This document shows positions 1-64,000 of a stretch of DNA of 64,000 nt, piece by piece. Origin of the DNA: Chiridota heheva (Eukaryota; Echinodermata; Holothuroidea; Apodida; Chiridotidae); NCBI GenBank assembly GCA_020152595.1, contig JAIGNY010001213.1:505001-569000 (forward strand), read 5' to 3'. Under the pieces are notes generated by a model. That model saw nothing but the letters and a program-made list of their open reading frames with translations, was not told the origin of the DNA and did not search any database. A program made the position numbers and the translations under genes. Numbering within the stretch: the stretch's first letter is position 1; every line of letters starts with the position of its first letter.

Positions 1-1305
1 TCAAAAATACGTCACATGACATATTTTCTTTACCGAAATACATTTTTACAATGGTATATCATAGTATAATGAATGCATTCTTCAGTTTCTTTGATACTAT
101 CCAGTCCCAAATGACCTTTAAAAGCATGTCAAGGCATTGAAAATTGTAAACATTCAATCAAAGACCACCCAATTGCAAATAACAAACACACATTGAGGTA
201 TTCATTCATTACATCACCCTTTTGGATATGTACTTGAGCTGTGACCATTTAGCGTGTACACGCTACATGCTCTCAAATCCTTGTAAACGTTTACTAAAGA
301 CTTCATTGCGAGTAATCGTTTTTCATAGTCTTGCCTTTGAAAATCAATATGATATCATTCATGATTTAAATCACACACACATTTGGCTGACAAAATTCCA
401 ATCAATGACTTTTTCAAACTGTAAACCTAATTAGCATAATCCTTTTTAAATGTGAGAATTACAAATGCACAGTAATCACCTATGAATGGGGATATCAAAT
501 TTGTACTTTGATTCCGCCGAAATCTGAGTAGGCTGACTTGTGAAATGCACCGCGAATGTGCAGCAGTAAACAGTGAAACTAACAATAGGCCATGATAAGG
601 CTTTAAATCCCACTCAATTAAGGCCAGTTTTACAAGTTGTTAAATCGACCAACAAACACACTGTCAAAATAATTAAATTGTGACAATCAGTACATTTAAA
701 TTCAAATATTACCTGATGAGTCAAATAAATTTTGGAAGAAAGAAAAAATATTGCAAAGTAAAGAAATTTAATAAGGTTTTGTTTGACAGAGCTGAAATTC
801 TAGGTGCTTTGCAAAGATGGCGGCCATTTTTTTTGAGACGACTGATATGGTCAGAACTTTCGCGGTGGGGGTGGCGTAGTTTTGAAATGTTTTACGGCAA
901 GGTATCATAGTATGCAAGATTTTCACAGTGAAAGCCCTAGCAAGTACGGCAAAAAAGTTACGCGATGTTTAGTTTAAATGACTTTATTTGAAAGAAAGTC
1001 ATCTGTTCTTTCTAAACTGAATTTCCTTGCACATTTTCCATACTGTAGAAGTAAACTTTTTATGATTTGGAAAGCAAAATTCCAGCGTCTTTTTGGGCAA
1101 TGGAGTCAGTACTTTTGCATTACTGGTTGTGCGATTGTTTTACTTAGCTTTGTAAATTTGGAGCAATTTTGGTGTAGTTCCGAAAATTATGGTTCTAAAC
1201 GTGTGTAAACGATACAGGCTTGCTTTTTTTGGCATGTACATCTTTACTAAAATCCCTAAACGTTCACAGTTTTAATATGTGCTGCGAATTAAATATCAAA
1301 TTCAT
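1..1305. other. AT-rich intergenic sequence, no gene seen
   Basis: No frame here has convincing coding character, and the short ORFs match no family I recognise. The only point of note is a YY1-like word at 813-830, listed separately. Confidence 0.5.
813..830 (+). promoter_or_regulatory. YY1-type motif AAAGATGGCGGCCATTTT
   Basis: The word contains the established YY1 core AAGATGGCGGC. A 17-bp identical copy lies at 54,552-54,568 in different flanking sequence. No gene start is visible nearby, so function is not shown. It could be part of a dispersed repeat. Confidence 0.3.
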
Positions 1306-1309
1306 CTTA

Positions 1310-3205
1310 TGGAATGTTTGTACTTAGTCCATCTGGACACGTTGCACAGGTTTCACTGCAGTAAACCCCATTTTTCTTGCATATCTTTAGGTCACAGTAC
1401 TCCATACATTTGTGATGTATTATCTTCAATATACAGGAGCTGGCTCGCTATCCATCCTCGCAGGCAACAAATGTTTGCATTGGATACTCCATCCCCAATC
1501 TTACGGTTTCAGTGCTACATTTTCTCCCCATACTTGAGTGTGCAGGTAAACTCTAAGAATGGTACCTGTCAGCATCATCCATTGGTGGAAGTCTTTTTAT
1601 GTCGACACTCTTGAAGCTCTTAGCAACCTTGTCCCCAAACAGCTTTCTCCTTGGACTATTCAAAGCTGTATCTCGTCTACCACACACACATGTACCAATG
1701 CTTTGACTTATCATTTCTGATTCCATCATGGCTAGCTGAGCTCGACATAAAACATTCGCACACAACCTTTGCCGATGCCCTAGAGTCCAGACGTGGTATC
1801 GCATCTACACACTGTAACACATGTAGAAATGGTAGGTACGTGCATAGACGGCTTTCCAAAGTTGCACATGTTGCCTGGATATTCCCGGTGGTCTCTTTAA
1901 TGCAATTACAAATGTCATCTTGTTATTGGCCATATTGACTGCTGCCAGAACAAAAAGCAGATCGGCATCGTCTACTGCATGGATGGTGTATTTACTCTCT
2001 TTCCAGATCTCATCCGATAGCTTATTTATAAATACCTGCTTATTTCCTTTGTTTTGCAAGAAACATTTTCTTTTCCATCTTACTGTCTTAATTACGAAGC
2101 AAATGGATGGCTAGTTTGACCTGATCGGAAAACTGCCCACGTCGTTGATGTGCTACAGTTTTAATAGTCACTTGTAGATATCCGTCGAACACAACAATCA
2201 GATAGATGTACTTTTTAACCATGTAAGAGCTGATGATGTTTGACCTGTGTGTCCATGGTAATTGTTGAAGAAGGGAGCCTCCATCCAAAATGTTGCTTTC
2301 TGCTTCAGTAACTGGGGTATCTTTACAGCGTTTGGAATTGGTATCTGCAAGTTTTGATTTCATGGCAGAGCTCAGCAGGCCTTGTTTTGTGAAGAGCGAT
2401 GATGGATACACAGACAGTTCTTATGTAAACACTTCATTCGATCAATTTCACTGTTGTTGGTGATTTTTGAAAGGTTGGAATAGGGACCGGCAGTTATTTC
2501 CTCTCCATCAGAAAACACCTTCACTTCATTACTCGCACTTGATTCTTTAATTTTCTTGAAGACATACTTTGTAACCTGCTTGCCTTCCATGCTGGCAATG
2601 ATGGGCTTGCCATACCTTCATCCATATGGACGTTGGACACACTTAAGGCAATGCCTGTTGATATGTCATACAGGTAATCACTCTTTTCAAACGGATCATG
2701 ACTTTCCAGTTGCTCAAGAATGATTGCTGATCTGCCATATCTCGTTGCTTTGTACTTGTACTAAGTTGAATCATATTCTTGTAGCTATTTAGCTTCTCCA
2801 TCTCATTGTTATCCTTGCATAATTAGGCATCATCAGTAGTCCCTTGTGTCTCATCCATCCCTCTTCCATGCGTGATTCCACTCTTGCTCTTTAGGGACCT
2901 CATTAAAACCTGCTCAATGATTAGATCTGTTGCCAAGGCATCCCATAATTGATTGCTTCGTCTGACAAACATTTTCATGCATAAACATTTGAAAAACTCT
3001 GAAGGTTTCTTTCCTCTAAATTCAGCATGTCCACTGCCCACTTGCTGCGAAGTAATGAAGCATTTCCTACAGGTAAAGCATTAAGTTGCCAGTGTATTGA
3101 GCCTTCAGTAAAATATGGGCACACATTGAACCAAGATGATAAGAAATAACCCATACAGGTGTCATCATGAGTCAGGCATAGGAACAGGGGGGTGCATACC
3201 CCCAA
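1310..3205 (-). pseudogene. Decayed repeat-type ORF: PIN-like core and Cys-rich C-terminus
   Basis: Read on the minus strand, several frames together give ordered blocks of a large uncharacterised protein that I recall as repetitive in marine invertebrate genomes. In N-to-C order: VRRSNQLWDALATDLIIEQV near 2,960-2,900; SLLQQLPWTHRSNIISSYMV and then IVVFDGY at 2,270-2,180; KQVFINKLSDEIW with TIHAVDDADLL at 2,040-1,960; RRKLFGDKVAKS and KRLPPMDDADRYHSLRVY at 1,660-1,550; and a Cys-rich end with CMEYCDLKIC, KKNGVYC and ETCATC at 1,420-1,330. The VFDGY and DADLL blocks suggest a PIN/FEN-like nuclease fold, which is inference. Frameshifts and stops separate the blocks, so it is not functional. A second, different member lies at 52,585-53,045 on the plus strand. 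The true function is unknown to me. Around 3,310-3,440 there are two degenerate copies of a ~54-bp unit, just upstream of this remnant. Confidence 0.6.
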
Positions 3206-3590
3206 TGTTGCAGTTACCTACATGGTACTCCCAATTAGGTAAATTTTTTAACCATTGAACCAGTGTTGTAGCATATCTTTGTGCCTCCCAATGAAGAACA
3301 TATTTGCAGCCCCACTTTACTTCACAGACAATTTCCCACCTGCTCAATATGTGTCCACTTTGTTTCACAAACAATGCCTTTGTATCTCCCCACCTGCACT
3401 ATTTGTACCCACTTTGTTCTACAAACGATGCCCTTGCAGATCCCTAACCTGCGCCTTCTGAAAATGGAGAGGTATGCAAAGTAAAGACATGTCCACCTTG
3501 GAACAAACAGGCAAATTTCAGGACAAAACATCTAATGTAGGTGGATGTTAAGACAAAAAACGATAATGATAATGATAGTAACAAAAATGA

Positions 3591-3639
<49 letters not shown>

Positions 3640-3671
3640 TGTAGTAGTAAAGTAGTAGTAGTAGTAGTAGT

Positions 3672-3750
<79 letters not shown>

Positions 3751-3832
3751 CAGCAGTAGTAACAATAACAATAATAACAATATTAACAATAATAATATTA
3801 TAATGATAATAATAATAATGATAATAATGATA
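3591..3832. repeat. TAG/AAT compound microsatellite
   Basis: Runs of TAG, twice interrupted by single-base slips, pass into AAT/ATA-type triplets. On the minus strand the run reads as poly-Leu or poly-Thr, an artefact of the triplet repeat. A similar compound TAA/TAG array follows the L2/CR1-like LINE at 48.4 kb. Confidence 0.97.
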
Positions 3833-4869
3833 GACCTAATAACTTTTAAGAAATTACATTTAGCTAAGTATTTGTTCATATGTATTAGATTTAATTTATT
3901 TACATCTAACAAATTGAAACAATTAACAAATTTCTTTCTTTCAAGATTTACTTCAAGCATTGTCTTAAGTATATTAATCTTTATACACACATTACCAATA
4001 CAAATAGTTACTGTATGTGTTTTTTGTAAATAGAATGAGGAAAACAAAACTATTGCTACCTACCCCATTTTGTCTCCATACCGCTATACCCACACTTGGC
4101 AAAAAATGTTATTCATTTTATTTACTTACGAAAAAATGCATGCTGATATACTGTACCTATGTTCTTTCATATTTCTTTGTGATTCATTCCACACTTTTTT
4201 TTATAAGTAATGTTGATAACGGTACGCACTTGTATGTAGATTTTATTTGTAAAGCATTTGAAATCATTATATTTTCAAATAAAATGACAACAAAATACTA
4301 CTACTCCCTCTTGATATAGTCACACATTGTATCCTATAAAGCAGCTTTGCCCCATTATTACATAGAGGAAAGGGTACGCGATCGATATGTCTTGTCAAGA
4401 CATGTTTGTCAGTCTGCTACGGTTGTATTATGATGTCACAAGATGCCTCAAGTGTGTTTTCTATATGCCTGAAAGTGGAAACTAATAAGACTCATCCGGA
4501 ATTCCTGAGACCACAACTTGCTCTCCATTACTACATTTAGAATTTCAAAACGTTGCACTTTTGCTTCTCCATACCCCAAACCGGTGTTCATTTGTTTATA
4601 TCACACTTAATTGATGCAGAATAATCATTTAAAAAAAATTTAAATGGTGTAAAACACTCAGTTTTTAACGGTTTTTGATTGATGTTGATGGGCAAACCTG
4701 CACCCTCTTCATTCCAACCCCTGGACATTTGGTTCACGCAACGCAACCCATGCACTTGCAAATACACCAATTACTTGTCCTAAGTGACCACATAACCTCC
4801 GCCATTACCCATCCTTTCAATCTTCCCTTCTTCAACATATCCATATGTATCCTTATTGCCATGTGGAAT
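3833..4869. other. AT-rich intergenic sequence, no gene seen
   Basis: Short ORFs occur on both strands but none resembles a known family, and I saw no inverted-repeat ends. Confidence 0.45.
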
Positions 4870-5382
4870 CCTCATTCCTTACACAAAATATACAATTTTG
4901 CTTTTGCTACAACAACAAAATACAGAACAAAACAAATTCCAAATTATTGAAAAAATACATACACATTCAAACATATATACTTGACAAAAAAAGAAAAATT
5001 CTTTATTTACTTACGACAAAAATATACACAACACAAAAAAAAAAAACCCACCTCTAGTATAAAAAAAAAATATACTCTGCACAAAAATTTAAATTTCCAT
5101 TGACAACCACAAAAATACACAAAACTTAAAAATACAAATTCACATTAATATAAAAGTACATTTTACAGGCCTAGCTACAAAACAAAAACAACAACATTAA
5201 AAAAGCACATTTACTACAAAAATTATACATACCAAACACAAAAATGAAAATCTAACATTAACTACAAAAATATATATACACAACAATAGAAATTTAAATT
5301 TCACATTTACTACAAAAAATATACAAACCTCAAAATAACATTTTGCATTTACTACAGCAGAAATATACACAAAACAAAAGCA
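4870..5382. repeat. Diverged AT-rich tandem repeat, left block
   Basis: A unit of roughly 55-60 bp recurs with strong divergence. It is built around TTTACTACAA, AAAATATACACAA and AAATTTAAATTTCA. The same sequence type resumes at 7,160, so the LINE between them appears to have inserted into a once continuous array. Confidence 0.6.
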
Positions 5383-5898
5383 AACTGGGGAAGGACAGCA
5401 CTGACCCCTCCAGCTACTGCCCCATTGCCCTCACCTACTGTCTCTGTAAAATTATGGAAAGGATCATTAACCAGAGACTAAACTGGTTCCTTGAGACCAA
5501 CAGAATCCTCTCCCCTGACCAAAGCGGCTTCGGAAAGCGTCGCAATACCTGGACCAGTTAATCATGCTCGACACTGCTATCCGGGAATCCTTTGCAAAAA
5601 AGGAACACCTCATTGCCATCTTTTTCGACTTTGAGAAAGCTTTTGACACTACTTGGAAATACGGCATTACCAGCAACTTCACACCATTGGACTCAGAGGC
5701 CACCTTCCCATCTTTATTCAAAGCTTCCTCTCACCCAGGCAGTTCCAAGTTTGTATCGGCCAAACCATCTCAAACCCCAACCCCTAAGAAGAGGGCATCC
5801 CCCTAGGTAGCATCCTCTCTCCTACTCTCTTCAACCTGAGCATTAATAACATCACAGACAACCTTGGCCCCATCAACATTAGAAATGGCTTTGCTTAA
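5383..5898 (+). mobile_element. I-type LINE, reverse transcriptase fragment (5' part)
   Basis: The translation gives the RT fingers and motif A region: DPSSYCPIALTYCLCKIMER, SPDQSGFGK, then IAIFFDFEKAFDTTWKYGI, broken by one stop and frameshifts. The frame after 5,800 supplies the GVPQGS-type block (EGIPLGSILSPTLFNL) and ends at NGFA. It is the same family as the larger copy at 45,156-47,785. The element is 5'-truncated, since no endonuclease domain precedes it. The coding strand is C-rich and G-poor, unlike its AT-rich surroundings. Confidence 0.8.
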
Positions 5899-6275
5899 AA
5901 CCAGGAACATCTCAACCGGCCCTCAAATGGAGCAGGGCCCGTGTTGGAGTACAAGTTATATATTTCTTTGTTTTTCAAACCACAAAACATTATACATGTT
6001 TCACCTCTCCAAGGCTCCTTCAAGATAACAACTACTCCCACTGGTGTTATGTGGTATTGGTAGTGACACACATCTGAATATAATGGCAATCCTTTGTAAT
6101 ATAAGTAGTAACTGTATTCAATGTTTGTCTTTGCTGCTGGGGAAAGGTGAAATGAACTATGAGCATATAACTATTTATACCTCAATGTTATGATGCAAAG
6201 TTAATCTTGTGAAATGATGTGGTTAGTTTGTTGCTTCAAAATTGCAGGCCAAATTTTTAAGCCGTACCTTTACTA
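5899..6275. other. 377-bp insertion inside the LINE RT domain
   Basis: LINE coding stops after NGFA and resumes at 6,276 with KCALYMDDF. The larger copy near 46 kb has no comparable gap before its VDDF box. The inserted sequence is AT-rich and codes for nothing recognisable. I could not define clean inverted repeats or a target duplication. Confidence 0.6.
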
Positions 6276-7150
6276 ATGAAATGTGCTCTCTATATGGACG
6301 ACTTCACCATCTTCTACTCCTCCCCTAGCTTTTCTCTTGTTAAAAATAGGCTCCAACTTAGCCTCAACCAGCTGCAAGACTGGTGCAACAATAATGGTTT
6401 TAAATTATCCAAAGACGACAGTTTGCATGCACTTCTGTCATTTCAACGACCTCCACCCCAACCCGAACCTTGTGCTCAATGGCAATTGCAGCCCTAAAGT
6501 TGACCACACTAAGTTCATGGGCTTAGCCCTAGACCCTCAAGCTCTATTAAAAGCAGCACATCTCCAATATGAAACAGAGCTGCAATAGCTCCCTCAACTT
6601 TCTCCGCCTCCAATACTACTTGTGTGCGAACCCCTATGCTCTCCTCAAAATCTTTAAGCTCACTTTTCGTGCCAAGCTCGACTATGGCAATATTGTCTAC
6701 ATTCACATTACCCGCCTTAGAATAGGTCACACCCACCTCACTCCTCCCACCTCCTGATTGCCTTCCTCACCCCTCTGCAACAATTGCCATTGCACCCTCA
6801 CAGTCCACCACGTCCTCCTTGTTTGCCCCCTGTATAACCTTCCCAGAGCTTCCCTCGCTCCCTCAACTCAATAACCGAGATCTTCCAGAAAACCCCTCCG
6901 GATAAAATTATCTCCTTCCTTCATCATGCTTCCCTCTACAACCATATTTAGTCCTCCTCTCCGCCTCTCTCTATTTTTTTCCTTTACCCATGCACTTCCT
7001 CTCTCGATCCCAGCTTTCTGGCTTTTAGTTTCTATGTTTTCTCAATTTCCCCTTGTTTTCTTTCCTTCTTACCTCTGGAATGATCTAACCTCTCAGGCAC
7101 AATTGTACTGTTGCTGTCGTGATGTCGTTAAGCCCTCTAACAAACAAACA
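6276..7150 (+). mobile_element. I-type LINE, YMDD box to 3' end
   Basis: This continues the element starting at 5,383. It has the RT catalytic box CALYMDDFTIFYSSPSF, then RLQLSLNQLQDWCNNNGFKL, a KFMGLALD-type block, and after frameshifts FRAKLDYGNIVY. The RNase H region seen in the sister copy is not recognisable here, so an internal deletion is likely. The 3' end, GTCGTGATGTCGTTAAGCCC followed by AACAAACAAACAA, matches the 3' end of the copy ending at 47,785. Confidence 0.75.
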
Positions 7151-7154
7151 ATAC

Positions 7155-7350
7155 AATTTCATGTTTACTTTAATATGAAAAAATCCCCAAAAAGAAGAAA
7201 ATATACAGAAAACAAAATTTAAACTTCATTTGCTATATACTACAACAAAAATGTATTGACAAGATACAAAAAAAATAAAAGTATTTACCACAACAGAAAC
7301 ACATGTATCGTACTTTCACTGCAATACAAATATACACATTTATACAAATA
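7155..7350. repeat. Diverged AT-rich tandem repeat, right block
   Basis: This resumes the motif family of 4,870-5,382 (ACTACAACAAAAATG, AAAATATACAGAAAACAAAA, AAATTTAAACTTCA) immediately after the LINE tail. Confidence 0.55.
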
Positions 7351-9620
7351 AACAATATTACCATCATACATTTTCTACATGAGAGTTGTATACACTGATA
7401 GCAATAATGAGTTATACATTTGATTCATAACATGAATAAGAAATTGAGGATAATCAATGAAACTAATGCTTGACTTATTGACCCAGTTGTATCCGATTGG
7501 AAAGACGGGTAGCACCTGCACAATCCCTTACCTATAAGCCAACCTGACTCGCTAGCCCTGCATATCATGTTCCCTTAGGGGTGCATACTTCTGTTATTAC
7601 CACATCCATCCAAGCGCCCCTTCAAGCTATCTACAGATATCCTCGGGCACTGTGGAATCCTCCATGCTTTGGTAATGCCCGATATGACCAAATGTTCCTC
7701 ATCTCAACATGGTGGTATAACAGAAGTCTATTGCCCCTGGACACATTGTCACCCTATTTGGCACCTCTGGACTTAACCGGGTATCTGATCATCTGTTAGG
7801 GTGGCGCTAGACCCGTTTCACCTGTCGGCGCGCCACCGTGCCACAACAAAATGCGGTGCAAAAACTACATAATATACTACTCATGGCAGATCAAGGTCAC
7901 AATAACAATCCAATTTAAAACTAAACCAAAATTTGTCACATTTGATTTCATTATTTTGTTTTATAAGCTTGCAAAACTTGATATTGGATTCAATCAAATT
8001 GACATCAGTCAGTTGATTTTACAGATTTGCCAATGTTGCAAATATGGTAAATGTTACTAAAAATAGATTTAAGTTTCATTAGTAAAATTTGGATATTTGT
8101 AAATATAGTGTGATGAAATAAAAAAATTTAGAAAGATTCTTCAGCAAATTTGATTTGGGCTGATTTGAATAATTGTTCTCACAATCGTTACTTTAGATGG
8201 CATAGGGTCACAGAAAATAATGTAATTCAAAACTAAACCCATTTTGGTAGAATAGTTTCATCATCGTTTTTCATATAAGATTGCAAAATTTTGTTATTGC
8301 ATTGCATGAAATACATAAATCAATTGATGTTATCAAAACTACTGGTGAGTTTTGCTCTAATGAGAAGACAGAATGCACATCAGTATAACATCAAAGCGCT
8401 CAACTTCTCATCACTGTTGACACTTTCCATTAGTGCTGATGAAGCCCAAACCGCCAAAAGCAGTGCACTAAAACAATACCGGTCACTTTTCAACTGCTTT
8501 CCCCTTGATAGATTTGCTTGAAATTTTATACAATCGTCACGTTCGGTGAGACGCGAGGTTTAGATTTTGAAGAATTTCATGATTATTTTCTTGATATTAA
8601 GCAAAGTAAGTAGGTTTTTTGTCATTTGTTTGTGTTTAAACTACACTGCTTGTGTTTATAGTATGTGCATTTATAGGTATGTATGTCAATTTTTGTGTTT
8701 GTCTTGATTTATGGTGGTTATTGGAGATGATCAGATAAGTTATAGTCTATTTCTAGCTGGTTTAATTTGGTAAACTCTCTGGTTAAGTTGCAGGAAAACA
8801 GAGAAAAGTACATTGTATGAATAGAGAGGGGCTATTTCAATATGCAAGAACAAAAGATCAAAAGGGGGTATACAAGTATATAACATCCATTACATCTGCC
8901 TGAGCTGCATTTAACATACTTGAAAATCATTGCTTTATAAAACGATTTACATAAATGGAAGTAAATTATGCTTTGAAATAAGGTTGTGAGTTCATAGTTC
9001 AAGAGTTCATAAATATTGCTTAGTCTGTCTTGGGCATTATCCTACATATACACCAAAATCAGTGCATTCCGTATTTCCCTTTATCATAAAGACCAAAGAT
9101 TGATCTGCATCAAAGCAAGAAAAACAATATTTCATGTGTGATTTATTTTCTCGTACAGTTCGTAATGTAAATATCTCTTATCATCTAATTTGTGGGTGGT
9201 AAGAAAAGACATTTTTTGTGTGGCCTCTTGCATTTAAGAGTAAACTTGCATTTAACTACATGAACATCCCTGCAGATATTATTCCTAATTTGGTTATGGG
9301 GGAAGGAAATACTATTATTTGGACTTTTCAGCTTCATCAGTGTATGTTAGCTACATGTATATGCCACATGATTGAGGAACTTTATATGGTTAAAGGCCAG
9401 ATATCATGTTAGCATGGATACTGTGGAGATAAGACATTTATACAATACAATCCAACATTTGCGATTGTTCGAATCCCTAGTGTGATTCAGGAGGAAATCC
9501 CCAGTGGGGGTCCAGGTGGCAGCCCCTGAAGATCCTCAATTTGAGCATTTTCTAGGGTTAATTTTGGGCCTTTCTAAGACTCAGTTAAGAGGATTTTTGA
9601 GGACCATGAATGTTTTCTTC
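7351..9620. other. Non-coding sequence with diverged internal repeats
   Basis: No gene is supported. A stretch of ~110 bp at 7,905-8,020 is repeated with divergence at 8,217-8,335; both contain a TTxAAAACTAAACC core and a TTGCAAAA core. A 17-25 bp imperfect inverted repeat (ACTTCTGTTATTACCAC at 7,588 and its complement near 7,713-7,730) could form a ~170-bp hairpin in a locally GC-richer patch. Sequence at 9,470-9,610 recurs as a diverged direct repeat at 10,415-10,570. Confidence 0.5.
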
Positions 9621-9624
9621 ATCC

Positions 9625-10290
9625 AGAAAAAGTCACTATGTTATGCATAGGCCACACTTGAAATGGCAACCATAGGGTCATTAGTGCTAGGCTGCATAGG
9701 AAAAACCTCAATTTTGTTGATTTTTTCTTCTTATTTAAAAACTCTTGCATATTCGTTCCTGAAACTCTTAACAATTGCAAGATAAATTCATTAACAATCT
9801 AATCTATTCAAAACCGGCCTCCTTGATTGCAAAATTGGAGGAAATTTGAAACACTTTTTGAGGCACTAAAAATAAAAATCCAGTTGTTTTTATTACCAAA
9901 ATGAATCTAAATCACACTAGTTACATCTGATTACGAAGAAATATGAAATTTGGGATGAAAACAACCATCCAAAAATATTGTGATTGAATCATTTATCAAT
10001 GAGATATCTCAATGGTTTTGATAAAAGCTGCAAACAAATGGCTGTTTTAGTTCTACAAGGCGTCCAGAATAGCTTCAAATTATCCCCGATTTTAAACCGG
10101 AGGAAAGCTTTTAAATATTTTTTGTAGGGAATGGATTGTTAACAAAATTATCTTGTAATTGTTAAGAGTTTCATGACCAGGGATGCCAGAGTTATTAAAT
10201 AAGAAGACAAAATCATATTCAGCCTAACACTATGGTTGCCATTTCAAGTCTGGCCTATGCCGCAACCTCACTTTTCTTCAGGATTGATGT
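9625..10290. mobile_element. Foldback (long inverted repeat) element
   Basis: The arms at about 9,625-9,845 and 10,075-10,290 are inverted copies. The left arm has CTTGAAATGGCAACCATAG, CTTCTTATTTAA, AACTCTTAACAATT and CAAGATAA in that order. The right arm has the reverse complements in reverse order. The loop is about 230 bp. Arm divergence is substantial, so the copy is old. No ORF is present. The element lies between the two direct repeats at 9,470-9,610 and 10,415-10,570. Confidence 0.75.
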
Positions 10291-10414
10291 CCATTGGTGG
10301 AGGAAGGCAAGTGTTTGGAAAATCTAACAGCATGTGTAGAATCTTGGAATCGACTGGTGCAAGAATATTTTCAAAAATTGGGAGATAGTGAGTGGCCTGG
10401 AGTCTAGGGCTGTT

Positions 10415-10570
10415 AAAGGAATCCTAGTGGGGGCTTAGGGGCAAAGTTATAATAGAGGATCAGGGGACGAAGTCCTTGAAAATTCCTTAATTTTAGCATA
10501 ATCATAGGTAATTCTTGACATTTCTAAGACTTGGCAAGACTTTTGAGGACCCTGAAAGGTTTATAAGGAG
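10415..10570. repeat. Direct repeat of 9,470-9,610
   Basis: Shared words in the same order include CAGTGGGGG/TAGTGGGGG, TTTCTAAGACT and TTTTGAGGACC. Together with the left copy it brackets the foldback element. Confidence 0.55.
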
Positions 10571-10683
10571 TGGAAGGGCATACATTTCTGTAGGTACCAG
10601 CAGCCTTATAATGTCATTAGTCCTTATGCTATAATTTCATAGCTTACATCCTATTTACAACATTGATACTTAATACAATCTAT

Positions 10684-12111
10684 TCATTCACATGGCATAG
10701 CGAAGAAGCACTGCCTTTTTTCATTGCTTCTAATAAATAAACTTGCTAACTCCCTTGTCACAAGTTTGTCTGATTCCTCTTGGTCAATATTCACAAGCAT
10801 TGCATCGTTCAAGTGCTTCTGTGTTGGTGGAGCGCATATATGTTTGTATTGGCCTAAGAGTGGAAAAAGATCTTTCTCCTGAGATTGTAGTGACTGGTAG
10901 GGTGAGGAATATATGCAACAGGTGACTGGTAGGGTGAGGAATATATGCAACAGGTGACTGGTAGGGTGAGTGAGATTGTAGTGACTGGTAGGGTGAGGAA
11001 TATATGCAACAGGTGACTGGTAGGGTGAGGAATATATGCAACAGGTGACTGGTAGGGTGAGGAATATATGCAACAGGTGACTGGTAGGGTGAGGAATATA
11101 CGCATATGCAACAGGTGACTGGTAGGGTGAGGAATATACGCACCAGGTGACTGGTAGGGTGAGGAATATACGCACCAGGTGACTGGTAGGGTGAGGAATA
11201 TATGCACCAGGTGACTGGTAGGGTGAGGAATATACACACCAGGTGACTGGTAGGGTGAGGAATATGACGCATCAGGTGACTTGTAGGGTGAGGAATATAC
11301 GCAACAGGTGGCTAATAGGGTGAGGGTATATGACTGGTAGGGTGAGGAATATATGCACCAGGTGACATATGCAACAGGTGACAGGTGACTGGTATGGTGA
11401 GGGCAACAGGTGACTGGTAGGGTGAGGAATATATGCAACAGGTGACTGGTAGGGTGAGGAATATATGACTGGTAGGGTGAGGAATATAACAGGTGACTGG
11501 TAGGTGACTGTAGGGTGAGGAATATATGCAACAGGTGACTGGTAGGGTGAGGAATATATGCAACAGGTGACTGGTAGGGTGAGGAATATACGCAACAGGT
11601 GACTGGTAGGGTGGGCATATACGCAACAGGTGACTGATAGGGTGAGGAATATACGCAACAGGTGACTGATAGGGTGAGGAATATACGCAACAGCGTATCT
11701 ACTTCACTGAACATGATTGGTGCCATTGGAACAACAGAAAGCATGTCAGCCACAATACAAATTTTTGTCACCTTAAAGTGTTCCAGACTGCTTTGTGTCC
11801 TTGCAGCTTTCATTAGATCTTGGAGCATCTGTATCTGCCTTTCTAACTTCCTAGGGTTCAGGTCTTTAGCAAACATCTTCTCCACCGCAGCTGGACAAGT
11901 AAATGCTACCGTCGTTATCTGCATTGAATGCTTCAAAAAGCATCTTCTCCACAGCATGTGGAAGTTCATGTAACCTCTGATTAAACCTTTTCGTGATTTC
12001 ACCATTGATGCAATTCCAGTATTTTAAAGTAGAGATGACAGTGGTAAGATTTTGGGTTTTCATGCATACAGTATGTGGCAGGCTCCCGTCATCAATTTCC
12101 TTGGAGCACAT
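10684..12111 (-). pseudogene. hAT transposase C-terminal fragment split by a minisatellite
   Basis: The minus strand encodes the C-terminal part of a hAT-superfamily transposase of the ZMYM/P52rIPK-like type. Upstream blocks are ITKRFNQRLHELPHAVEKML (about 12,010-11,950), MLQDLMKAARTQSSLEHFKV and FSEVDTLLRIFLTL. The dimerisation domain then continues at 10,900 with LPVTTISGERSFSTLR and PIQTYMRSTNTEA. After a one-base frameshift it ends with LNDAMLVNIDQEESDKLVTR and a stop near 10,684. Between FSEVDTLLRIFLTL and LPVTTISGERSF lies an 804-bp 32-bp array that itself encodes LRIFLTLPVT over and over. The catalytic N-terminal half is absent and frameshifts are present, so it cannot transpose. Confidence 0.85.
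10890..11693. repeat. 32-bp minisatellite grown from hAT transposase codons
   Basis: There are about 25 copies, some truncated, of a 32-bp unit with core GTGACTGGTAGGGTGAGGAA, then TATACGCAACAG. On the minus strand one frame of the unit reads LRIFLTLPVT, the conserved start of the hAT dimerisation domain present once on each side. Because 32 is not a multiple of 3, three units give a 32-residue super-period, which explains the overlapping ORFs of up to 383 residues. Confidence 0.95.
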
Positions 12112-12690
12112 CTTTCTGGGATCAATTACAAAAGTGTGTGTGCGTGTGTGTTTGTGTATGTGGACGGAGGGGGAGAGTGTCTTTCCCCACCCTTGAGAGT
12201 GGGGGCAGTCACCCTGGTTTCCCCTCCTCCTTTTTCTATGCTACTGATTGAGTAAAGAAGCTCAATATTGCAAGCATTACATGGCAAGTAATGTAACTAT
12301 TAGAGGGTACATCACTGCAATGTTTGAGAGGGAGAGGGAAGCACATAGTCCCTCAATTGATGCTTTGTGTGCATAGACTCCCAATGTATTTTTAGGAGTT
12401 GAACTTAAATGTGATTGGTTTATATCCTCTTAACCCCCACCCCTTGATTTCACCACTGTGTGATCGCACTTATTAAAGGAATGTTTGTAAAGCAATGTAC
12501 TGTACATACCAAATTTGCCAAGATGGTTCTGCATGATGAAGATGATCGGTCCCAAGATACTCTTCTCAATGGACGGGAAGCAACAACCTGCTTGATCCAT
12601 TGTATTTCCATTTATCTTGTCATTTCTGTATTCTTATTTTTGTTTTCGTATCTAATTTCCTTGTTTTTTTGAATGTTTTTACAAAATTAG
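12112..12690. other. No gene seen; short GT-rich and pyrimidine-rich stretches
   Basis: This contains a short TG-rich run near 12,135-12,160 and otherwise unremarkable sequence. From about 12,460 it leads into a retroposon-like 3' tail. Confidence 0.4.
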
Positions 12691-12734
12691 CGCTATATAA
12701 ATTTATGTATTATTATTATTATTATTATTATTAT
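12691..12734 (+). repeat. Retroposon-like 3' end with (ATT)n tail
   Basis: GCGCTATATAAATTTATG followed by nine or so ATT triplets is a common 3' end of short retroposons in deuterostomes (general knowledge). The body upstream is not identifiable. Confidence 0.4.
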
Positions 12735-12869
12735 ATTCTATGAAAATGGCAAAATGTTACATAAACATTGATTAGAAATTCATCATTTTCAGCATACCAT
12801 ACTTTAAGATTTTAAAACAGAATTGAAAGAATAGCACTAACATACTGTACGTTAAGAATTATTCAAACT

Positions 12870-13378
12870 TTGATTAGCTATGACTTGGAAACTACCATAC
12901 AAGTGATATTGACGTACTGTGATTTAGATTAGCTATGACTTGGAAAGTACCATACATGTGATATTGACGTACTGTGATTTAGATTAGCTACATGTATGAC
13001 TTGGAAACTACCGTACATGTGATATTGACGTACTGTGATTTAGATTAGCTATGACTTGGAAACTACCGTACATGTGATATTGACATACTGTGATTTAGAT
13101 TAGCTACATGTATGACTTGGAAAGTACCATACATGTGATATTGCCGTACTGTGATTTAGATTAGCTATGACTTGGAAACTACCGTACATGTGATATTGAC
13201 GTACTGTGATTTAGATTAGCTACATGTATGACTTGGAAAGTACCATACATGTGATATTGCCGTACTGTGATTTAGATTAGCTATGACTTGGAAACTACCG
13301 TACATGTGATATTGACATACTGTGATTTAGATTAGCTACATGTATGACTTGGAAACTACCGTACATGTGATATTGCCG
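12870..13378. repeat. 55/60-bp tandem repeat
   Basis: About nine copies of a unit with GATTAGCTATGACTTGGAAA, CTACCGTACATGTGATATTG and ACGTACTGTGATTTA. Alternate copies carry a 5-bp insertion (GCTACATGTATGAC in place of GCTATGAC), giving 55- and 60-bp forms. Confidence 0.93.
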
Positions 13379-13523
13379 TACTGTGATATTACCGTACATG
13401 TAATATTGGCGTATATGTGATATTGGCGTACATGTGATATTGGCGTACATGTGATATTGGCGTACATGTGATATTGCTGTACATGTGATATTGCCGTACA
13501 TGTGATATTGCCGTACATGTGAT
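13379..13523. repeat. 17-bp tandem repeat derived from the 55/60-bp unit
   Basis: GTGATATTGGCGTACAT repeats about eight times. It is a sub-segment of the longer unit to its left, so a short part of that unit was secondarily amplified. Confidence 0.9.
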
Positions 13524-13527
13524 TTAA

Positions 13528-13628
13528 CCCTTACTCTACCAGCACTATTTTGAAAATGTGCTCGGGAGGCGGGGCCAAAGACGGGGCACCCAAAACGGCG
13601 ATAATATTGCCGCGTGGTGGAGTAAGGG
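13528..13628. mobile_element. TTAA-flanked MITE, copy 1
   Basis: A 101-bp element with terminal inverted repeats CCCTTACTCTACCA and TGGTGGAGTAAGGG, flanked on both sides by TTAA. A TTAA target and CCC ends are typical of piggyBac-type non-autonomous elements. The interior is GC-rich (GAGGCGGGGCCAAAGACGGG) and unlike its surroundings. Confidence 0.85.
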
Positions 13629-13632
13629 TTAA

Positions 13633-13768
13633 TCAAGGCGTGATTATTAAAGGGTCCTCTGTCTTCCAGGCAGAAAAGTCGGGCCCCTTCCGCTCTCGGG
13701 ACCCGCTGGGCCGCCCACCGGGATCATGCTGCCTATATTTTCGGGTTGGCGCATATGTTGCGGGTTGA
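13633..13768. repeat. 136-bp spacer between MITEs, copy 1
   Basis: GC-rich, containing CCAGGCAGAAAAGTCGGGCC and CACCGGGATCATGCTGCC. With its flanks it begins TTAATCAA and ends TTGATTAA. A close second copy lies at 13,885-14,016. Confidence 0.85.
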
Positions 13769-13772
13769 TTAA

Positions 13773-13880
13773 CCCTTACTCTACCAGCACTATTTTGAAA
13801 ATGCGCTCGGGAGGCGGGGCCAAAGACGGGGCACCCAAAACGGCGATCGGCGATAATATCGCCGCGTGGTAGAGTAAGGG
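13773..13880. mobile_element. TTAA-flanked MITE, copy 2
   Basis: 108 bp, same ends as copy 1 (CCCTTACTCTACCA and TGGTAGAGTAAGGG). It is 7 bp longer through an extra GGCGATC-type duplication near 13,845. TTAA lies on both sides. Confidence 0.88.
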
Positions 13881-13884
13881 TTAA

Positions 13885-14016
13885 TCAAGGCGTGATTATT
13901 GAAGGGTCCTCTGTCTTCCAGGCAGAAAAGTCGGGCCCCTTCCGCTCGGAACCGCTGGGCGCCCACCGGGATCATGCTGCCTATATTTTCGGGTTGGCGC
14001 ATATGTCGCGGGTTGA
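13885..14016. repeat. 132-bp spacer between MITEs, copy 2
   Basis: Near-identical to 13,633-13,768, with a few single-base gaps. It also reads TTAATCAA to TTGATTAA with its flanks. Confidence 0.85.
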
Positions 14017-14020
14017 TTAA

Positions 14021-14121
14021 CCCTTACTCTACCAGCACTATTTTGAAAATGCGCTCGGGAGGCGGGGCCAAAGACAGGGCACCCAAAACGGCGATAATAT
14101 CGCCGCGTGGTAGAGTAAGGG
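14021..14121. mobile_element. TTAA-flanked MITE, copy 3
   Basis: 101 bp, same terminal repeats as copies 1 and 2, with TTAA on both sides (14,017-14,020 and 14,122-14,125). It ends the alternating MITE-spacer series. Confidence 0.88.
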
Positions 14122-14269
14122 TTAAAGACTATCCAGTGCAGACTGTAAAGCTCTTTCTGGTGTGTATAAAATGTCTACCTGTCAGTACACCTTTAATGGT
14201 CTATAGAAACCTACACTACAGTATTCTACAAAAAGATTATTGAATTCTTGAAATCTGATTTCTGAAAAA

Positions 14270-14690
14270 TAACAAAAAAATGTAGTGCTCAAGTGATCAA
14301 AAGTTTAAAGTATTAAAGTTCAGGGGTCAAGAAAGTCAATCTTATATGAATGAGGACTTGAAAAAGATGATGTCACATCCTCACATTCCTCAAAGTCGTT
14401 ATGTATTTGATCATATTCTGTCCTGTCATTTTGTGGCTTAAAACCATTGGATATGACAGTTTAGTAGTAAAACAGAATCTGATAAGGGTAACTACAATTT
14501 ACCACATGAAGAAAGTTCTAGGAAAAATAATTCAAATAATAAATATGTTAAATTAATATTAAAACAAATAAATATTAGCAATTGTTAAGAAAGTGAGGAT
14601 GAAGGCGCTAACCTTCTGTAGTAGACTTATTACACCAGTCATTTCTACACAGATAAGACAGCTTTTAAACTTGAATCTATCTATCTACAG
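14270..14690 (+). repeat. Interspersed repeat R1, left part
   Basis: Contains AGGGGTCAAGAAAGTCAATC, TCACATTCCTCAAAG, CATGAAGAAAGTTCTAGG and CAGATAAGACAGC, ending in AAACTTGAAT. Diverged relatives of the same order lie at 52,260-52,500 and 54,720-55,020, and a short one at 63,455-63,540. The missing right end (CACCATT to CTTGACCACTGAGCTAA) reappears at 18,095-18,165, so the two parts are halves of one repeat. Confidence 0.7.
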
Positions 14691-14844
14691 TATCTATATA
14701 TATCTATATATATATATATATCTCTATATATATCTATCTATCTCTGTATATATCTCTCTATATATCTATCTATCTATCTATCTATATATATATATATAAA
14801 TATCTTTCTTTATCTCTCTCTCACTCTCTCTCGCTCTCTCTTTC

Positions 14845-14889
<45 letters not shown>

Positions 14890-14900
14890 TCATATATACA
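14691..14900. repeat. TATC/TA/TC compound microsatellite, left of LINE
   Basis: Runs of TATC and TA pass into TC and a short TA run. The same order of motifs recurs at 17,700-18,062 on the other side of the LINE. Confidence 0.93.
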
Positions 14901-14904
14901 GTAC

Positions 14905-17695
14905 AAAGTGTCATTGATTACATAATAGCATCTCAGAATTTGCTTGATAAGAGAGTAATTACTAATTTTATAGTTGGTGATGCAGTAGATTCGCCACATT
15001 CACCACTAACCTTTGATTTTAATTATGTAAATAGTGTTCACCAAACCAATGTTAGTGGTGAACGACCACAGTCTATTGATTGTGTTCCTCTAATGAAAAC
15101 AGTCTGGTACAAAGAAAGGCAAAATGAATATTCTGAAAAGTGGGGGAATAATGATACATTGGACACAATAGAGGAAATCATGGGCTTTTTGGGAAAATAA
15201 CAATCCTGAAGTAGCGGTGACACAAATAAATGATTTACTAAAAAGGATCTATGGTGTGAGATGTATTAGGGGAAACGCAAATCCTCCGAAGCCGCAAAAT
15301 TGGTTTGATCAAGATTGTTTTGAATTTAAATCAAGGGTTAGGAAAGCACTTAAAGAACATAAAATACAATGTAGCAATGAAAGTCGGGAACGTTTTTGTG
15401 ATATAAAGAAAAGTACAATAAATTCATTACATACAAGAAAACTCAATTCATGGAAAATAAAACAAAGGAGCTTCTTACTTTAGCAAAACAAAAAGACAAT
15501 CAGAAGTTTTGGGCTTTCTTTAAAGCTCTCACAAACAAGGATACAAATGATATTCCAGCTATTGAATGGTTTCAATACTTTACATCTGTTTTTGAAGTTA
15601 ACGATTCTACAGTATATTTTGATATTTTATATTCCTCATTGGAAGTTTCTGATGATATTTTGGATGTCAACATTACAATTAATGAAGTTGAGAAAGCAAT
15701 CAATTCACAAAAACAAGGCAAAGCTTGTGGTATCGGTGGTGTTCAAATTGAAATGATCAAAAATTCACCTGAGGCGCTGAGGCATGCTATACATGCATTG
15801 TTTGACAGAATTCTTTGTACTGGCAAATTTCCCAGTGCTTGGCAAGTTGGTAATTAGTCCTGTATTCAAGAAAGGGGTTAAAGACTTACCAAGTAGTTAT
15901 CTGCCTATTACACTATTGTGTGCTTTAGGCAAAGTATTTACAAAAGTTTTATGTAGTAGACTATGTGATTGGCTCTCAGATCATAATATCCTTTTATTTG
16001 CTCAGGCAGGTTTTCGAGCAGGGTTCTCTAGGATTAATAATTTCACACTGCCATTTCTAAAGCACTGAGTAAACCACGTGGTAAACTTTATGCCACTTTT
16101 GTTGATTTTAAAGCCGCATTTGATAACATCAATCGCAGTATTTTATTCAAGAAACTTTATAATATGGGAATGAGGGGTAAATTCTATGAGATACTTATAT
16201 CAATGTATAGTAATAATGAGTCATGTGTGAAGACAAAGGACGGTCTTACCCCAAAATTTGATTGTGCGAGAGGTCTGAGACAAGGTTGTAATCTATCCCC
16301 GTACTTATTTTTACTTTATATCAGTGATATTGAAAAGCGATTGAAGTCCACAAACACCCGCGGAATTCATATATGTTGTCTTTTTTATGCAGATGAGTCG
16401 TTATCTTGTCAGAAAATGTTTATTCCCTGCAAAGTTTACTGAATGCTTTCTAAGATTATTGTGGAGAGGATGATTTGACTGTAAGCTCAGATAAAACAAA
16501 AGTAATGGTTTTTAGAAAGGGTGGACACATTGCAAGAGGTGAACGTTTTTATTTCAAAGGCAAGATTTACTTAGAATTAAATTTGACGCCAAAAGGAGTA
16601 TGGTCAAAATCCCAAGATCAACAGAGTTAAGGTTGCTTTGTTCAATTTTAAGAAAATTTTGTCTCGAACTATTGAATTACCTGTAAGTAATATCCTTCAA
16701 ATTTTTGATTATAAGATAATGCCTATTCTAACATACGGTTCTGAGTTATGGGGTATCACCCCTTCATGAAAGTACAATAAGAGTTTACAATTCGTTTCAT
16801 AAATATGTTTTAGGTTTACCATCAAATGCCATAAATATTGTAGCTCTAGGAGAGCTGGGTCGCTTTTCCTTTAAAAGTCAAACAATACTAAAGCAAATAA
16901 CGTATTGGAAAAGACTTCTTATTCTTGATAAAGACAGGTATTAGACTCATTGTTATGTAGAACAAAGAGTATTGAAAAACAAAGGAGTGCTTTAATAGGG
17001 ACTGTGTGTTAAAAATATTTTGTATGGAACTGGATTTGGTAATGTTTGGGAAGGGCAGGGAGAAGGGATTACTTACACATTTTTATGATGATTTTAAGCA
17101 GTGAGTTTTTAAGATAGATAGACAGAACTGGTTGAGTGATATTGAGTTTGTGACATAGATAGACAGAACTGGTTGAGTGATATTAAATCTACAAGTTCTT
17201 TGCGTTGTTTACACAATTTAAAACAGAAAGTTTGGCAGAGCCATACCTATTTAATGTTTTTAGACTTGAAAAGCTGGTCTCCAAAATCAGATGTGCTTGC
17301 CTTGAAATTGAAGTCAATGAAGGCCGTTATTGTAATATAACTTATAAACAGAGGTTTTGTCAGGTTTGCAATTTAAAAAAAGTTGGAGATAAATATCATT
17401 TTCTCTTAATTTGTCCATCCCTTTCTGAAATCCTCTGTAAATTTATCCCAAAATGTTTCTTTCAACCAACAACTAAAACAAAATGTCATACTTTATTAGC
17501 AGCTAATTCTTAATACTTATTTTTGCAGTTATCACACTTTATTTTACACGCAATGAAAGCAAGACCTTTGTTTCTTTCTCTTTGATTATTGTTTGTTGTA
17601 AGAACCTCAATCATGTACCATTTAATCTATGGTTTATGTTTGTGACAAAGGCCAGATGGCGTAGAGCACTGTAATAAATTGTATTGTATTGTATT
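14905..17695 (+). mobile_element. L2/CR1-like LINE, 5'-truncated, decayed
   Basis: Frames on the plus strand give, in order: the end of the endonuclease domain (SVIDYIIASQN, with SPHSPLTFDF in the place of the SDH motif); a WFDQDCFEFKSRVRKALKEH linker; KFWAFFKALTNK; ISPVFKKGVKDLPSSYLPIT; AQAGFRAGFS; LYATFVDFKAAFDNINRSIL (RT motif A); LRQGCNLSPYLFLLYISDIE; CLFYADESL in place of the FADD box; TKVMVFRKGGH; MPILTYGSELWGI; and a C-terminal Cys/His knuckle (FCQVCNLKKVGDKYHFLLIC). Several frameshifts and stops make it dead. It ends at AATAAATTGTATTGTATTG, a short-repeat tail as in CR1/L2 elements. The family also occurs at 44,425-48,370. Confidence 0.85.
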
Positions 17696-18062
<367 letters not shown>

Positions 18063-18089
18063 GTATCCTTAACAAAATAAGATATTTAA

Positions 18090-18170
18090 GTAGTTTCTTC
18101 ACCATTTTGTTTCTTTTGAGTTCCTTTTTTATATGAGATGAAATTGCTTGACCACTGAGCTAATTCTTTT
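18090..18170 (+). repeat. Interspersed repeat R1, right part
   Basis: CACCATTTTGTTTCTTTTGA, GTTCC and CTTGACCACTGAGCTAA follow directly, in the copy at 54,945-55,010, the sequence that here lies at 14,690. They are therefore separated by 3.4 kb of microsatellite plus LINE. Confidence 0.7.
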
Positions 18171-18800
18171 AGTTACTATTCTTGATTTCTTATAGAAACT
18201 GATAAATATTCTTTTGAAGGTGGTCACTGAGTGGGGATCATTGGTAAGATCCCCAAAATCTTTGTCAGAGTTAGCAACTCTTCTTCAAAAAAAATGCAAC
18301 AGAAATAAAAATGATAATTGACACACTGTACTGTAAGAAAGTAAGTTCTGCTGCTTGTGCATGTGTCACAGAGTTCCATTTGAATTCCTGAAAATTGAAA
18401 GAGCTACCTGATCGTAAATCCTTGATTTCTTATTCATTTTAAAAGGTAATGTTATCGCAACAAGCTGTAAAAGATTTTGCGAAAGTCTTCTGTGGACCAC
18501 GAGATGTCAGTTTTGGACAATTTGTCACAGTGTTCTTGACAAATTATGCCCGAAGAGTGAGAAAGAGCCTTCTTTCCTTTACAGTTTGATATGGAAAACA
18601 TATCAGCTGGTGTGTTGATGATTGCGGTGGTTGGTATAGACGGTGAATCTAAGGTGCATTAGGGGAAAAGTAGACATTTTTTTGGAGTGGTATATTCTAC
18701 CATGGTGATACCCATTACCCCTCTCCCTCCCATATTCACATACTGTACCACATTCATGTTGGCAAACTTCATAAATTAGACTTTCTTTTTCATCTTCTAG
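18171..18800. other. Sequence upstream of CCDC142-like coding exon; no other gene seen
   Basis: No coding exon is recognisable. A pyrimidine-rich tract followed by CTTCTAG ends at 18,800 and is a plausible 3' splice site for the exon that carries the start codon. The promoter and first exon are therefore probably upstream and not identified. A short palindrome GGGGATC...GATCCCC lies at 18,233-18,257. Confidence 0.45.
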
Positions 18801-18826
18801 GTAGAAGGAAACAAGAAAGCGCAACA

Positions 18827-20510
18827 ATGGAGTTTGCCACTGCAGCAGATCTCCCCATCAGAAGACTTCCTCCTCTACAAATAATTCACGGGCAGCCCGT
18901 GTTGGACTTAGATACCCCGCCTCCATCTGCCAGTACCTCTCCAGATGCCACCCAGAGAGACACCTTCAGATTTGCCCACAGGTCCTCTTTGCCCCAGTTT
19001 TCAAACGAGGAAATAAATCACAGTCTTCACATCCTTCAGCAGTGTTTTGAGGAGTTACGAACTGGTCAACACCCATGTTTACGGTCAAGAGGGCGGGTCT
19101 CATCGGCCTTTGGTCACAACAAACATAGCATTCTTCTTGCCAAGCTCTACAGCCATCTTTGTTCCCAGAAAGTAAAACAAGCGCAGTTATTATTTGTGCG
19201 GGATTGTGCGACACGTATCTCACAAATGAAGGAGTTTGTTAATTCGATTCAAGGACTCGTGCAGGAGGAGGAAAGAACTTTTTGTAATTTTTTGACTGGA
19301 AATGTATCGGAACCTCACACTAGGCTTGATTACCTTCCTGTGTTGTGTGAGGACTTGAGCAGGCACATGAATCACTTACCGTCAATACATCACCGACTCC
19401 ACACTGACAAATGGCTGCAACCTGCTCTGTCTCAGTATTTTGGAAGTATGCATTATGTAGAGGACATATTAAGACAGTTACAACTCAGTGCAATATCCTG
19501 GATGCAATTGTTGATCTCCATCGGACTCAGGGTGTTTTCATACTTTCATGTCAGTATGATGTCTCCGGAACTTCTGCAGGCCATTGTGTACGGCATTGAA
19601 GATTTCAATCGTCTTCATAAACAATTCAGATTAGAATTGAATCTGCGCAAGTACGGTTTTTCTCAGAAACCACGTTGCATGAAACCCCCAAATTCTTTTC
19701 TGCACAATCCAAATAAATTTTTATATTTGCAATCTTTTCCATTTGAAATTATCCTCAGTACCATTGCCAAGAGTCGTTCAAGGATTACCGCTTTTCGAAC
19801 GTTCCATTTTCTTCAAACCAATGCTAAAGTATTAAATTTTGCTAAAGAAATGCATCCCACCTTTAACTGGAAGAAGACTTTTTTCTCGGGTAGTGATTCG
19901 GTGTACGACACCTCAAGCCATTTCCATTTCATGATGGGAAATTCTGCTGCAATGTCTAGGGCAGCTGAAACGTTGATTTGTTTCTCAGAAGGGGAATCCC
20001 CTTTAGGAGAAACAGAGACCTCGGAGGAAGAATTCATAGTTAAATTTCTGACAGCAGCTGCAACATCCTCAGGGCTGCTTCAAAAACTCAAACTCCAGAA
20101 ATCCATTTCATCTTCCAGAGAAGGGGCTGACCTGGATCCCATATCATTGCAAGGGGCTGACCTGGATCCCATATCACTGCAGTTAGATCCAGACAAGAAC
20201 GATATCAAGGCAACTTCCACAAAATCACAAAACTCGGCTGGTACTACTTCCAAACGCAGTTCCAGATTAAAACGGGACTCTGGCCTGAGAAAATCTGTCC
20301 GTTGGGGAGATTCTTTAAATTCACAATTAAGGAGTCATCTATTTGGATTGTATCTTACAAGTTTCTGGGGACAGTTTACGCAGGATTTCTTGGGGTACCT
20401 ACTGGATCCGTCCATGGAACAGAAGGGTGGGGGTGAGGAGTTCATCGGTGCTATCTACCTGTGGCATGACCAACTCTTGTATCATGTAACATGTGCAATG
20501 GAAAAGACAG
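18827..20510 (+). CDS. CCDC142: CCDC142-like protein, large 5' coding exon
   Basis: 561 complete codons open from an ATG in good context (CAACAATGG), running to the donor CAG|GTAATG at 20,511 (phase 1). Open frame past the donor is intron read-through. I recognise the family from conserved blocks in the vertebrate order: LLFVRDCATRISQMK (RDCA at residues 125-128), SISWMQL-type helix around 225, YGIEDFNRLHKQF near 263, SFPFEIILSTIAKSRSRITA near 303-322, and LYLTSFWGQFTQDFL near 508. A low-complexity Ser/Lys-rich linker (about 425-490) contains an exact 10-residue tandem duplication, GADLDPISLQ twice. The protein is alpha-helical with no signal peptide or membrane segment. Vertebrate CCDC142 is about 750 residues, so the C-terminal part must come from later exons. 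Molecular function of the family is not established. Orthology is inference from remembered motifs. Confidence 0.82.
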
Positions 20511-20924
20511 GTAATGTCTCATACAGTATCTTATCATTTAACATCTCAAATGTTCTTGTTCATCATTTTGTAAAAGGCATATGGATGTGAAGAGAAAGCG
20601 CCAGTTAAATTGCTTTCAAAACTATTAAAAACAATGATAGTAACAAAACATTTCATTAAAATCAGTTGAAAATTGACTATTTAACAGCGTCTTAAAAATC
20701 TCTGGTATCGATATTCAAATTTGGGATGTACTGTACTACAGGGCAACCTAGGTAATTTCTTTTGTGAATCCCTTCTTTTTGATTAGCCATCACAATTCTC
20801 TGAATTGGTGTAGCAAAATTTTTTTGAGTATTTACCACACTTTAACCCATTTCTATTCTAGCAGGAATAGACTCCACTATCAGTTTTAATAACTGAGATT
20901 TAGGAAAGATTTATAGATGGAATT

Positions 20925-23900
20925 AAGAAGATTTGATTTGTTCCCCAGTCATACATCACACATTAAGAAGATTTGATTTGTTCCCAGTCATACATCACAC
21001 ATTAAGAAGATTTGATTTGTTCCCAGTCATACATCACACATTAAGAAGATTTAATTTGTTCCCCAGCCATAGTCATCACACATTAAGAAGATTTGATTTG
21101 TTCCCCAGTTATACATCACACATTCAGAAGATTTGATTTGTTCCCAGTCATACATCACACATTAAGAAGATTTGATTTGTTCCCCTGTCATACATCACAC
21201 AATATGAAGATTTGATTTGTTCCCAGTCATACATCACACATTAAGAAGATTTAATTTGTTCCCAGTCATACATCACACATTAAGAAGATTTGATTTGTTC
21301 CCAGTCATACATCACACATTAAGAAGATTTAATTTGTTCCCCAGCCATACTTAACACATTAAGAAGGTTTGATTTGTTCCCCAGTTATACATCACACATT
21401 CAGAAGATTTGATTTGTTCCCTGTCATACATCACACATTAAGAAGATTTGATTTGTTCCCCAGTCATACATCACACATTAAGAAGATTTGATTTGTTCCC
21501 AGTCATACATCACACATTAAGAAGATTTGATTTGTTCCCAGTCATACATCACACATTAAGAAGATTTGATTTGTTCCCAGTCATACATCACACATTAAGA
21601 AGATTTGATTTGTTCCCAGTCATACATCACACATTAAGAAGATTTGATTTGTTCCCAGTCATACATCACACATTAAGAAGATTTGATTTGTTCCCCAGTC
21701 ATACATCACACATTAAGAAGATTTGATTTGTTCCCAGTCATACATCACACATTAAGAAGATTTGATTTGTTCCCAGTCATACATCACACATTAAGAAGAT
21801 TTGATTTGTTCCCAGTCATACATCACACATTAAGAAGATTTGATTTGTTCCCAGTCATACATCACACATTAAGAAGATTTGATTTGTTCCCAGTCATACA
21901 TCACACATTAAGAAGATTTGATTTGTTCCATCACACATTCAGTCATACATCACACATTAAGAAGATTTGATTTGTTCCCAGTCATACATCACACATTAAG
22001 AAGATTTGATTTGTTCCCAGTCATACATCACACATTAAGAAGATTTGATTTGTTCCCAGTCATACATCACACATTAAGAAGATTTGATTTGTTCCCAGTC
22101 ATACATCACACATTAAGAAGATTTGATTTGTTCCCAGTCATACATCACATTTGATTTGTTCCCCAGTCATACATCACACATTAAGAAGATTTGATTTGTT
22201 CCCAGTCATACATCACACATTAAGAAGATTTGATTTGTTCCCAGTCATACATCACACATTAAGAAGATTTGATTTGTTCCCAGTCATACATCACACATTA
22301 AGAAGATTTGATTTGTTCCCAGTCATACATCACACATTAAGAAGATTTGATTTGTTCCCAGTCATACATCACACATTAAGAAGATTTGATTTGTTCCCCA
22401 GTCATACATCACACATTAAGTCATACATCACACATTAAGATTTGATTTGTTCCCAGTCATACATCACACATTAAGAAGATTTGATTTGTTCCCAGTCATA
22501 CATCACACATTAAGAAGATTTGATTTGTTCCCAGTCATACATCACACATTAAGAAGATTTGATTTGTTCCCAGTCATACATCACACATTAAGAAGATTTG
22601 ATTTGTTCCCTGTCATACATCACACAATAAGAAGGTTTGATTTGTTCCCAGTTATACATCACACATTAAGAAGATTTGATTTGTTCCCAGTCATACATCA
22701 CACATTAAGAAGATTTGATTTGTCCCCAGTCATACATCACACATTAAGAAGATTTGATTTGTTCCCAGTTATACATCACACATTAAGAAGATTTGATTTG
22801 TTCCCAGTCATACATCACACATTAAGAAGATTTGATTTGTTCCCAGTCATACATCACACATTAAGAAGATTTGATTTGTTCCCCAGTCATACATCACACA
22901 TTAAGAAGATTTGATTTGTTCCCCAGTCATACATCACCCAGTCATACATCACACATTAAGAAGATTTGATTTGTTCCCCAGTCATACATCACACATTAAG
23001 AAGATTTGATTTGTTCCCAGTCATACATCACACATTAAGAAGATTTGATTTGTTCCCAGTCATACATCACACATTAAGAAGATTTGATTTGTTCCCAGTC
23101 ATACATCACACATTAAGAAGATTTGATTTGTTTGTACATCACACATTAAGAAGATTTGATTTGTTCCCAGTCATACATCACACATTAAGAAGATTTGATT
23201 TGTTCCCAGTCATACATCACACATTTAAGAAGATTTGATTTGTTCCCAGTCATACATCACACATTAAGAAGATTTGATTTGTTCCCCAGTCATACATCAC
23301 ACATTAAGAAGATTTGATTTGTTCCCAGTTATACATCACACTTTAAAAAGATTTGATTTGTTCCCAGTCATACATCACACATTAAGAAGATTTGATTTGT
23401 TCCCAGTCATGCATCACACATTAAGAGGATTTGATTTGTTCCCGGTCATACATCACACATTAAGAAGATTTGATTTGTTCCCCTGTCATACATCACACAT
23501 TAAGAAGATTTGATTTGTTCCCCTGTTATACATCACACATTAAGAAGATTTGATTTGTTCCCAGTCATACATCACACATTAAGAAGATTTGATTTGTTCC
23601 CAGTCATACATCACACATTAAGAAGATTTGATTTGTTCCCAGTCATACATCACACATTAAGAAGATTTGATTTGTTCCCTGTCATACATCACACATTAAG
23701 AAGATTTGATTTGTTCCCCTGTCATACATCACACATTAAGAAGATTTGATTTGTTCCCAGTCATACATCACACATTAAGAAGATTTGATTTGTTCCCCAG
23801 TCATACATCACACATTAAGAAGATTTGATTTGTTCCCAGTCATACATCACACATTAAGAAGATTTGATTTGTTCCCAGTCATACATCACACATTAAGAAG

Positions 23901-25802
23901 ATTTGATTTGTTCCCAGTCATACATCACACATTAAGAAGATTTGATTTGTTCCCCTGTCATACATCACACATTAAGAAGATTTGATTTGTTCCCCTGTCA
24001 TACATCACACATTAAGAAGATTTGATTTGTTCCCCAGTCATACATCACACATTAAGAAGATTTGATTTGTTCCCAGTCATACATCACACATTAAGAAGAT
24101 TTGATTTGTTACCCTGTCATACATCACACATTAAGAAGATTTGATTTGTTCCCAGTCATACATCACACATTAAGAAGATTTGATTTGTTCCCAGTCATAC
24201 ATCACACATTAAGAAGATTTGATTTGTTCCCAGTCATACATCACACATTAAGAAGATTTGATTTGTTCCCAGTCATACATCACACATTAAGAAGATTTGA
24301 TTTGTTCCCAGTCATACATCACACATTAAGAAGATTTGATTTGTTCCCAGTCATACATCACACATTAAGAAGATTTGATTTGTTCCCAGTCATACATCAC
24401 ACATTAAGAAGATTTGATTTGTTCCCCAGTCATACATCACACATTAAGAAGATTTGATTTGTTCCCAGTCATACATCACACATTAAGAAGATTTGATTTG
24501 TTCCCAGTCATACATCACACATTAAGAAGATTTGATTTGTTCCCAGTCATACATCACACATTAAGAAGATTTGATTTGTTCCCAGTCATACATCACACAT
24601 TAAGAAGATTTGATTTGTTCAGTCATACATCACACATTAAGAAGATTTGATTTGTTCCCCAGTCATACATCACACATTAAGAAGATTTGATTTGTTCCCA
24701 GTCATACATCACACATTAAGAAGATTTGATTTGTTCCCCTGTCATACATCACACATTAAGAAGATTTGATTTGTTCCCAGTCATACATCACACATTAAGA
24801 AGATTTGATTTGTTCCCAGTCATACATCACACATTAAGAAGATTTGATTTGTTCCCAGTCATACATCACACATTAAGAAGATTTGATTTGTTCCCCAGTC
24901 ATACATCACACATTAAAAGATTTGATTTGTTCCCAGTCATACATCACACATTAAGAAGATTTGATTTGTTCCCAGTCATACATCACACATTAAGAAGATT
25001 TGATTTGTTCCCAGTCATACATCACACATTAAGAAGATTTGATTTGTTCCCAGTCATACATCACACATTAAGAAGATTTGATTTGTTCCCTGTCATACAT
25101 CACACATTAAGAAGATTTGATTTGTTCCCAGTCATACATCACACATTAAGAAGATTTGATTTGTTCCCAGTCATACATCACACATTAAGCAGATTTGATT
25201 TGTTCCCAGTCATACATCACACATTAAGAAGATTTGATTTGTTCCCAGTCATACATCACAGATTAAGAAGATTCGATTTGTTCCCCAGTCACACATCACA
25301 CATTAAGAAGATTTGATTTGTTCCCCTGTTATACATCACACATTAAGAAGATTTGATTTGTTCCCCTGTTATACATCACACATTAAGAAGATTTGATTTG
25401 TTCCCCTGTTATACATCACACATTAAGAAGATTTGATTTGTTCCCTGTCATACATCACACAATAAGAAGATTTGATTTGTTTCCCAGTCATACATCACAC
25501 ATTAAGCAGATTTGATTTGTTCCCCAGTTATACATCACACATTAAGAAGATTTGATTTGTTTCCCAGTCATACATCACACATTAAGCAGATTTGATTTGT
25601 TCCCCAGTCATACATCACACATTAAGAAGATTTGATTTGTTCCCAGTTATACATCACACATTAAGAAGGTTTGATTTGTTCCCAGTTATACATCACACAT
25701 TAAGAAGATTTAATTTGTTCCCCAGTCATACATCACACATTAAGAAGATTTGATTTGTTCCCAGTTATACATCACACATTAAGAAGACTGGATTTGTTTC
25801 CT
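20925..25802. repeat. 39/40-bp satellite array, left block
   Basis: About 124 units of TTAAGAAGATTTGATTTGTT followed by CCCAGTCATACATCACACA (39 bp). Variants with an extra C (CCCCAG or CCCCTG) are 40 bp and shift the frame. Runs of 39-bp units therefore give open frames with a 13-residue period (RRFDLFPVIHHTL), each broken at a 40-bp unit. Local higher-order periods of 157 bp (three 39 plus one 40) and about 236 bp are visible. Sequence identity between units is very high. Confidence 0.98.
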
Positions 25803-26377
25803 CCCTTACAAAAAAACCTGTGTCAGCTGTTCCAATTTCATGCATGAACACGCATGCAAACCCAGGGTAATCCCTGGTATTTGCACTAGTTTGACACTCT
25901 TTCTCCCTCATTCCACAAAAAACAGTGTCTGCCACCCTTTTACACAGAAAACATGGAAACTACACTTCGGAGGTTTTCCTGTGTCCAACAGGACAATGTG
26001 TGTCATACAGGAAACAAGAGAAAACCTGTGTCATAAGTACCAGACAAAGTGTTTACACCATAAAATATTTCTTCATGTAACAGCCCATTCAACTGGTCCA
26101 AAATTGAAAGTTTGCCACGTTTTGCCACATTTTTTGACACAGGTTGGAACACGTTTTACCACACTTTTTCCTGTCTTGTTAAAACACTTATTTTAACACA
26201 TTTACATGCATGTCAGCCACACAGGTGGGATTACCTGTTAGACACACAGGGGATTAGTTCCAATTTCATGCATTGTCATGTGTGTCACTTTTGTTTGCCA
26301 CATGTCAAGTCTTTTGTCTGCCACATGTGTTCCTGCAGGAACACAGACAAGGTTTGACACACTATTTTTTGTAAGGG
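25803..26377. mobile_element. 575-bp inverted-repeat element inside the satellite
   Basis: The ends are inverted: CCCTTACAAAAAAACCTGTG on the left, and on the right the complement of CCCTTACAAAAAATAGTGTG. They are flanked by CT on both sides. Joining the flanks gives GGATTTGTTTCCTGTCATAC, which is exactly an existing array unit at about 29,840, so the insertion site is clear. The interior has no transposase; it is rich in TGTGTCA and GCCACA words, and TTCCAATTTCATGCAT occurs twice (25,830 and 26,260). It is a non-autonomous DNA element of unknown superfamily. Confidence 0.85.
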
Positions 26378-29300
26378 CTGTCATACATCACACATTAAGA
26401 AGATTTGATTTGTTCCCCTGTCATACATCACACATTAAGAAGATTTAATTTGTTCCCCAGTCATACATCACACATTAAGAAGATTTGATTTGTTCCCCAG
26501 TCATACATCACATATTAAGAAGGTTTGATTTGTTCCCAGTCATACATCACACATTAAGAAGATTTGATTTGTTCCCCTGTCATACATCACACATTAAGAA
26601 GATTTGATTTGTTCCCAGTTATACATCACACTTTAAAAAGATTTGATTTGTTCCCTGTCACACATCACACATTAAGAAGATTTGATTTGTTCCCAGTCAT
26701 ACATCACACATTAAGAAGATTTAATTTGTTCCCCAGTCATACATCACACATTAAGAAGATTTGATTTGTTCCCCAGTCATACATCACACATTAAGAAGGT
26801 TTGATTTGTTCCCCAGTCATACATCACACATTAAGAAGATTTGATTTGTTCCCTGTCACACATCACACATTAAGAAGATTCGATTTGTTCCCAGTCATAC
26901 ATCACACATTAAGAAGATTTGATTTGTTCCCTGTCACACATCACACATTAAGAAGATTCGATTTGTTCCCAGTTATACATCACAGATTAAGAAGATTTGA
27001 TTTGTTCCCCAGTCATACATCACACATTAAGAAGATTTGATTTGTTCCCTGTCATACATCACACATTAAGAACATTTGATTTGTTCCCCTGTCATACATC
27101 ACACATTAAGAAGGTTTGATTTGTTCCCCAGTCATACATCACACATTAAGAAGGTTTGATTTGTTCCCCTGTTATACATCACAGATTAAGAACATTTGAT
27201 TTGTTCCCTGTCATACATCACACATTAAGAACATTTGATTTGTTCCCCTGTCATACATCACACATTAAGAAGATTTGATTTGTTCCCAGTCATACATCAC
27301 ACATTAAGAAGATTTGATTTGTTTCCCAGTTATACATCACACATTAAGAAGATTTGATTTGTTCCCAGTCATACATCACACATTAAGAAGATTTGATTTG
27401 TTCCCCAGTCATACATCACACATTAAGAAGATTTGATTTGTTCCCAGTCATACATCACACATTAAGAAGGTTTGATTTGTTCCCCAGTCATACATCACAC
27501 ATTAAGAAGATTTGATTTGTTCCCCTGTCATACATCACACATTAAGAAGATTTGATTTGTTCCCCTGTTATACATCACACATTAAGAAGATTTGATTTGT
27601 TCCCCAGTCATACATCACACATTATGAAGATTTGATTTGTTCCCCAGTCATACATCACACATAAAGAAGATTTGATATGTTCCCCAATCAAATCACACCT
27701 TAAGAAGATTTGATTTGTTCCCCTGTCATACATCACACATTAAGAAGATTTGATTTGTTTCCTGTCATACATCACACATTAAGAAGGTTTGATTTGTTCC
27801 CAGTCATACATCACACATTAAGAAGATTTGATTTGTTCCCCTGTCATACATCACACATTAAGAAGATTTGATTTGTTCCCAGTTATACATCACACATTAA
27901 GAAGATTTGATTTGTTCCCCTGTCATACATCACACATTAAGAAGATTTGATTTGTTCCCAGTTATACATCACACATTAAGAAGATTTGATTTGTTCCCTG
28001 TCATACATCACACATTAAGAAGATTTGATTTGTTCCCAGTCATACATCACACATTAAGAAGATTTGATTTGTTCCCAGTCATACATCACACATTAAGAAG
28101 ATTTGATTTGTTCCCCAGTCATACATCACACATTAAGAAGATTTGATTTGTTCCCCTGTCATACATCACACATTAAGAAGATTTGATTTGTTCCCAGTCA
28201 TACATCACACATTAAGAAGATTTGATTTGTTCCCCAGTCATACATCACACATTAAGAAGATTTGATTTGTTCCCAGTTATACATCACACATTAAGAAGAT
28301 TTGATTTGTTCCCAGTCATACATCACACATTAAGAAGATTTGATTTGTTCCCAGTCATACATCACACATTAAGAAGATTTGATTTGTTCCCCTGTCATAC
28401 ATCACACATTAAGAAGATTTGATTTGTTCCCCTGTCATACATCACACATTAAGAAGATTTGATTTGTTCCCCAGTCATACATCACACATTAAGAAGATTT
28501 GATTTGTTCCCAGTCATACATCACACATTAAGAAGATTTGATTTGTTCCCCTGTCATACATCACACATTAAGAAGATTTGATTTGTTCCCAGTTATACAT
28601 CACACATTAAGAAGATTTGATTTGTTCCCAGTCATACATCACACATTAAGAAGATTTGATTTGTTCCCAGTCATACATCACACATTAAGAAGATTTGATT
28701 TGTTCCCCTGTCATACATCACACATTAAGAAGATTTGATTTGTTTCCACTTATACATCACACATTAAAAAGATTTGATTTGTTCCCAGTCATACATCACA
28801 CATTAAGAAGATTTGATTTGTTCCCCAGTCATACATCACACATTAAGAAGATTCGATTTGTTCCCCTGTCATACATCACATATTAAGAAGATTTGATTTG
28901 TTCCCCTGTCATACATCACTTATTAAGAAGATTTGATTTGTTCCCAGTCATACATCACACATTAAGAAGATTTGATTTGTTCCCAGTCATACATCACACA
29001 TTATGAAGATTTGATTTGTTCCCCAGTCATACATCACACGTTAAGAAGATTTGATTTGTTCCCCTGTCATACATCACACATTAAGAAGATTTGATTTGTT
29101 CCCCAGTCATACATCACACATTAAGAAGATTTGATTTGTTCCCCTGTCATACATCACACATTAAGAAGATTTGATTTGTTCCCCAGTCATACATCACACA
29201 TTAAGAAGATTTGATTTGTTCCCCTGTCATACATCACTTATTAAGAAGATTTGATTTGTTCCCAGTCATACATCACACATTAAGAAGATTTGATTTGTTC

Positions 29301-31985
29301 CCTGTCACACATCACACATTAAGAAGATTCGATTTGTTCCCAGTTATACATCACACATTAAGCAGATTTGATTTGTTCCCCAGTCATACATCACACATTA
29401 AGAAGGTTTGATTTGTTCCCAGTCATACATCACACTTTAAAAAGATTTGATTTGTTCCCTGTCATACATCACACATTAAGAAGATTCGATTTGTTCCCAG
29501 TTATACATCACACATTAAGAAGATTTGATTTGTTCCCCAGTCATACATCACACATTAAGAAGGTTTGATTTGTTCCCAGTTATACATCACAGATTAAGAA
29601 GATTTGATTTGTTCCCAGTCATACATCACACATTAAGAAGATTTGATTTGTTCCCAGTCATACATCACACATTAAGAAGATTTGATTTGTTCCCAGTTAT
29701 ACATCACACGTTAAGAAGATTTGATTTGTTCCCCTGTCATACATCACACATTAAGAAGATTTGATTTGTTCCCCTGTCATACATCACACATTAAGAAGAC
29801 TGGATTTGTTCCCAGTTATACATCACACATTAAGAAGACTGGATTTGTTTCCTGTCATACATCACACATTAAAAAGATTTGATTTGTTCCCAGTTATACA
29901 TCACACGTTAAGAAGATTTGATTTGTTCCCCTGTCACACATCACACATTAAGAAGATTCGATTTGTTCCCAGTCATACATCACACATTAAGAAGATTTGA
30001 TTTGTTCCCAGTTATACATCACACATTAAGAAGATTTGATTTGTTCCCCAGTCATACATCACACATTAAGAAGATTTGATTTGTTCCCAGTCATACATCA
30101 CACATTAAGAAGATTTGATTTGTTCCCTGTCATACATCACACATTAAGAAGATTTGATTTGTTCCCAGTCATACATCACACATTAAGAAGATTTGATTTG
30201 TTCCCAGTCATACATCACACATTAAGAAGATTTGATTTGTTCCCAGTCATACATCACACATTAAGAAGATTTGATTTGTTCCCCTGTCATACATCACACA
30301 TTAAGAAGATTTGATTTGTCCCCTGTCATACATCACACATTAAGAAGATTTGATTTGTTCCCAGTCATACATCACACATTAAGAAGATTTGATTTGTTCC
30401 CAGTCATACATCACACATTAAGAAGATTTGATTTGTTCCCCAGTTATACATCACACATTAAGAAGATTTGATTTGTTCCCCAGTTATACATCACACATTA
30501 AGAAGATTTGATTTGTTCCCAGTCATACATCACACATTAAGAAGATTTGATTTGTTCCCTGTCATACATCACACAATAAGAAGATTTGATTTGTTCCCAG
30601 TCATACATCACAGATTAAGAAGATTTGATTTGTTTGTTCACACATTAAGAAGATTTGATTTTTGTTCCCAGTCATACATCACACATTAAGAAGATTTGAT
30701 TTGTTCCCAGTCATACATCACACATTAAGAAGATTTGATTTGTTCCCCTGTTATACATCACACATTAAAAAGATTTGATTTGTTCCCCAGTCATACATCA
30801 CACATTAAGAAGATTTGATTTGTTCCCAGTTATACATCACACATTAAGAAGATTTGATTTGTTCCCAGTCATACATCACACATTAAGAAGATTTGATTTG
30901 TTCCCAGTTATACATCACACATTAAGAAGATTTGATTTGTTCCCAGTCATACATCACACATTAAGAAGATTTGATTTGTTCCCCAGTCATACATCACACA
31001 TTAAGAAGATTTGATTTTTTCCCAGTCACACATCACACATTAAGAAGATTTGATTTGTTCCCGGTCATACATCACACATTAAGAAGATTTGATTTGTTCC
31101 CAGTCATACATCACACATTAAGAAGATTTGATTTGTTCCCCTGTTATACATCACACATTAAGAAGATTTGATTTGTTCCCCAGTCATACATCACACATTA
31201 AGAAGGTTTGATTTGTTCCCCAGTCATACATCACACATTAAAAAGATTTGATTTGTTCCCCAGTCATACATCACACATTAAGAAGATTTGATTTGTTCCC
31301 AGTCATACATCACACATTAAGCAGATTTGATTTGTTCCCCTGCTATACATCACACATTAAAAAGATTTGATTTGTTTCCAGTCATACATCACACGTTAAG
31401 AAGATTTGATTTGTTCCCCTGTCATACATCACACATTAAGAGGATTTGATTTGTTCCCCTGTCATACATCACACATTAAGAAGGTTTGATTTGTTCAGTC
31501 ATACATCACACATTAAGAAGATTTGATTTGTTCCCACTTATACATCACACATTAAGAAGATTTGATTTGTTCCCAGTTATACATCACAGATTAAGAAGAT
31601 TTGATTTGTTCCCAGTTATACATCACACATTAAGAAGATTTGATTTGTTCCCAGTCATACATCACACATTAAGAAGATTTGATTTGTTCCCAGTTATACA
31701 TCACAGATTAAGAAGATTTGATTTGTTCCCAGTTATACATCACACATTAAGAAGATTTGATTTGTTCCCAGTCATACATCACACATTAAGAAGATTTGAT
31801 TTGTTCCCAGTCATACATCACACATTAAGAAGATTTGATTTGTTCCCTGTCATACATCACACATTAAGAAGATTTGATTTGTTCCCAGTCATACATCACA
31901 CATTAAGAAGATTTGATTTGTTCCCAGTCATACATCACACATTAAGAAGATTTGATTTGTTCCCTGTCATACATCACACATTTAA
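26378..31985. repeat. 39/40-bp satellite array, right block
   Basis: About 143 further units of the same satellite. More variants occur here (GGATTTGTTTCC, CATTTGATTTG, CACATTATGAAG, GTTATAC for GTCATAC). 157-bp spacing of frame-breaking units is clear at 29,211, 29,368 and 29,525. The array ends at ACACATTTAACATAAATT. Confidence 0.98.
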
Positions 31986-32160
31986 CATAAATTAAAGACA
32001 ATCAAACTTTGATTGGCCATACCTCAAAAACTACAAGTGCCATTTTCGGAATTCAAAAGCCAGTCTGTTCAGATTTTAATACTTTTAACCAAAATAGAAA
32101 TTGTTACCTGTGCAGCTCTAATGTTTTGGTACCAATTGACTAGTTATATGGGAGCTCATC
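31986..32160. repeat. Diverged ~80-bp repeat next to array, copy 1
   Basis: ATTGGCCATACCTCAAAAAC, TACAAGTGCC and CAGTCTGTTCAGATTTTAA resemble, in the same order, 50,190-50,265 (CCATAACTCAGAAACTATAG, GTGC, TCTGTTCAGAAGTTAAAG), which directly precedes another minisatellite. Confidence 0.5.
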
Positions 32161-32163
32161 AGC

Positions 32164-32270
32164 AGACCCATTCACCTACACACGGAGACCCATTTACCTA
32201 CACACGGAGACCCATTCACCTACACATGGAGACCCATTCACCTACACACGGAGACCCATTTACCTACACA
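32164..32270. repeat. 22-bp tandem repeat
   Basis: Five copies of ACCCATTCACCTACACACGG plus AG, with small changes. Confidence 0.93.
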
Positions 32271-32391
32271 AGGGTTCTACTTCCTCATCATTTCAGCTCT
32301 CCTTGAATAAACCTTTCGTTGCTTGTAATAGTTTAACCTCTCTGCAGTCTCTGGCTTTATATACAACCCTGCTTTTGACGTGCGGACAATC

Positions 32392-32522
32392 CATTGATCA
32401 ATCAATATCTCAATCAACCAATCAATATCTCAATCAATCAATCAATATCTCAATCAATCAATCAATCTCATTCAATATCTCAGTCAATCAATCAATCAAT
32501 CAGTCAGTCAGTCAGTCAGTCA

Positions 32523-32559
<37 letters not shown>

Positions 32560-32590
32560 TCAGTTAGTTAATCAATCAATCAGATATATT
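32392..32590. repeat. AATC/CAGT/CAGC compound simple repeat
   Basis: CAATCAATAT-type 12-16 bp repeats pass into CAAT, then CAGT, then CAGC tetranucleotides and back to CAAT. Confidence 0.95.
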
Positions 32591-33169
32591 AGATCTATCA
32601 ATCAGATCTAAGCATTTAACCATGTTTAGAACTGTTCAAATCATTTGTCAATTTAAAGTTCTTTGGACACTTGCAAAGGTTATATCCCAGTCCCCTTCCC
32701 TGCCTCTTTTGGCTCCCTTTAAAAAGAGAGAGAGAGATTTAAATTATATGAAAAGATACATTTTACATTTTGATGTGGAGTTAGGAGTAAGGGTTGTGGG
32801 AAAATGCCCAGAATGAGCTGTTCTCATTAAGAGATCAAACAGATTTACATAAGAAAAGGTCTGCACAATCATGAAAAAAAAAATGCAATAACTCCCATTT
32901 AGCAACTCAGATTAGTGCTATTCTCAGTTTCTAATCGATTTGAAAACTGGTTATGCAACATGTCATTAATATTGGTATACTGTATATCGCGAGAATGACC
33001 TTAATGTTGTAACACAGACATTGGCTTGATTGATTTATGACAATGTGAAAACTAGCATCTACAGACCTCTATACTCTATTTTCACAAATTGATATCTTTT
33101 CAATTATTCCATTCTATTTGAGCTCTGTTAATAACAGGTACATTATACACAGTGAATCATTTATTTATA
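32591..33169. other. Intronic sequence, nothing recognised
   Basis: No coding or repeat structure beyond a short GA run near 32,725. Confidence 0.4.
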
Positions 33170-33530
33170 CCTTCAAGGCAGAAGCGTGCACTCTTCAATG
33201 TTTGTGCTTACCTGTACATTTTGAAAGGTTAGGTTGTACTTTCATCGCTCTTGTCTATTGATTTGTCATCCATAATTTAGATTTTTTTACATGTGAACAA
33301 CCAATGTGATTGGCTGAAAGTGATCCATTGACTTTTTAGAATGATAAATGTCGGATTAGGGAAAGTCCTTGGTTAAATATTACGTGCTCATGCCTTTGAT
33401 GTATCCTCATGAAGATGTTTATTACGTTGTAACTTTGTTTACTGAATGGAATTTTGCCTTAGGTGAGAGTTTTTAGATGAAGTTAATATACTGTATTTCA
33501 TTTGCAATTTTGTTTATGACATACTGTACG
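33170..33530 (+). repeat. 350-bp repeat R2, copy 1
   Basis: Shares with copies 2 and 3 the ordered words GAAAGGTTAGG, ATTGGCTGAAAGTGATCC, TGTCGGATTAGG/TGTCAG, GCTCATGCCTTTGAT, CATCCTCATGAAG and TTTTTAGATGAA. Confidence 0.75.
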
Positions 33531-33895
33531 CAGAGGTTCCTGTCTCACTTCTGCTTGTCTGTACTTCTTGAAAGGTTAGGTCGTACTTTCATCGCTGTTT
33601 TTTATTGATATTTCAATGATAATTTAAGGTTTTTTCAGAGGCGGACAACCAATTTGATTGGCTGAAAGTAATCCTTGTCTAGTTGTCTATTTAGATTGTT
33701 AAGTGTCAGCTTAGGAAAATCCCCAGTGAAGTATTACATGCTAATGCCTTTGATCTTTGATACATCTTCATGAATTTAGTTTGTTGTATCTTCGTTTACA
33801 GATATACTGTAATTTTGCTGCAGGCTGGGGTTTTTAAATGAAAGGGATATACTGCAGTGCATGTTGCAGTTTTGTATATAATATATTGTGTAGGC
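33531..33895 (+). repeat. 350-bp repeat R2, copy 2
   Basis: In tandem with copy 1, beginning GCAGAGGTTCCTGTCTCACT. It runs into the THAP-domain insertion at GTGTAGGC. Confidence 0.75.
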
Positions 33896-34654
33896 CATAC
33901 CAAAAGTGGGGTAAAAGTAAACGGTGGGGAAGGAAAGGAGGGGGGGGAGGGGGGGGGGTTATTGTACTAAGATACCAACAAAAACACCATACAAAAGATA
34001 TAAATTTAGAAAAAGTGGTTGCAAGTTCCTCCCCTTCTCCCTAAAACTCTACCTATCAGATGTTTGCTGACGTCACGAGATTACATGACTTTGTTTACAT
34101 CGCCATTTTGTTGAAAAACCACTGTCGTCTGCTGTAGACTTAATTAGACTTACATACATTTGCATGTTATATTATTTAAGATTATTTTTGTAAGATAATT
34201 ATGCTGGAATCTTGCTGTGCCATTGGTTGCACTAATAGATGTGTGCTGGAGAATAAAAAACATTTTCTCGATTTCCATCTGATCCTGATCGATGTTTGAG
34301 TTGGATTTCTGCTGTATGATGCAATGGCTTCAACCTAGATTTGCAGCGAGCACTTTATATCATGTATATCAGGCTTTGTAAGAGTATATCAAACAATCAG
34401 CTGGCGTTAACATTAAAGTTACTCTTTATATACCTTGTGAAAATATAAAACTTAAGGAAAATATAAAGTAAAATCAAAAGCGAACAAAAAATTGCAAGTA
34501 GTAAAATTAGCTGAACTGTTACTGGTAGGTTAGCATGTAGTATGTTTGTTGTACGTGTGATGTGACTGAGCTGTGTGAAATGCAACGACGCCCCTGCCCT
34601 GCAAAATGGAGTCCAGTTGAGTTAGAGTCACGTGATGAAGTCCCACTATAGATA
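33896..34654 (+). mobile_element. THAP-domain element inserted between R2 copies, degenerate
   Basis: The insertion is flanked by an 8-bp repeat, GTGTAGGC (33,888-33,895 and 34,655-34,662). At 34,201-34,360 it encodes a THAP (C2CH zinc finger) domain: MLESCCAIGCTNRC, then KHFLDFH, then after frameshifts the diagnostic CSEHF. THAP domains form the N-terminus of P-element-type transposases, and P elements make 8-bp duplications. The rest of a transposase is missing. Terminal repeats are at best very imperfect. Assignment to the P superfamily is inference; a captured THAP-gene exon is the alternative. The first 70 bp contain a G-rich run. Confidence 0.6.
33923..33958 (+). other. G-rich tract with G-quadruplex potential
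   Basis: GGTGGGG, GGAAAGGAGGGGGGG and AGGGGGGGG succeed each other with short spacers, fitting the general four-G-run rule. Confidence 0.6.
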
Positions 34655-35005
34655 GTGTAGGCAGAGGTTTCTGTCTCACTTTGTGCTTAACTGTACTTTT
34701 GAAAAGGTTAGGGGTTGTACTTGCATCCCTTTTGACTTGATTTTTCATCCATAATTTAGAAATTTTCACAATGATCAATCTGATTGGCTGAAAGTGATCC
34801 TTACCTTTTAGACTGTTAGGTGTCAGAATAGGAAGATCCCTGGTGAAGTATTACTTGCTCATACAGTGTACCTTTGATACATCCTCATGAAGCTCATACA
34901 GTGTACCTTTGATACATCCTCATGAAGATGTTTATTATGTTGTCACTTCATTTACAGAATGGAATATTGCTGTACGTTGGCATTTTTAAATGAAAGTGGT
35001 ATCAA
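34655..35005 (+). repeat. 350-bp repeat R2, copy 3
   Basis: Begins GTGTAGGCAGAGGTTTCTGT and has the same word order as copies 1 and 2. It carries an internal 37-bp tandem duplication of GCTCATACAGTGTACC plus TTTGATACATCCTCATGAA. Confidence 0.75.
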
Positions 35006-35119
35006 ACAATCTCCTTTTTAGAGCAATTATTCAATCAATCTGGTGCTTTCTGTACCTGATCAATCAATCAATCAGTCAAAAATGTGGTATTCATGTTTTA
35101 ATTTTTTCTTCTTCAACAG

Positions 35120-35215
35120 ACAAGAAAAAGGGTTTGCCACCAAGGGTGAGTTCATCTCTCCATCAGGTTGCTGCGCCATTGCTTAATCGGGCCATCATGG
35201 CTGCATGGGATCAGG
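35120..35215 (+). CDS. CCDC142: CCDC142-like protein, second coding exon
   Basis: A 96-nt exon bounded by TTTTTTCTTCTTCAACAG upstream and CAGG|GTAAGT downstream, both excellent splice sites. Entered in phase 1 from the large exon, it encodes DKKKGLPPRVSSSL, then HQVAAPLLNRAIM and AAWDQG, and leaves in phase 1. The W-D-Q-G block after a helical LL-hydrophobic stretch is a conserved hallmark of the CCDC142 C-terminal region, as I recall the vertebrate protein. This exon is the main evidence that the gene spans the satellite. Confidence 0.83.
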
Positions 35216-35700
35216 GTAAGTGCAGATCTATAATGTATTTGGGCCTATTGAGTCGGTTAATGAATAATTTGAATTAGTACCTGCCACCCTTCCTGATTTC
35301 TTTCCGGGTAACAAAATTATGTAAGGAAAAGCAGTATTTGAAGTGTTTTAAAAAAGTCAAGAATTTTTGTTGATCTGCTACTTTACCTACACCAAAAACA
35401 ATAGTGGGCCCAACTACTGTCAAATTAAAAGCAAAATATTTCACAAAATTTAAATATCTTAAATATCGTTTAATTTCTCATTAGGCTTTAAAAATTTGGT
35501 CAAAAATAAAAATCCATACAGAATGGCAAATTGAACTTTTGTAGTTGCTTTCTTGAAATTTCCAACACAGTTTGCACTTAACATAGATGAACTACCAGAT
35601 CAGGATTGGTATAATTTTTGTTTAAAGTCTCGCAGCAGATGCAGTCACACAAGACACTTACAGCACATGTGCCAGGTTCCCCTCTCAGTTTCTTGTTGTT
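35216..35700. other. Intronic sequence, nothing recognised
   Basis: AT-rich with no coding character. Confidence 0.4.
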
Positions 35701-35705
35701 TTTAG

Positions 35706-35840
35706 GGAAGCTTAACATTACACATGTTGTGGAAAGCTTAACATTACACATGTTGTGGAAAGCTCAACATTACACATGTTGTGAAAAGCTTAACATTACA
35801 CATGTTGTGGAAAGCTTAACATTACACATGTTGTGGAAAT
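35706..35840. repeat. 26-bp tandem repeat
   Basis: Five copies of AAGCTTAACATTACACATGT followed by TGTGGA; one copy has CTCAAC and one TGAAA. Confidence 0.95.
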
Positions 35841-36319
35841 TGATCAACTATCAATATTTGAGGCATTCGTCTGATCTTTGAAGTATTATAACATACATAT
35901 AAATCAAGCCACACTTGACTATGATCTAGACGTGAACCACTGTATCTTGATTGTCTTATTCTCATATCTCAGCTTATATTGATACAGTGTGACAATTTCT
36001 TGTATGATACCTTTACCCTTTGATGCGCTACTTCCAGCATGCATTTCGTCTCTAATGAAGTATTCTTTTTGATTATATATTCCCATCTTTAATGCATACA
36101 TGTGCTCCAGGGAGTAATTATTTCATCATTTCTTGAGCGGTAATATTTCTCACGAGCACGGGTGTTCGCTTGTGTTCTTCCCAGTGAAGTAGGTCGACAT
36201 CCTGCAAGTGTCATTCAGCTATCCATTCCCTGTTTAAGTGCCTCCTAGCTTATACACAAGCGATTATCATTATTGCTGAAGAATACCTAGTTTTTAATGT
36301 ATTTGTATTTCACTTTTAG

Positions 36320-36383
36320 GCATATGCCAGGGAAAGCAAGTCACAATCACTTGTTTTCAGTTTGTACGCAATGAAATTGGCAG
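36320..36383 (+). CDS. CCDC142: Candidate third coding exon of CCDC142-like gene (end uncertain)
   Basis: The acceptor TTTCACTTTTAG at 36,319 followed by GCATATGCCAG would, in the phase left by the previous exon, read WDQ-G-ICQ across the junction. The family has an aromatic or hydrophobic residue followed by Cys-Gln at this place (WDQGFCQ in my recollection of the human protein). A possible donor, GGCAG|GTTAAC, lies at 36,384. The following residues (GKQVTITCFQF) do not clearly match the family, and an old SINE lies just downstream, so the match of a few residues could be chance. Further C-terminal exons were not found in this window. Confidence 0.35.
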
Positions 36384-36389
36384 GTTAAC

Positions 36390-36692
36390 ACAATGCTCTT
36401 TCGAGAAGTATTCAGAGAACCAGACAGGAGGTGAAACTCCTCCAATCAGGACTGACGGCTGTACATTCCCTCCGAAGTACGGTGACCACCGCCCAATCAC
36501 TGGCCACTTGTCACAAAGGTCAGGTGGGGGAGAAGGTGTGACGCAGAAGACCTTTGTGCTTCATATCAGCGTATATCATTCTGCATATATGTGGACAAAT
36601 TGCTGGTTAAATCGCATGGACTTAAACCTGGGACCTCCAGCATCTCAAGTCTTACGCTCAGCCGACTGAGCTACCTGCCTCCCTGTTGTAAA
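36390..36692 (-). mobile_element. tRNA-derived SINE
   Basis: On the minus strand the 5' end is tRNA-like. There is an A box in GGTAGCTCAGTCGGCTGAGC (perfect D stem GCTC/GAGC) and a B box in GGTCCCAGGTTTAAGTCC about 30 bp later. The anticodon arm is not convincing and there is no 3' acceptor match, so this is a SINE head, not a tRNA gene. A roughly 230-bp unrelated body follows (36,610 down to about 36,390) with GTGATTGGGCGGTGG and GGAGGGAATGTACAGCC. The 3' end is not sharply defined. Confidence 0.7.
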
Positions 36693-37060
36693 CAACAAAA
36701 TTTTCAGTTTTAGAAAATGTCACTTGCCCAGGCATTTAATTGTGTTTCCAGAGTTATTCCTGTTTAGAAAAAGCTGTACTTGAAAAAGTTTAGGTTCTGA
36801 AGCAAAATTTGGATTATAGATTCAAGTTGCGGAGAAAGTAAAACTTAAAACATCTGCCAATATTTTCTTCTCTTTATAAAAAAGAAAGAAAAAAACATTG
36901 TTTAGAATCCCATTTACCCCATTGGTAACTCAATATAAATTAAGCATTGTTTAGTATTTCCTTATTTGTTTTTTGCAGAGTTTAAATTTACATTCATTTT
37001 TGTGAACAAATATAATGTGTTGTATGAGATACATCAGGAACTAAATTATTAGCACTCTGT
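36693..37060. other. No gene seen
   Basis: AT-rich sequence with short A and T runs only. Confidence 0.4.
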
Positions 37061-37062
37061 AG

Positions 37063-37885
37063 AGCGCATACCTCTGCCCGTTGCAATTCCAACAAGCTTA
37101 GAATAATTTTGAGAGTTCATTGATCTCCATACTGAATATAATCTACCTCAGAAATCCTAGGCACACCAAGATTCATCCCCAAGTTCTGATCTGCAATGAT
37201 CATTTGCATTCTGAAGAGATTATCTTCTGATTGATTTCTTCCAAGGCTATATCATTGTTTTCAGTTTCATTCAGGCTAAGCATTCGTTGTTTGAGTTCCT
37301 TTCAGTTAAGATTCACATTGCATAACTTTCCATTTATGGCTTAAACCAATTGTTCTCATTACATTGGTAGTAGAGGCCACTTCATTTAGTGCTCAGTCAG
37401 TCCAGAAAACTGATTGTTAAGTTTCTTTTCATGGCATGAATTCAATGTTCATCACATTCCATTGAAGAATTTTAACTGTCTTAAGAACCTTACCTTAAAC
37501 ATCACCACCCCTCAATTTCTTTCCACCCCTCAATTTCTGCTCTTACCTTGTATGAATGTCTCAAATTTAAATCACTTGTTCCTTAAGCAATAATAAAGCC
37601 ACACATAAAATTTAATGCAAATCCAATTTTTAGTTCTTGAGATATTCTAATGACAGACAAACTCACCTTAAAATGTCCCCACCCCTCCATTTGCACCCTT
37701 TCCCTATTCCATATGTCTCAAATCACTTCTTCCTTGAGCAGTAACAAAACCACACACCAAATTCAATCCAAATCCAATTATCAGTTCTTGAGATATCTTG
37801 ATGACAGACAGATAGACAAACAAACAGACAAACAAACAGAGGCAAAAACATAACCTCTGTCCAACTTCATTGGCAGAGGTACTGT
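37063..37885 (-). mobile_element. Interspersed repeat R3 (non-autonomous), minus orientation
   Basis: Read on the minus strand it starts near GGACAGAGGTTATGTTTTTG, runs through TGTTTGTCTGT repeats and two blocks of ATATCTCAAGAACT followed by ATTGGATTT and TTTGGTGTGTGG. It ends near GGGCAGAGGTATGCGCTCTA. The two ends thus share GCAGAGGT. A diverged copy of the inner blocks lies in the opposite orientation at 51,970-52,250. There is no ORF. Confidence 0.55.
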
Positions 37886-39280
37886 AACAACAGAGCCTTA
37901 AAGAGGGAGGGAGCTTAGAGTGCCACTCCCAGCAACCCCACAAGATGCACTCAATGTAACAAATACAAGTTTACAATTTTAATTGATCCTTTTTTTTGGT
38001 TTTTAAGTGTGCATTAATTCCTTAAATATTATATTGAATTGGAAAGAATTCACCGTTCCAACCGTTAAAACTGCCAGTTATAAGGGCGGGAAGAATGGAA
38101 ATTTGTAGGAAAAAATATTTAGTTCATAAAAAAATAAAGAAATCAATATTATTAAATTTTTGTTGGCTTATTGATTAATTCCCTTTAAAATTGACAGATT
38201 TCCCTTGCAGGTGGTTTGTCAAGTTTTTCCAAGCTTGCTTACGAGACTAATATAAGATGGAACTCTGTCATGTCAGGAATACATGCTTTTAACTTCCTAT
38301 CTTGCTTTTAATGATACCACTTGTGTAAAAATAATTGTGCACATAGGTACATGCTGGCACAAAAAAATGAACTAAAAACTAAGGCAAGAACTTTTTGTCT
38401 AGTTCTAAAATCAAAAGGGTACCTATTGACTGCATAGGCTACGACACTATGATAGCAGAAAAACAAAGTAAGATTTGGTACTGAAAGAAGAATTATAGAT
38501 ATTTTATTTGGAAGGTTGATGTACACACTGTTTGAGGATTTGGTAAAGACTGAAAAGGGTTTAAAGTAGAGGTTGGGGGTAGAGGTAGACCATGTGGGGG
38601 GACCACCAGGGTTTTGTGTCTGGATCAAGCCAGGAGCATGTGGTTACCCTAGACCTGGTTTTCCAGCTTTACACTAAATTTGATGCCTGTGCCAATCAGT
38701 GTTAGGGGAGGGTGGTAACAATACCTCTGAAAGAGAAGATAGAATAAACCAGGTTTGTTGATTTTGAAGAGTTAGAGTTACTAAGAAGTTTTTACATCAA
38801 TAGTATTCCAATACAGGTCACTGTTTTATAATCAATACGGATTCATTCTTCATATGACAGCGATGCTATCTTTCCCGCCGTAGTATCCACTCCTGAACAT
38901 CGTTATGGATAATAATTCCATATTCCAATGATGGTGATAGAAGCATGTATTAGGCCCTCAGGCTAGCAGCTATTACTAGCAGCTATTGCTTCCTATGATA
39001 GACAAGGGATCATACAGACCAATATTTACCGATCTCTGTTCAAGATAGTAAATTATGATAAGGTCTTTCATCCCTAGAGCTTCGCGCAATGCTTTTATGC
39101 TTTTAAAGATCTTTGCGTTTTGTAGTTCATAGTAAAGACTTTACGATTTGGAAGTACAGTATAAGAAGATATATTTTTAGGAAATGAGTAGGGTGTGACA
39201 AAAGATGATTATCGTACATATAAAGAATTTATTTTTTGAAAGATAAAAGTAAGTGAGTAGTGCTTTTCACCTTGAACTAA
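37886..39280. other. No gene seen
   Basis: Both strands lack coding character. The 106-codon minus ORF at 38,308-38,628 matches nothing I know. Confidence 0.4.
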
Positions 39281-39282
39281 TC

Positions 39283-39520
39283 CTTTTAAATCTACATTTA
39301 TCCATCCTGTGAACAACATGTACAGTAATGCTTCTGGATCTCTCTCTAAACATCTTCCCATCTCATTGACACTCAGTTATCATTTTACTTCTCTTGAAGA
39401 CAAAGTTCTCCTGCGTATAAGATGGACATGCTTGACCACTGAGCTATTCCTTTTAACTCTACATTTATCCATCCTTTGAACAGCATGCTGTTGTTTTTTA
39501 TATCTGCTTGTTAACATATC
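39283..39520. repeat. Diverged ~165-bp tandem duplication
   Basis: CCTTTTAAATCTACATTTAT CCATCCTGTGAACA-type sequence at 39,291 recurs as CCTTTTAACTCTACATTTAT CCATCCTTTGAACA at 39,450. The second copy is preceded by CTTGACCACTGAGCTATT, the R1 repeat end. Confidence 0.6.
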
Positions 39521-39599
39521 TCAGTGACAAACAAAACAAGAACAAACAACCAGGAGTTCTAATTCTGCCTCGTGTCGAGGGAGTTTATTAAGTGGCTTT

Positions 39600-39970
39600 T
39601 GAATATTGTTTAGCAACGTGCAGGTGTCTCGTAAGAAACAGAAATGTGGCAAATATGCCTGCAACCTATTTTGATGATATTTCTCTCCTTCAGATATGTA
39701 TATCTCAAAGAGTTAAAGCTTTCTCTGGAAAATGAGAATACCATTTATAATGGATCATTTGCATCTAGACTTATTTGGGGTACCATAATTTTCTGCGAAG
39801 CAAAACATGTATGCCAAAATTCAAAAAGAGATTGTGTTGCTGTGTTTTGGAGATTTTGTGTCTGTATGTATTTGGAGTGCAATCTGGTCAAACATACAGA
39901 AGTTTTTTTTGTTTTTGTTTTTCAGCAGAAGTATATACAGTGTATGTATATTATGATTAGGTGATTTTGT
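39600..39970 (+). repeat. Interspersed repeat R4, unexpanded copy
   Basis: ATTGTTTAGCAAC, a single degenerate form of the 37-bp unit (ending AATATGCCTGCAACCT), then ATTTTGATGATATTTCTCTC, AATGGATCATTTGCATCT, GATTGTGTTGCTGTG and CAGCAGAAGTATATACAGTG. The same order is found on the two sides of the 37-bp array at 40,140-42,245. Confidence 0.75.
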
Positions 39971-40139
39971 TTTGCAAATTTAGGTGTACACCATAACTTT
40001 ATTTTATAGCCCTTTAAATACATTTTTTAATGGGGATGGGGAAGGAGGAAATGTTTGAAAGGGTTTATGCACTGGAAAAGTTTTAATAGGCCTGTGACCA
40101 GGATTTGTTGCTTGATGTGAATTTTGATCGGGAGGTACT
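39971..40139. other. Short linker between the two R4 copies
   Basis: Nothing recognised in 170 bp. Confidence 0.4.
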
Positions 40140-40146
40140 GTAGTTA

Positions 40147-41940
40147 GATTGTTTAGCAACCTGTGGAGTCTTGCAAGACAGTTAATATGCCTGCAACCTG
40201 TGGAGTCTTGCAAGACAGCTAATATGCCTGCAGCCTGTGGAGTCTTGCAAGACAGCTAATATGCCTGCAACCCGTGGAGTCTTGCAAGAAAGCTAATATG
40301 CTTGCAACCCGTGGAGTCTTGCAAGACAGCTAATATGCCTGCAAGCTGTGGAGTCTTGCAAGACAGCTAATATGCCTGCAACCTGTGGAGTCTTGCAAGA
40401 CAGCTAATATGCCTGCAACCCGTGGAATCTTGCAAGACAGCTAATATGCCTGCAACCTGTGGAGTCTTGCAAGACAGCTAATATGCCTGCAACCCGTGGA
40501 GTCTTGCAAGACAGCTAATATGCCTGCAACCCGTGGAGTCTTGCAAGACAGCTAATATGCCTGCAACCTGTGGAGTCTTGCAAGACAGCTAATATGCCTG
40601 CAACCTGTGGAGTCTTGCAAGACAGCTAATATGCCTGCAACCCGTGGAGTCTTGCAAGACAGCTAATATGCCTGCAGCCCGTGGAGTCTTGCAAGACAGC
40701 TAATATGCCTACAACCTGTGGAGTCTTGCAAGATAGCTAATATGCCTGCAAGCTGTGGAGTCTTGCAAGACAGCTAATATGCCTGCAAGCTGTGGAGTCT
40801 TGCAAGACAGCTAATATGCCTGCAACCTGTGGAGTCTTGCAAGACAGCTAATATGCCTGCAACCCGTGGAGTCTTGCAAGACAGCTAATATGCCTACAAC
40901 CTGTGGAGTCTTGCAAGATAGCTAATATGCCTGCAAGCTGTGGAGTCTTGCAAGACAGCTTATATGCCTGCAAGCTGTGGAGTCTTGCAAGACAGCTAAT
41001 ATGCCTGCAAGCTGTGGAGTCTTGCAAGACAGCTAATATGCCTGCAACCTGTGGAGTCTTGCAAGACAGCTAATATGCCTACAACCTGTGGAGTCTTGCA
41101 AGACAGTTAATATGCCTGCAACCTGTGGAGTCTTGCAAGACAGCTAATATGCCTGCAACCCGTGGAGTCTTGCAAGACAGCTAATATGCCTGCAACCTGT
41201 GGAGTCTTACAAGACAGCTAATATGCCTGCAACCTGTGGAGTCTTGCAAGACAGCTAATATGCCTGCAAGCTGTGGAGTCTTGCAAGACAGCTAATATGC
41301 CTGCAACCCGTGGAGTCTTGCAAGACAGCTAATATGCCTGCAAGCTGTGGAGTCTTGCAAGACAGTTAATATGCCTGCAACCTGTGGAGTCTTGCAAGAC
41401 AGCTGATATGCCTGTAACCCGTGGAGTCTTGCAAGACAGCTAATATGCCTGCAACCCGTGGAGTCTTGCAAGACAGCTAATATGCCTGCAACCTGTGGAG
41501 TCTTGCAAGATAGCTAATATGCCTGCAAGCTGTGGAGTCTTGCAAGACAGCTAATATGCCTGCAAGCTGTGAAGTCTTGCAAGACAGCTAATATGCCTGC
41601 AAGCTGTGGAGTCTTGCAAGACAGCTAATATGCTTGCAAGCTGTGGAGTCTTGCAAGACAGCTAATATGCCTGCAACCTGTGGAGTCTTGCAAGACAGCT
41701 AATATGCCTGCAAGCTGTGGAGTTTGCAAGACAGCTAATATGCCTGCAAGCTGTGGAGTCTTGCAAGACAGCTAATATGCCTGCAACCTGTGAATTAAGT
41801 CTTGCAAGACAGCTAATATGCTTGTAACCTGTGGAGTCTTGCAAGACAGCTAATATGCCTGCAACCTGCGGAGTCTTGCAAGACAGTTAATATGCCTGCA
41901 ACCTGTGGAGTCTTGCAAGACAGCTAATATGCCTGCAACC
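40147..41940. repeat. 37-bp minisatellite
   Basis: About 48 copies of GTGGAGTCTTGCAAGACAGC followed by TAATATGCCTGCAACCT. Common variants end AACCC or AAGCT. The unit contains the small palindrome CTTGCAAG. Since 37 is not a multiple of 3, open frames are short. Confidence 0.98.
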
Positions 41941-42245
41941 TGGTTTCAATGATATTTTTCTCCTTCATATGTGTATATTAACAATTTGATGGTTTTTCCG
42001 GGAAACAAGGATATCATTAATAATGGATCATGCATGTCTCAAGACTTATTTGGATGGATGCAAGTACCATACATCTCTGCAAATCAAAACCTGTATAAAA
42101 AATAGAAAAACAGATTGTGTTGCTTTTTCTGGAGATGTTGTGTTCGCAGTACTTGAAGTGCACATCAGTCTAACATACAAGGTTTGTTTTTTCTCTGCAG
42201 AAGCAATGCATATATACAGTGTATTATGCCTAAATTTACAAGGAA
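41941..42245 (+). repeat. Interspersed repeat R4, right part of expanded copy
   Basis: TTTCAATGATATTTTTCTCC, AATGGATCATGCATGTCT, CAGATTGTGTTGCTTTTTCT and CTGCAGAAGCAATGCATATA follow in the same order as in 39,670-39,960. The left edge of this copy is ATTGTTTAGCAACC at 40,147, so the array replaces one unit. Confidence 0.75.
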
Positions 42246-44420
42246 TGCTAGTTGTTGCTAGCTGTTTTCCACAAGAATAAATCCCACAAGGGAGAGAGAG
42301 GGGTTTGGGAAGAGAAGAAAAGGGAGACTCAGCCCGGGCTAATTGCAGAACTTAAAAGAGGGTGATGGTGTACCTAACCTTACTACATGGTGGGAAATTA
42401 AAATGAATTAATAGTGATATCTGAATAAAGAAAATATGCTTGTAACAAAAGTTATAAGCCTTTTTGTATAAAATGTAATGTGCGACTCAACAGGTGATGT
42501 TAACCGATCTGGGTCTATTATTGACATTTAAGGCCAAGTGATGGACAATTTGATGATGCCATCTGATTAAAAGGTAAATTCTCAAAATATTCCCAATTGT
42601 CGAGAAATAGGTCAATCCTTATTCCTTACATTTTCTAAAGTATAAGCATAGTACCAGCTTTAATTTCCATGGTAACCATTTACGTTTAGTTTAAGCATGG
42701 ATTTAACTCCATGGTATAAGCAGTCATTTGTTATTTCCCAAATAACAAATCCCTGGTAGAAGTGAACTGTGCTAGCTGTACTGTGCCCTGGACATTTCTC
42801 AACCATCTGGAAATTTTTATCGCCGAAGGCTTATTGCGCAATTCCCCGCAACCTTATGATATTTGCCATGTGCAAGAAAATAATATTATGCCGTCGTAAT
42901 ACAAAATTACGGCGTGGTTGTATGGAATCGTATGTTTGTCAATTGTCTTTTTGGCTTCATTACCACTACCAGAGTGGAACGAATCCATTAAGAAGAAATT
43001 TCATCAAAAGTCAAGAGCAAAAGAAAGTTGGTAATTATCCTTTTTTGTTCTTTTTGCAGAACATTTAAAATAAATTGTAAGGAAAGGGGTCGGTATACAG
43101 GGACATTTTCAGAACGCCGAGAGATTTTTTTACATTAACGCCCAATAAGTTGTGATAAGTTGTGATAAGTTGCCCAAGGGTTTTGCATGTTTATGTATGT
43201 ACGAGAAAAGTTTGCAGTGTACATGTGACCATAAAAGGAAAATGGGTGGGACCAAGGAATCTTAACATGCATGCATGTTTACAGGCCCAGGGGAAAGATG
43301 GAAAATTTCACTCAACATGTCAAACAATTAATGTACAGTGTTTTAACATTGAATTTGGATAGCTATGGACTTTGGTTTTGGGACCGAGTGTTAAGTTGCT
43401 TGTACATACATGTATATGGTAGGCCTACAGTTACGCTGAGAAGGTGCAGGGAAATCGAAAGTCTACAGGTACGCCGATACTTCTTGTATTTTTTAAGCCT
43501 GACTTAAAAGTGATATCAATATGGAATACACATTAGAAGAAGTCAAATATATCAGGATTTGGAAGGCATTGAGTACTTAAACTTGAATCAATAATTATTT
43601 CTTTGGGGATTTCTAATTTATTTACTTTCAGCAAATGCTTGATTGTAAATGTTGGATGGGCTGGTAATGGTATAATGGTAATGGTATAAAAAAAAGCGTA
43701 ACGAATGTTTTTTCTTCTTCTTTATTTTTCAAATAAAAAAAGAACACTAGGCAATGTTTGTCTCTTCAATCATGGACTCATGAACCTGTGGAAAAAGATA
43801 TTGATTGCTTGTAGATATAAAAGATATGAACTTGCACACACCTAATACGGACTAGGGGTCTATGATGCTGGTCTCTTAAACCTGTTGAGATTTCAGAACT
43901 TACATAGGGCTTAAGTCTTTAATTCCTTTTAAACATCTTTGTAATTCTTTTGTGTGCTTGAAGGCACGGCAAACCTCGAGGATTAAACGCAATCACAAAA
44001 GAATTGATCTCATTGTCCCCTCGAAACATTAAATAGATTTTTCTGGTTCGTAACCACGGATAAACTGTACTTAAAGTGGTCAACTTAAGCTGGTTTATTG
44101 ATCGCGATTTCCCCGCATTCCTAACAATAGTTAATCCGATTGCGGTTGTACTCTATGGACGGCGTGAACCATGTGATGTGTGGGAATGCATGACACATTC
44201 GTTCTCGCTAGCACTGTATCTTGATACTGCATTTCATTACCCTTTAAAAGAAATTTTGAATGGGGAAGTGTGGAGCGACAAATTCTTAAAAGGTTTTTCT
44301 CACCGGGGATTTGGGGGGTGGGGGTCATAAAATTGCAGTAAAATACAAAAAAAAATAATAATACAAAATATGGGTGTGGCAAATGCTCCCTTTACACCCA
44401 TCAAATCCTGCTTATACTTG
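42246..44420. other. No gene seen; one palindrome
   Basis: Contains a hairpin ATTTGTTATTT-CCC-AAATAACAAAT at 42,726-42,750 and AAGTTGTGAT repeated three times near 43,147-43,170. The ORFs on both strands (up to 99 codons) match no family known to me. Confidence 0.45.
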
Positions 44421-44424
44421 TATG

Positions 44425-45155
44425 TGTACATAAAGAAGACTAAAGTAATGGTCTTCAGAAAAGAAGGTAGACTTGCCAAAGCTCATAGATTCTCTCTGAA
44501 TGACAAAAAACTTGAAGTGGTAAATAATTTAAGTTCTTGGGAGTTTCCGTTTCTTGCTTGGGTGGATGGACTGTTGCTCGAAAGGATGTTGCTGATAAGG
44601 CCCGTGAGGCTACTTTCTCATTAAAACCAATATCACAAAAGCTGGCCACCTTCCATGCCATCAATGTATGTTACTTTTTTTATAAGAAAATTTTAACGAT
44701 TCTGATGTACGGCTCTGAGTTATGGGGACTACAAACCAGTTCTGAGATTAAAAGTGTTTATGACCATTTTTGTAAATTCACCCTAAGAAGATTATCATGT
44801 AATTCCGTAAACGTTGTAGCAAGAGGGGAATTAGGAAGAGTAAGTCTTTATTGTTATGTAGTAAGAAATGCCGTTAAATATTGGGTAACAGTTTTGAAAC
44901 ATGATAAGAGTTGCTACACTGATATCTCATACAACCATCTTTATCACAAAGTCGATATTTGCATAAATTCTTGGGTTGCGATTATAAGACATTGCTTAAT
45001 GAGTTTAGGCTTCGAGAGGTATCGTTCCAGCAAGGTGTGAATCTGTCTTCCTGCAAGATTTATCATTAAGATTGTCTGACATCAATGAGCAAGATTGGCA
45101 CGCTCAAATAAATTCGATGGACTGTCTATATAATTATAGAATATTCAAACATTAT
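44425..45155 (+). mobile_element. L2/CR1-like LINE, part 5' of nested insertion
   Basis: Starts in the region just after the RT catalytic box: TKVMVFRKEGRLAKAHRFSL, FLGVSVS-type strand, ATFSLKPISQKLATFHAINV, ILMYGSELWGLQTSSEIK, FCKFTLRRLSCNSVNVVARG, ELGRVSLYCYVVRNAVKYWV. It is the same family as 14,905-17,695 but better conserved, with a 167-codon open stretch. It ends at IEYSNII/YRIFKHY, where another LINE interrupts it. Confidence 0.85.
45147..45155. repeat. Left target-site duplication of nested LINE
   Basis: AAACATTAT is repeated at 47,786-47,794, directly after the inserted LINE's 3' tail. Confidence 0.65.
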
Positions 45156-47785
45156 TCGTAAGTTCAAAGAAGAAAGCTCCTCCAACAACATCTCTCACCT
45201 CATCCACAACAACACCAAAATTACTTTCGCCAATACCTCCTCAAATGACAATCTTTCTCACTCCTTCTGCAAACAGCAAATCGAGGCTGAAAAGAATCCT
45301 TTTTACTTTCAGTCCAACAATCAGGAAAACTACAATTTCCCTTTCACCTACTTTAAGCTTTCGTCTGCCCTAAAAAAATCCAGGTCCTCCTCTCAAGGCC
45401 CTGGCGGCATCCACTACAATCTACTCAAACATCTCCCCAGAAACTCCATTAAAATACTCCTCAAGATTTACAATTACCTGTGGTCCTCAAACTCCTTTCT
45501 TATTACTTGGAGAGAGGCCATTATCACCCCAAACCCCAAAACTAACAAAGACAGATCCAGCCCAAAAAACTACAGACCCATTGCTCTTACCTCCTGCCTC
45601 TGTAAGATCATGAAACCTATGGTCAACTTCAGACTCTGCTGGTACCTCGAGAGGAACTCCATCCTTTTCCTGACTTAAAATGGCTTCAGAAAAAACCAAA
45701 ACTGCCTGGACCACGTCCTCAAACTCGACACCTTCATCCGTGAAGCCTTTGTCAGAAATTATCATGTCATCTCTATCTTCTTTGACATCGAAAAGGCCTT
45801 CGACACCATGTGGTGGTATGGTGTCCTCAAGAACCTCCATTCCTCCAGAACTTCCTCCACTCCCGCCACTTCCGAGTATGCATCGGTAACACCTACTCCC
45901 AAAGGTACACCCAACATCTGGGTGTCCCCCAAGGCAGCATCCTCTCCCCCACTCTCTTTATCCTCAAAATTAAGAGCATCACCAAAATTCTCACCCCCAG
46001 CATCACAAGCTCTCTCTGTGTCGACGATTTCACTATCTACTCATCCTCCCCATGCTTCCATACTCTCCAAAATAACCTACAACCCTGTCTGGATAATCTG
46101 GCTCACTGGAGCGACTCCAAAGGTTTAACTTCTCAAAAGATAAAACTGTTCCCTTCCATTCTAAAAACAGCAACTCCTTCTTCCTCCGCCCCAATCTCTG
46201 CCTCAAAGATTCCATAATCCCCAGTAAAGACAGTTCTTGCTTCTTCGGAATCACTCTCGATTCCAAACTTTCTTATCTCCCCCTCATCACCCTCAAAACA
46301 AAATGCCACAAAATCCTCAATCTCCTCAAGGTCCTCTCAAGCACTGACTGGGGAGCAAACCGGCTCACTCTGCTCACCTTATGTCGCTCCCTCCTCAGAT
46401 CCAGGCTGGATTATGGCAATTTCATCTTCGCCTCCGCCCGTAAATTTTACTTGAAACACTTGGAGGTCACTAAGAATACTGCCCTAAGGCTTTGCCTTGG
46501 TGCCACTCACACCTCCTCTATCGCCAGTCTCCATGTCGAGGCCAATGAACTCCCCTTCGACCTCCGATGCACAAAGGCTGACCTCTCCTTTGCTCTCCGC
46601 ATCCTCACCGATCCACGTAACCCTTGATTCCATTCCATCCATTTTCCCTCCTTCACCAACCTCTTCAATCTCAACAAACTCATCCCCCCCACCTTTCGGG
46701 ATTCGGATGCACTTCCACTTCTCCAAAGCCAACATCAACATTTTCTTGATCGCAAGATACACCATCCCACCTCCACCCACTTGGACTACTTGCCCTCCCG
46801 AGGTGTAACTTGGTCTTTCCTCCTTCACGAAAGCTTTTCACAATCCAGCCTTCTTCTACTCCAAATACTGCCAACTCAGTAGACATTTCCACGACTCCTC
46901 CTTCCTCTTCACCGATGGCTCCACACGGGAAGGTTCTTCTGTAGCCGCCGCCACCTGTCTCAGCCTCACCCTCTTCTCAAGGCTACCCGATGGCACCTCT
47001 ATCTACTCTGCCAAGGCGGAAGCCATCCTCCTAGCCTTAAACTTCATAGAACTCTCTTTCTGCCCCCCGCTTGGTCATCTTCTCTGACTCTAAATCCGTC
47101 CTCAACGGCATCCTCAACATGCTGTGGCCCAATCCTCTCATTCTACAAATCCTCAACCAACGCCACACTCTCTCCTCTTAGGAAAGAATATTACCTTCTT
47201 CGTCGCTCCATCTCTAACTATATAAAAACAAAACCTGGCAAAGCTCCGGGAAACACGAAACCAGTAACAAACTTCACACCATCAAACCCAAAGTTGGGAT
47301 CATCACCCCTCTGCACAGTTGCAACTGCAGGAAAGACATCGTTGTCACCCACATTGGCCTCAGCCACTCCTCTGTCACTCACTCTTATGGCTCCCCTACC
47401 CCTCTCTGCTCTACTTGTAACACTGATCTCTCCATCAAGCATATCCTTGTAACCTGTCCCATATACCAGACCTCCAAATCTCTTCTCTCCTCACTATCCT
47501 CAATCTCGGACCTTTTCAAAAACAATTCTTCCTCAAACATCATTAAGTTCCTCCGCAACAATAATCTCTTCCACCACATTTATCTTCTTCCTTCCCCCCT
47601 TTCTAAACCTAACCTTACTTACCTCCTTTTTTTTTTTTTATCTTTCTGTTTTTCCCCTTTTTTCCCTACAAACCTTCCTTTCCTCACTATCCTAAATCTT
47701 ACACCATAATTTATTTACACCCTCTTGGCACATTTGACTCTGACTGTCGCGGTGCCGTTTAACATCAACAAACCAAACCAAACCT
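45156..47785 (+). mobile_element. I-type LINE with RNase H, nested, 5'-truncated
   Basis: Blocks in order: SQGPGGIHYNLLKHLPRNSI; WREAIITPNPKTNKDRSSPK; NYRPIALTSCLCKIM; IREAFVRNYHVISIFFDIEK then AFDTMWWYGVL (RT motif A); QGSILSPTLFILKIKSI; SLCVDDFTIYSSSP (catalytic box); RSRLDYGNFIFASA; an RNase H domain with LFTDGSTREGSSVAAA, SAKAEAILLALNFI and VIFSDSKSVLNGIL; and a final Cys knuckle PLCSTCNTDLSIKHILVTCP. Frameshifts and a stop at about 45,677 disable it. The 3' end is GTCGCGGTGCCGTTTAACAT plus CAACAAACCAAACC. The coding strand is strikingly poor in G. RT plus RNase H places it in the I superfamily. Confidence 0.88.
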
Positions 47786-47794
47786 AAACATTAT
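47786..47794. repeat. Right target-site duplication of nested LINE
   Basis: AAACATTAT, identical to 45,147-45,155. The host LINE sequence resumes after it. The A-rich tail makes the left limit slightly uncertain. Confidence 0.65.
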
Positions 47795-48377
47795 CTCACA
47801 TATGAACCATATTTTTTTTGTTTTGATAATCTGCATTTATGTTCTTATATAACACGCCTTCATACTTTTAAATGTTTATACTGGCAGACGGCAAAATATT
47901 CCTAGAAATTGAGGGTTATGCACTACGTGTAAGCTACATTGTGTAGAGGATGAATATCATTTTGTACTAGAATGTCCCTTCTATGGGGACATTCGTAAAG
48001 TTTTCATTCCTCAGCACTTTTATCACCACCACTCATATGCTTTGTTTGAAACACTTCTAAGAATTACAAGCGAATCTTTAATTTTGAATTCAGCCATGTT
48101 TATATACTAAACTCTTCATTAGTGCAAATAATCTTTAGCATAATTATTATCTTGCATAAATTTATAATTATTATATTCTTCAACGATCCAATTATTCATT
48201 TGTTTTTTTAAATATTCAATTGTTTTTGATTACTTTTTTTGGTATGGGCATGTATTTTGTGTCTACGTTCGTGTTTTTTTTTTGGGTTAAAACATTTTTA
48301 ATTCTTTTCTTTGATCAGAAATTGTTAAATCCATGTACTTATATTTGTATGTTATAGGCTGGAGGCCAGAACATTGA
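47795..48377 (+). mobile_element. L2/CR1-like LINE, part 3' of nested insertion
   Basis: Coding resumes after the inserted LINE with TGRRQNIPRN, then LCTTCKLHCVEDEYHFVLEC, PFYGDIRKVFIPQHF and ETLLRITSESLILNSAMFIY, the C-terminal Cys/His knuckle of the element interrupted at 45,155. The 3' UTR ends at GGCCAGAACATTGAAATAAA followed by short repeats. Confidence 0.82.
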
Positions 48378-48402
48378 AATAAATAAATAAATAATAATAA
48401 TG

Positions 48403-48433
<31 letters not shown>

Positions 48434-48466
48434 TAATAATAATAATAACAATAACAATAATAATAA

Positions 48467-48529
<63 letters not shown>

Positions 48530-48563
48530 CAGTAGCAGCAGTAGTAGCAGCAGTAGCAGTAGC

Positions 48564-48613
<50 letters not shown>

Positions 48614-48618
48614 CATAA

Positions 48619-48650
<32 letters not shown>

Positions 48651-48680
48651 ATAGTAATAATAATAATAATAATAATACTG

Positions 48681-48750
<70 letters not shown>
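48378..48750. repeat. TAAA/TAA/TAG microsatellite at LINE 3' end
   Basis: AATAAATAAATAAATAATAA leads into long TAA and TAG runs with TAGCAG variants in the centre. Minus-strand frames are poly-Leu, poly-Tyr or poly-Thr artefacts. Confidence 0.97.
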
Positions 48751-49265
48751 AGTTTTAGTAGATCAGTAACTTTTGATACTTTCTTTATTTTTATATGTCC
48801 TGTCATATAAATTGAGACTGTCTCAGAAGTTCACTTCTAAACTTTTCCATTTTTACTCCATCCAGATAAACAGAACATCTGTTTCATTTATTAGATGGGA
48901 AGAGCTGAGACGGAATTACTTATTTTACATCAAATACCTATAAACCCATCATGTTCAATTTTCTCTTGCCCATGTTTGTCTTCACTTCTAACAATTTTCA
49001 AATGCAGTGCGTTTGCGATTAAATCACATAGACTCGGTGAATGAAGCTTTTGGTTTATTTGCTATTTGCTGATTTTTCCTCAATAGGATTAATATCCAGT
49101 TAACGGTTCAGGGAGCTCACTTGAGCAAATCAAGCATAGTTTATTGCGGGTAAAATCAGGAGTGGGCATGCTTTGTGGCTTGTGGAGTGATTTACCATCT
49201 GCTTATAAAGGGTTCTTCGTGTAAATCTCATTTGCTTGAGTTATTGCAGCAAGGATCTAGATAAC
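48751..49265. other. No gene seen
   Basis: AT-rich single-copy-looking sequence. Confidence 0.4.
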
Positions 49266-49352
49266 ATGGTTGATTGTAACAAAGCATTTGATTATGTTGA
49301 ACATCAAACAGAATTAATTCAGAAATCAGGTTTCTATAAATGTGGATGAAAA
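49266..49352 (+). pseudogene. LINE RT motif A relic
   Basis: MVDCNKAFDYVEHQTELIQK followed by SGFYKCG and a stop matches the VDFSKAFDSVDH-type motif A of many non-LTR reverse transcriptases. No other RT motif is recognisable around it. It differs from the two LINE families above and appears to be a third, very decayed lineage. Confidence 0.55.
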
Positions 49353-49356
49353 TTAT

Positions 49357-49463
49357 GCCGCAGGGGTCAATGTGGGTATACAGCCCCCAGAAGCCTTTAT
49401 TTGGGTACAGCTAAGGGTCAATGTGGTTATACAGCCCCATAAGCTATTACTTGGGTATATAGT
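49357..49463. repeat. ~52-bp tandem duplication
   Basis: GGGTCAATGTGGGTATACAG at 49,366 and GGGTCAATGTGGTTATACAG at 49,416 start two copies; both end with TTGGGTA. Confidence 0.75.
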
Positions 49464-50189
49464 AGAAGGACAAAGTGTTTCCCATCAGCAATAGTAATTT
49501 TTTCCATTATTATATTGTGTGAGTGTAGCAAAAATGTGGGGACCTAATCTTCACCATTGCTACTGTATAAATCGTATGGACAGAGAGCTTTGGCATTTCT
49601 TATTGTTAAGAATAAACACGCTACTATATTCATGATGCTACATCATTTTTACTAACAATTTGTACAAAGCATTTTGTGTACCAGCGTTTCATATCCTGAA
49701 CGCAAACTTGCTATCTGCTTATTAAATCTTCTGATATTGGTAATTTTGTGATGATACTAATAACTTTCCTATCTTAGCTAATACTGTATGCCCAACAGTC
49801 ACATGTTCAGCTGATTCACAGCACAAGATAAAAAGTAATTCAATTCCCCCTTGCATTACATCCTAGAATACCTGCAGGTCATTGTACGTTTCTCAATGTA
49901 AGAATGAATTTTAATCAAACTTTATGCAAGTAGGCAAGGCGCTATAAATGTGAACAGAACTTAATTGTGTACAAATATTTTGAAGAGCTCAAAGTCATAG
50001 AGTATTCTTGGTAAAGTGACTAATGGATACAATCATCAAGGCTTCTTTGCAAGCAAGGGTACAGAAATAACAGAGCAATTTGAGGTTCTGTTTGCTTATT
50101 AAGTTTAACCTTTAGTTATAGCTGAATAATTTTAATTCACATTCCTTTTCTTTTTATTCAACAAGGTGACATTTTAATTTTTAAACATT
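49464..50189. other. No gene seen
   Basis: AT-rich, with no recognisable structure. Confidence 0.4.
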
Positions 50190-50270
50190 GAGTATCCATA
50201 ACTCAGAAACTATAGGTGCTTTTTATGTAATTCTAAATCTATTCTGTTCAGAAGTTAAAGCTCTTCCTGA
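50190..50270. repeat. Diverged ~80-bp repeat next to array, copy 2
   Basis: Related to 32,015-32,090, which lies at the edge of the 39-bp satellite. Confidence 0.45.
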
Positions 50271-50287
50271 TGAATATACACTCTGTA

Positions 50288-51118
50288 CTTGCCCATCTCT
50301 ACTTGTCCATCTATGCTTACTTGCCCATCTATGCTTACTTGCCCATCTATGCTTACTTGCCCATCTATGCTTACTTGCCCATCTCTACTTACTTACCCAT
50401 CTTTATTTGCTTGCCCATCTCTACTTACTGTATTTGCCTATCTCTACTTACTTGCCCATTTCTACTTACTTGCCTATCTCTACTTACTTGCCCATCTCTA
50501 CTTACTTGCCCATCTCTACTTACTTGCCCATCTCTACTTACTTGCCCATCTATGCTTACTTGCCCATCTATGCTTACTTGCCCATCTATGCTTACTTGCC
50601 CATCTATGCTTACTTGCGTATCTCTACATACTTGCCCATCTCTACATACTTGCCCATCTCTACTTACTTGCCCATCTCTATTTACTTGCCCATCTCTACT
50701 TACTTGCCCATCTCTACGTACTTGCCCATCTCAGCTTCCTTACCCATCTCTACTTACTTGCCCATCTCTACTTACAGTACTTGCCCATCTCTACTTACTG
50801 TACTTGCCCATCTGTGCTTCCTTACCCATCTCTACTTACTTGCCCATCTCTACTTACTTGCCCATCTCTACTTACTTGCCCATCTCTACTTACTTGCCCA
50901 TCTCTACGTACTTGCCCATCTCTACGTACTTGCCCATCTCAGCTTCCTTACCCATCTCTACTTACTTGCCCATCTCTACTTACCTTCCCATCTCTACTTA
51001 CTTGCCCATCTTTACTTACTTGCCCATCTCTACTTACTTGCCCATCTCTACTTACTTGCCCATCTCTACCTACTTGCTTATCTCTACTTACTTGCCCATC
51101 TCTACTTACTTGCCCATA
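50288..51118. repeat. 18-bp minisatellite
   Basis: About 46 copies of CTTGCCCATCTCTACTTA with variants CTATGCTTA, CTACGTA and CAGCTTCCTTAC. As 18 is divisible by 3 and the unit has no stop, all three plus-strand frames stay open for 280-326 codons as six-residue repeats. These are not proteins. Confidence 0.97.
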
Positions 51119-51969
51119 TACTATTAAATAATAATGAGTTAAGCATACATCTTAGATCTGAATGCTAAAGACAGAAGTTCAAAAAGCTGTAAAATGGTCC
51201 ATAGAGAAACTTTGGATGGCTCATGCTATATGGTGTCTACCAAGCCAACATTACCTACTGTATTTAACAAACAGTGAGAGGTGGGGCAACTATTTATAGA
51301 CAGGCGATCAATCATTGATTTGCTTGATGCCCATCTGTATACTGTTACTATGCGATGCTCAGATTAAAATTCCTAAGAGTTTTATAGGATACGTTTAGTG
51401 GCCAAATATGATTGTTTCAGAAAAGTATATATTGCCCCACAAACAGGGAGGTTTTGGAGCAGGACTATTCTCACCCTAACAGGTTTGGGTTAGGCTTTAA
51501 CCCTCCTTGTATGATGGGCAATATATCACTTTCCGCTTGTTTCATATCAAAAAGAACTCTTGAAGAAACGGATGGTAAAGAAACTTTCATTCTTATTCCA
51601 TTGAGGGGATGCAAGTTTAGAGTTCTGTCAATTAAATGATTGAAATCAAATCTAAAATGCAAATTTCCACGGGGGAGGGGGGGGGGAACTATATGTGCCC
51701 CCAAGCAGGTGCATTTCTTGCATCATTTTCGTAGTGCAGGTCCCAAAAAATGTGGTTTTGCTTTGTTAATTTCGCTGGTCCATTTGTACAATATTTGTGT
51801 TGAATACTGACTCATACTGCCAGTATCAAAAAATCATATTGTGGGTATCTTTTTCGGTTGGTGGGCTGCATACCCGACTACTTTTTGTATGAAGTGCCCC
51901 CTGGATGCAAATTAAGCCCTAAATTCTTCAAACAGTTTGGTTAAACTACTGTACTTCTTGAGAATGTGT
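51119..51969. other. No gene seen
   Basis: Short ORFs on both strands around 51,412-51,704 resemble nothing known. A G run (GGGGGAGGGGGGGGGG) lies at 51,671-51,687. Confidence 0.4.
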
Positions 51970-52255
51970 GACAATTATTACCGGTTATGTTTTCACCTAT
52001 GTTTGTTTGTTTTTCATCAATATATCTCAGGAACTCATGATTGGATTTTATTAAACTTGTGTGAGGTTTTGTAACCAGTTAGGGAAGGAGGCATTAACAT
52101 TTGGGACATATTGGAACGGGAAGAGCAGAAATTGAGGTTAAGGATGTTTAAGGGTAAATTGTCTGTCTTTAATATATCTCAAGAAATAATGATTGGATGT
52201 TGATTAAATTTGGTGTGTGGATAACATAAGAGATGTATGAAAGATAAGGCAGCTT
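51970..52255 (+). repeat. Interspersed repeat R3, inverted relative of 37,430-37,830
   Basis: ATATCTCAGGAACTCATGAT, TTGGATTTTATTAAACTTGT, and again ATATCTCAAGAAATAATGAT with TTGGTGTGTGG parallel the minus strand of the copy near 37.6 kb. Confidence 0.55.
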
Positions 52256-52259
52256 AGGA

Positions 52260-52505
52260 TTATATGTTTCAGTGGTCAAGAAAGTTGGTCTCATATGAAG
52301 AACAAGTCCAACAAAGCAAACTGGTGAAGAAAGCACTCATCTTATTCCGATAAGGAGTTATTAATTTCTGTATCATTTGTGTATAAACAACTGAAATTGT
52401 ACATAGTCATGACTCCTTGTGACATCACTTCCTCAGATTCCTCAAAGCCTTACATGTATTCTATCATTTGGTTTCAGCAATTGTGTCGCTTAAAGACCAT
52501 GTCAG
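52260..52505 (+). repeat. Interspersed repeat R1, partial diverged copy
   Basis: GTGGTCAAGAAAGTTGGTCT, ATGAAGAACAAGTCCAA, GACATCACTTCCTCAGATTC and CTCAAAGCC parallel 14,325-14,400. Confidence 0.55.
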
Positions 52506-52584
52506 GAAAGTACTGTAGTAATAGTAGGGTGGCTCAGTGAAATAATCGTGACACAGCGGACAAAAGCACCAAATTTGGCACAGG

Positions 52585-53045
52585 TAATTTTTCGCACAAA
52601 TATCTGGCGGATAATCCCTTTCATCCACTGAATTTAGACTCTCATAACTTCCAGAAGATTGAAAGACTGATCATCATCTTGTATGATAGAACCAGTCTTC
52701 TGAGCTCCGTCAACGAAGCAAGACAGGAACTCTTTTGTAGAAAGAACCGATGCATTGATAGAATACCACCCATGCTATGTGCTCTTCTCCAGCATACCCG
52801 ACGGGCGGTGTACCCTGTCACATGTGCAGCAGGTGGTTCCAACTCTACAAGGATTTGCTTGGGCCAAGGTGTCATAATCATGGGTGCCACTTTGGATAAC
52901 CATCGCGGAGGTTTCTAGAGTATGCAGAGAGCTGATAAAATATTTTTGCAGTGGAGACTGTTCCACATGCAGATGTGGTCAAGCCAATCTGGACTGCACA
53001 ATATGCTGTCTTTGCAAATGTTTTGGAGGCAATCCAGGAAGTTTA
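52585..53045 (+). pseudogene. C-terminal relic of the repeat ORF family seen at 1.3-3.2 kb
   Basis: The frames give KIERLIIILYDRTSLLSSVN, EARQELFCRKNRCIDRIPPM and LCALLQHTRRAVY. After a frameshift come VVPTLQGFAWAKVS, SWVPLWITIAEVSRVCRELI and a Cys-rich tail CSGDCSTCRCGQANLDCTIC then CLCKC. The layout (RxELF, then RIPPM with A, H and R, then W-x-P, then a Cys cluster) is the same as RRKLF, KRLPPM, HSLRVY and the Cys cluster of the minus-strand relic at 1.3-1.7 kb. Sequences of this kind are common and uncharacterised in marine invertebrate genomes (recollection). One stop and one frameshift make it non-functional. It runs straight into the foldback element. Confidence 0.65.
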
Positions 53046-54436
53046 GCAAGTACATGAAGTAATATCTTTCCTTAAGAGAAATGGTCCATCAATCATTCAC
53101 AGTTAATGCACATTATCACCTCAGGCATTATGATACACAGCTTTTTTATCAACCAGTTTGAAAACAAATTTCTCCCACTAAGACATCTAACATGGATGAG
53201 TGATTTCAATCACAAAAGTGCCTTGATTATTCAGCTCTGGCTTTGTGTAATCTTAACACACAAATAGCCTTGGGCTACTTGGCTGTGGTGTGCATGGGAA
53301 TGACAGATAAACAATCATTGTTTGAAGTGGAAACACAACACACTGAAGATTAAGTCGGGTTGGTAATTATCATACCTGAGTTTTTATGATTAACTCAGGT
53401 GTCGGGTGCGGGTAGGCTTAAAGAGAAACTTTTCAGCATGTAAGAACAGTACAGATTTCTATAGTAGTGACACTTTCCATTGAGGGGTATGTACAGTATC
53501 ATTACACAAGATTCTTTGATTATGAAAGTTCTATAATTCAAAATGTTACAATCAGAAGCATAATTTACTGGTTTTGAGTTAACCTAGATGCAATCAAGTC
53601 TATCTAGTTCATTTTGTGAGAAATCTAGGGCGTTCTTTCCATAATACCCTGAACGGCCCTTCCAATGCACTGGTTACAGTGTACTATCAAATAGCTCTAC
53701 CCATAATACCCCTGACCGGCCCTTCTAATGCACTGGTTGCAGTGTATTATCAAATAGCTCTACCCATGATACCCCTGACCGGCCCTTCCAATGCACTGGT
53801 TGCAGTGTACTATCAAATAGCTCTACCCATGATACACCTGAACGGCCCTCTCAATGCACTGGTTACAGTGTATTACCAAATAGCTCTACCCATAATACCC
53901 CTGAATGGCCCTTCCCATGCATTGGTTGCAGTGTACTATCAAATAGCTCTACCCATAATACCCTGAACGGCCCTTCCAATGCACTGGTTGCAGTGTACTA
54001 TCAAATAGCTTTACCCCTAATACACCTGAACAGCCCTGCCAATGCCATGCGGAACAGTTTCTCCTCAAGCCAGCCTGCACCTGACACCTGAGTTTATCCT
54101 GAAAATTACCAACCTGACTTCCTGTTCAATGTATTGTGTTTCCACTCAAACAATGATTGTTTATCTGCCATTCCCATACACACCACAGCAAAGTAGCTTA
54201 AGGCCATTTGTGTGTATAAGATTACAGAAATCCAGCACTGAATGTGATTAAAATCACTAATGTAAATACAATACATTCACAGAAAGCATGATCTAGTATT
54301 CTTATGAAGGTCAGTGGGAGAAGTTTGTTTTCAAACTGGTGATCAAAATATGCCTGAGGTAATTATGTGCATTAACTGTAAATGTTTGATGGGCCATTTC
54401 GCCTAAGGAAAGATATTATTTCATCTGTTTATGGCA
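53046..54436. mobile_element. Foldback element with ~380-bp inverted arms and a minisatellite loop
   Basis: The left arm, 53,046-53,440 (AATATCTTTCCTTA, CACAGTTAATGCACA, CCTCAGGCA, CCAGTTTGAAAACAAA, AATCATTGTTTGAAGTGGAA, TGATTAACTCAGGTGTC), is mirrored by the right arm, 54,065-54,436 (the complements in reverse order, for example TTTGTTTTCAAACTGG and TGTGCATTAACTGT). The loop holds a 63-bp repeat array. Echinoderm TU elements are a known class of foldback transposon with long inverted repeats; whether this is one is inference. There is no ORF. Confidence 0.85.
53640..54040. repeat. 63-bp tandem repeat in foldback loop
   Basis: About 6.4 copies of CTCTACCCATAATACCCCTG, AACGGCCCTTCCAATGCACT and GGTTGCAGTGTACTATCAAA TAG. 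A single partial copy (GGCACTGGTTGCAGTATACT ATCAAA) sits just outside the right arm at 54,432-54,457. Confidence 0.93.
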
Positions 54437-54457
54437 CTGGTTGCAGTATACTATCAA

Positions 54458-54719
54458 AGATGAGATTCATTAACATCATCAAAAACATCCATTTTGACCC
54501 CAATTTAGGTTTTCAGTAACCCCTATAACGCTTTAAATGGATATTTTATTTAAAGATGGCGGCCATTTGTTTTGGTGTGATTCATGCGCATGCGTGTAAA
54601 AATTAATGAGGGCTCCTAGGCTAATATTAAAGAGCAGGTCCCAAGGAGTCTCTGGGAAAATTTGGTGTTTTTGTTCGGTGTTGCACGATAATCATGAATA
54701 ATAGCCCTAAGCCAACCTA
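54458..54719. other. No gene seen; YY1-like word
   Basis: Contains AAAGATGGCGGCCATTT (54,552-54,568) and the palindrome CATGCGCATGCG nearby. Nothing else recognised. Confidence 0.35.
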
Positions 54720-55020
54720 TTATAGACAGAATCTAGTAATTTAGGTTAATTATGAATTACCAACTGAAGAAAGTTTCAGGTTGAATAATTGATGACTAAA
54801 AAATGTAAATTCAGTTTCTTTAAAATACATTAAGAACTTGAGAATGTGAGAATGAGGGTGCCAGTCTTCTCTATAGTAGATTCACTATGTCAGCCTTATT
54901 CCTACACAGGTGAGACAGAACCAAACTTAAACTTGAATATCTTTTTTCACCATTGTTTTTCTTTTGAGTTCCTCTTTTGTATAAGATAAACTTGCTTGAC
55001 CACTGAACTAAAATCTCTGT
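54720..55020 (+). repeat. Interspersed repeat R1, uninterrupted right half
   Basis: ACCAACTGAAGAAAGTTTCA, GAATGAGGGTGCCAGTCTTC, CACAGGTGAGACAG, AAACTTGAATATC, CACCATTGTTTTTCTTTTGA, CTTGACCACTGAACTAAA. The junction AAACTTGAAT/CACCATT is contiguous here, giving the pre-insertion state of the locus at 14.69-18.09 kb. Confidence 0.7.
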
Positions 55021-56315
55021 TTCATGTCTGAATGCACATCTTGTATTCACGTTGAGTTCAAAAGTTCATATGAATCGTGAATTATTTGATTTGCAGGATT
55101 ATGGAGACCAGACATTGACCAAAAACACAAAAGTTCTTCAGTAATGAAATTTAATCAGTCATAACAGAAATTGTATTAGTCGGGAAGCTACTCAAATCAT
55201 ATTCTTACTGATGTCCTTGGTATGTTTTTTCAGGTGTTATTAAACAACTCATTTGCAGGTAATTCAATTCTGTAAGATTGTGTTCGACCTTACACGTCTC
55301 CAGAGGGTATAACCTATCATGTCAATGCGTGTTTTAGACAGTTCCACTCATGCACTGTAATTGCAACTGATTCTGCCACGTTGTTACTGATAGAGGCTGA
55401 TGAAACAAATTATGGATATATATTTATTCAAATTTGTCACAGAAATGCTGCAAATGAGGTGATGTGCTTGACCTTTTGTAATTATCTGTTTTTCATTCTC
55501 ACCTAAGTTTCTTTCCTACAATGTGATTGGTTGAAATGGGACACACCCCTAATTTGGTAGTCCATTATCCTGTATATATAGACGCCAAGTTTGAGAAATG
55601 AATAAACATATATTGAGATTGCTTGGAAAAAATAATGAAAGAATGAAGCTTTTGCCCTTCAATCTGGTATATGTATTGATACAGTACAATGATCATACAA
55701 TGAGTGCTGTGCCATTGAAATGGTGTGCGCATAGAAGAATCTTTATATTGAAATCTATGTGCATATTAGGTGTATTAAAATCACAATGCGCGATTAAAAT
55801 CACAATATGCGTACACACTTTTTGGACAATTCAATTTGAATTTGTTTTTATCTTGGAGCCTAAAGGAACTTGGATTTGAACGTAAACAAGCAAACAAATA
55901 TTACGCTTACGGAAACACGATGCGTACAACTTGTGTACGCTGTAGGCATAAGAAAGTTTGCACACGTAAAACAAAAGTATAATTTGTGCATGGCATACCG
56001 CTTCAAACTTGTGTACTTATGATATGTTCATGAATAGGAAAAAACCATAGTGGGTTATTCAATTTTTTCCTAGGGTAGTTGCTGATCTCAGTTAATTTCG
56101 GTGGTAAATTATGTTCTAGAATGTTCACTATAAAAGAAAATACTGCATCCCCTGTTTATTATTTGCATCTAAATTTTAAATATGGATAGATGTGAATGAA
56201 CAGAGATTTGGCTCGTTCGCTAAAGGTACTTGACCGTCCAATATCAGCGGCAATGGGACTGGAAAGCTGTCATCCATTATCTCTTAAAAAGATGTCTAGA
56301 GGTGAATAGACTATT
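55021..56315. other. No gene seen
   Basis: The 93-codon plus ORF at 55,598-55,879 matches no known family and lies in AT-rich sequence; I do not call it a gene. Confidence 0.45.
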
Positions 56316-56329
56316 AGGAAGAGTTTTGT

Positions 56330-59105
56330 GTTTTGGGTGTAGTCAGTCAGTCTTCATATTTTGGGTGTATTCAGTCAGTCTTCATATTTTGGGTGTATTC
56401 AGTCAGTCTTTATATTTTAGGTGTAGTCAGTCAGTCTTCATATTTTGGGTGTAGTCAGTCAGTCTTTATATTTTAGGTGTAGTCAGTCAGCTTTCATATT
56501 TTGGGTGTAGTCAGTCAGTCTTTATATTTTAGGTGTAGTCAGTCAGCTTTCATATTTTGGGTGTAGTCAGTCAGTCTTTATATTTTAGGTGTAGTCAGTC
56601 AGTCTTCATATTTTGGGTGTAGTCAGTCAAGTCTTCATATTTTGGGTGTAAGTCAGACAGTCTTTATATTTTGGGTGTAGTCAGTCAGTCTTCATATTTT
56701 GGGTGAAGTCAGTCAGTCTTCATATTTTGGGTGTAGTCAGTCAAGTCTTCATATTTTGGGTGTAAGTCAGACAGTATTAATATTTTAGGTGTAGTCAGTC
56801 AGTCTTCATATTTTTGGTGTAGTCAGTCAGTCTTCATATTTTGGGTGTAGTCAGTCAGTCTTCATATTTTTGTGTAGTCAGTCAGTCTTCATATTTTGGG
56901 TGTAGTCAGTCAGTCTTCATATTTTTTGTGTAGTCAGTCAGTCTTCATATTTTGGGTGTAGTCAGTCAGTCTTCATATTTTGGGTGTAGTCAGTCAGTCT
57001 TCATATTTTGGGTGAAGTCAGTCAGTCTTCATATTTTGGGTGTAGTCAGTCAGTCTTTATATTTTGGGTGTATTCAGTCAGTCTTCATATTTTGGGTGAA
57101 GTCAGTCAGTCTTCATATTTTGGGTGTAGTCAGTCAGTCTTCATATTTTGGGTGAAGTCAGTCAGTCTTCATATTTTTGGTGTAGTCAGTCAGTCTTCAT
57201 ATTTTGGGTGTAGTCAGTCAGTCTTCATATTTTGGGTGAAGTCAGTCAGTCTTCATATTTTGGGTGTAGTCAGTCAGTCTTCATATTTTGGGTGTAGTCA
57301 GTCAGACTTCATATTTTTGGTGTAGTCAGTCAGTCTTCATATTTTGGGTGAAGTCAGTCAGACTTCATATTTTGGGTGTAGTCAGTCAGTCTTCATATTT
57401 TGGGTGTAGTCAGTCAGTCTTCATATTTTGGGTGTAGTCAGTCAGTCTTCATATTTTGGGTGTAGTCAGTCAGTCTTCATGTTTTGGGTGTAGTCAGTCA
57501 GTCTTCATATTTTGGGTGTAGTCAGTCAGTCTTCATATTTTGGGTGTAGTCAGTCAGTCTTCATGTTTTGGGTGTAGTCAGTCAGTCTTCATATTTTGGG
57601 TGTAGTTAGTCAGTCTTTATATTTTGGGTGTAGTCAGTCAGTCTTCATATTTTGGGTGTAGTCAGATAGTCTTCATATTTTGGGTGTAGTCAGTCAGTCT
57701 TCATATTTTGGGTGTAGTCAGTCAGTCTTCATATTTTTGGTGTAGTCAGTCAGTCTTCATATTTTGGGTGTAGTTAGTCAGTCTCCATATTTTGGGTGTA
57801 GTCAGTCAGTCTTCATATTTTGGGTGTAGTCAGTCAGTCTTTATATTTTGGGTGTAGTCAGTCAGTCTTCATATTTTGGGTGTAGTCAGTCAGTCTTCAT
57901 ATTTTGGGTGTAGTCAGTCAGTCTTCATATTTTTGGTGTAGTCAGTCAGTCTTCATATTTTGGGTGTAGTTAGTCAGTCTTTATATTTTGGGTGTAGTCA
58001 GTCAGTCTTCATATTTTGGGTGTAGTCAGTCAGTCTTCATATTTTGGGTGTAGTCAGTCAGTCTTCATATTTTGGGTGTAGTCAGTCAGTCTTCATATTT
58101 TGGGTGAAGTCAGTCAGTCTTCATATTTTGGGTGTAGTCAGTCAGTCTTCATATTTTGGGTGTAGTCAGTCAGTCTTCATATTTTGGGTGTAGTCAGCCA
58201 GTCTTCATATTTTGGGTGTAGTTAGTCAGTCTTTATATTTTGGGTGTAGTCAGTCAGTCTACATATTTTAGGTGTAGTCAGTCAGTCTTCATATTTTGGG
58301 TGAAGTCAGTCAGTCTTCATATTTTTGGTGTAGTCAGTCAGTCTTCATATTTTGGGTGTAGTCAGTCAGTCTTCATATTTTGGGTATAGTCAGTCAGTCT
58401 TCATATTTTGGGTGTAGTCAGTCAGCTTTCATATTTTGGGTGTAGTCAGTCAGTCTTCATATTTTGGGTGTAGTCAGTCAGACTTCATATTTTGGGTGTA
58501 GTCAGTCAGTCTTCATATTTTGGGTGTAGTCAGTCAGTCTTCATATTTTGGGTGTAGTCAGTCAGTCTTCATATTTTGGGTGTAGTCAGTCAGTCTTCAT
58601 ATTTTGGGTGTAGTCAGTCAGACTTCATATTTTGGGTGTAGTCAGTCAGTCTTCATATTTTGGGTGTAGTCAGTCAGTCTTCATATTTTTGGTGTAGTCA
58701 GTAAGTCTTCATATTTTTGGTGTAGTCAGTCAGTCTTCATATTTTGGGTGAAGTCAGTCAGTCTTCATATTTTGGGTATAGTTAGTCAGTCTTCATATTT
58801 TGGGTGTAGTCAGTCAGTCTTCATATTTTGGGTGTAGTCATTCAGTCTTCATATTTTGGGTGTAGTCAGTCAGTCTTCATATTTTGGGTGTAGTCAGTCA
58901 GTCTTTATATTTTGGGTGTAGTCAGTCAGTCTTCATATTTTGGGTGTAGTCAGTCAGTCTTCATATTTTGGGTGTAGTCAGTCAGTCTTCATATTTTGGG
59001 TGTAGTCAGTCAGTCTTCATATTTTGGGTGTAGTCAGTCAGTCTTCATATTTTGGGTGTAGTCAGTCAGTTTTATATTTTGGGTGTAGTCAGTCAGTCTT
59101 TCATA
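56330..59105. repeat. 28-bp minisatellite
   Basis: About 99 copies of CTTCATATTTTGGGTGTAGT CAGTCAGT, with recurrent variants (GAAGTC for GTAGTC, TTTTTGGTG, CTTTATATTTTAGG) clustered at the left end. Frames are broken because 28 is not a multiple of 3. Confidence 0.98.
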
Positions 59106-59810
59106 TTTCAGAAGTGGATCAATTCTTTAACATTGCAAACAAATTACATCAAAATTGATTTTGCAGTTTTATCAGGCTTTAATATGGAAATTCCTGAGGT
59201 TTTAAAGGGCAGACCTCTTTCCATTTGCTTATGTAAGTCCATTGTTTCTCAATCATCCACCATAATTGTAGGGAAGTATCCTGACAAACTGTTTTAAGAT
59301 CTTAAAAATGAAACGATTCTGCCCGAATGTGTCAAAGACAATAAACACTGATTTTCAAAGAGAAAATGAAGTATAGGTATCATTGTGCTTAGACAGCTTA
59401 ATGAAATATTGCAGTGATTTCTCATGTGGAGGAAAATAAAAGAAATATATGGGTGAAAAACCATGTTGATATCTAATATTCTGTGTAGGACTTATTGCAT
59501 TTCAAAGTTTGTTGAAAAGTGACTAGTGCAATTTTAATCTACATCAACAGTGATGTCATAATGCACTTACAGTGTATTTCTTTGAAAAAATAATGACCAC
59601 TGTCTAAATTATAGGAAACATTTTTTGTTTAATTATTGAGATGGAGTATTTTAACAAAGCACATTTTGTGCATAATTATGTTCATGTACCATATATTCTT
59701 AATTATAAAAAAAAATCATAGAAACACATACAAATTCTCTTGGAAGTGCAGCTATGACATCACAATGTATACTGGACTGGTCACTTTTCAACGCTGATGA
59801 AATCTTTGAA
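59106..59810. other. No gene seen
   Basis: AT-rich linker between two arrays. Confidence 0.45.
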
Positions 59811-59816
59811 AGACAA

Positions 59817-60806
59817 TGATTTCTGAATGGAATAAGATATCTTCTGAATGGAATAAGATATCTTCTGAATGGAATAAGATATCTTCTGAATGGAATAAGA
59901 TATCTTCAGAATGGAATAAAATATCTTCTGAATGGAATAAGATATCTTTTGAATGGAATAAAATATCTTCCGAATGGAATAAGATATCTTATGAATGGAA
60001 TAAGATATCTTCTGAATGGAAAAAGATATCTTCTGAATGGAATAAGATATCTTCTGAATGGAATAAGATATCTTCTGAATGAAAAAGATATCTTCTGAAT
60101 GGAATAAGATATCTTCTGAATGGAATAAGATATCTTCTGAATGGAAGAAGATATTTTCTGAATGGAATAAGATATCTTCTGAATGGAATAAGATAATTTC
60201 GAATGGAATAAGATATCTTCTGAATAGAATAAGATATCTGCTGAATGGAATAAGATATCTTCTGAATGAAATAAGATATCTTCTGAATGGAATAAGATAT
60301 CTTTTGAATGGAATAAGATATCTGCTGAATGGAATAAGATATCTTCTGAATGGAATAAGATATCTTCTGAATGGAATAAGATATCTTTTGAATGGAATAA
60401 AATATCTTCTGAATGGAATAAGATATCTTCTGAATGAAGAAGAAATCTTCTGAATGGAATAAGATATCTTCCAAATGGAATAAGGTATCTTCGAATGGAA
60501 TAAGATATCTTCTGAATGGAATAAGATATCTTCTGAATGGAATAAGATATCTTCTGAATGGAATAAGATATCTTCTTAATGGAATAAGATATCTTCTGAA
60601 TGGAATAAGATATCTTCTGAATGAAATAAGACATCTTCTGAATGGAATAAGACATTTTCTGAATGGAATAAGATATCTTCTGAATGGAATAAGATATCTT
60701 ATGAATGAAATAAGACATCTTCTGAATGGAATAAGACATCTTCTGAATGGAATAAGATATCTTCTGAATGGAATAAGATATCTTCTGAATGGAATAAGAT
60801 ATCAGC
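59817..60806. repeat. 21-bp minisatellite
   Basis: About 47 copies of TCTTCTGAATGGAATAAGAT A. The unit contains the palindrome GATATC at each junction. Because 21 is divisible by 3, frames stay open: ISSEWNK on the plus strand; ISYSIQK and DILFHSE on the minus strand (up to 277 codons). Single-base slips switch frames. Confidence 0.97.
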
Positions 60807-60837
60807 GTAGGTTTTCACCAGTTAATTTGTTTCTTTA

Positions 60838-61333
60838 AAGGAGCACAAGACCGAAAAGTGAGGGCGCTCGTTTTTGCAAATTTCTCAAATATATTATACA
60901 CAAAAGATTAATAAACTTTATGCCTCCATAGCCCACAGATGACATGAGGGCAAATGCATTAAGTGTGCAAGCTCTTTCCTTTCAGTATGCTATCATAGGG
61001 CATTAATAATATGCCCAACGTGCATCAGATAAAGGCATCATTTTACACTTGCACGTGTTGGCAATGTAATTAGATCTTAGCTGTGCCAGGACAAGCAAAT
61101 AATGATATCGTATTAGGTTGCTGCTGCTATGGCGAGGCATGTGATGTGCAACCGTCGATTTTGGCCAAAATCGGCGGTTGCAGTGCATACTGAACGGAAA
61201 GCGGAGGTACACGTCACGGTCATTGGAATATTTATATTAACCAGAAAATTGCTATACCTTGCGTGCTACATAAGCATTTGATTTTTTAGGGACACCTAAA
61301 AATGTGCCCTCACCTTTCAATCTAGTGCTCCTT
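60838..61333. mobile_element. ~496-bp MITE with 28-bp inverted ends
   Basis: Left end AAGGAGCACAAGACCGAAAA GTGAGGGC; right end is the inverted form AAGGAGCACTAGATTGAAAG GTGAGGGC. Both are flanked by TA, fitting a mariner-like target. The interior is non-coding and carries a strong hairpin at 61,147-61,182. Confidence 0.83.
61147..61182. other. 36-bp near-perfect palindrome
   Basis: TGCAACCGTCGATTTTGG is followed directly by CCAAAATCGGCGGTTGCA. The arms pair along their full length with one G-T wobble and no loop. Confidence 0.9.
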
Positions 61334-61540
61334 TAGTAGTCCTCTTTTGTATAAAAGTGCTCATTAAAATTTGAGGATATATTCTGGATCCGATTGCAGT
61401 CACTTGATTGAGGATAGGGTTTAATAATCAATATGGAACTTTACTACTATAGCCTGAATGGCAAGCGCTGATTTTATACTGTAAGATTGAACTCGGTTGT
61501 TTTCACAAGTGACCACAGTGCACAGTTCTTCAGCTCTTAA

Positions 61541-62000
61541 GATGTCTTCTCACTTAATATGAGCTTGCGATCAGATCCACTGCTTGTGATCAGATCCACT
61601 GATCAGATCCACTGCTGGTGATCAGATCCACTGCAGGTGATCAGGTCTGCCATTTTGAAAACGCTCACTGGATCAGATTGCAGTCACTTGATTTGAGGGT
61701 AGGATCATGATCCATAGCAAACGATCAGATCCAGTTGATTCTCAAATAATATGTGTGATTGCAGATCAACTGACATGAAATCAAGTTATTTAAGCAATAT
61801 CAGGTTAGAACTGTTAATTTTTTTTCAATGGCCCAACTTTTGATCCCCAGTCTACTCATTCCCCATGATCGATCAGATTGTCTGCAGTGGATCTGATCTC
61901 GAGCTCACCTTCAAGTGAGAACACGACATTGTTTATCTACAATCATCAAACCAGATTATTGTATCGAGATCATGATCCAGGGATAAGTGAGAATGCAGCC
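61541..62000. mobile_element. TTAA-flanked MITE rich in GATC
   Basis: Flanked by TTAA at 61,537-61,540 and 62,001-62,004. The ends are inverted: GATGTCTTCTCACTTA against the complement of TAAGTGAGAATGCAGCC. A second inner inverted pair, TTCTCACTT with GATCAGATCCACTGC, lies at 61,546-61,585 and 61,880-61,925. The inside is a mosaic of GATCAGATCCACTG words. No ORF. Confidence 0.7.
61569..61650. repeat. Short GATCAGATCCACTGC tandem words
   Basis: Five to six copies of a 14-19 bp unit (GTGATCAGATCCACTGC and shortened forms). Confidence 0.85.
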
Positions 62001-62330
62001 TTAATGACATTTCATGAATTTGCTTGAATCAGTGTAATTGTGATCGGTTGACCCTTGTTTTGCTCAAGGCTTGCATTAGGGCTGATGGTGTTTCAGGGAT
62101 CGAGTGGAGCCGCAGAGGTGATATACTATTAAGTGTAGTGCAAACACTTAAATGGCTGTTTCGGATGACAGTTTCATTGGGTTTTCTGTTGGTTGTGTTA
62201 TTAGCTGTGTTCTCAATCAATTATCTCCAGATCATGATCTCCCAATGATAATTGTGCTCAATGTCATGTATTCTCACTTGAGTACAAGCCATGAGTGAAT
62301 AAACTGAAATCAAGAAGTGGTTCACTGAAA
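62001..62330. other. No gene seen
   Basis: A 74-codon ORF at 62,024 has a hydrophobic C-terminal stretch but matches no family; not called. Confidence 0.4.
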
Positions 62331-62339
62331 AAATTCCAT

Positions 62340-62420
62340 GGAAAAAGAGAGCAGGCTAACTGTTCGCAAAAAGAGAGCAGGCTAACTGTTCGCAAAAAGA
62401 GAGCAGGCTAACTGTTCGCA
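62340..62420. repeat. 26-bp tandem repeat
   Basis: Three copies of AAAAAGAGAGCAGGCTAACT GTTCGC. Confidence 0.97.
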
Positions 62421-62435
62421 CAAAATAAACAAGTT

Positions 62436-62785
62436 ATGATAGGATATTGCATAGCTAAGATTGATTGCAGCTCACTCATTTGCATATATTGCATAGCTAA
62501 GATTGATCACAAGTCACTCATTTGCATATATTGCATAGCTAAGATTGATCACAGCTCACTCATTTGCATATATTGCACAGCTAAGATTGATCGCAAGTCA
62601 CTTATTTGCATATATTGCACAGCTAAGATTGATCGCAGCTCACTCATTTGCATATATTGCATAGCTAAGATTGATTGCAGCTCACTCATTTGCATAAAAT
62701 GCATAGCTAAGATTGATCGCAGCTCACTCATTTGCATATATTGCATAGCTAAGATTGATCGCAGCTCATGCACTCATTTGCATTC
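62436..62785. repeat. 42-bp tandem repeat
   Basis: Eight copies of CATATATTGCATAGCTAAGA, TTGATCGCAGCTCACTCATT and TG. Since 42 is divisible by 3 it gives open frames on both strands (CIAKIDRSSLICIY plus, MQMSELRSILAMQY minus), not proteins. Confidence 0.97.
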
Positions 62786-63440
62786 ACATACATTTTTAGC
62801 TCAACATCCAAAGGGATTTTGAGCCTAAGGAGGCTAGCCCAAAATCCAGATTTCATTTGGATATGTTTGGATTTTTGCAGTGTTTATCTAGCCCTCAGCA
62901 TTTAATATAAGTGCGTAGTTTTAAAGAATTTTGCATTCCAAAATTTGCTAAAAATGTTTCAAATAAACAGATTTCCCACACACAATCGGAATAAATTTAG
63001 CATATACATGTATAGTAGCATTGGCTTAGGGAAATACCATCAAATATCTCCATTTAAAAGAAAAGTATGTTTTTATTGGCTGGAGTGTTAAAATACTGTC
63101 TGGCACATATGCTAATTGAGCTTGATATCCCATTTGGGATTTCTTCAAATGTTTAGTCAAATTGGGATGTAGCACTTGTATTTGATAGCTCGTTTGGGCT
63201 ATAACTTTGGTTTAAAAACTATTAAAAGCTAAAAATGTCTAAAATAGCCTGAATAGGCTATTTAAACCATATAGCACAATTAAGTATCTCTGGCTATAAA
63301 ATCACCAAAGTGTAAATAATTAACTCACTGATGAAAAATACCTTTCAAATCACACATATGACCTGGCACAACTCCTAAGAACTCCCAAGAAGTGTTTTGT
63401 TTGTGTGTAGATGATAAGGACTGTAATAACTGATGCATAA
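62786..63440. other. No gene seen
   Basis: Contains the hairpin AAATAGCC-TGAAT-AGGCTATTT near 63,242 and otherwise AT-rich sequence. Confidence 0.4.
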
Positions 63441-63560
63441 AATCACCGTTATCTTAAAGGTCAGGGGTCAAGTAAGTATATCTTATATGAAAGAGGACTT
63501 TGAAAGAAATTTTACCAAGAACATCAGTGATGTAGTTGCGCAACATGTATTTGGGGTGGG
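63441..63560 (+). repeat. Interspersed repeat R1, short copy
   Basis: GGTCAGGGGTCAAGTAAGTA and CTTATATGAAAGAGGACTT parallel 14,318-14,360. Confidence 0.6.
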
Positions 63561-64000
63561 TGTAATCCTGTTTTTGTTGGTGGGTAGTTAAAATTGAAGG
63601 GCACTTTGAGGGGCACTTTTCATTTAAAAAAGAGGCACTTTTGTCAGTTTTTGAAAAGTGGAGGAACCTGCCTGCTGGCCCCATGGTTCCTATTTATATG
63701 ATTTGATCATAGGCAGGATTTGAGGGGAGCAGGGGTGAACTTTTCCCTCCCTCAATTTTTGTCCAAATGGATAGTTTTGTATGTTAATGTGTTGTATTTT
63801 AGCATCATTTTGTGAATCCCCTGCCTCCCCACACACATACTTTTGACTTTCCTTCACTTTTAGTTGTCAAATCCCGCCTACATATCGTGTACATCTCCTT
63901 AATTCCCCAACCGCTGTTTTTGCCTGTTTTCGGCAGTTGGAATCTGCATTCTTCTCTTACCGAACCTGCATTCATAGCTCTCCGAGAGAAACACTCGATA
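63561..64000. other. No gene seen up to window end
   Basis: No recognisable coding or repeat structure. Confidence 0.4.

Follow-up and report, generated by a model that had tools for sequence, protein, structure and literature searches.

A minisatellite in the holothuroid Chiridota heheva was found to lie within the decayed transposase of a hAT element, on the minus strand of the 64,000-nucleotide stretch of genomic DNA that was analysed (hereafter the window), and the parent of this array is the hAT element's own codons. The array occupies positions 10890–11693, and sister copies of the element elsewhere in the genome retain the same stretch as one unit. Below, we describe the array and its host element, the unexpanded copies that identify its parent, and the junctions from which its founding and later growth can be read.

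The array and its host element

TRF analysis of the window placed a 32-bp unit in 26.0 copies at 10890–11693 (score 917), lying, like the transposase, on the minus strand, and head-to-tail units of this size lie within the range of approximately 10–100 bp that characterises minisatellites. Alignment of the units showed that several interior ones are truncated, and that both the first (5') unit, at 11662–11693, and the last (3') unit, at 10890–10921, are complete at 32 bp, with the latter continuing into unique 3' flank. In the sense of the transposase the unit reads CTGTTGCATATATTCCTCACCCTACCAGTCAC, and one of its frames translates to LLHIFLTLPVT. The original prediction gave the unit product as LRIFLTLPVT; this is correct for part of the array, as unit position 8 is G (LRIF) in 9 of 27 aligned rows, but A (LHIF) is commoner, at 16 of 27, with the remaining two rows gapped or partial. 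It also drew the repeat from 10684 to 11700, a range that contains the array but includes the 3' coding flank as well. The units differ from one another by 6.5% on average, their consensus departs from the family sequence at three unit positions (4, 8, and 14), and the first unit carries TTG and TATCAG where most family copies have GTG and TACCAG. As 32 cannot be divided by three, the transposase frame is matched by no more than one unit in three, and the array therefore breaks it.

Upstream of the array on the minus strand, positions 11694–12113 comprise the 5' coding flank of the decayed transposase (...MFSEVDTL), which is homologous to family copies. This is preceded by the 5' terminal part of the host copy (12114–12246), assigned from its terminal motif and family alignments. 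The 5' terminal sequence of hAT elements is of the CAGTG type, and such a terminus is present at 12246, where the element begins with CAGTAGCATAG (family version CAGTGGCGTAG): six family copies align to the 5' terminal part with scores of 77–96, against no more than 52 in 100 shuffles each, and the alignment of one copy (L041) begins exactly at the terminus of the window copy. Of 38 oriented loci, 22 also have a CAGTGG-type motif with at most one mismatch no more than 3.5 kb upstream, a count made without a chance control.

Downstream, the 3' coding flank (10684–10889) reads ...LPVTTISGERSFSTL (...TTISGERSFSTLRPIQTYMRSTNTEALERC) on the minus strand, followed by a frameshift that, by comparison with the sister copy L010, falls between TNTEALERC and NDAMLVNIDQEESDKL. 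The array thus lies between upstream and downstream transposase coding sequence, just as had been predicted from the window. This 3' side together with array units matches the Pfam domain Dimer_Tnp_hAT (PF05699; E 7.7e-5, 22.9 bits, cut-off 21.4), as does the sister copy L018 (E 7.4e-7). These matches enter the 84-position profile at positions 35 (window) and 33 (L018), which places the codons of the unit near the middle of the domain model; the original prediction had put them at its start. The final catalytic acidic residue of hAT transposases belongs to the GER/SER motif, and we take this motif to fall after the array, which would then split the enzyme just ahead of it. When a fragment of a sister copy was compared with solved structures, no match was obtained at E values up to 1.

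The rest of the host copy that could be delimited by family alignments is a 3' non-coding part (9475–10683) that contains a nested insertion of about 606 bp (~9650–10255), as several family copies align to 10256 and resume at 9649. This insertion has inverted repeats (9645–9678 with 10227–10260, and 9718–9813 with 10120–10215) and resembles a fold-back element or small DNA transposon. By eye, the 3' ends of the family read ...TTCCTACGCCTATG, the inverse of the 5' end except for the last bases; the 3' terminus of the window copy itself was looked for and not found. Both end motifs are present at 22 of 38 loci, and no pair of octamers with zero or one mismatch was identified at these as an 8-bp target-site duplication. 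One octamer pair with a single mismatch is present in L039 but flanks a different, 247-bp element, and the octamer of the window recurs with one mismatch at 9378, where no terminus adjoins it.

Several other features were noted in the window. Two abutting arrays with 55/116-bp and 17-bp units (CCGTACATGTGATATTG) are located at 12872–13523, and since the 55-bp unit includes the 17-bp one, one of the arrays probably grew from the other. A fragment of a reverse transcriptase (Pfam RVT_1, E 6.7e-17) is found at 16041–16442. An open frame of 638 codons (18674–20590), for which no Pfam match above cut-off was obtained, carries an in-frame 30-bp tandem duplication (20121–20181; GADLDPISLQ twice), and approximately 330 bp past this frame begins an 11-kb array in which a 39-bp unit recurs about 280 times (20922–31982).

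Unexpanded sister copies identify the parent

The assembly searched was the window's own, which comprises 1,100,099,931 bases in 3,744 contigs. Using positions 10600–11800 as the query and scoring 40 of 55 candidates, we obtained 47 match rows, corresponding to the window, at least 39 other places, and seven second pieces. Anchor searches on either side of the site, allowing up to three mismatches, returned 11 places each, window included, and the only places that they added to the 39 were on C219 and C921 (L058 and L059), for a total of 41 other family copies examined. In 11 of these 41 copies (L009, L010, L014, L015, L016, L018, L025, L027, L030, L041, and L059) both sides of the site are kept with one unit and no array, and indels within or beside the site are no larger than about 10 bp; the family sequence, assembled by eye, reads AAGCTGGTGCGTATATACCTCACCCTACCAGTCACTACAGCC. 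The array thus occupies a homologous position within the element at which its sisters are single, as is expected of a tandem repeat derived from a transposable element (TE). Since the same 32 bp occurs once at the same place in sister copies, the identity between unit and transposase is not a matter of chance. These data bear out the central claim of the original prediction, that the array was born from hAT transposase codons, and the unexpanded copies that it anticipated were recovered from the same assembly.

The remaining copies are less complete. Four (L019, L023, L024, and L026) retain the 3' half of the site only, as a single copy, three (L011, L032, and L058) have less than this left, and L047 keeps only the left side, while others have lost the site together with some adjoining codons; L036 and L046 contain long runs of N in which something may be overlooked. 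Relatives without the 32 bp had been named in advance as evidence against a hAT parent, and in many copies the sequence is indeed partly or wholly missing; the loss, however, extends to adjoining codons on at least one side, which marks them as internally deleted copies. The other contrary observation named, an array widespread without transposase, was not made: a 56-base two-unit pattern, searched genome-wide with up to three mismatches, gave ten matches, all inside the window array, although such a search would miss more diverged arrays.

A protein search of the genome, with 150 of 852 candidates scored, recovered open frames from many distant hAT relatives. The rows checked by eye, which are part of the 150, have spans too tight for an array, but partial matches would rank low in this search, from which no count is therefore drawn. 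Distant hAT-like matches on C2587, C2288, and C3267 are situated in open frames of 1,965–2,041 codons, far beyond the usual length of a transposase, and are possibly fused or domesticated genes. Loose arrays with a period of 20–22 (or 41) and of the type AAATTTTCGGGAAATTTTCTTC were observed at ten of the family loci (L016, L021, L024, L027, L029, L030, L031, L035, L036, and L038); these arrays, which lie near many hAT copies, are perhaps part of another dispersed repeat.

In alignments of at least 300 bp, the flank of the window array differs from every sister copy by at least 15%. Compared with the 6.5% difference among array units, this makes the array look younger than the split of its host from the sister copies, although homogenisation within the array would look alike.

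Founding junction and growth of the array

Two models of minisatellite initiation are set out in PMC3389668: one in which the founding unit is flanked by direct repeats of 5–10 bp (Haber-Louis type) and one that leaves an incomplete terminal unit (slipped-strand type, ref. 14 of that paper). In the window, the sequence flanking the array on either side has 0 bp in common with the opposite end of the unit, and the same measure in unexpanded copies is 0–1 bp (8 of 11 copies tested). With 0 bp of microhomology in place of flanking repeats, and with both end units complete at 32 bp, neither published model fits. Small tandem duplications of less than 100 bp with near-blunt junctions have been obtained experimentally in mouse and human cells, where they arise via fill-in and end joining (PMC8355091). 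Two duplications in the window, of 32 and 91 bp, are both of this size with 0-bp junctions, and from these junctions we infer that both represent the filling in of a break followed by end joining.

The 91-bp duplication is the better preserved of the two. Its blocks, at 10880–10970 and 10971–11061, are identical at 91 of 91 positions, which suggests a recent event, and there is 0 bp of leftward identity at the junction. The block starts in unique transposase flank, and therefore 10 bp of 3' flank (TGAGATTGTA on the plus strand), which form the first 10 bp of the block at 10880, now also lie as a stray copy inside the array, within the block at 10971–11061. As one breakpoint is thus located outside the array, this junction cannot have arisen by exchange among the units. 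The block has TGAG at both its start and its end, and slippage on this 4-bp match would yield a duplication of 87 bp, not 91. This duplication is of the same type as the founding step and is better evidence for it, because it is unmutated.

Growth between these two events has left a different record. Among the 24 near-full units, neighbours are 95.3% identical, compared with 93.5% (sd 0.5) in shuffled order, a value reached in 0 of 5000 shuffles; the excess includes a contribution from the 91-bp block. That neighbours are more alike than shuffled units indicates that the array grew at least partly by local copying, and the truncated interior units show that there were losses as well as growth. 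Unit position 4 carries the family's G in five interior units and T in both end units, so the order of events within the array was not simple, and the G could be either ancestral or a back mutation. Hairpin-driven slippage found no support, as two array units and the unexpanded site, on both strands, fold no better than shuffled sequences (four folds, z -1.12 to 0.64).

Taken together, we propose the following history. A hAT DNA transposon copy first inserted and then decayed, and within its transposase remnant a 32-bp stretch, whose single-copy parent is seen in the sister elements, underwent tandem duplication. This founding step most likely involved a staggered break, the overhangs of which were filled in and joined near-bluntly, as suggested by the 0-bp microhomology and the complete end units. 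Local copying between adjacent units then enlarged the pair to 26, with small internal losses, as the neighbour identities support, and ordinary slippage or exchange between units best explains the growth that took place between the founding and 91-bp events. The later growth included at least one recent step, a perfect 91-bp tandem duplication with a 0-bp junction, for which the pathway would be as proposed above. We regard it as probable that this account is correct as a whole, namely that the array is a non-coding relic consisting of tandemly duplicated hAT codons, founded by fill-in and end joining, enlarged by local growth, and without a selected function. Against it, the founding junction is old and both of its edges may have mutated, 0 bp is a single observation for each event, and template switching, or slippage without homology, would leave identical junctions.

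The standard model of minisatellite origin, the account given in PMC6947457 and PMC3389668, finds some agreement here in that some interior truncations resemble, by eye, losses between short shared words. However, the unit edges, with 0 bp shared in the window and 0–1 bp in the unexpanded copies (8 of 11 tested), the untruncated end units, and a 91-bp duplication joined at 0 bp despite a 4-bp match at hand all speak against it, and we consider it improbable for this array. About as improbable in our estimation is that these hAT codons are a hot spot prone to tandem duplication, at which arrays recur in different copies. L013 has a different array at the same codons, with an 18-bp unit (TACCTCACCATGTACCAA) in 4.1 readable copies; this copy keeps the right side of the site, its array runs into a stretch of N, and its two-unit pattern occurs at one place in the genome. 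In L012, where both sides are kept, an insertion of 18 bp is similar to the adjoining sequence, and an upstream duplication contains the site a second time; L025 and L047 share a similar insertion on the 10-bp scale just upstream of the site. Arrays are abundant in this genome, however, with 71 in 218 kb of readable sequence surrounding 38 family loci (TRF, period of at least 10, at least 2.5 copies), that of L013 among them, and a hot spot would consequently have to show a strong excess at this position. With the window excluded, ~0.86 kb of aligned site contains one array (that of L013) and ~7.3 kb of aligned body contains none, a difference that is not significant after the fact. When insertions of at least 8 bp relative to three reference copies were compared between the site and the 250 bp that follow it, the duplications in L012 and L025 gave local p values of about 0.1 and 0.04 and were no longer seen against one or two of these references. 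As the result is reference-dependent and not significant, we claim no hot spot, and the observations at these codons are suggestive only. An array in L039 coincides with the computed site position, but it is part of another short element, beyond the hAT match. A broader reading, in which homology-independent tandem duplication both founds minisatellites and keeps enlarging them, with these hAT codons as a possible repeated birthplace, draws on the 0-bp junctions at the 32-bp and 91-bp steps and on the second array at the same codons; we hold it to be unlikely.

Two further explanations were weighed against a non-coding relic. If the array were translated as a repeat protein and maintained by selection, the 389-codon frame that spans its whole length would be accounted for. 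This frame is open because all three sense frames of the unit are free of stops, and the chance of 32 codons without a stop is approximately 1 in 5 by simple arithmetic with equal codons. Moreover, the reading frame shifts at every 32-bp unit, interior units have truncations and 1-bp changes, the transposase is frameshifted after the array, and the 389-aa read-through product has no hAT match in Pfam. This explanation thus seems to us the least credible of all, and we infer that the array encodes no selected function. It is also very unlikely, if somewhat less so, that the length or order of the array is an artefact of assembly; while tandem arrays are error-prone and a single assembly was used, the differences among units are patterned, their truncations are unique, and continuous hAT sequence flanks both sides.

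Relation to known TE-derived repeats

The origin of minisatellites from TEs is well documented (PMC3389668 and the reviews PMC6947457 and PMC9659126). The first of these reports 7,276 TE-derived tandem repeats in human, and the remark made with the original prediction, that the parent of a minisatellite is rarely identifiable this directly, is therefore not supported. As in the window, these human repeats are pieces of TEs duplicated in tandem; according to the same text, 300 and 159 of them fit the two initiation models and 6,817 fit neither, having, like the window array, no flanking direct repeats and no incomplete end unit. Most of the 6,817 have only two units, whereas the window array has 26, derives from hAT coding sequence, and could be compared base by base with single-copy sisters. 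In the migratory locust, PMC4935994 describes tandem repeats with a relationship to hAT elements, as well as repeats related to Gypsy and Polinton coding sequence. The two hAT-related locust satellites match outside the coding sequence and form satellite families, in contrast to the window array, which lies in coding sequence and was found at one locus. Satellites related to CR1 ORF II, LINE-1 ORF II, and GAG are described in PMC9659126 and likewise have the coding part of a TE as their source, but they stem from retroelements and constitute satellite DNA families, while here a DNA transposon gave rise to a 32-bp unit at a single locus. With regard to mechanism, the duplications of less than 100 bp attributed in PMC8355091 to fill-in by CST/Pol alpha-primase and end joining are similar in size to those in the window, and most of those in wild-type cells are independent of microhomology. 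Those were Cas9-nick experiments in mouse and human cells, whereas the events in the window are natural and their pathway is deduced from junctions.

In a full-text literature search, within the library and terms used, we found no minisatellite reported to derive from hAT coding sequence. While TE-born minisatellites as such are known, what is new here is an array born from hAT coding sequence, the birth of which is documented with unusual completeness. The first duplication step of minisatellites was described in 2012 as poorly understood (PMC3389668). At the locus reported here, the parent, the founding junction, and a later growth junction stand side by side with unexpanded sister copies as controls, so that models of initiation can be checked base by base, and this genome, rich in arrays as it is, would probably yield many more cases of the kind.
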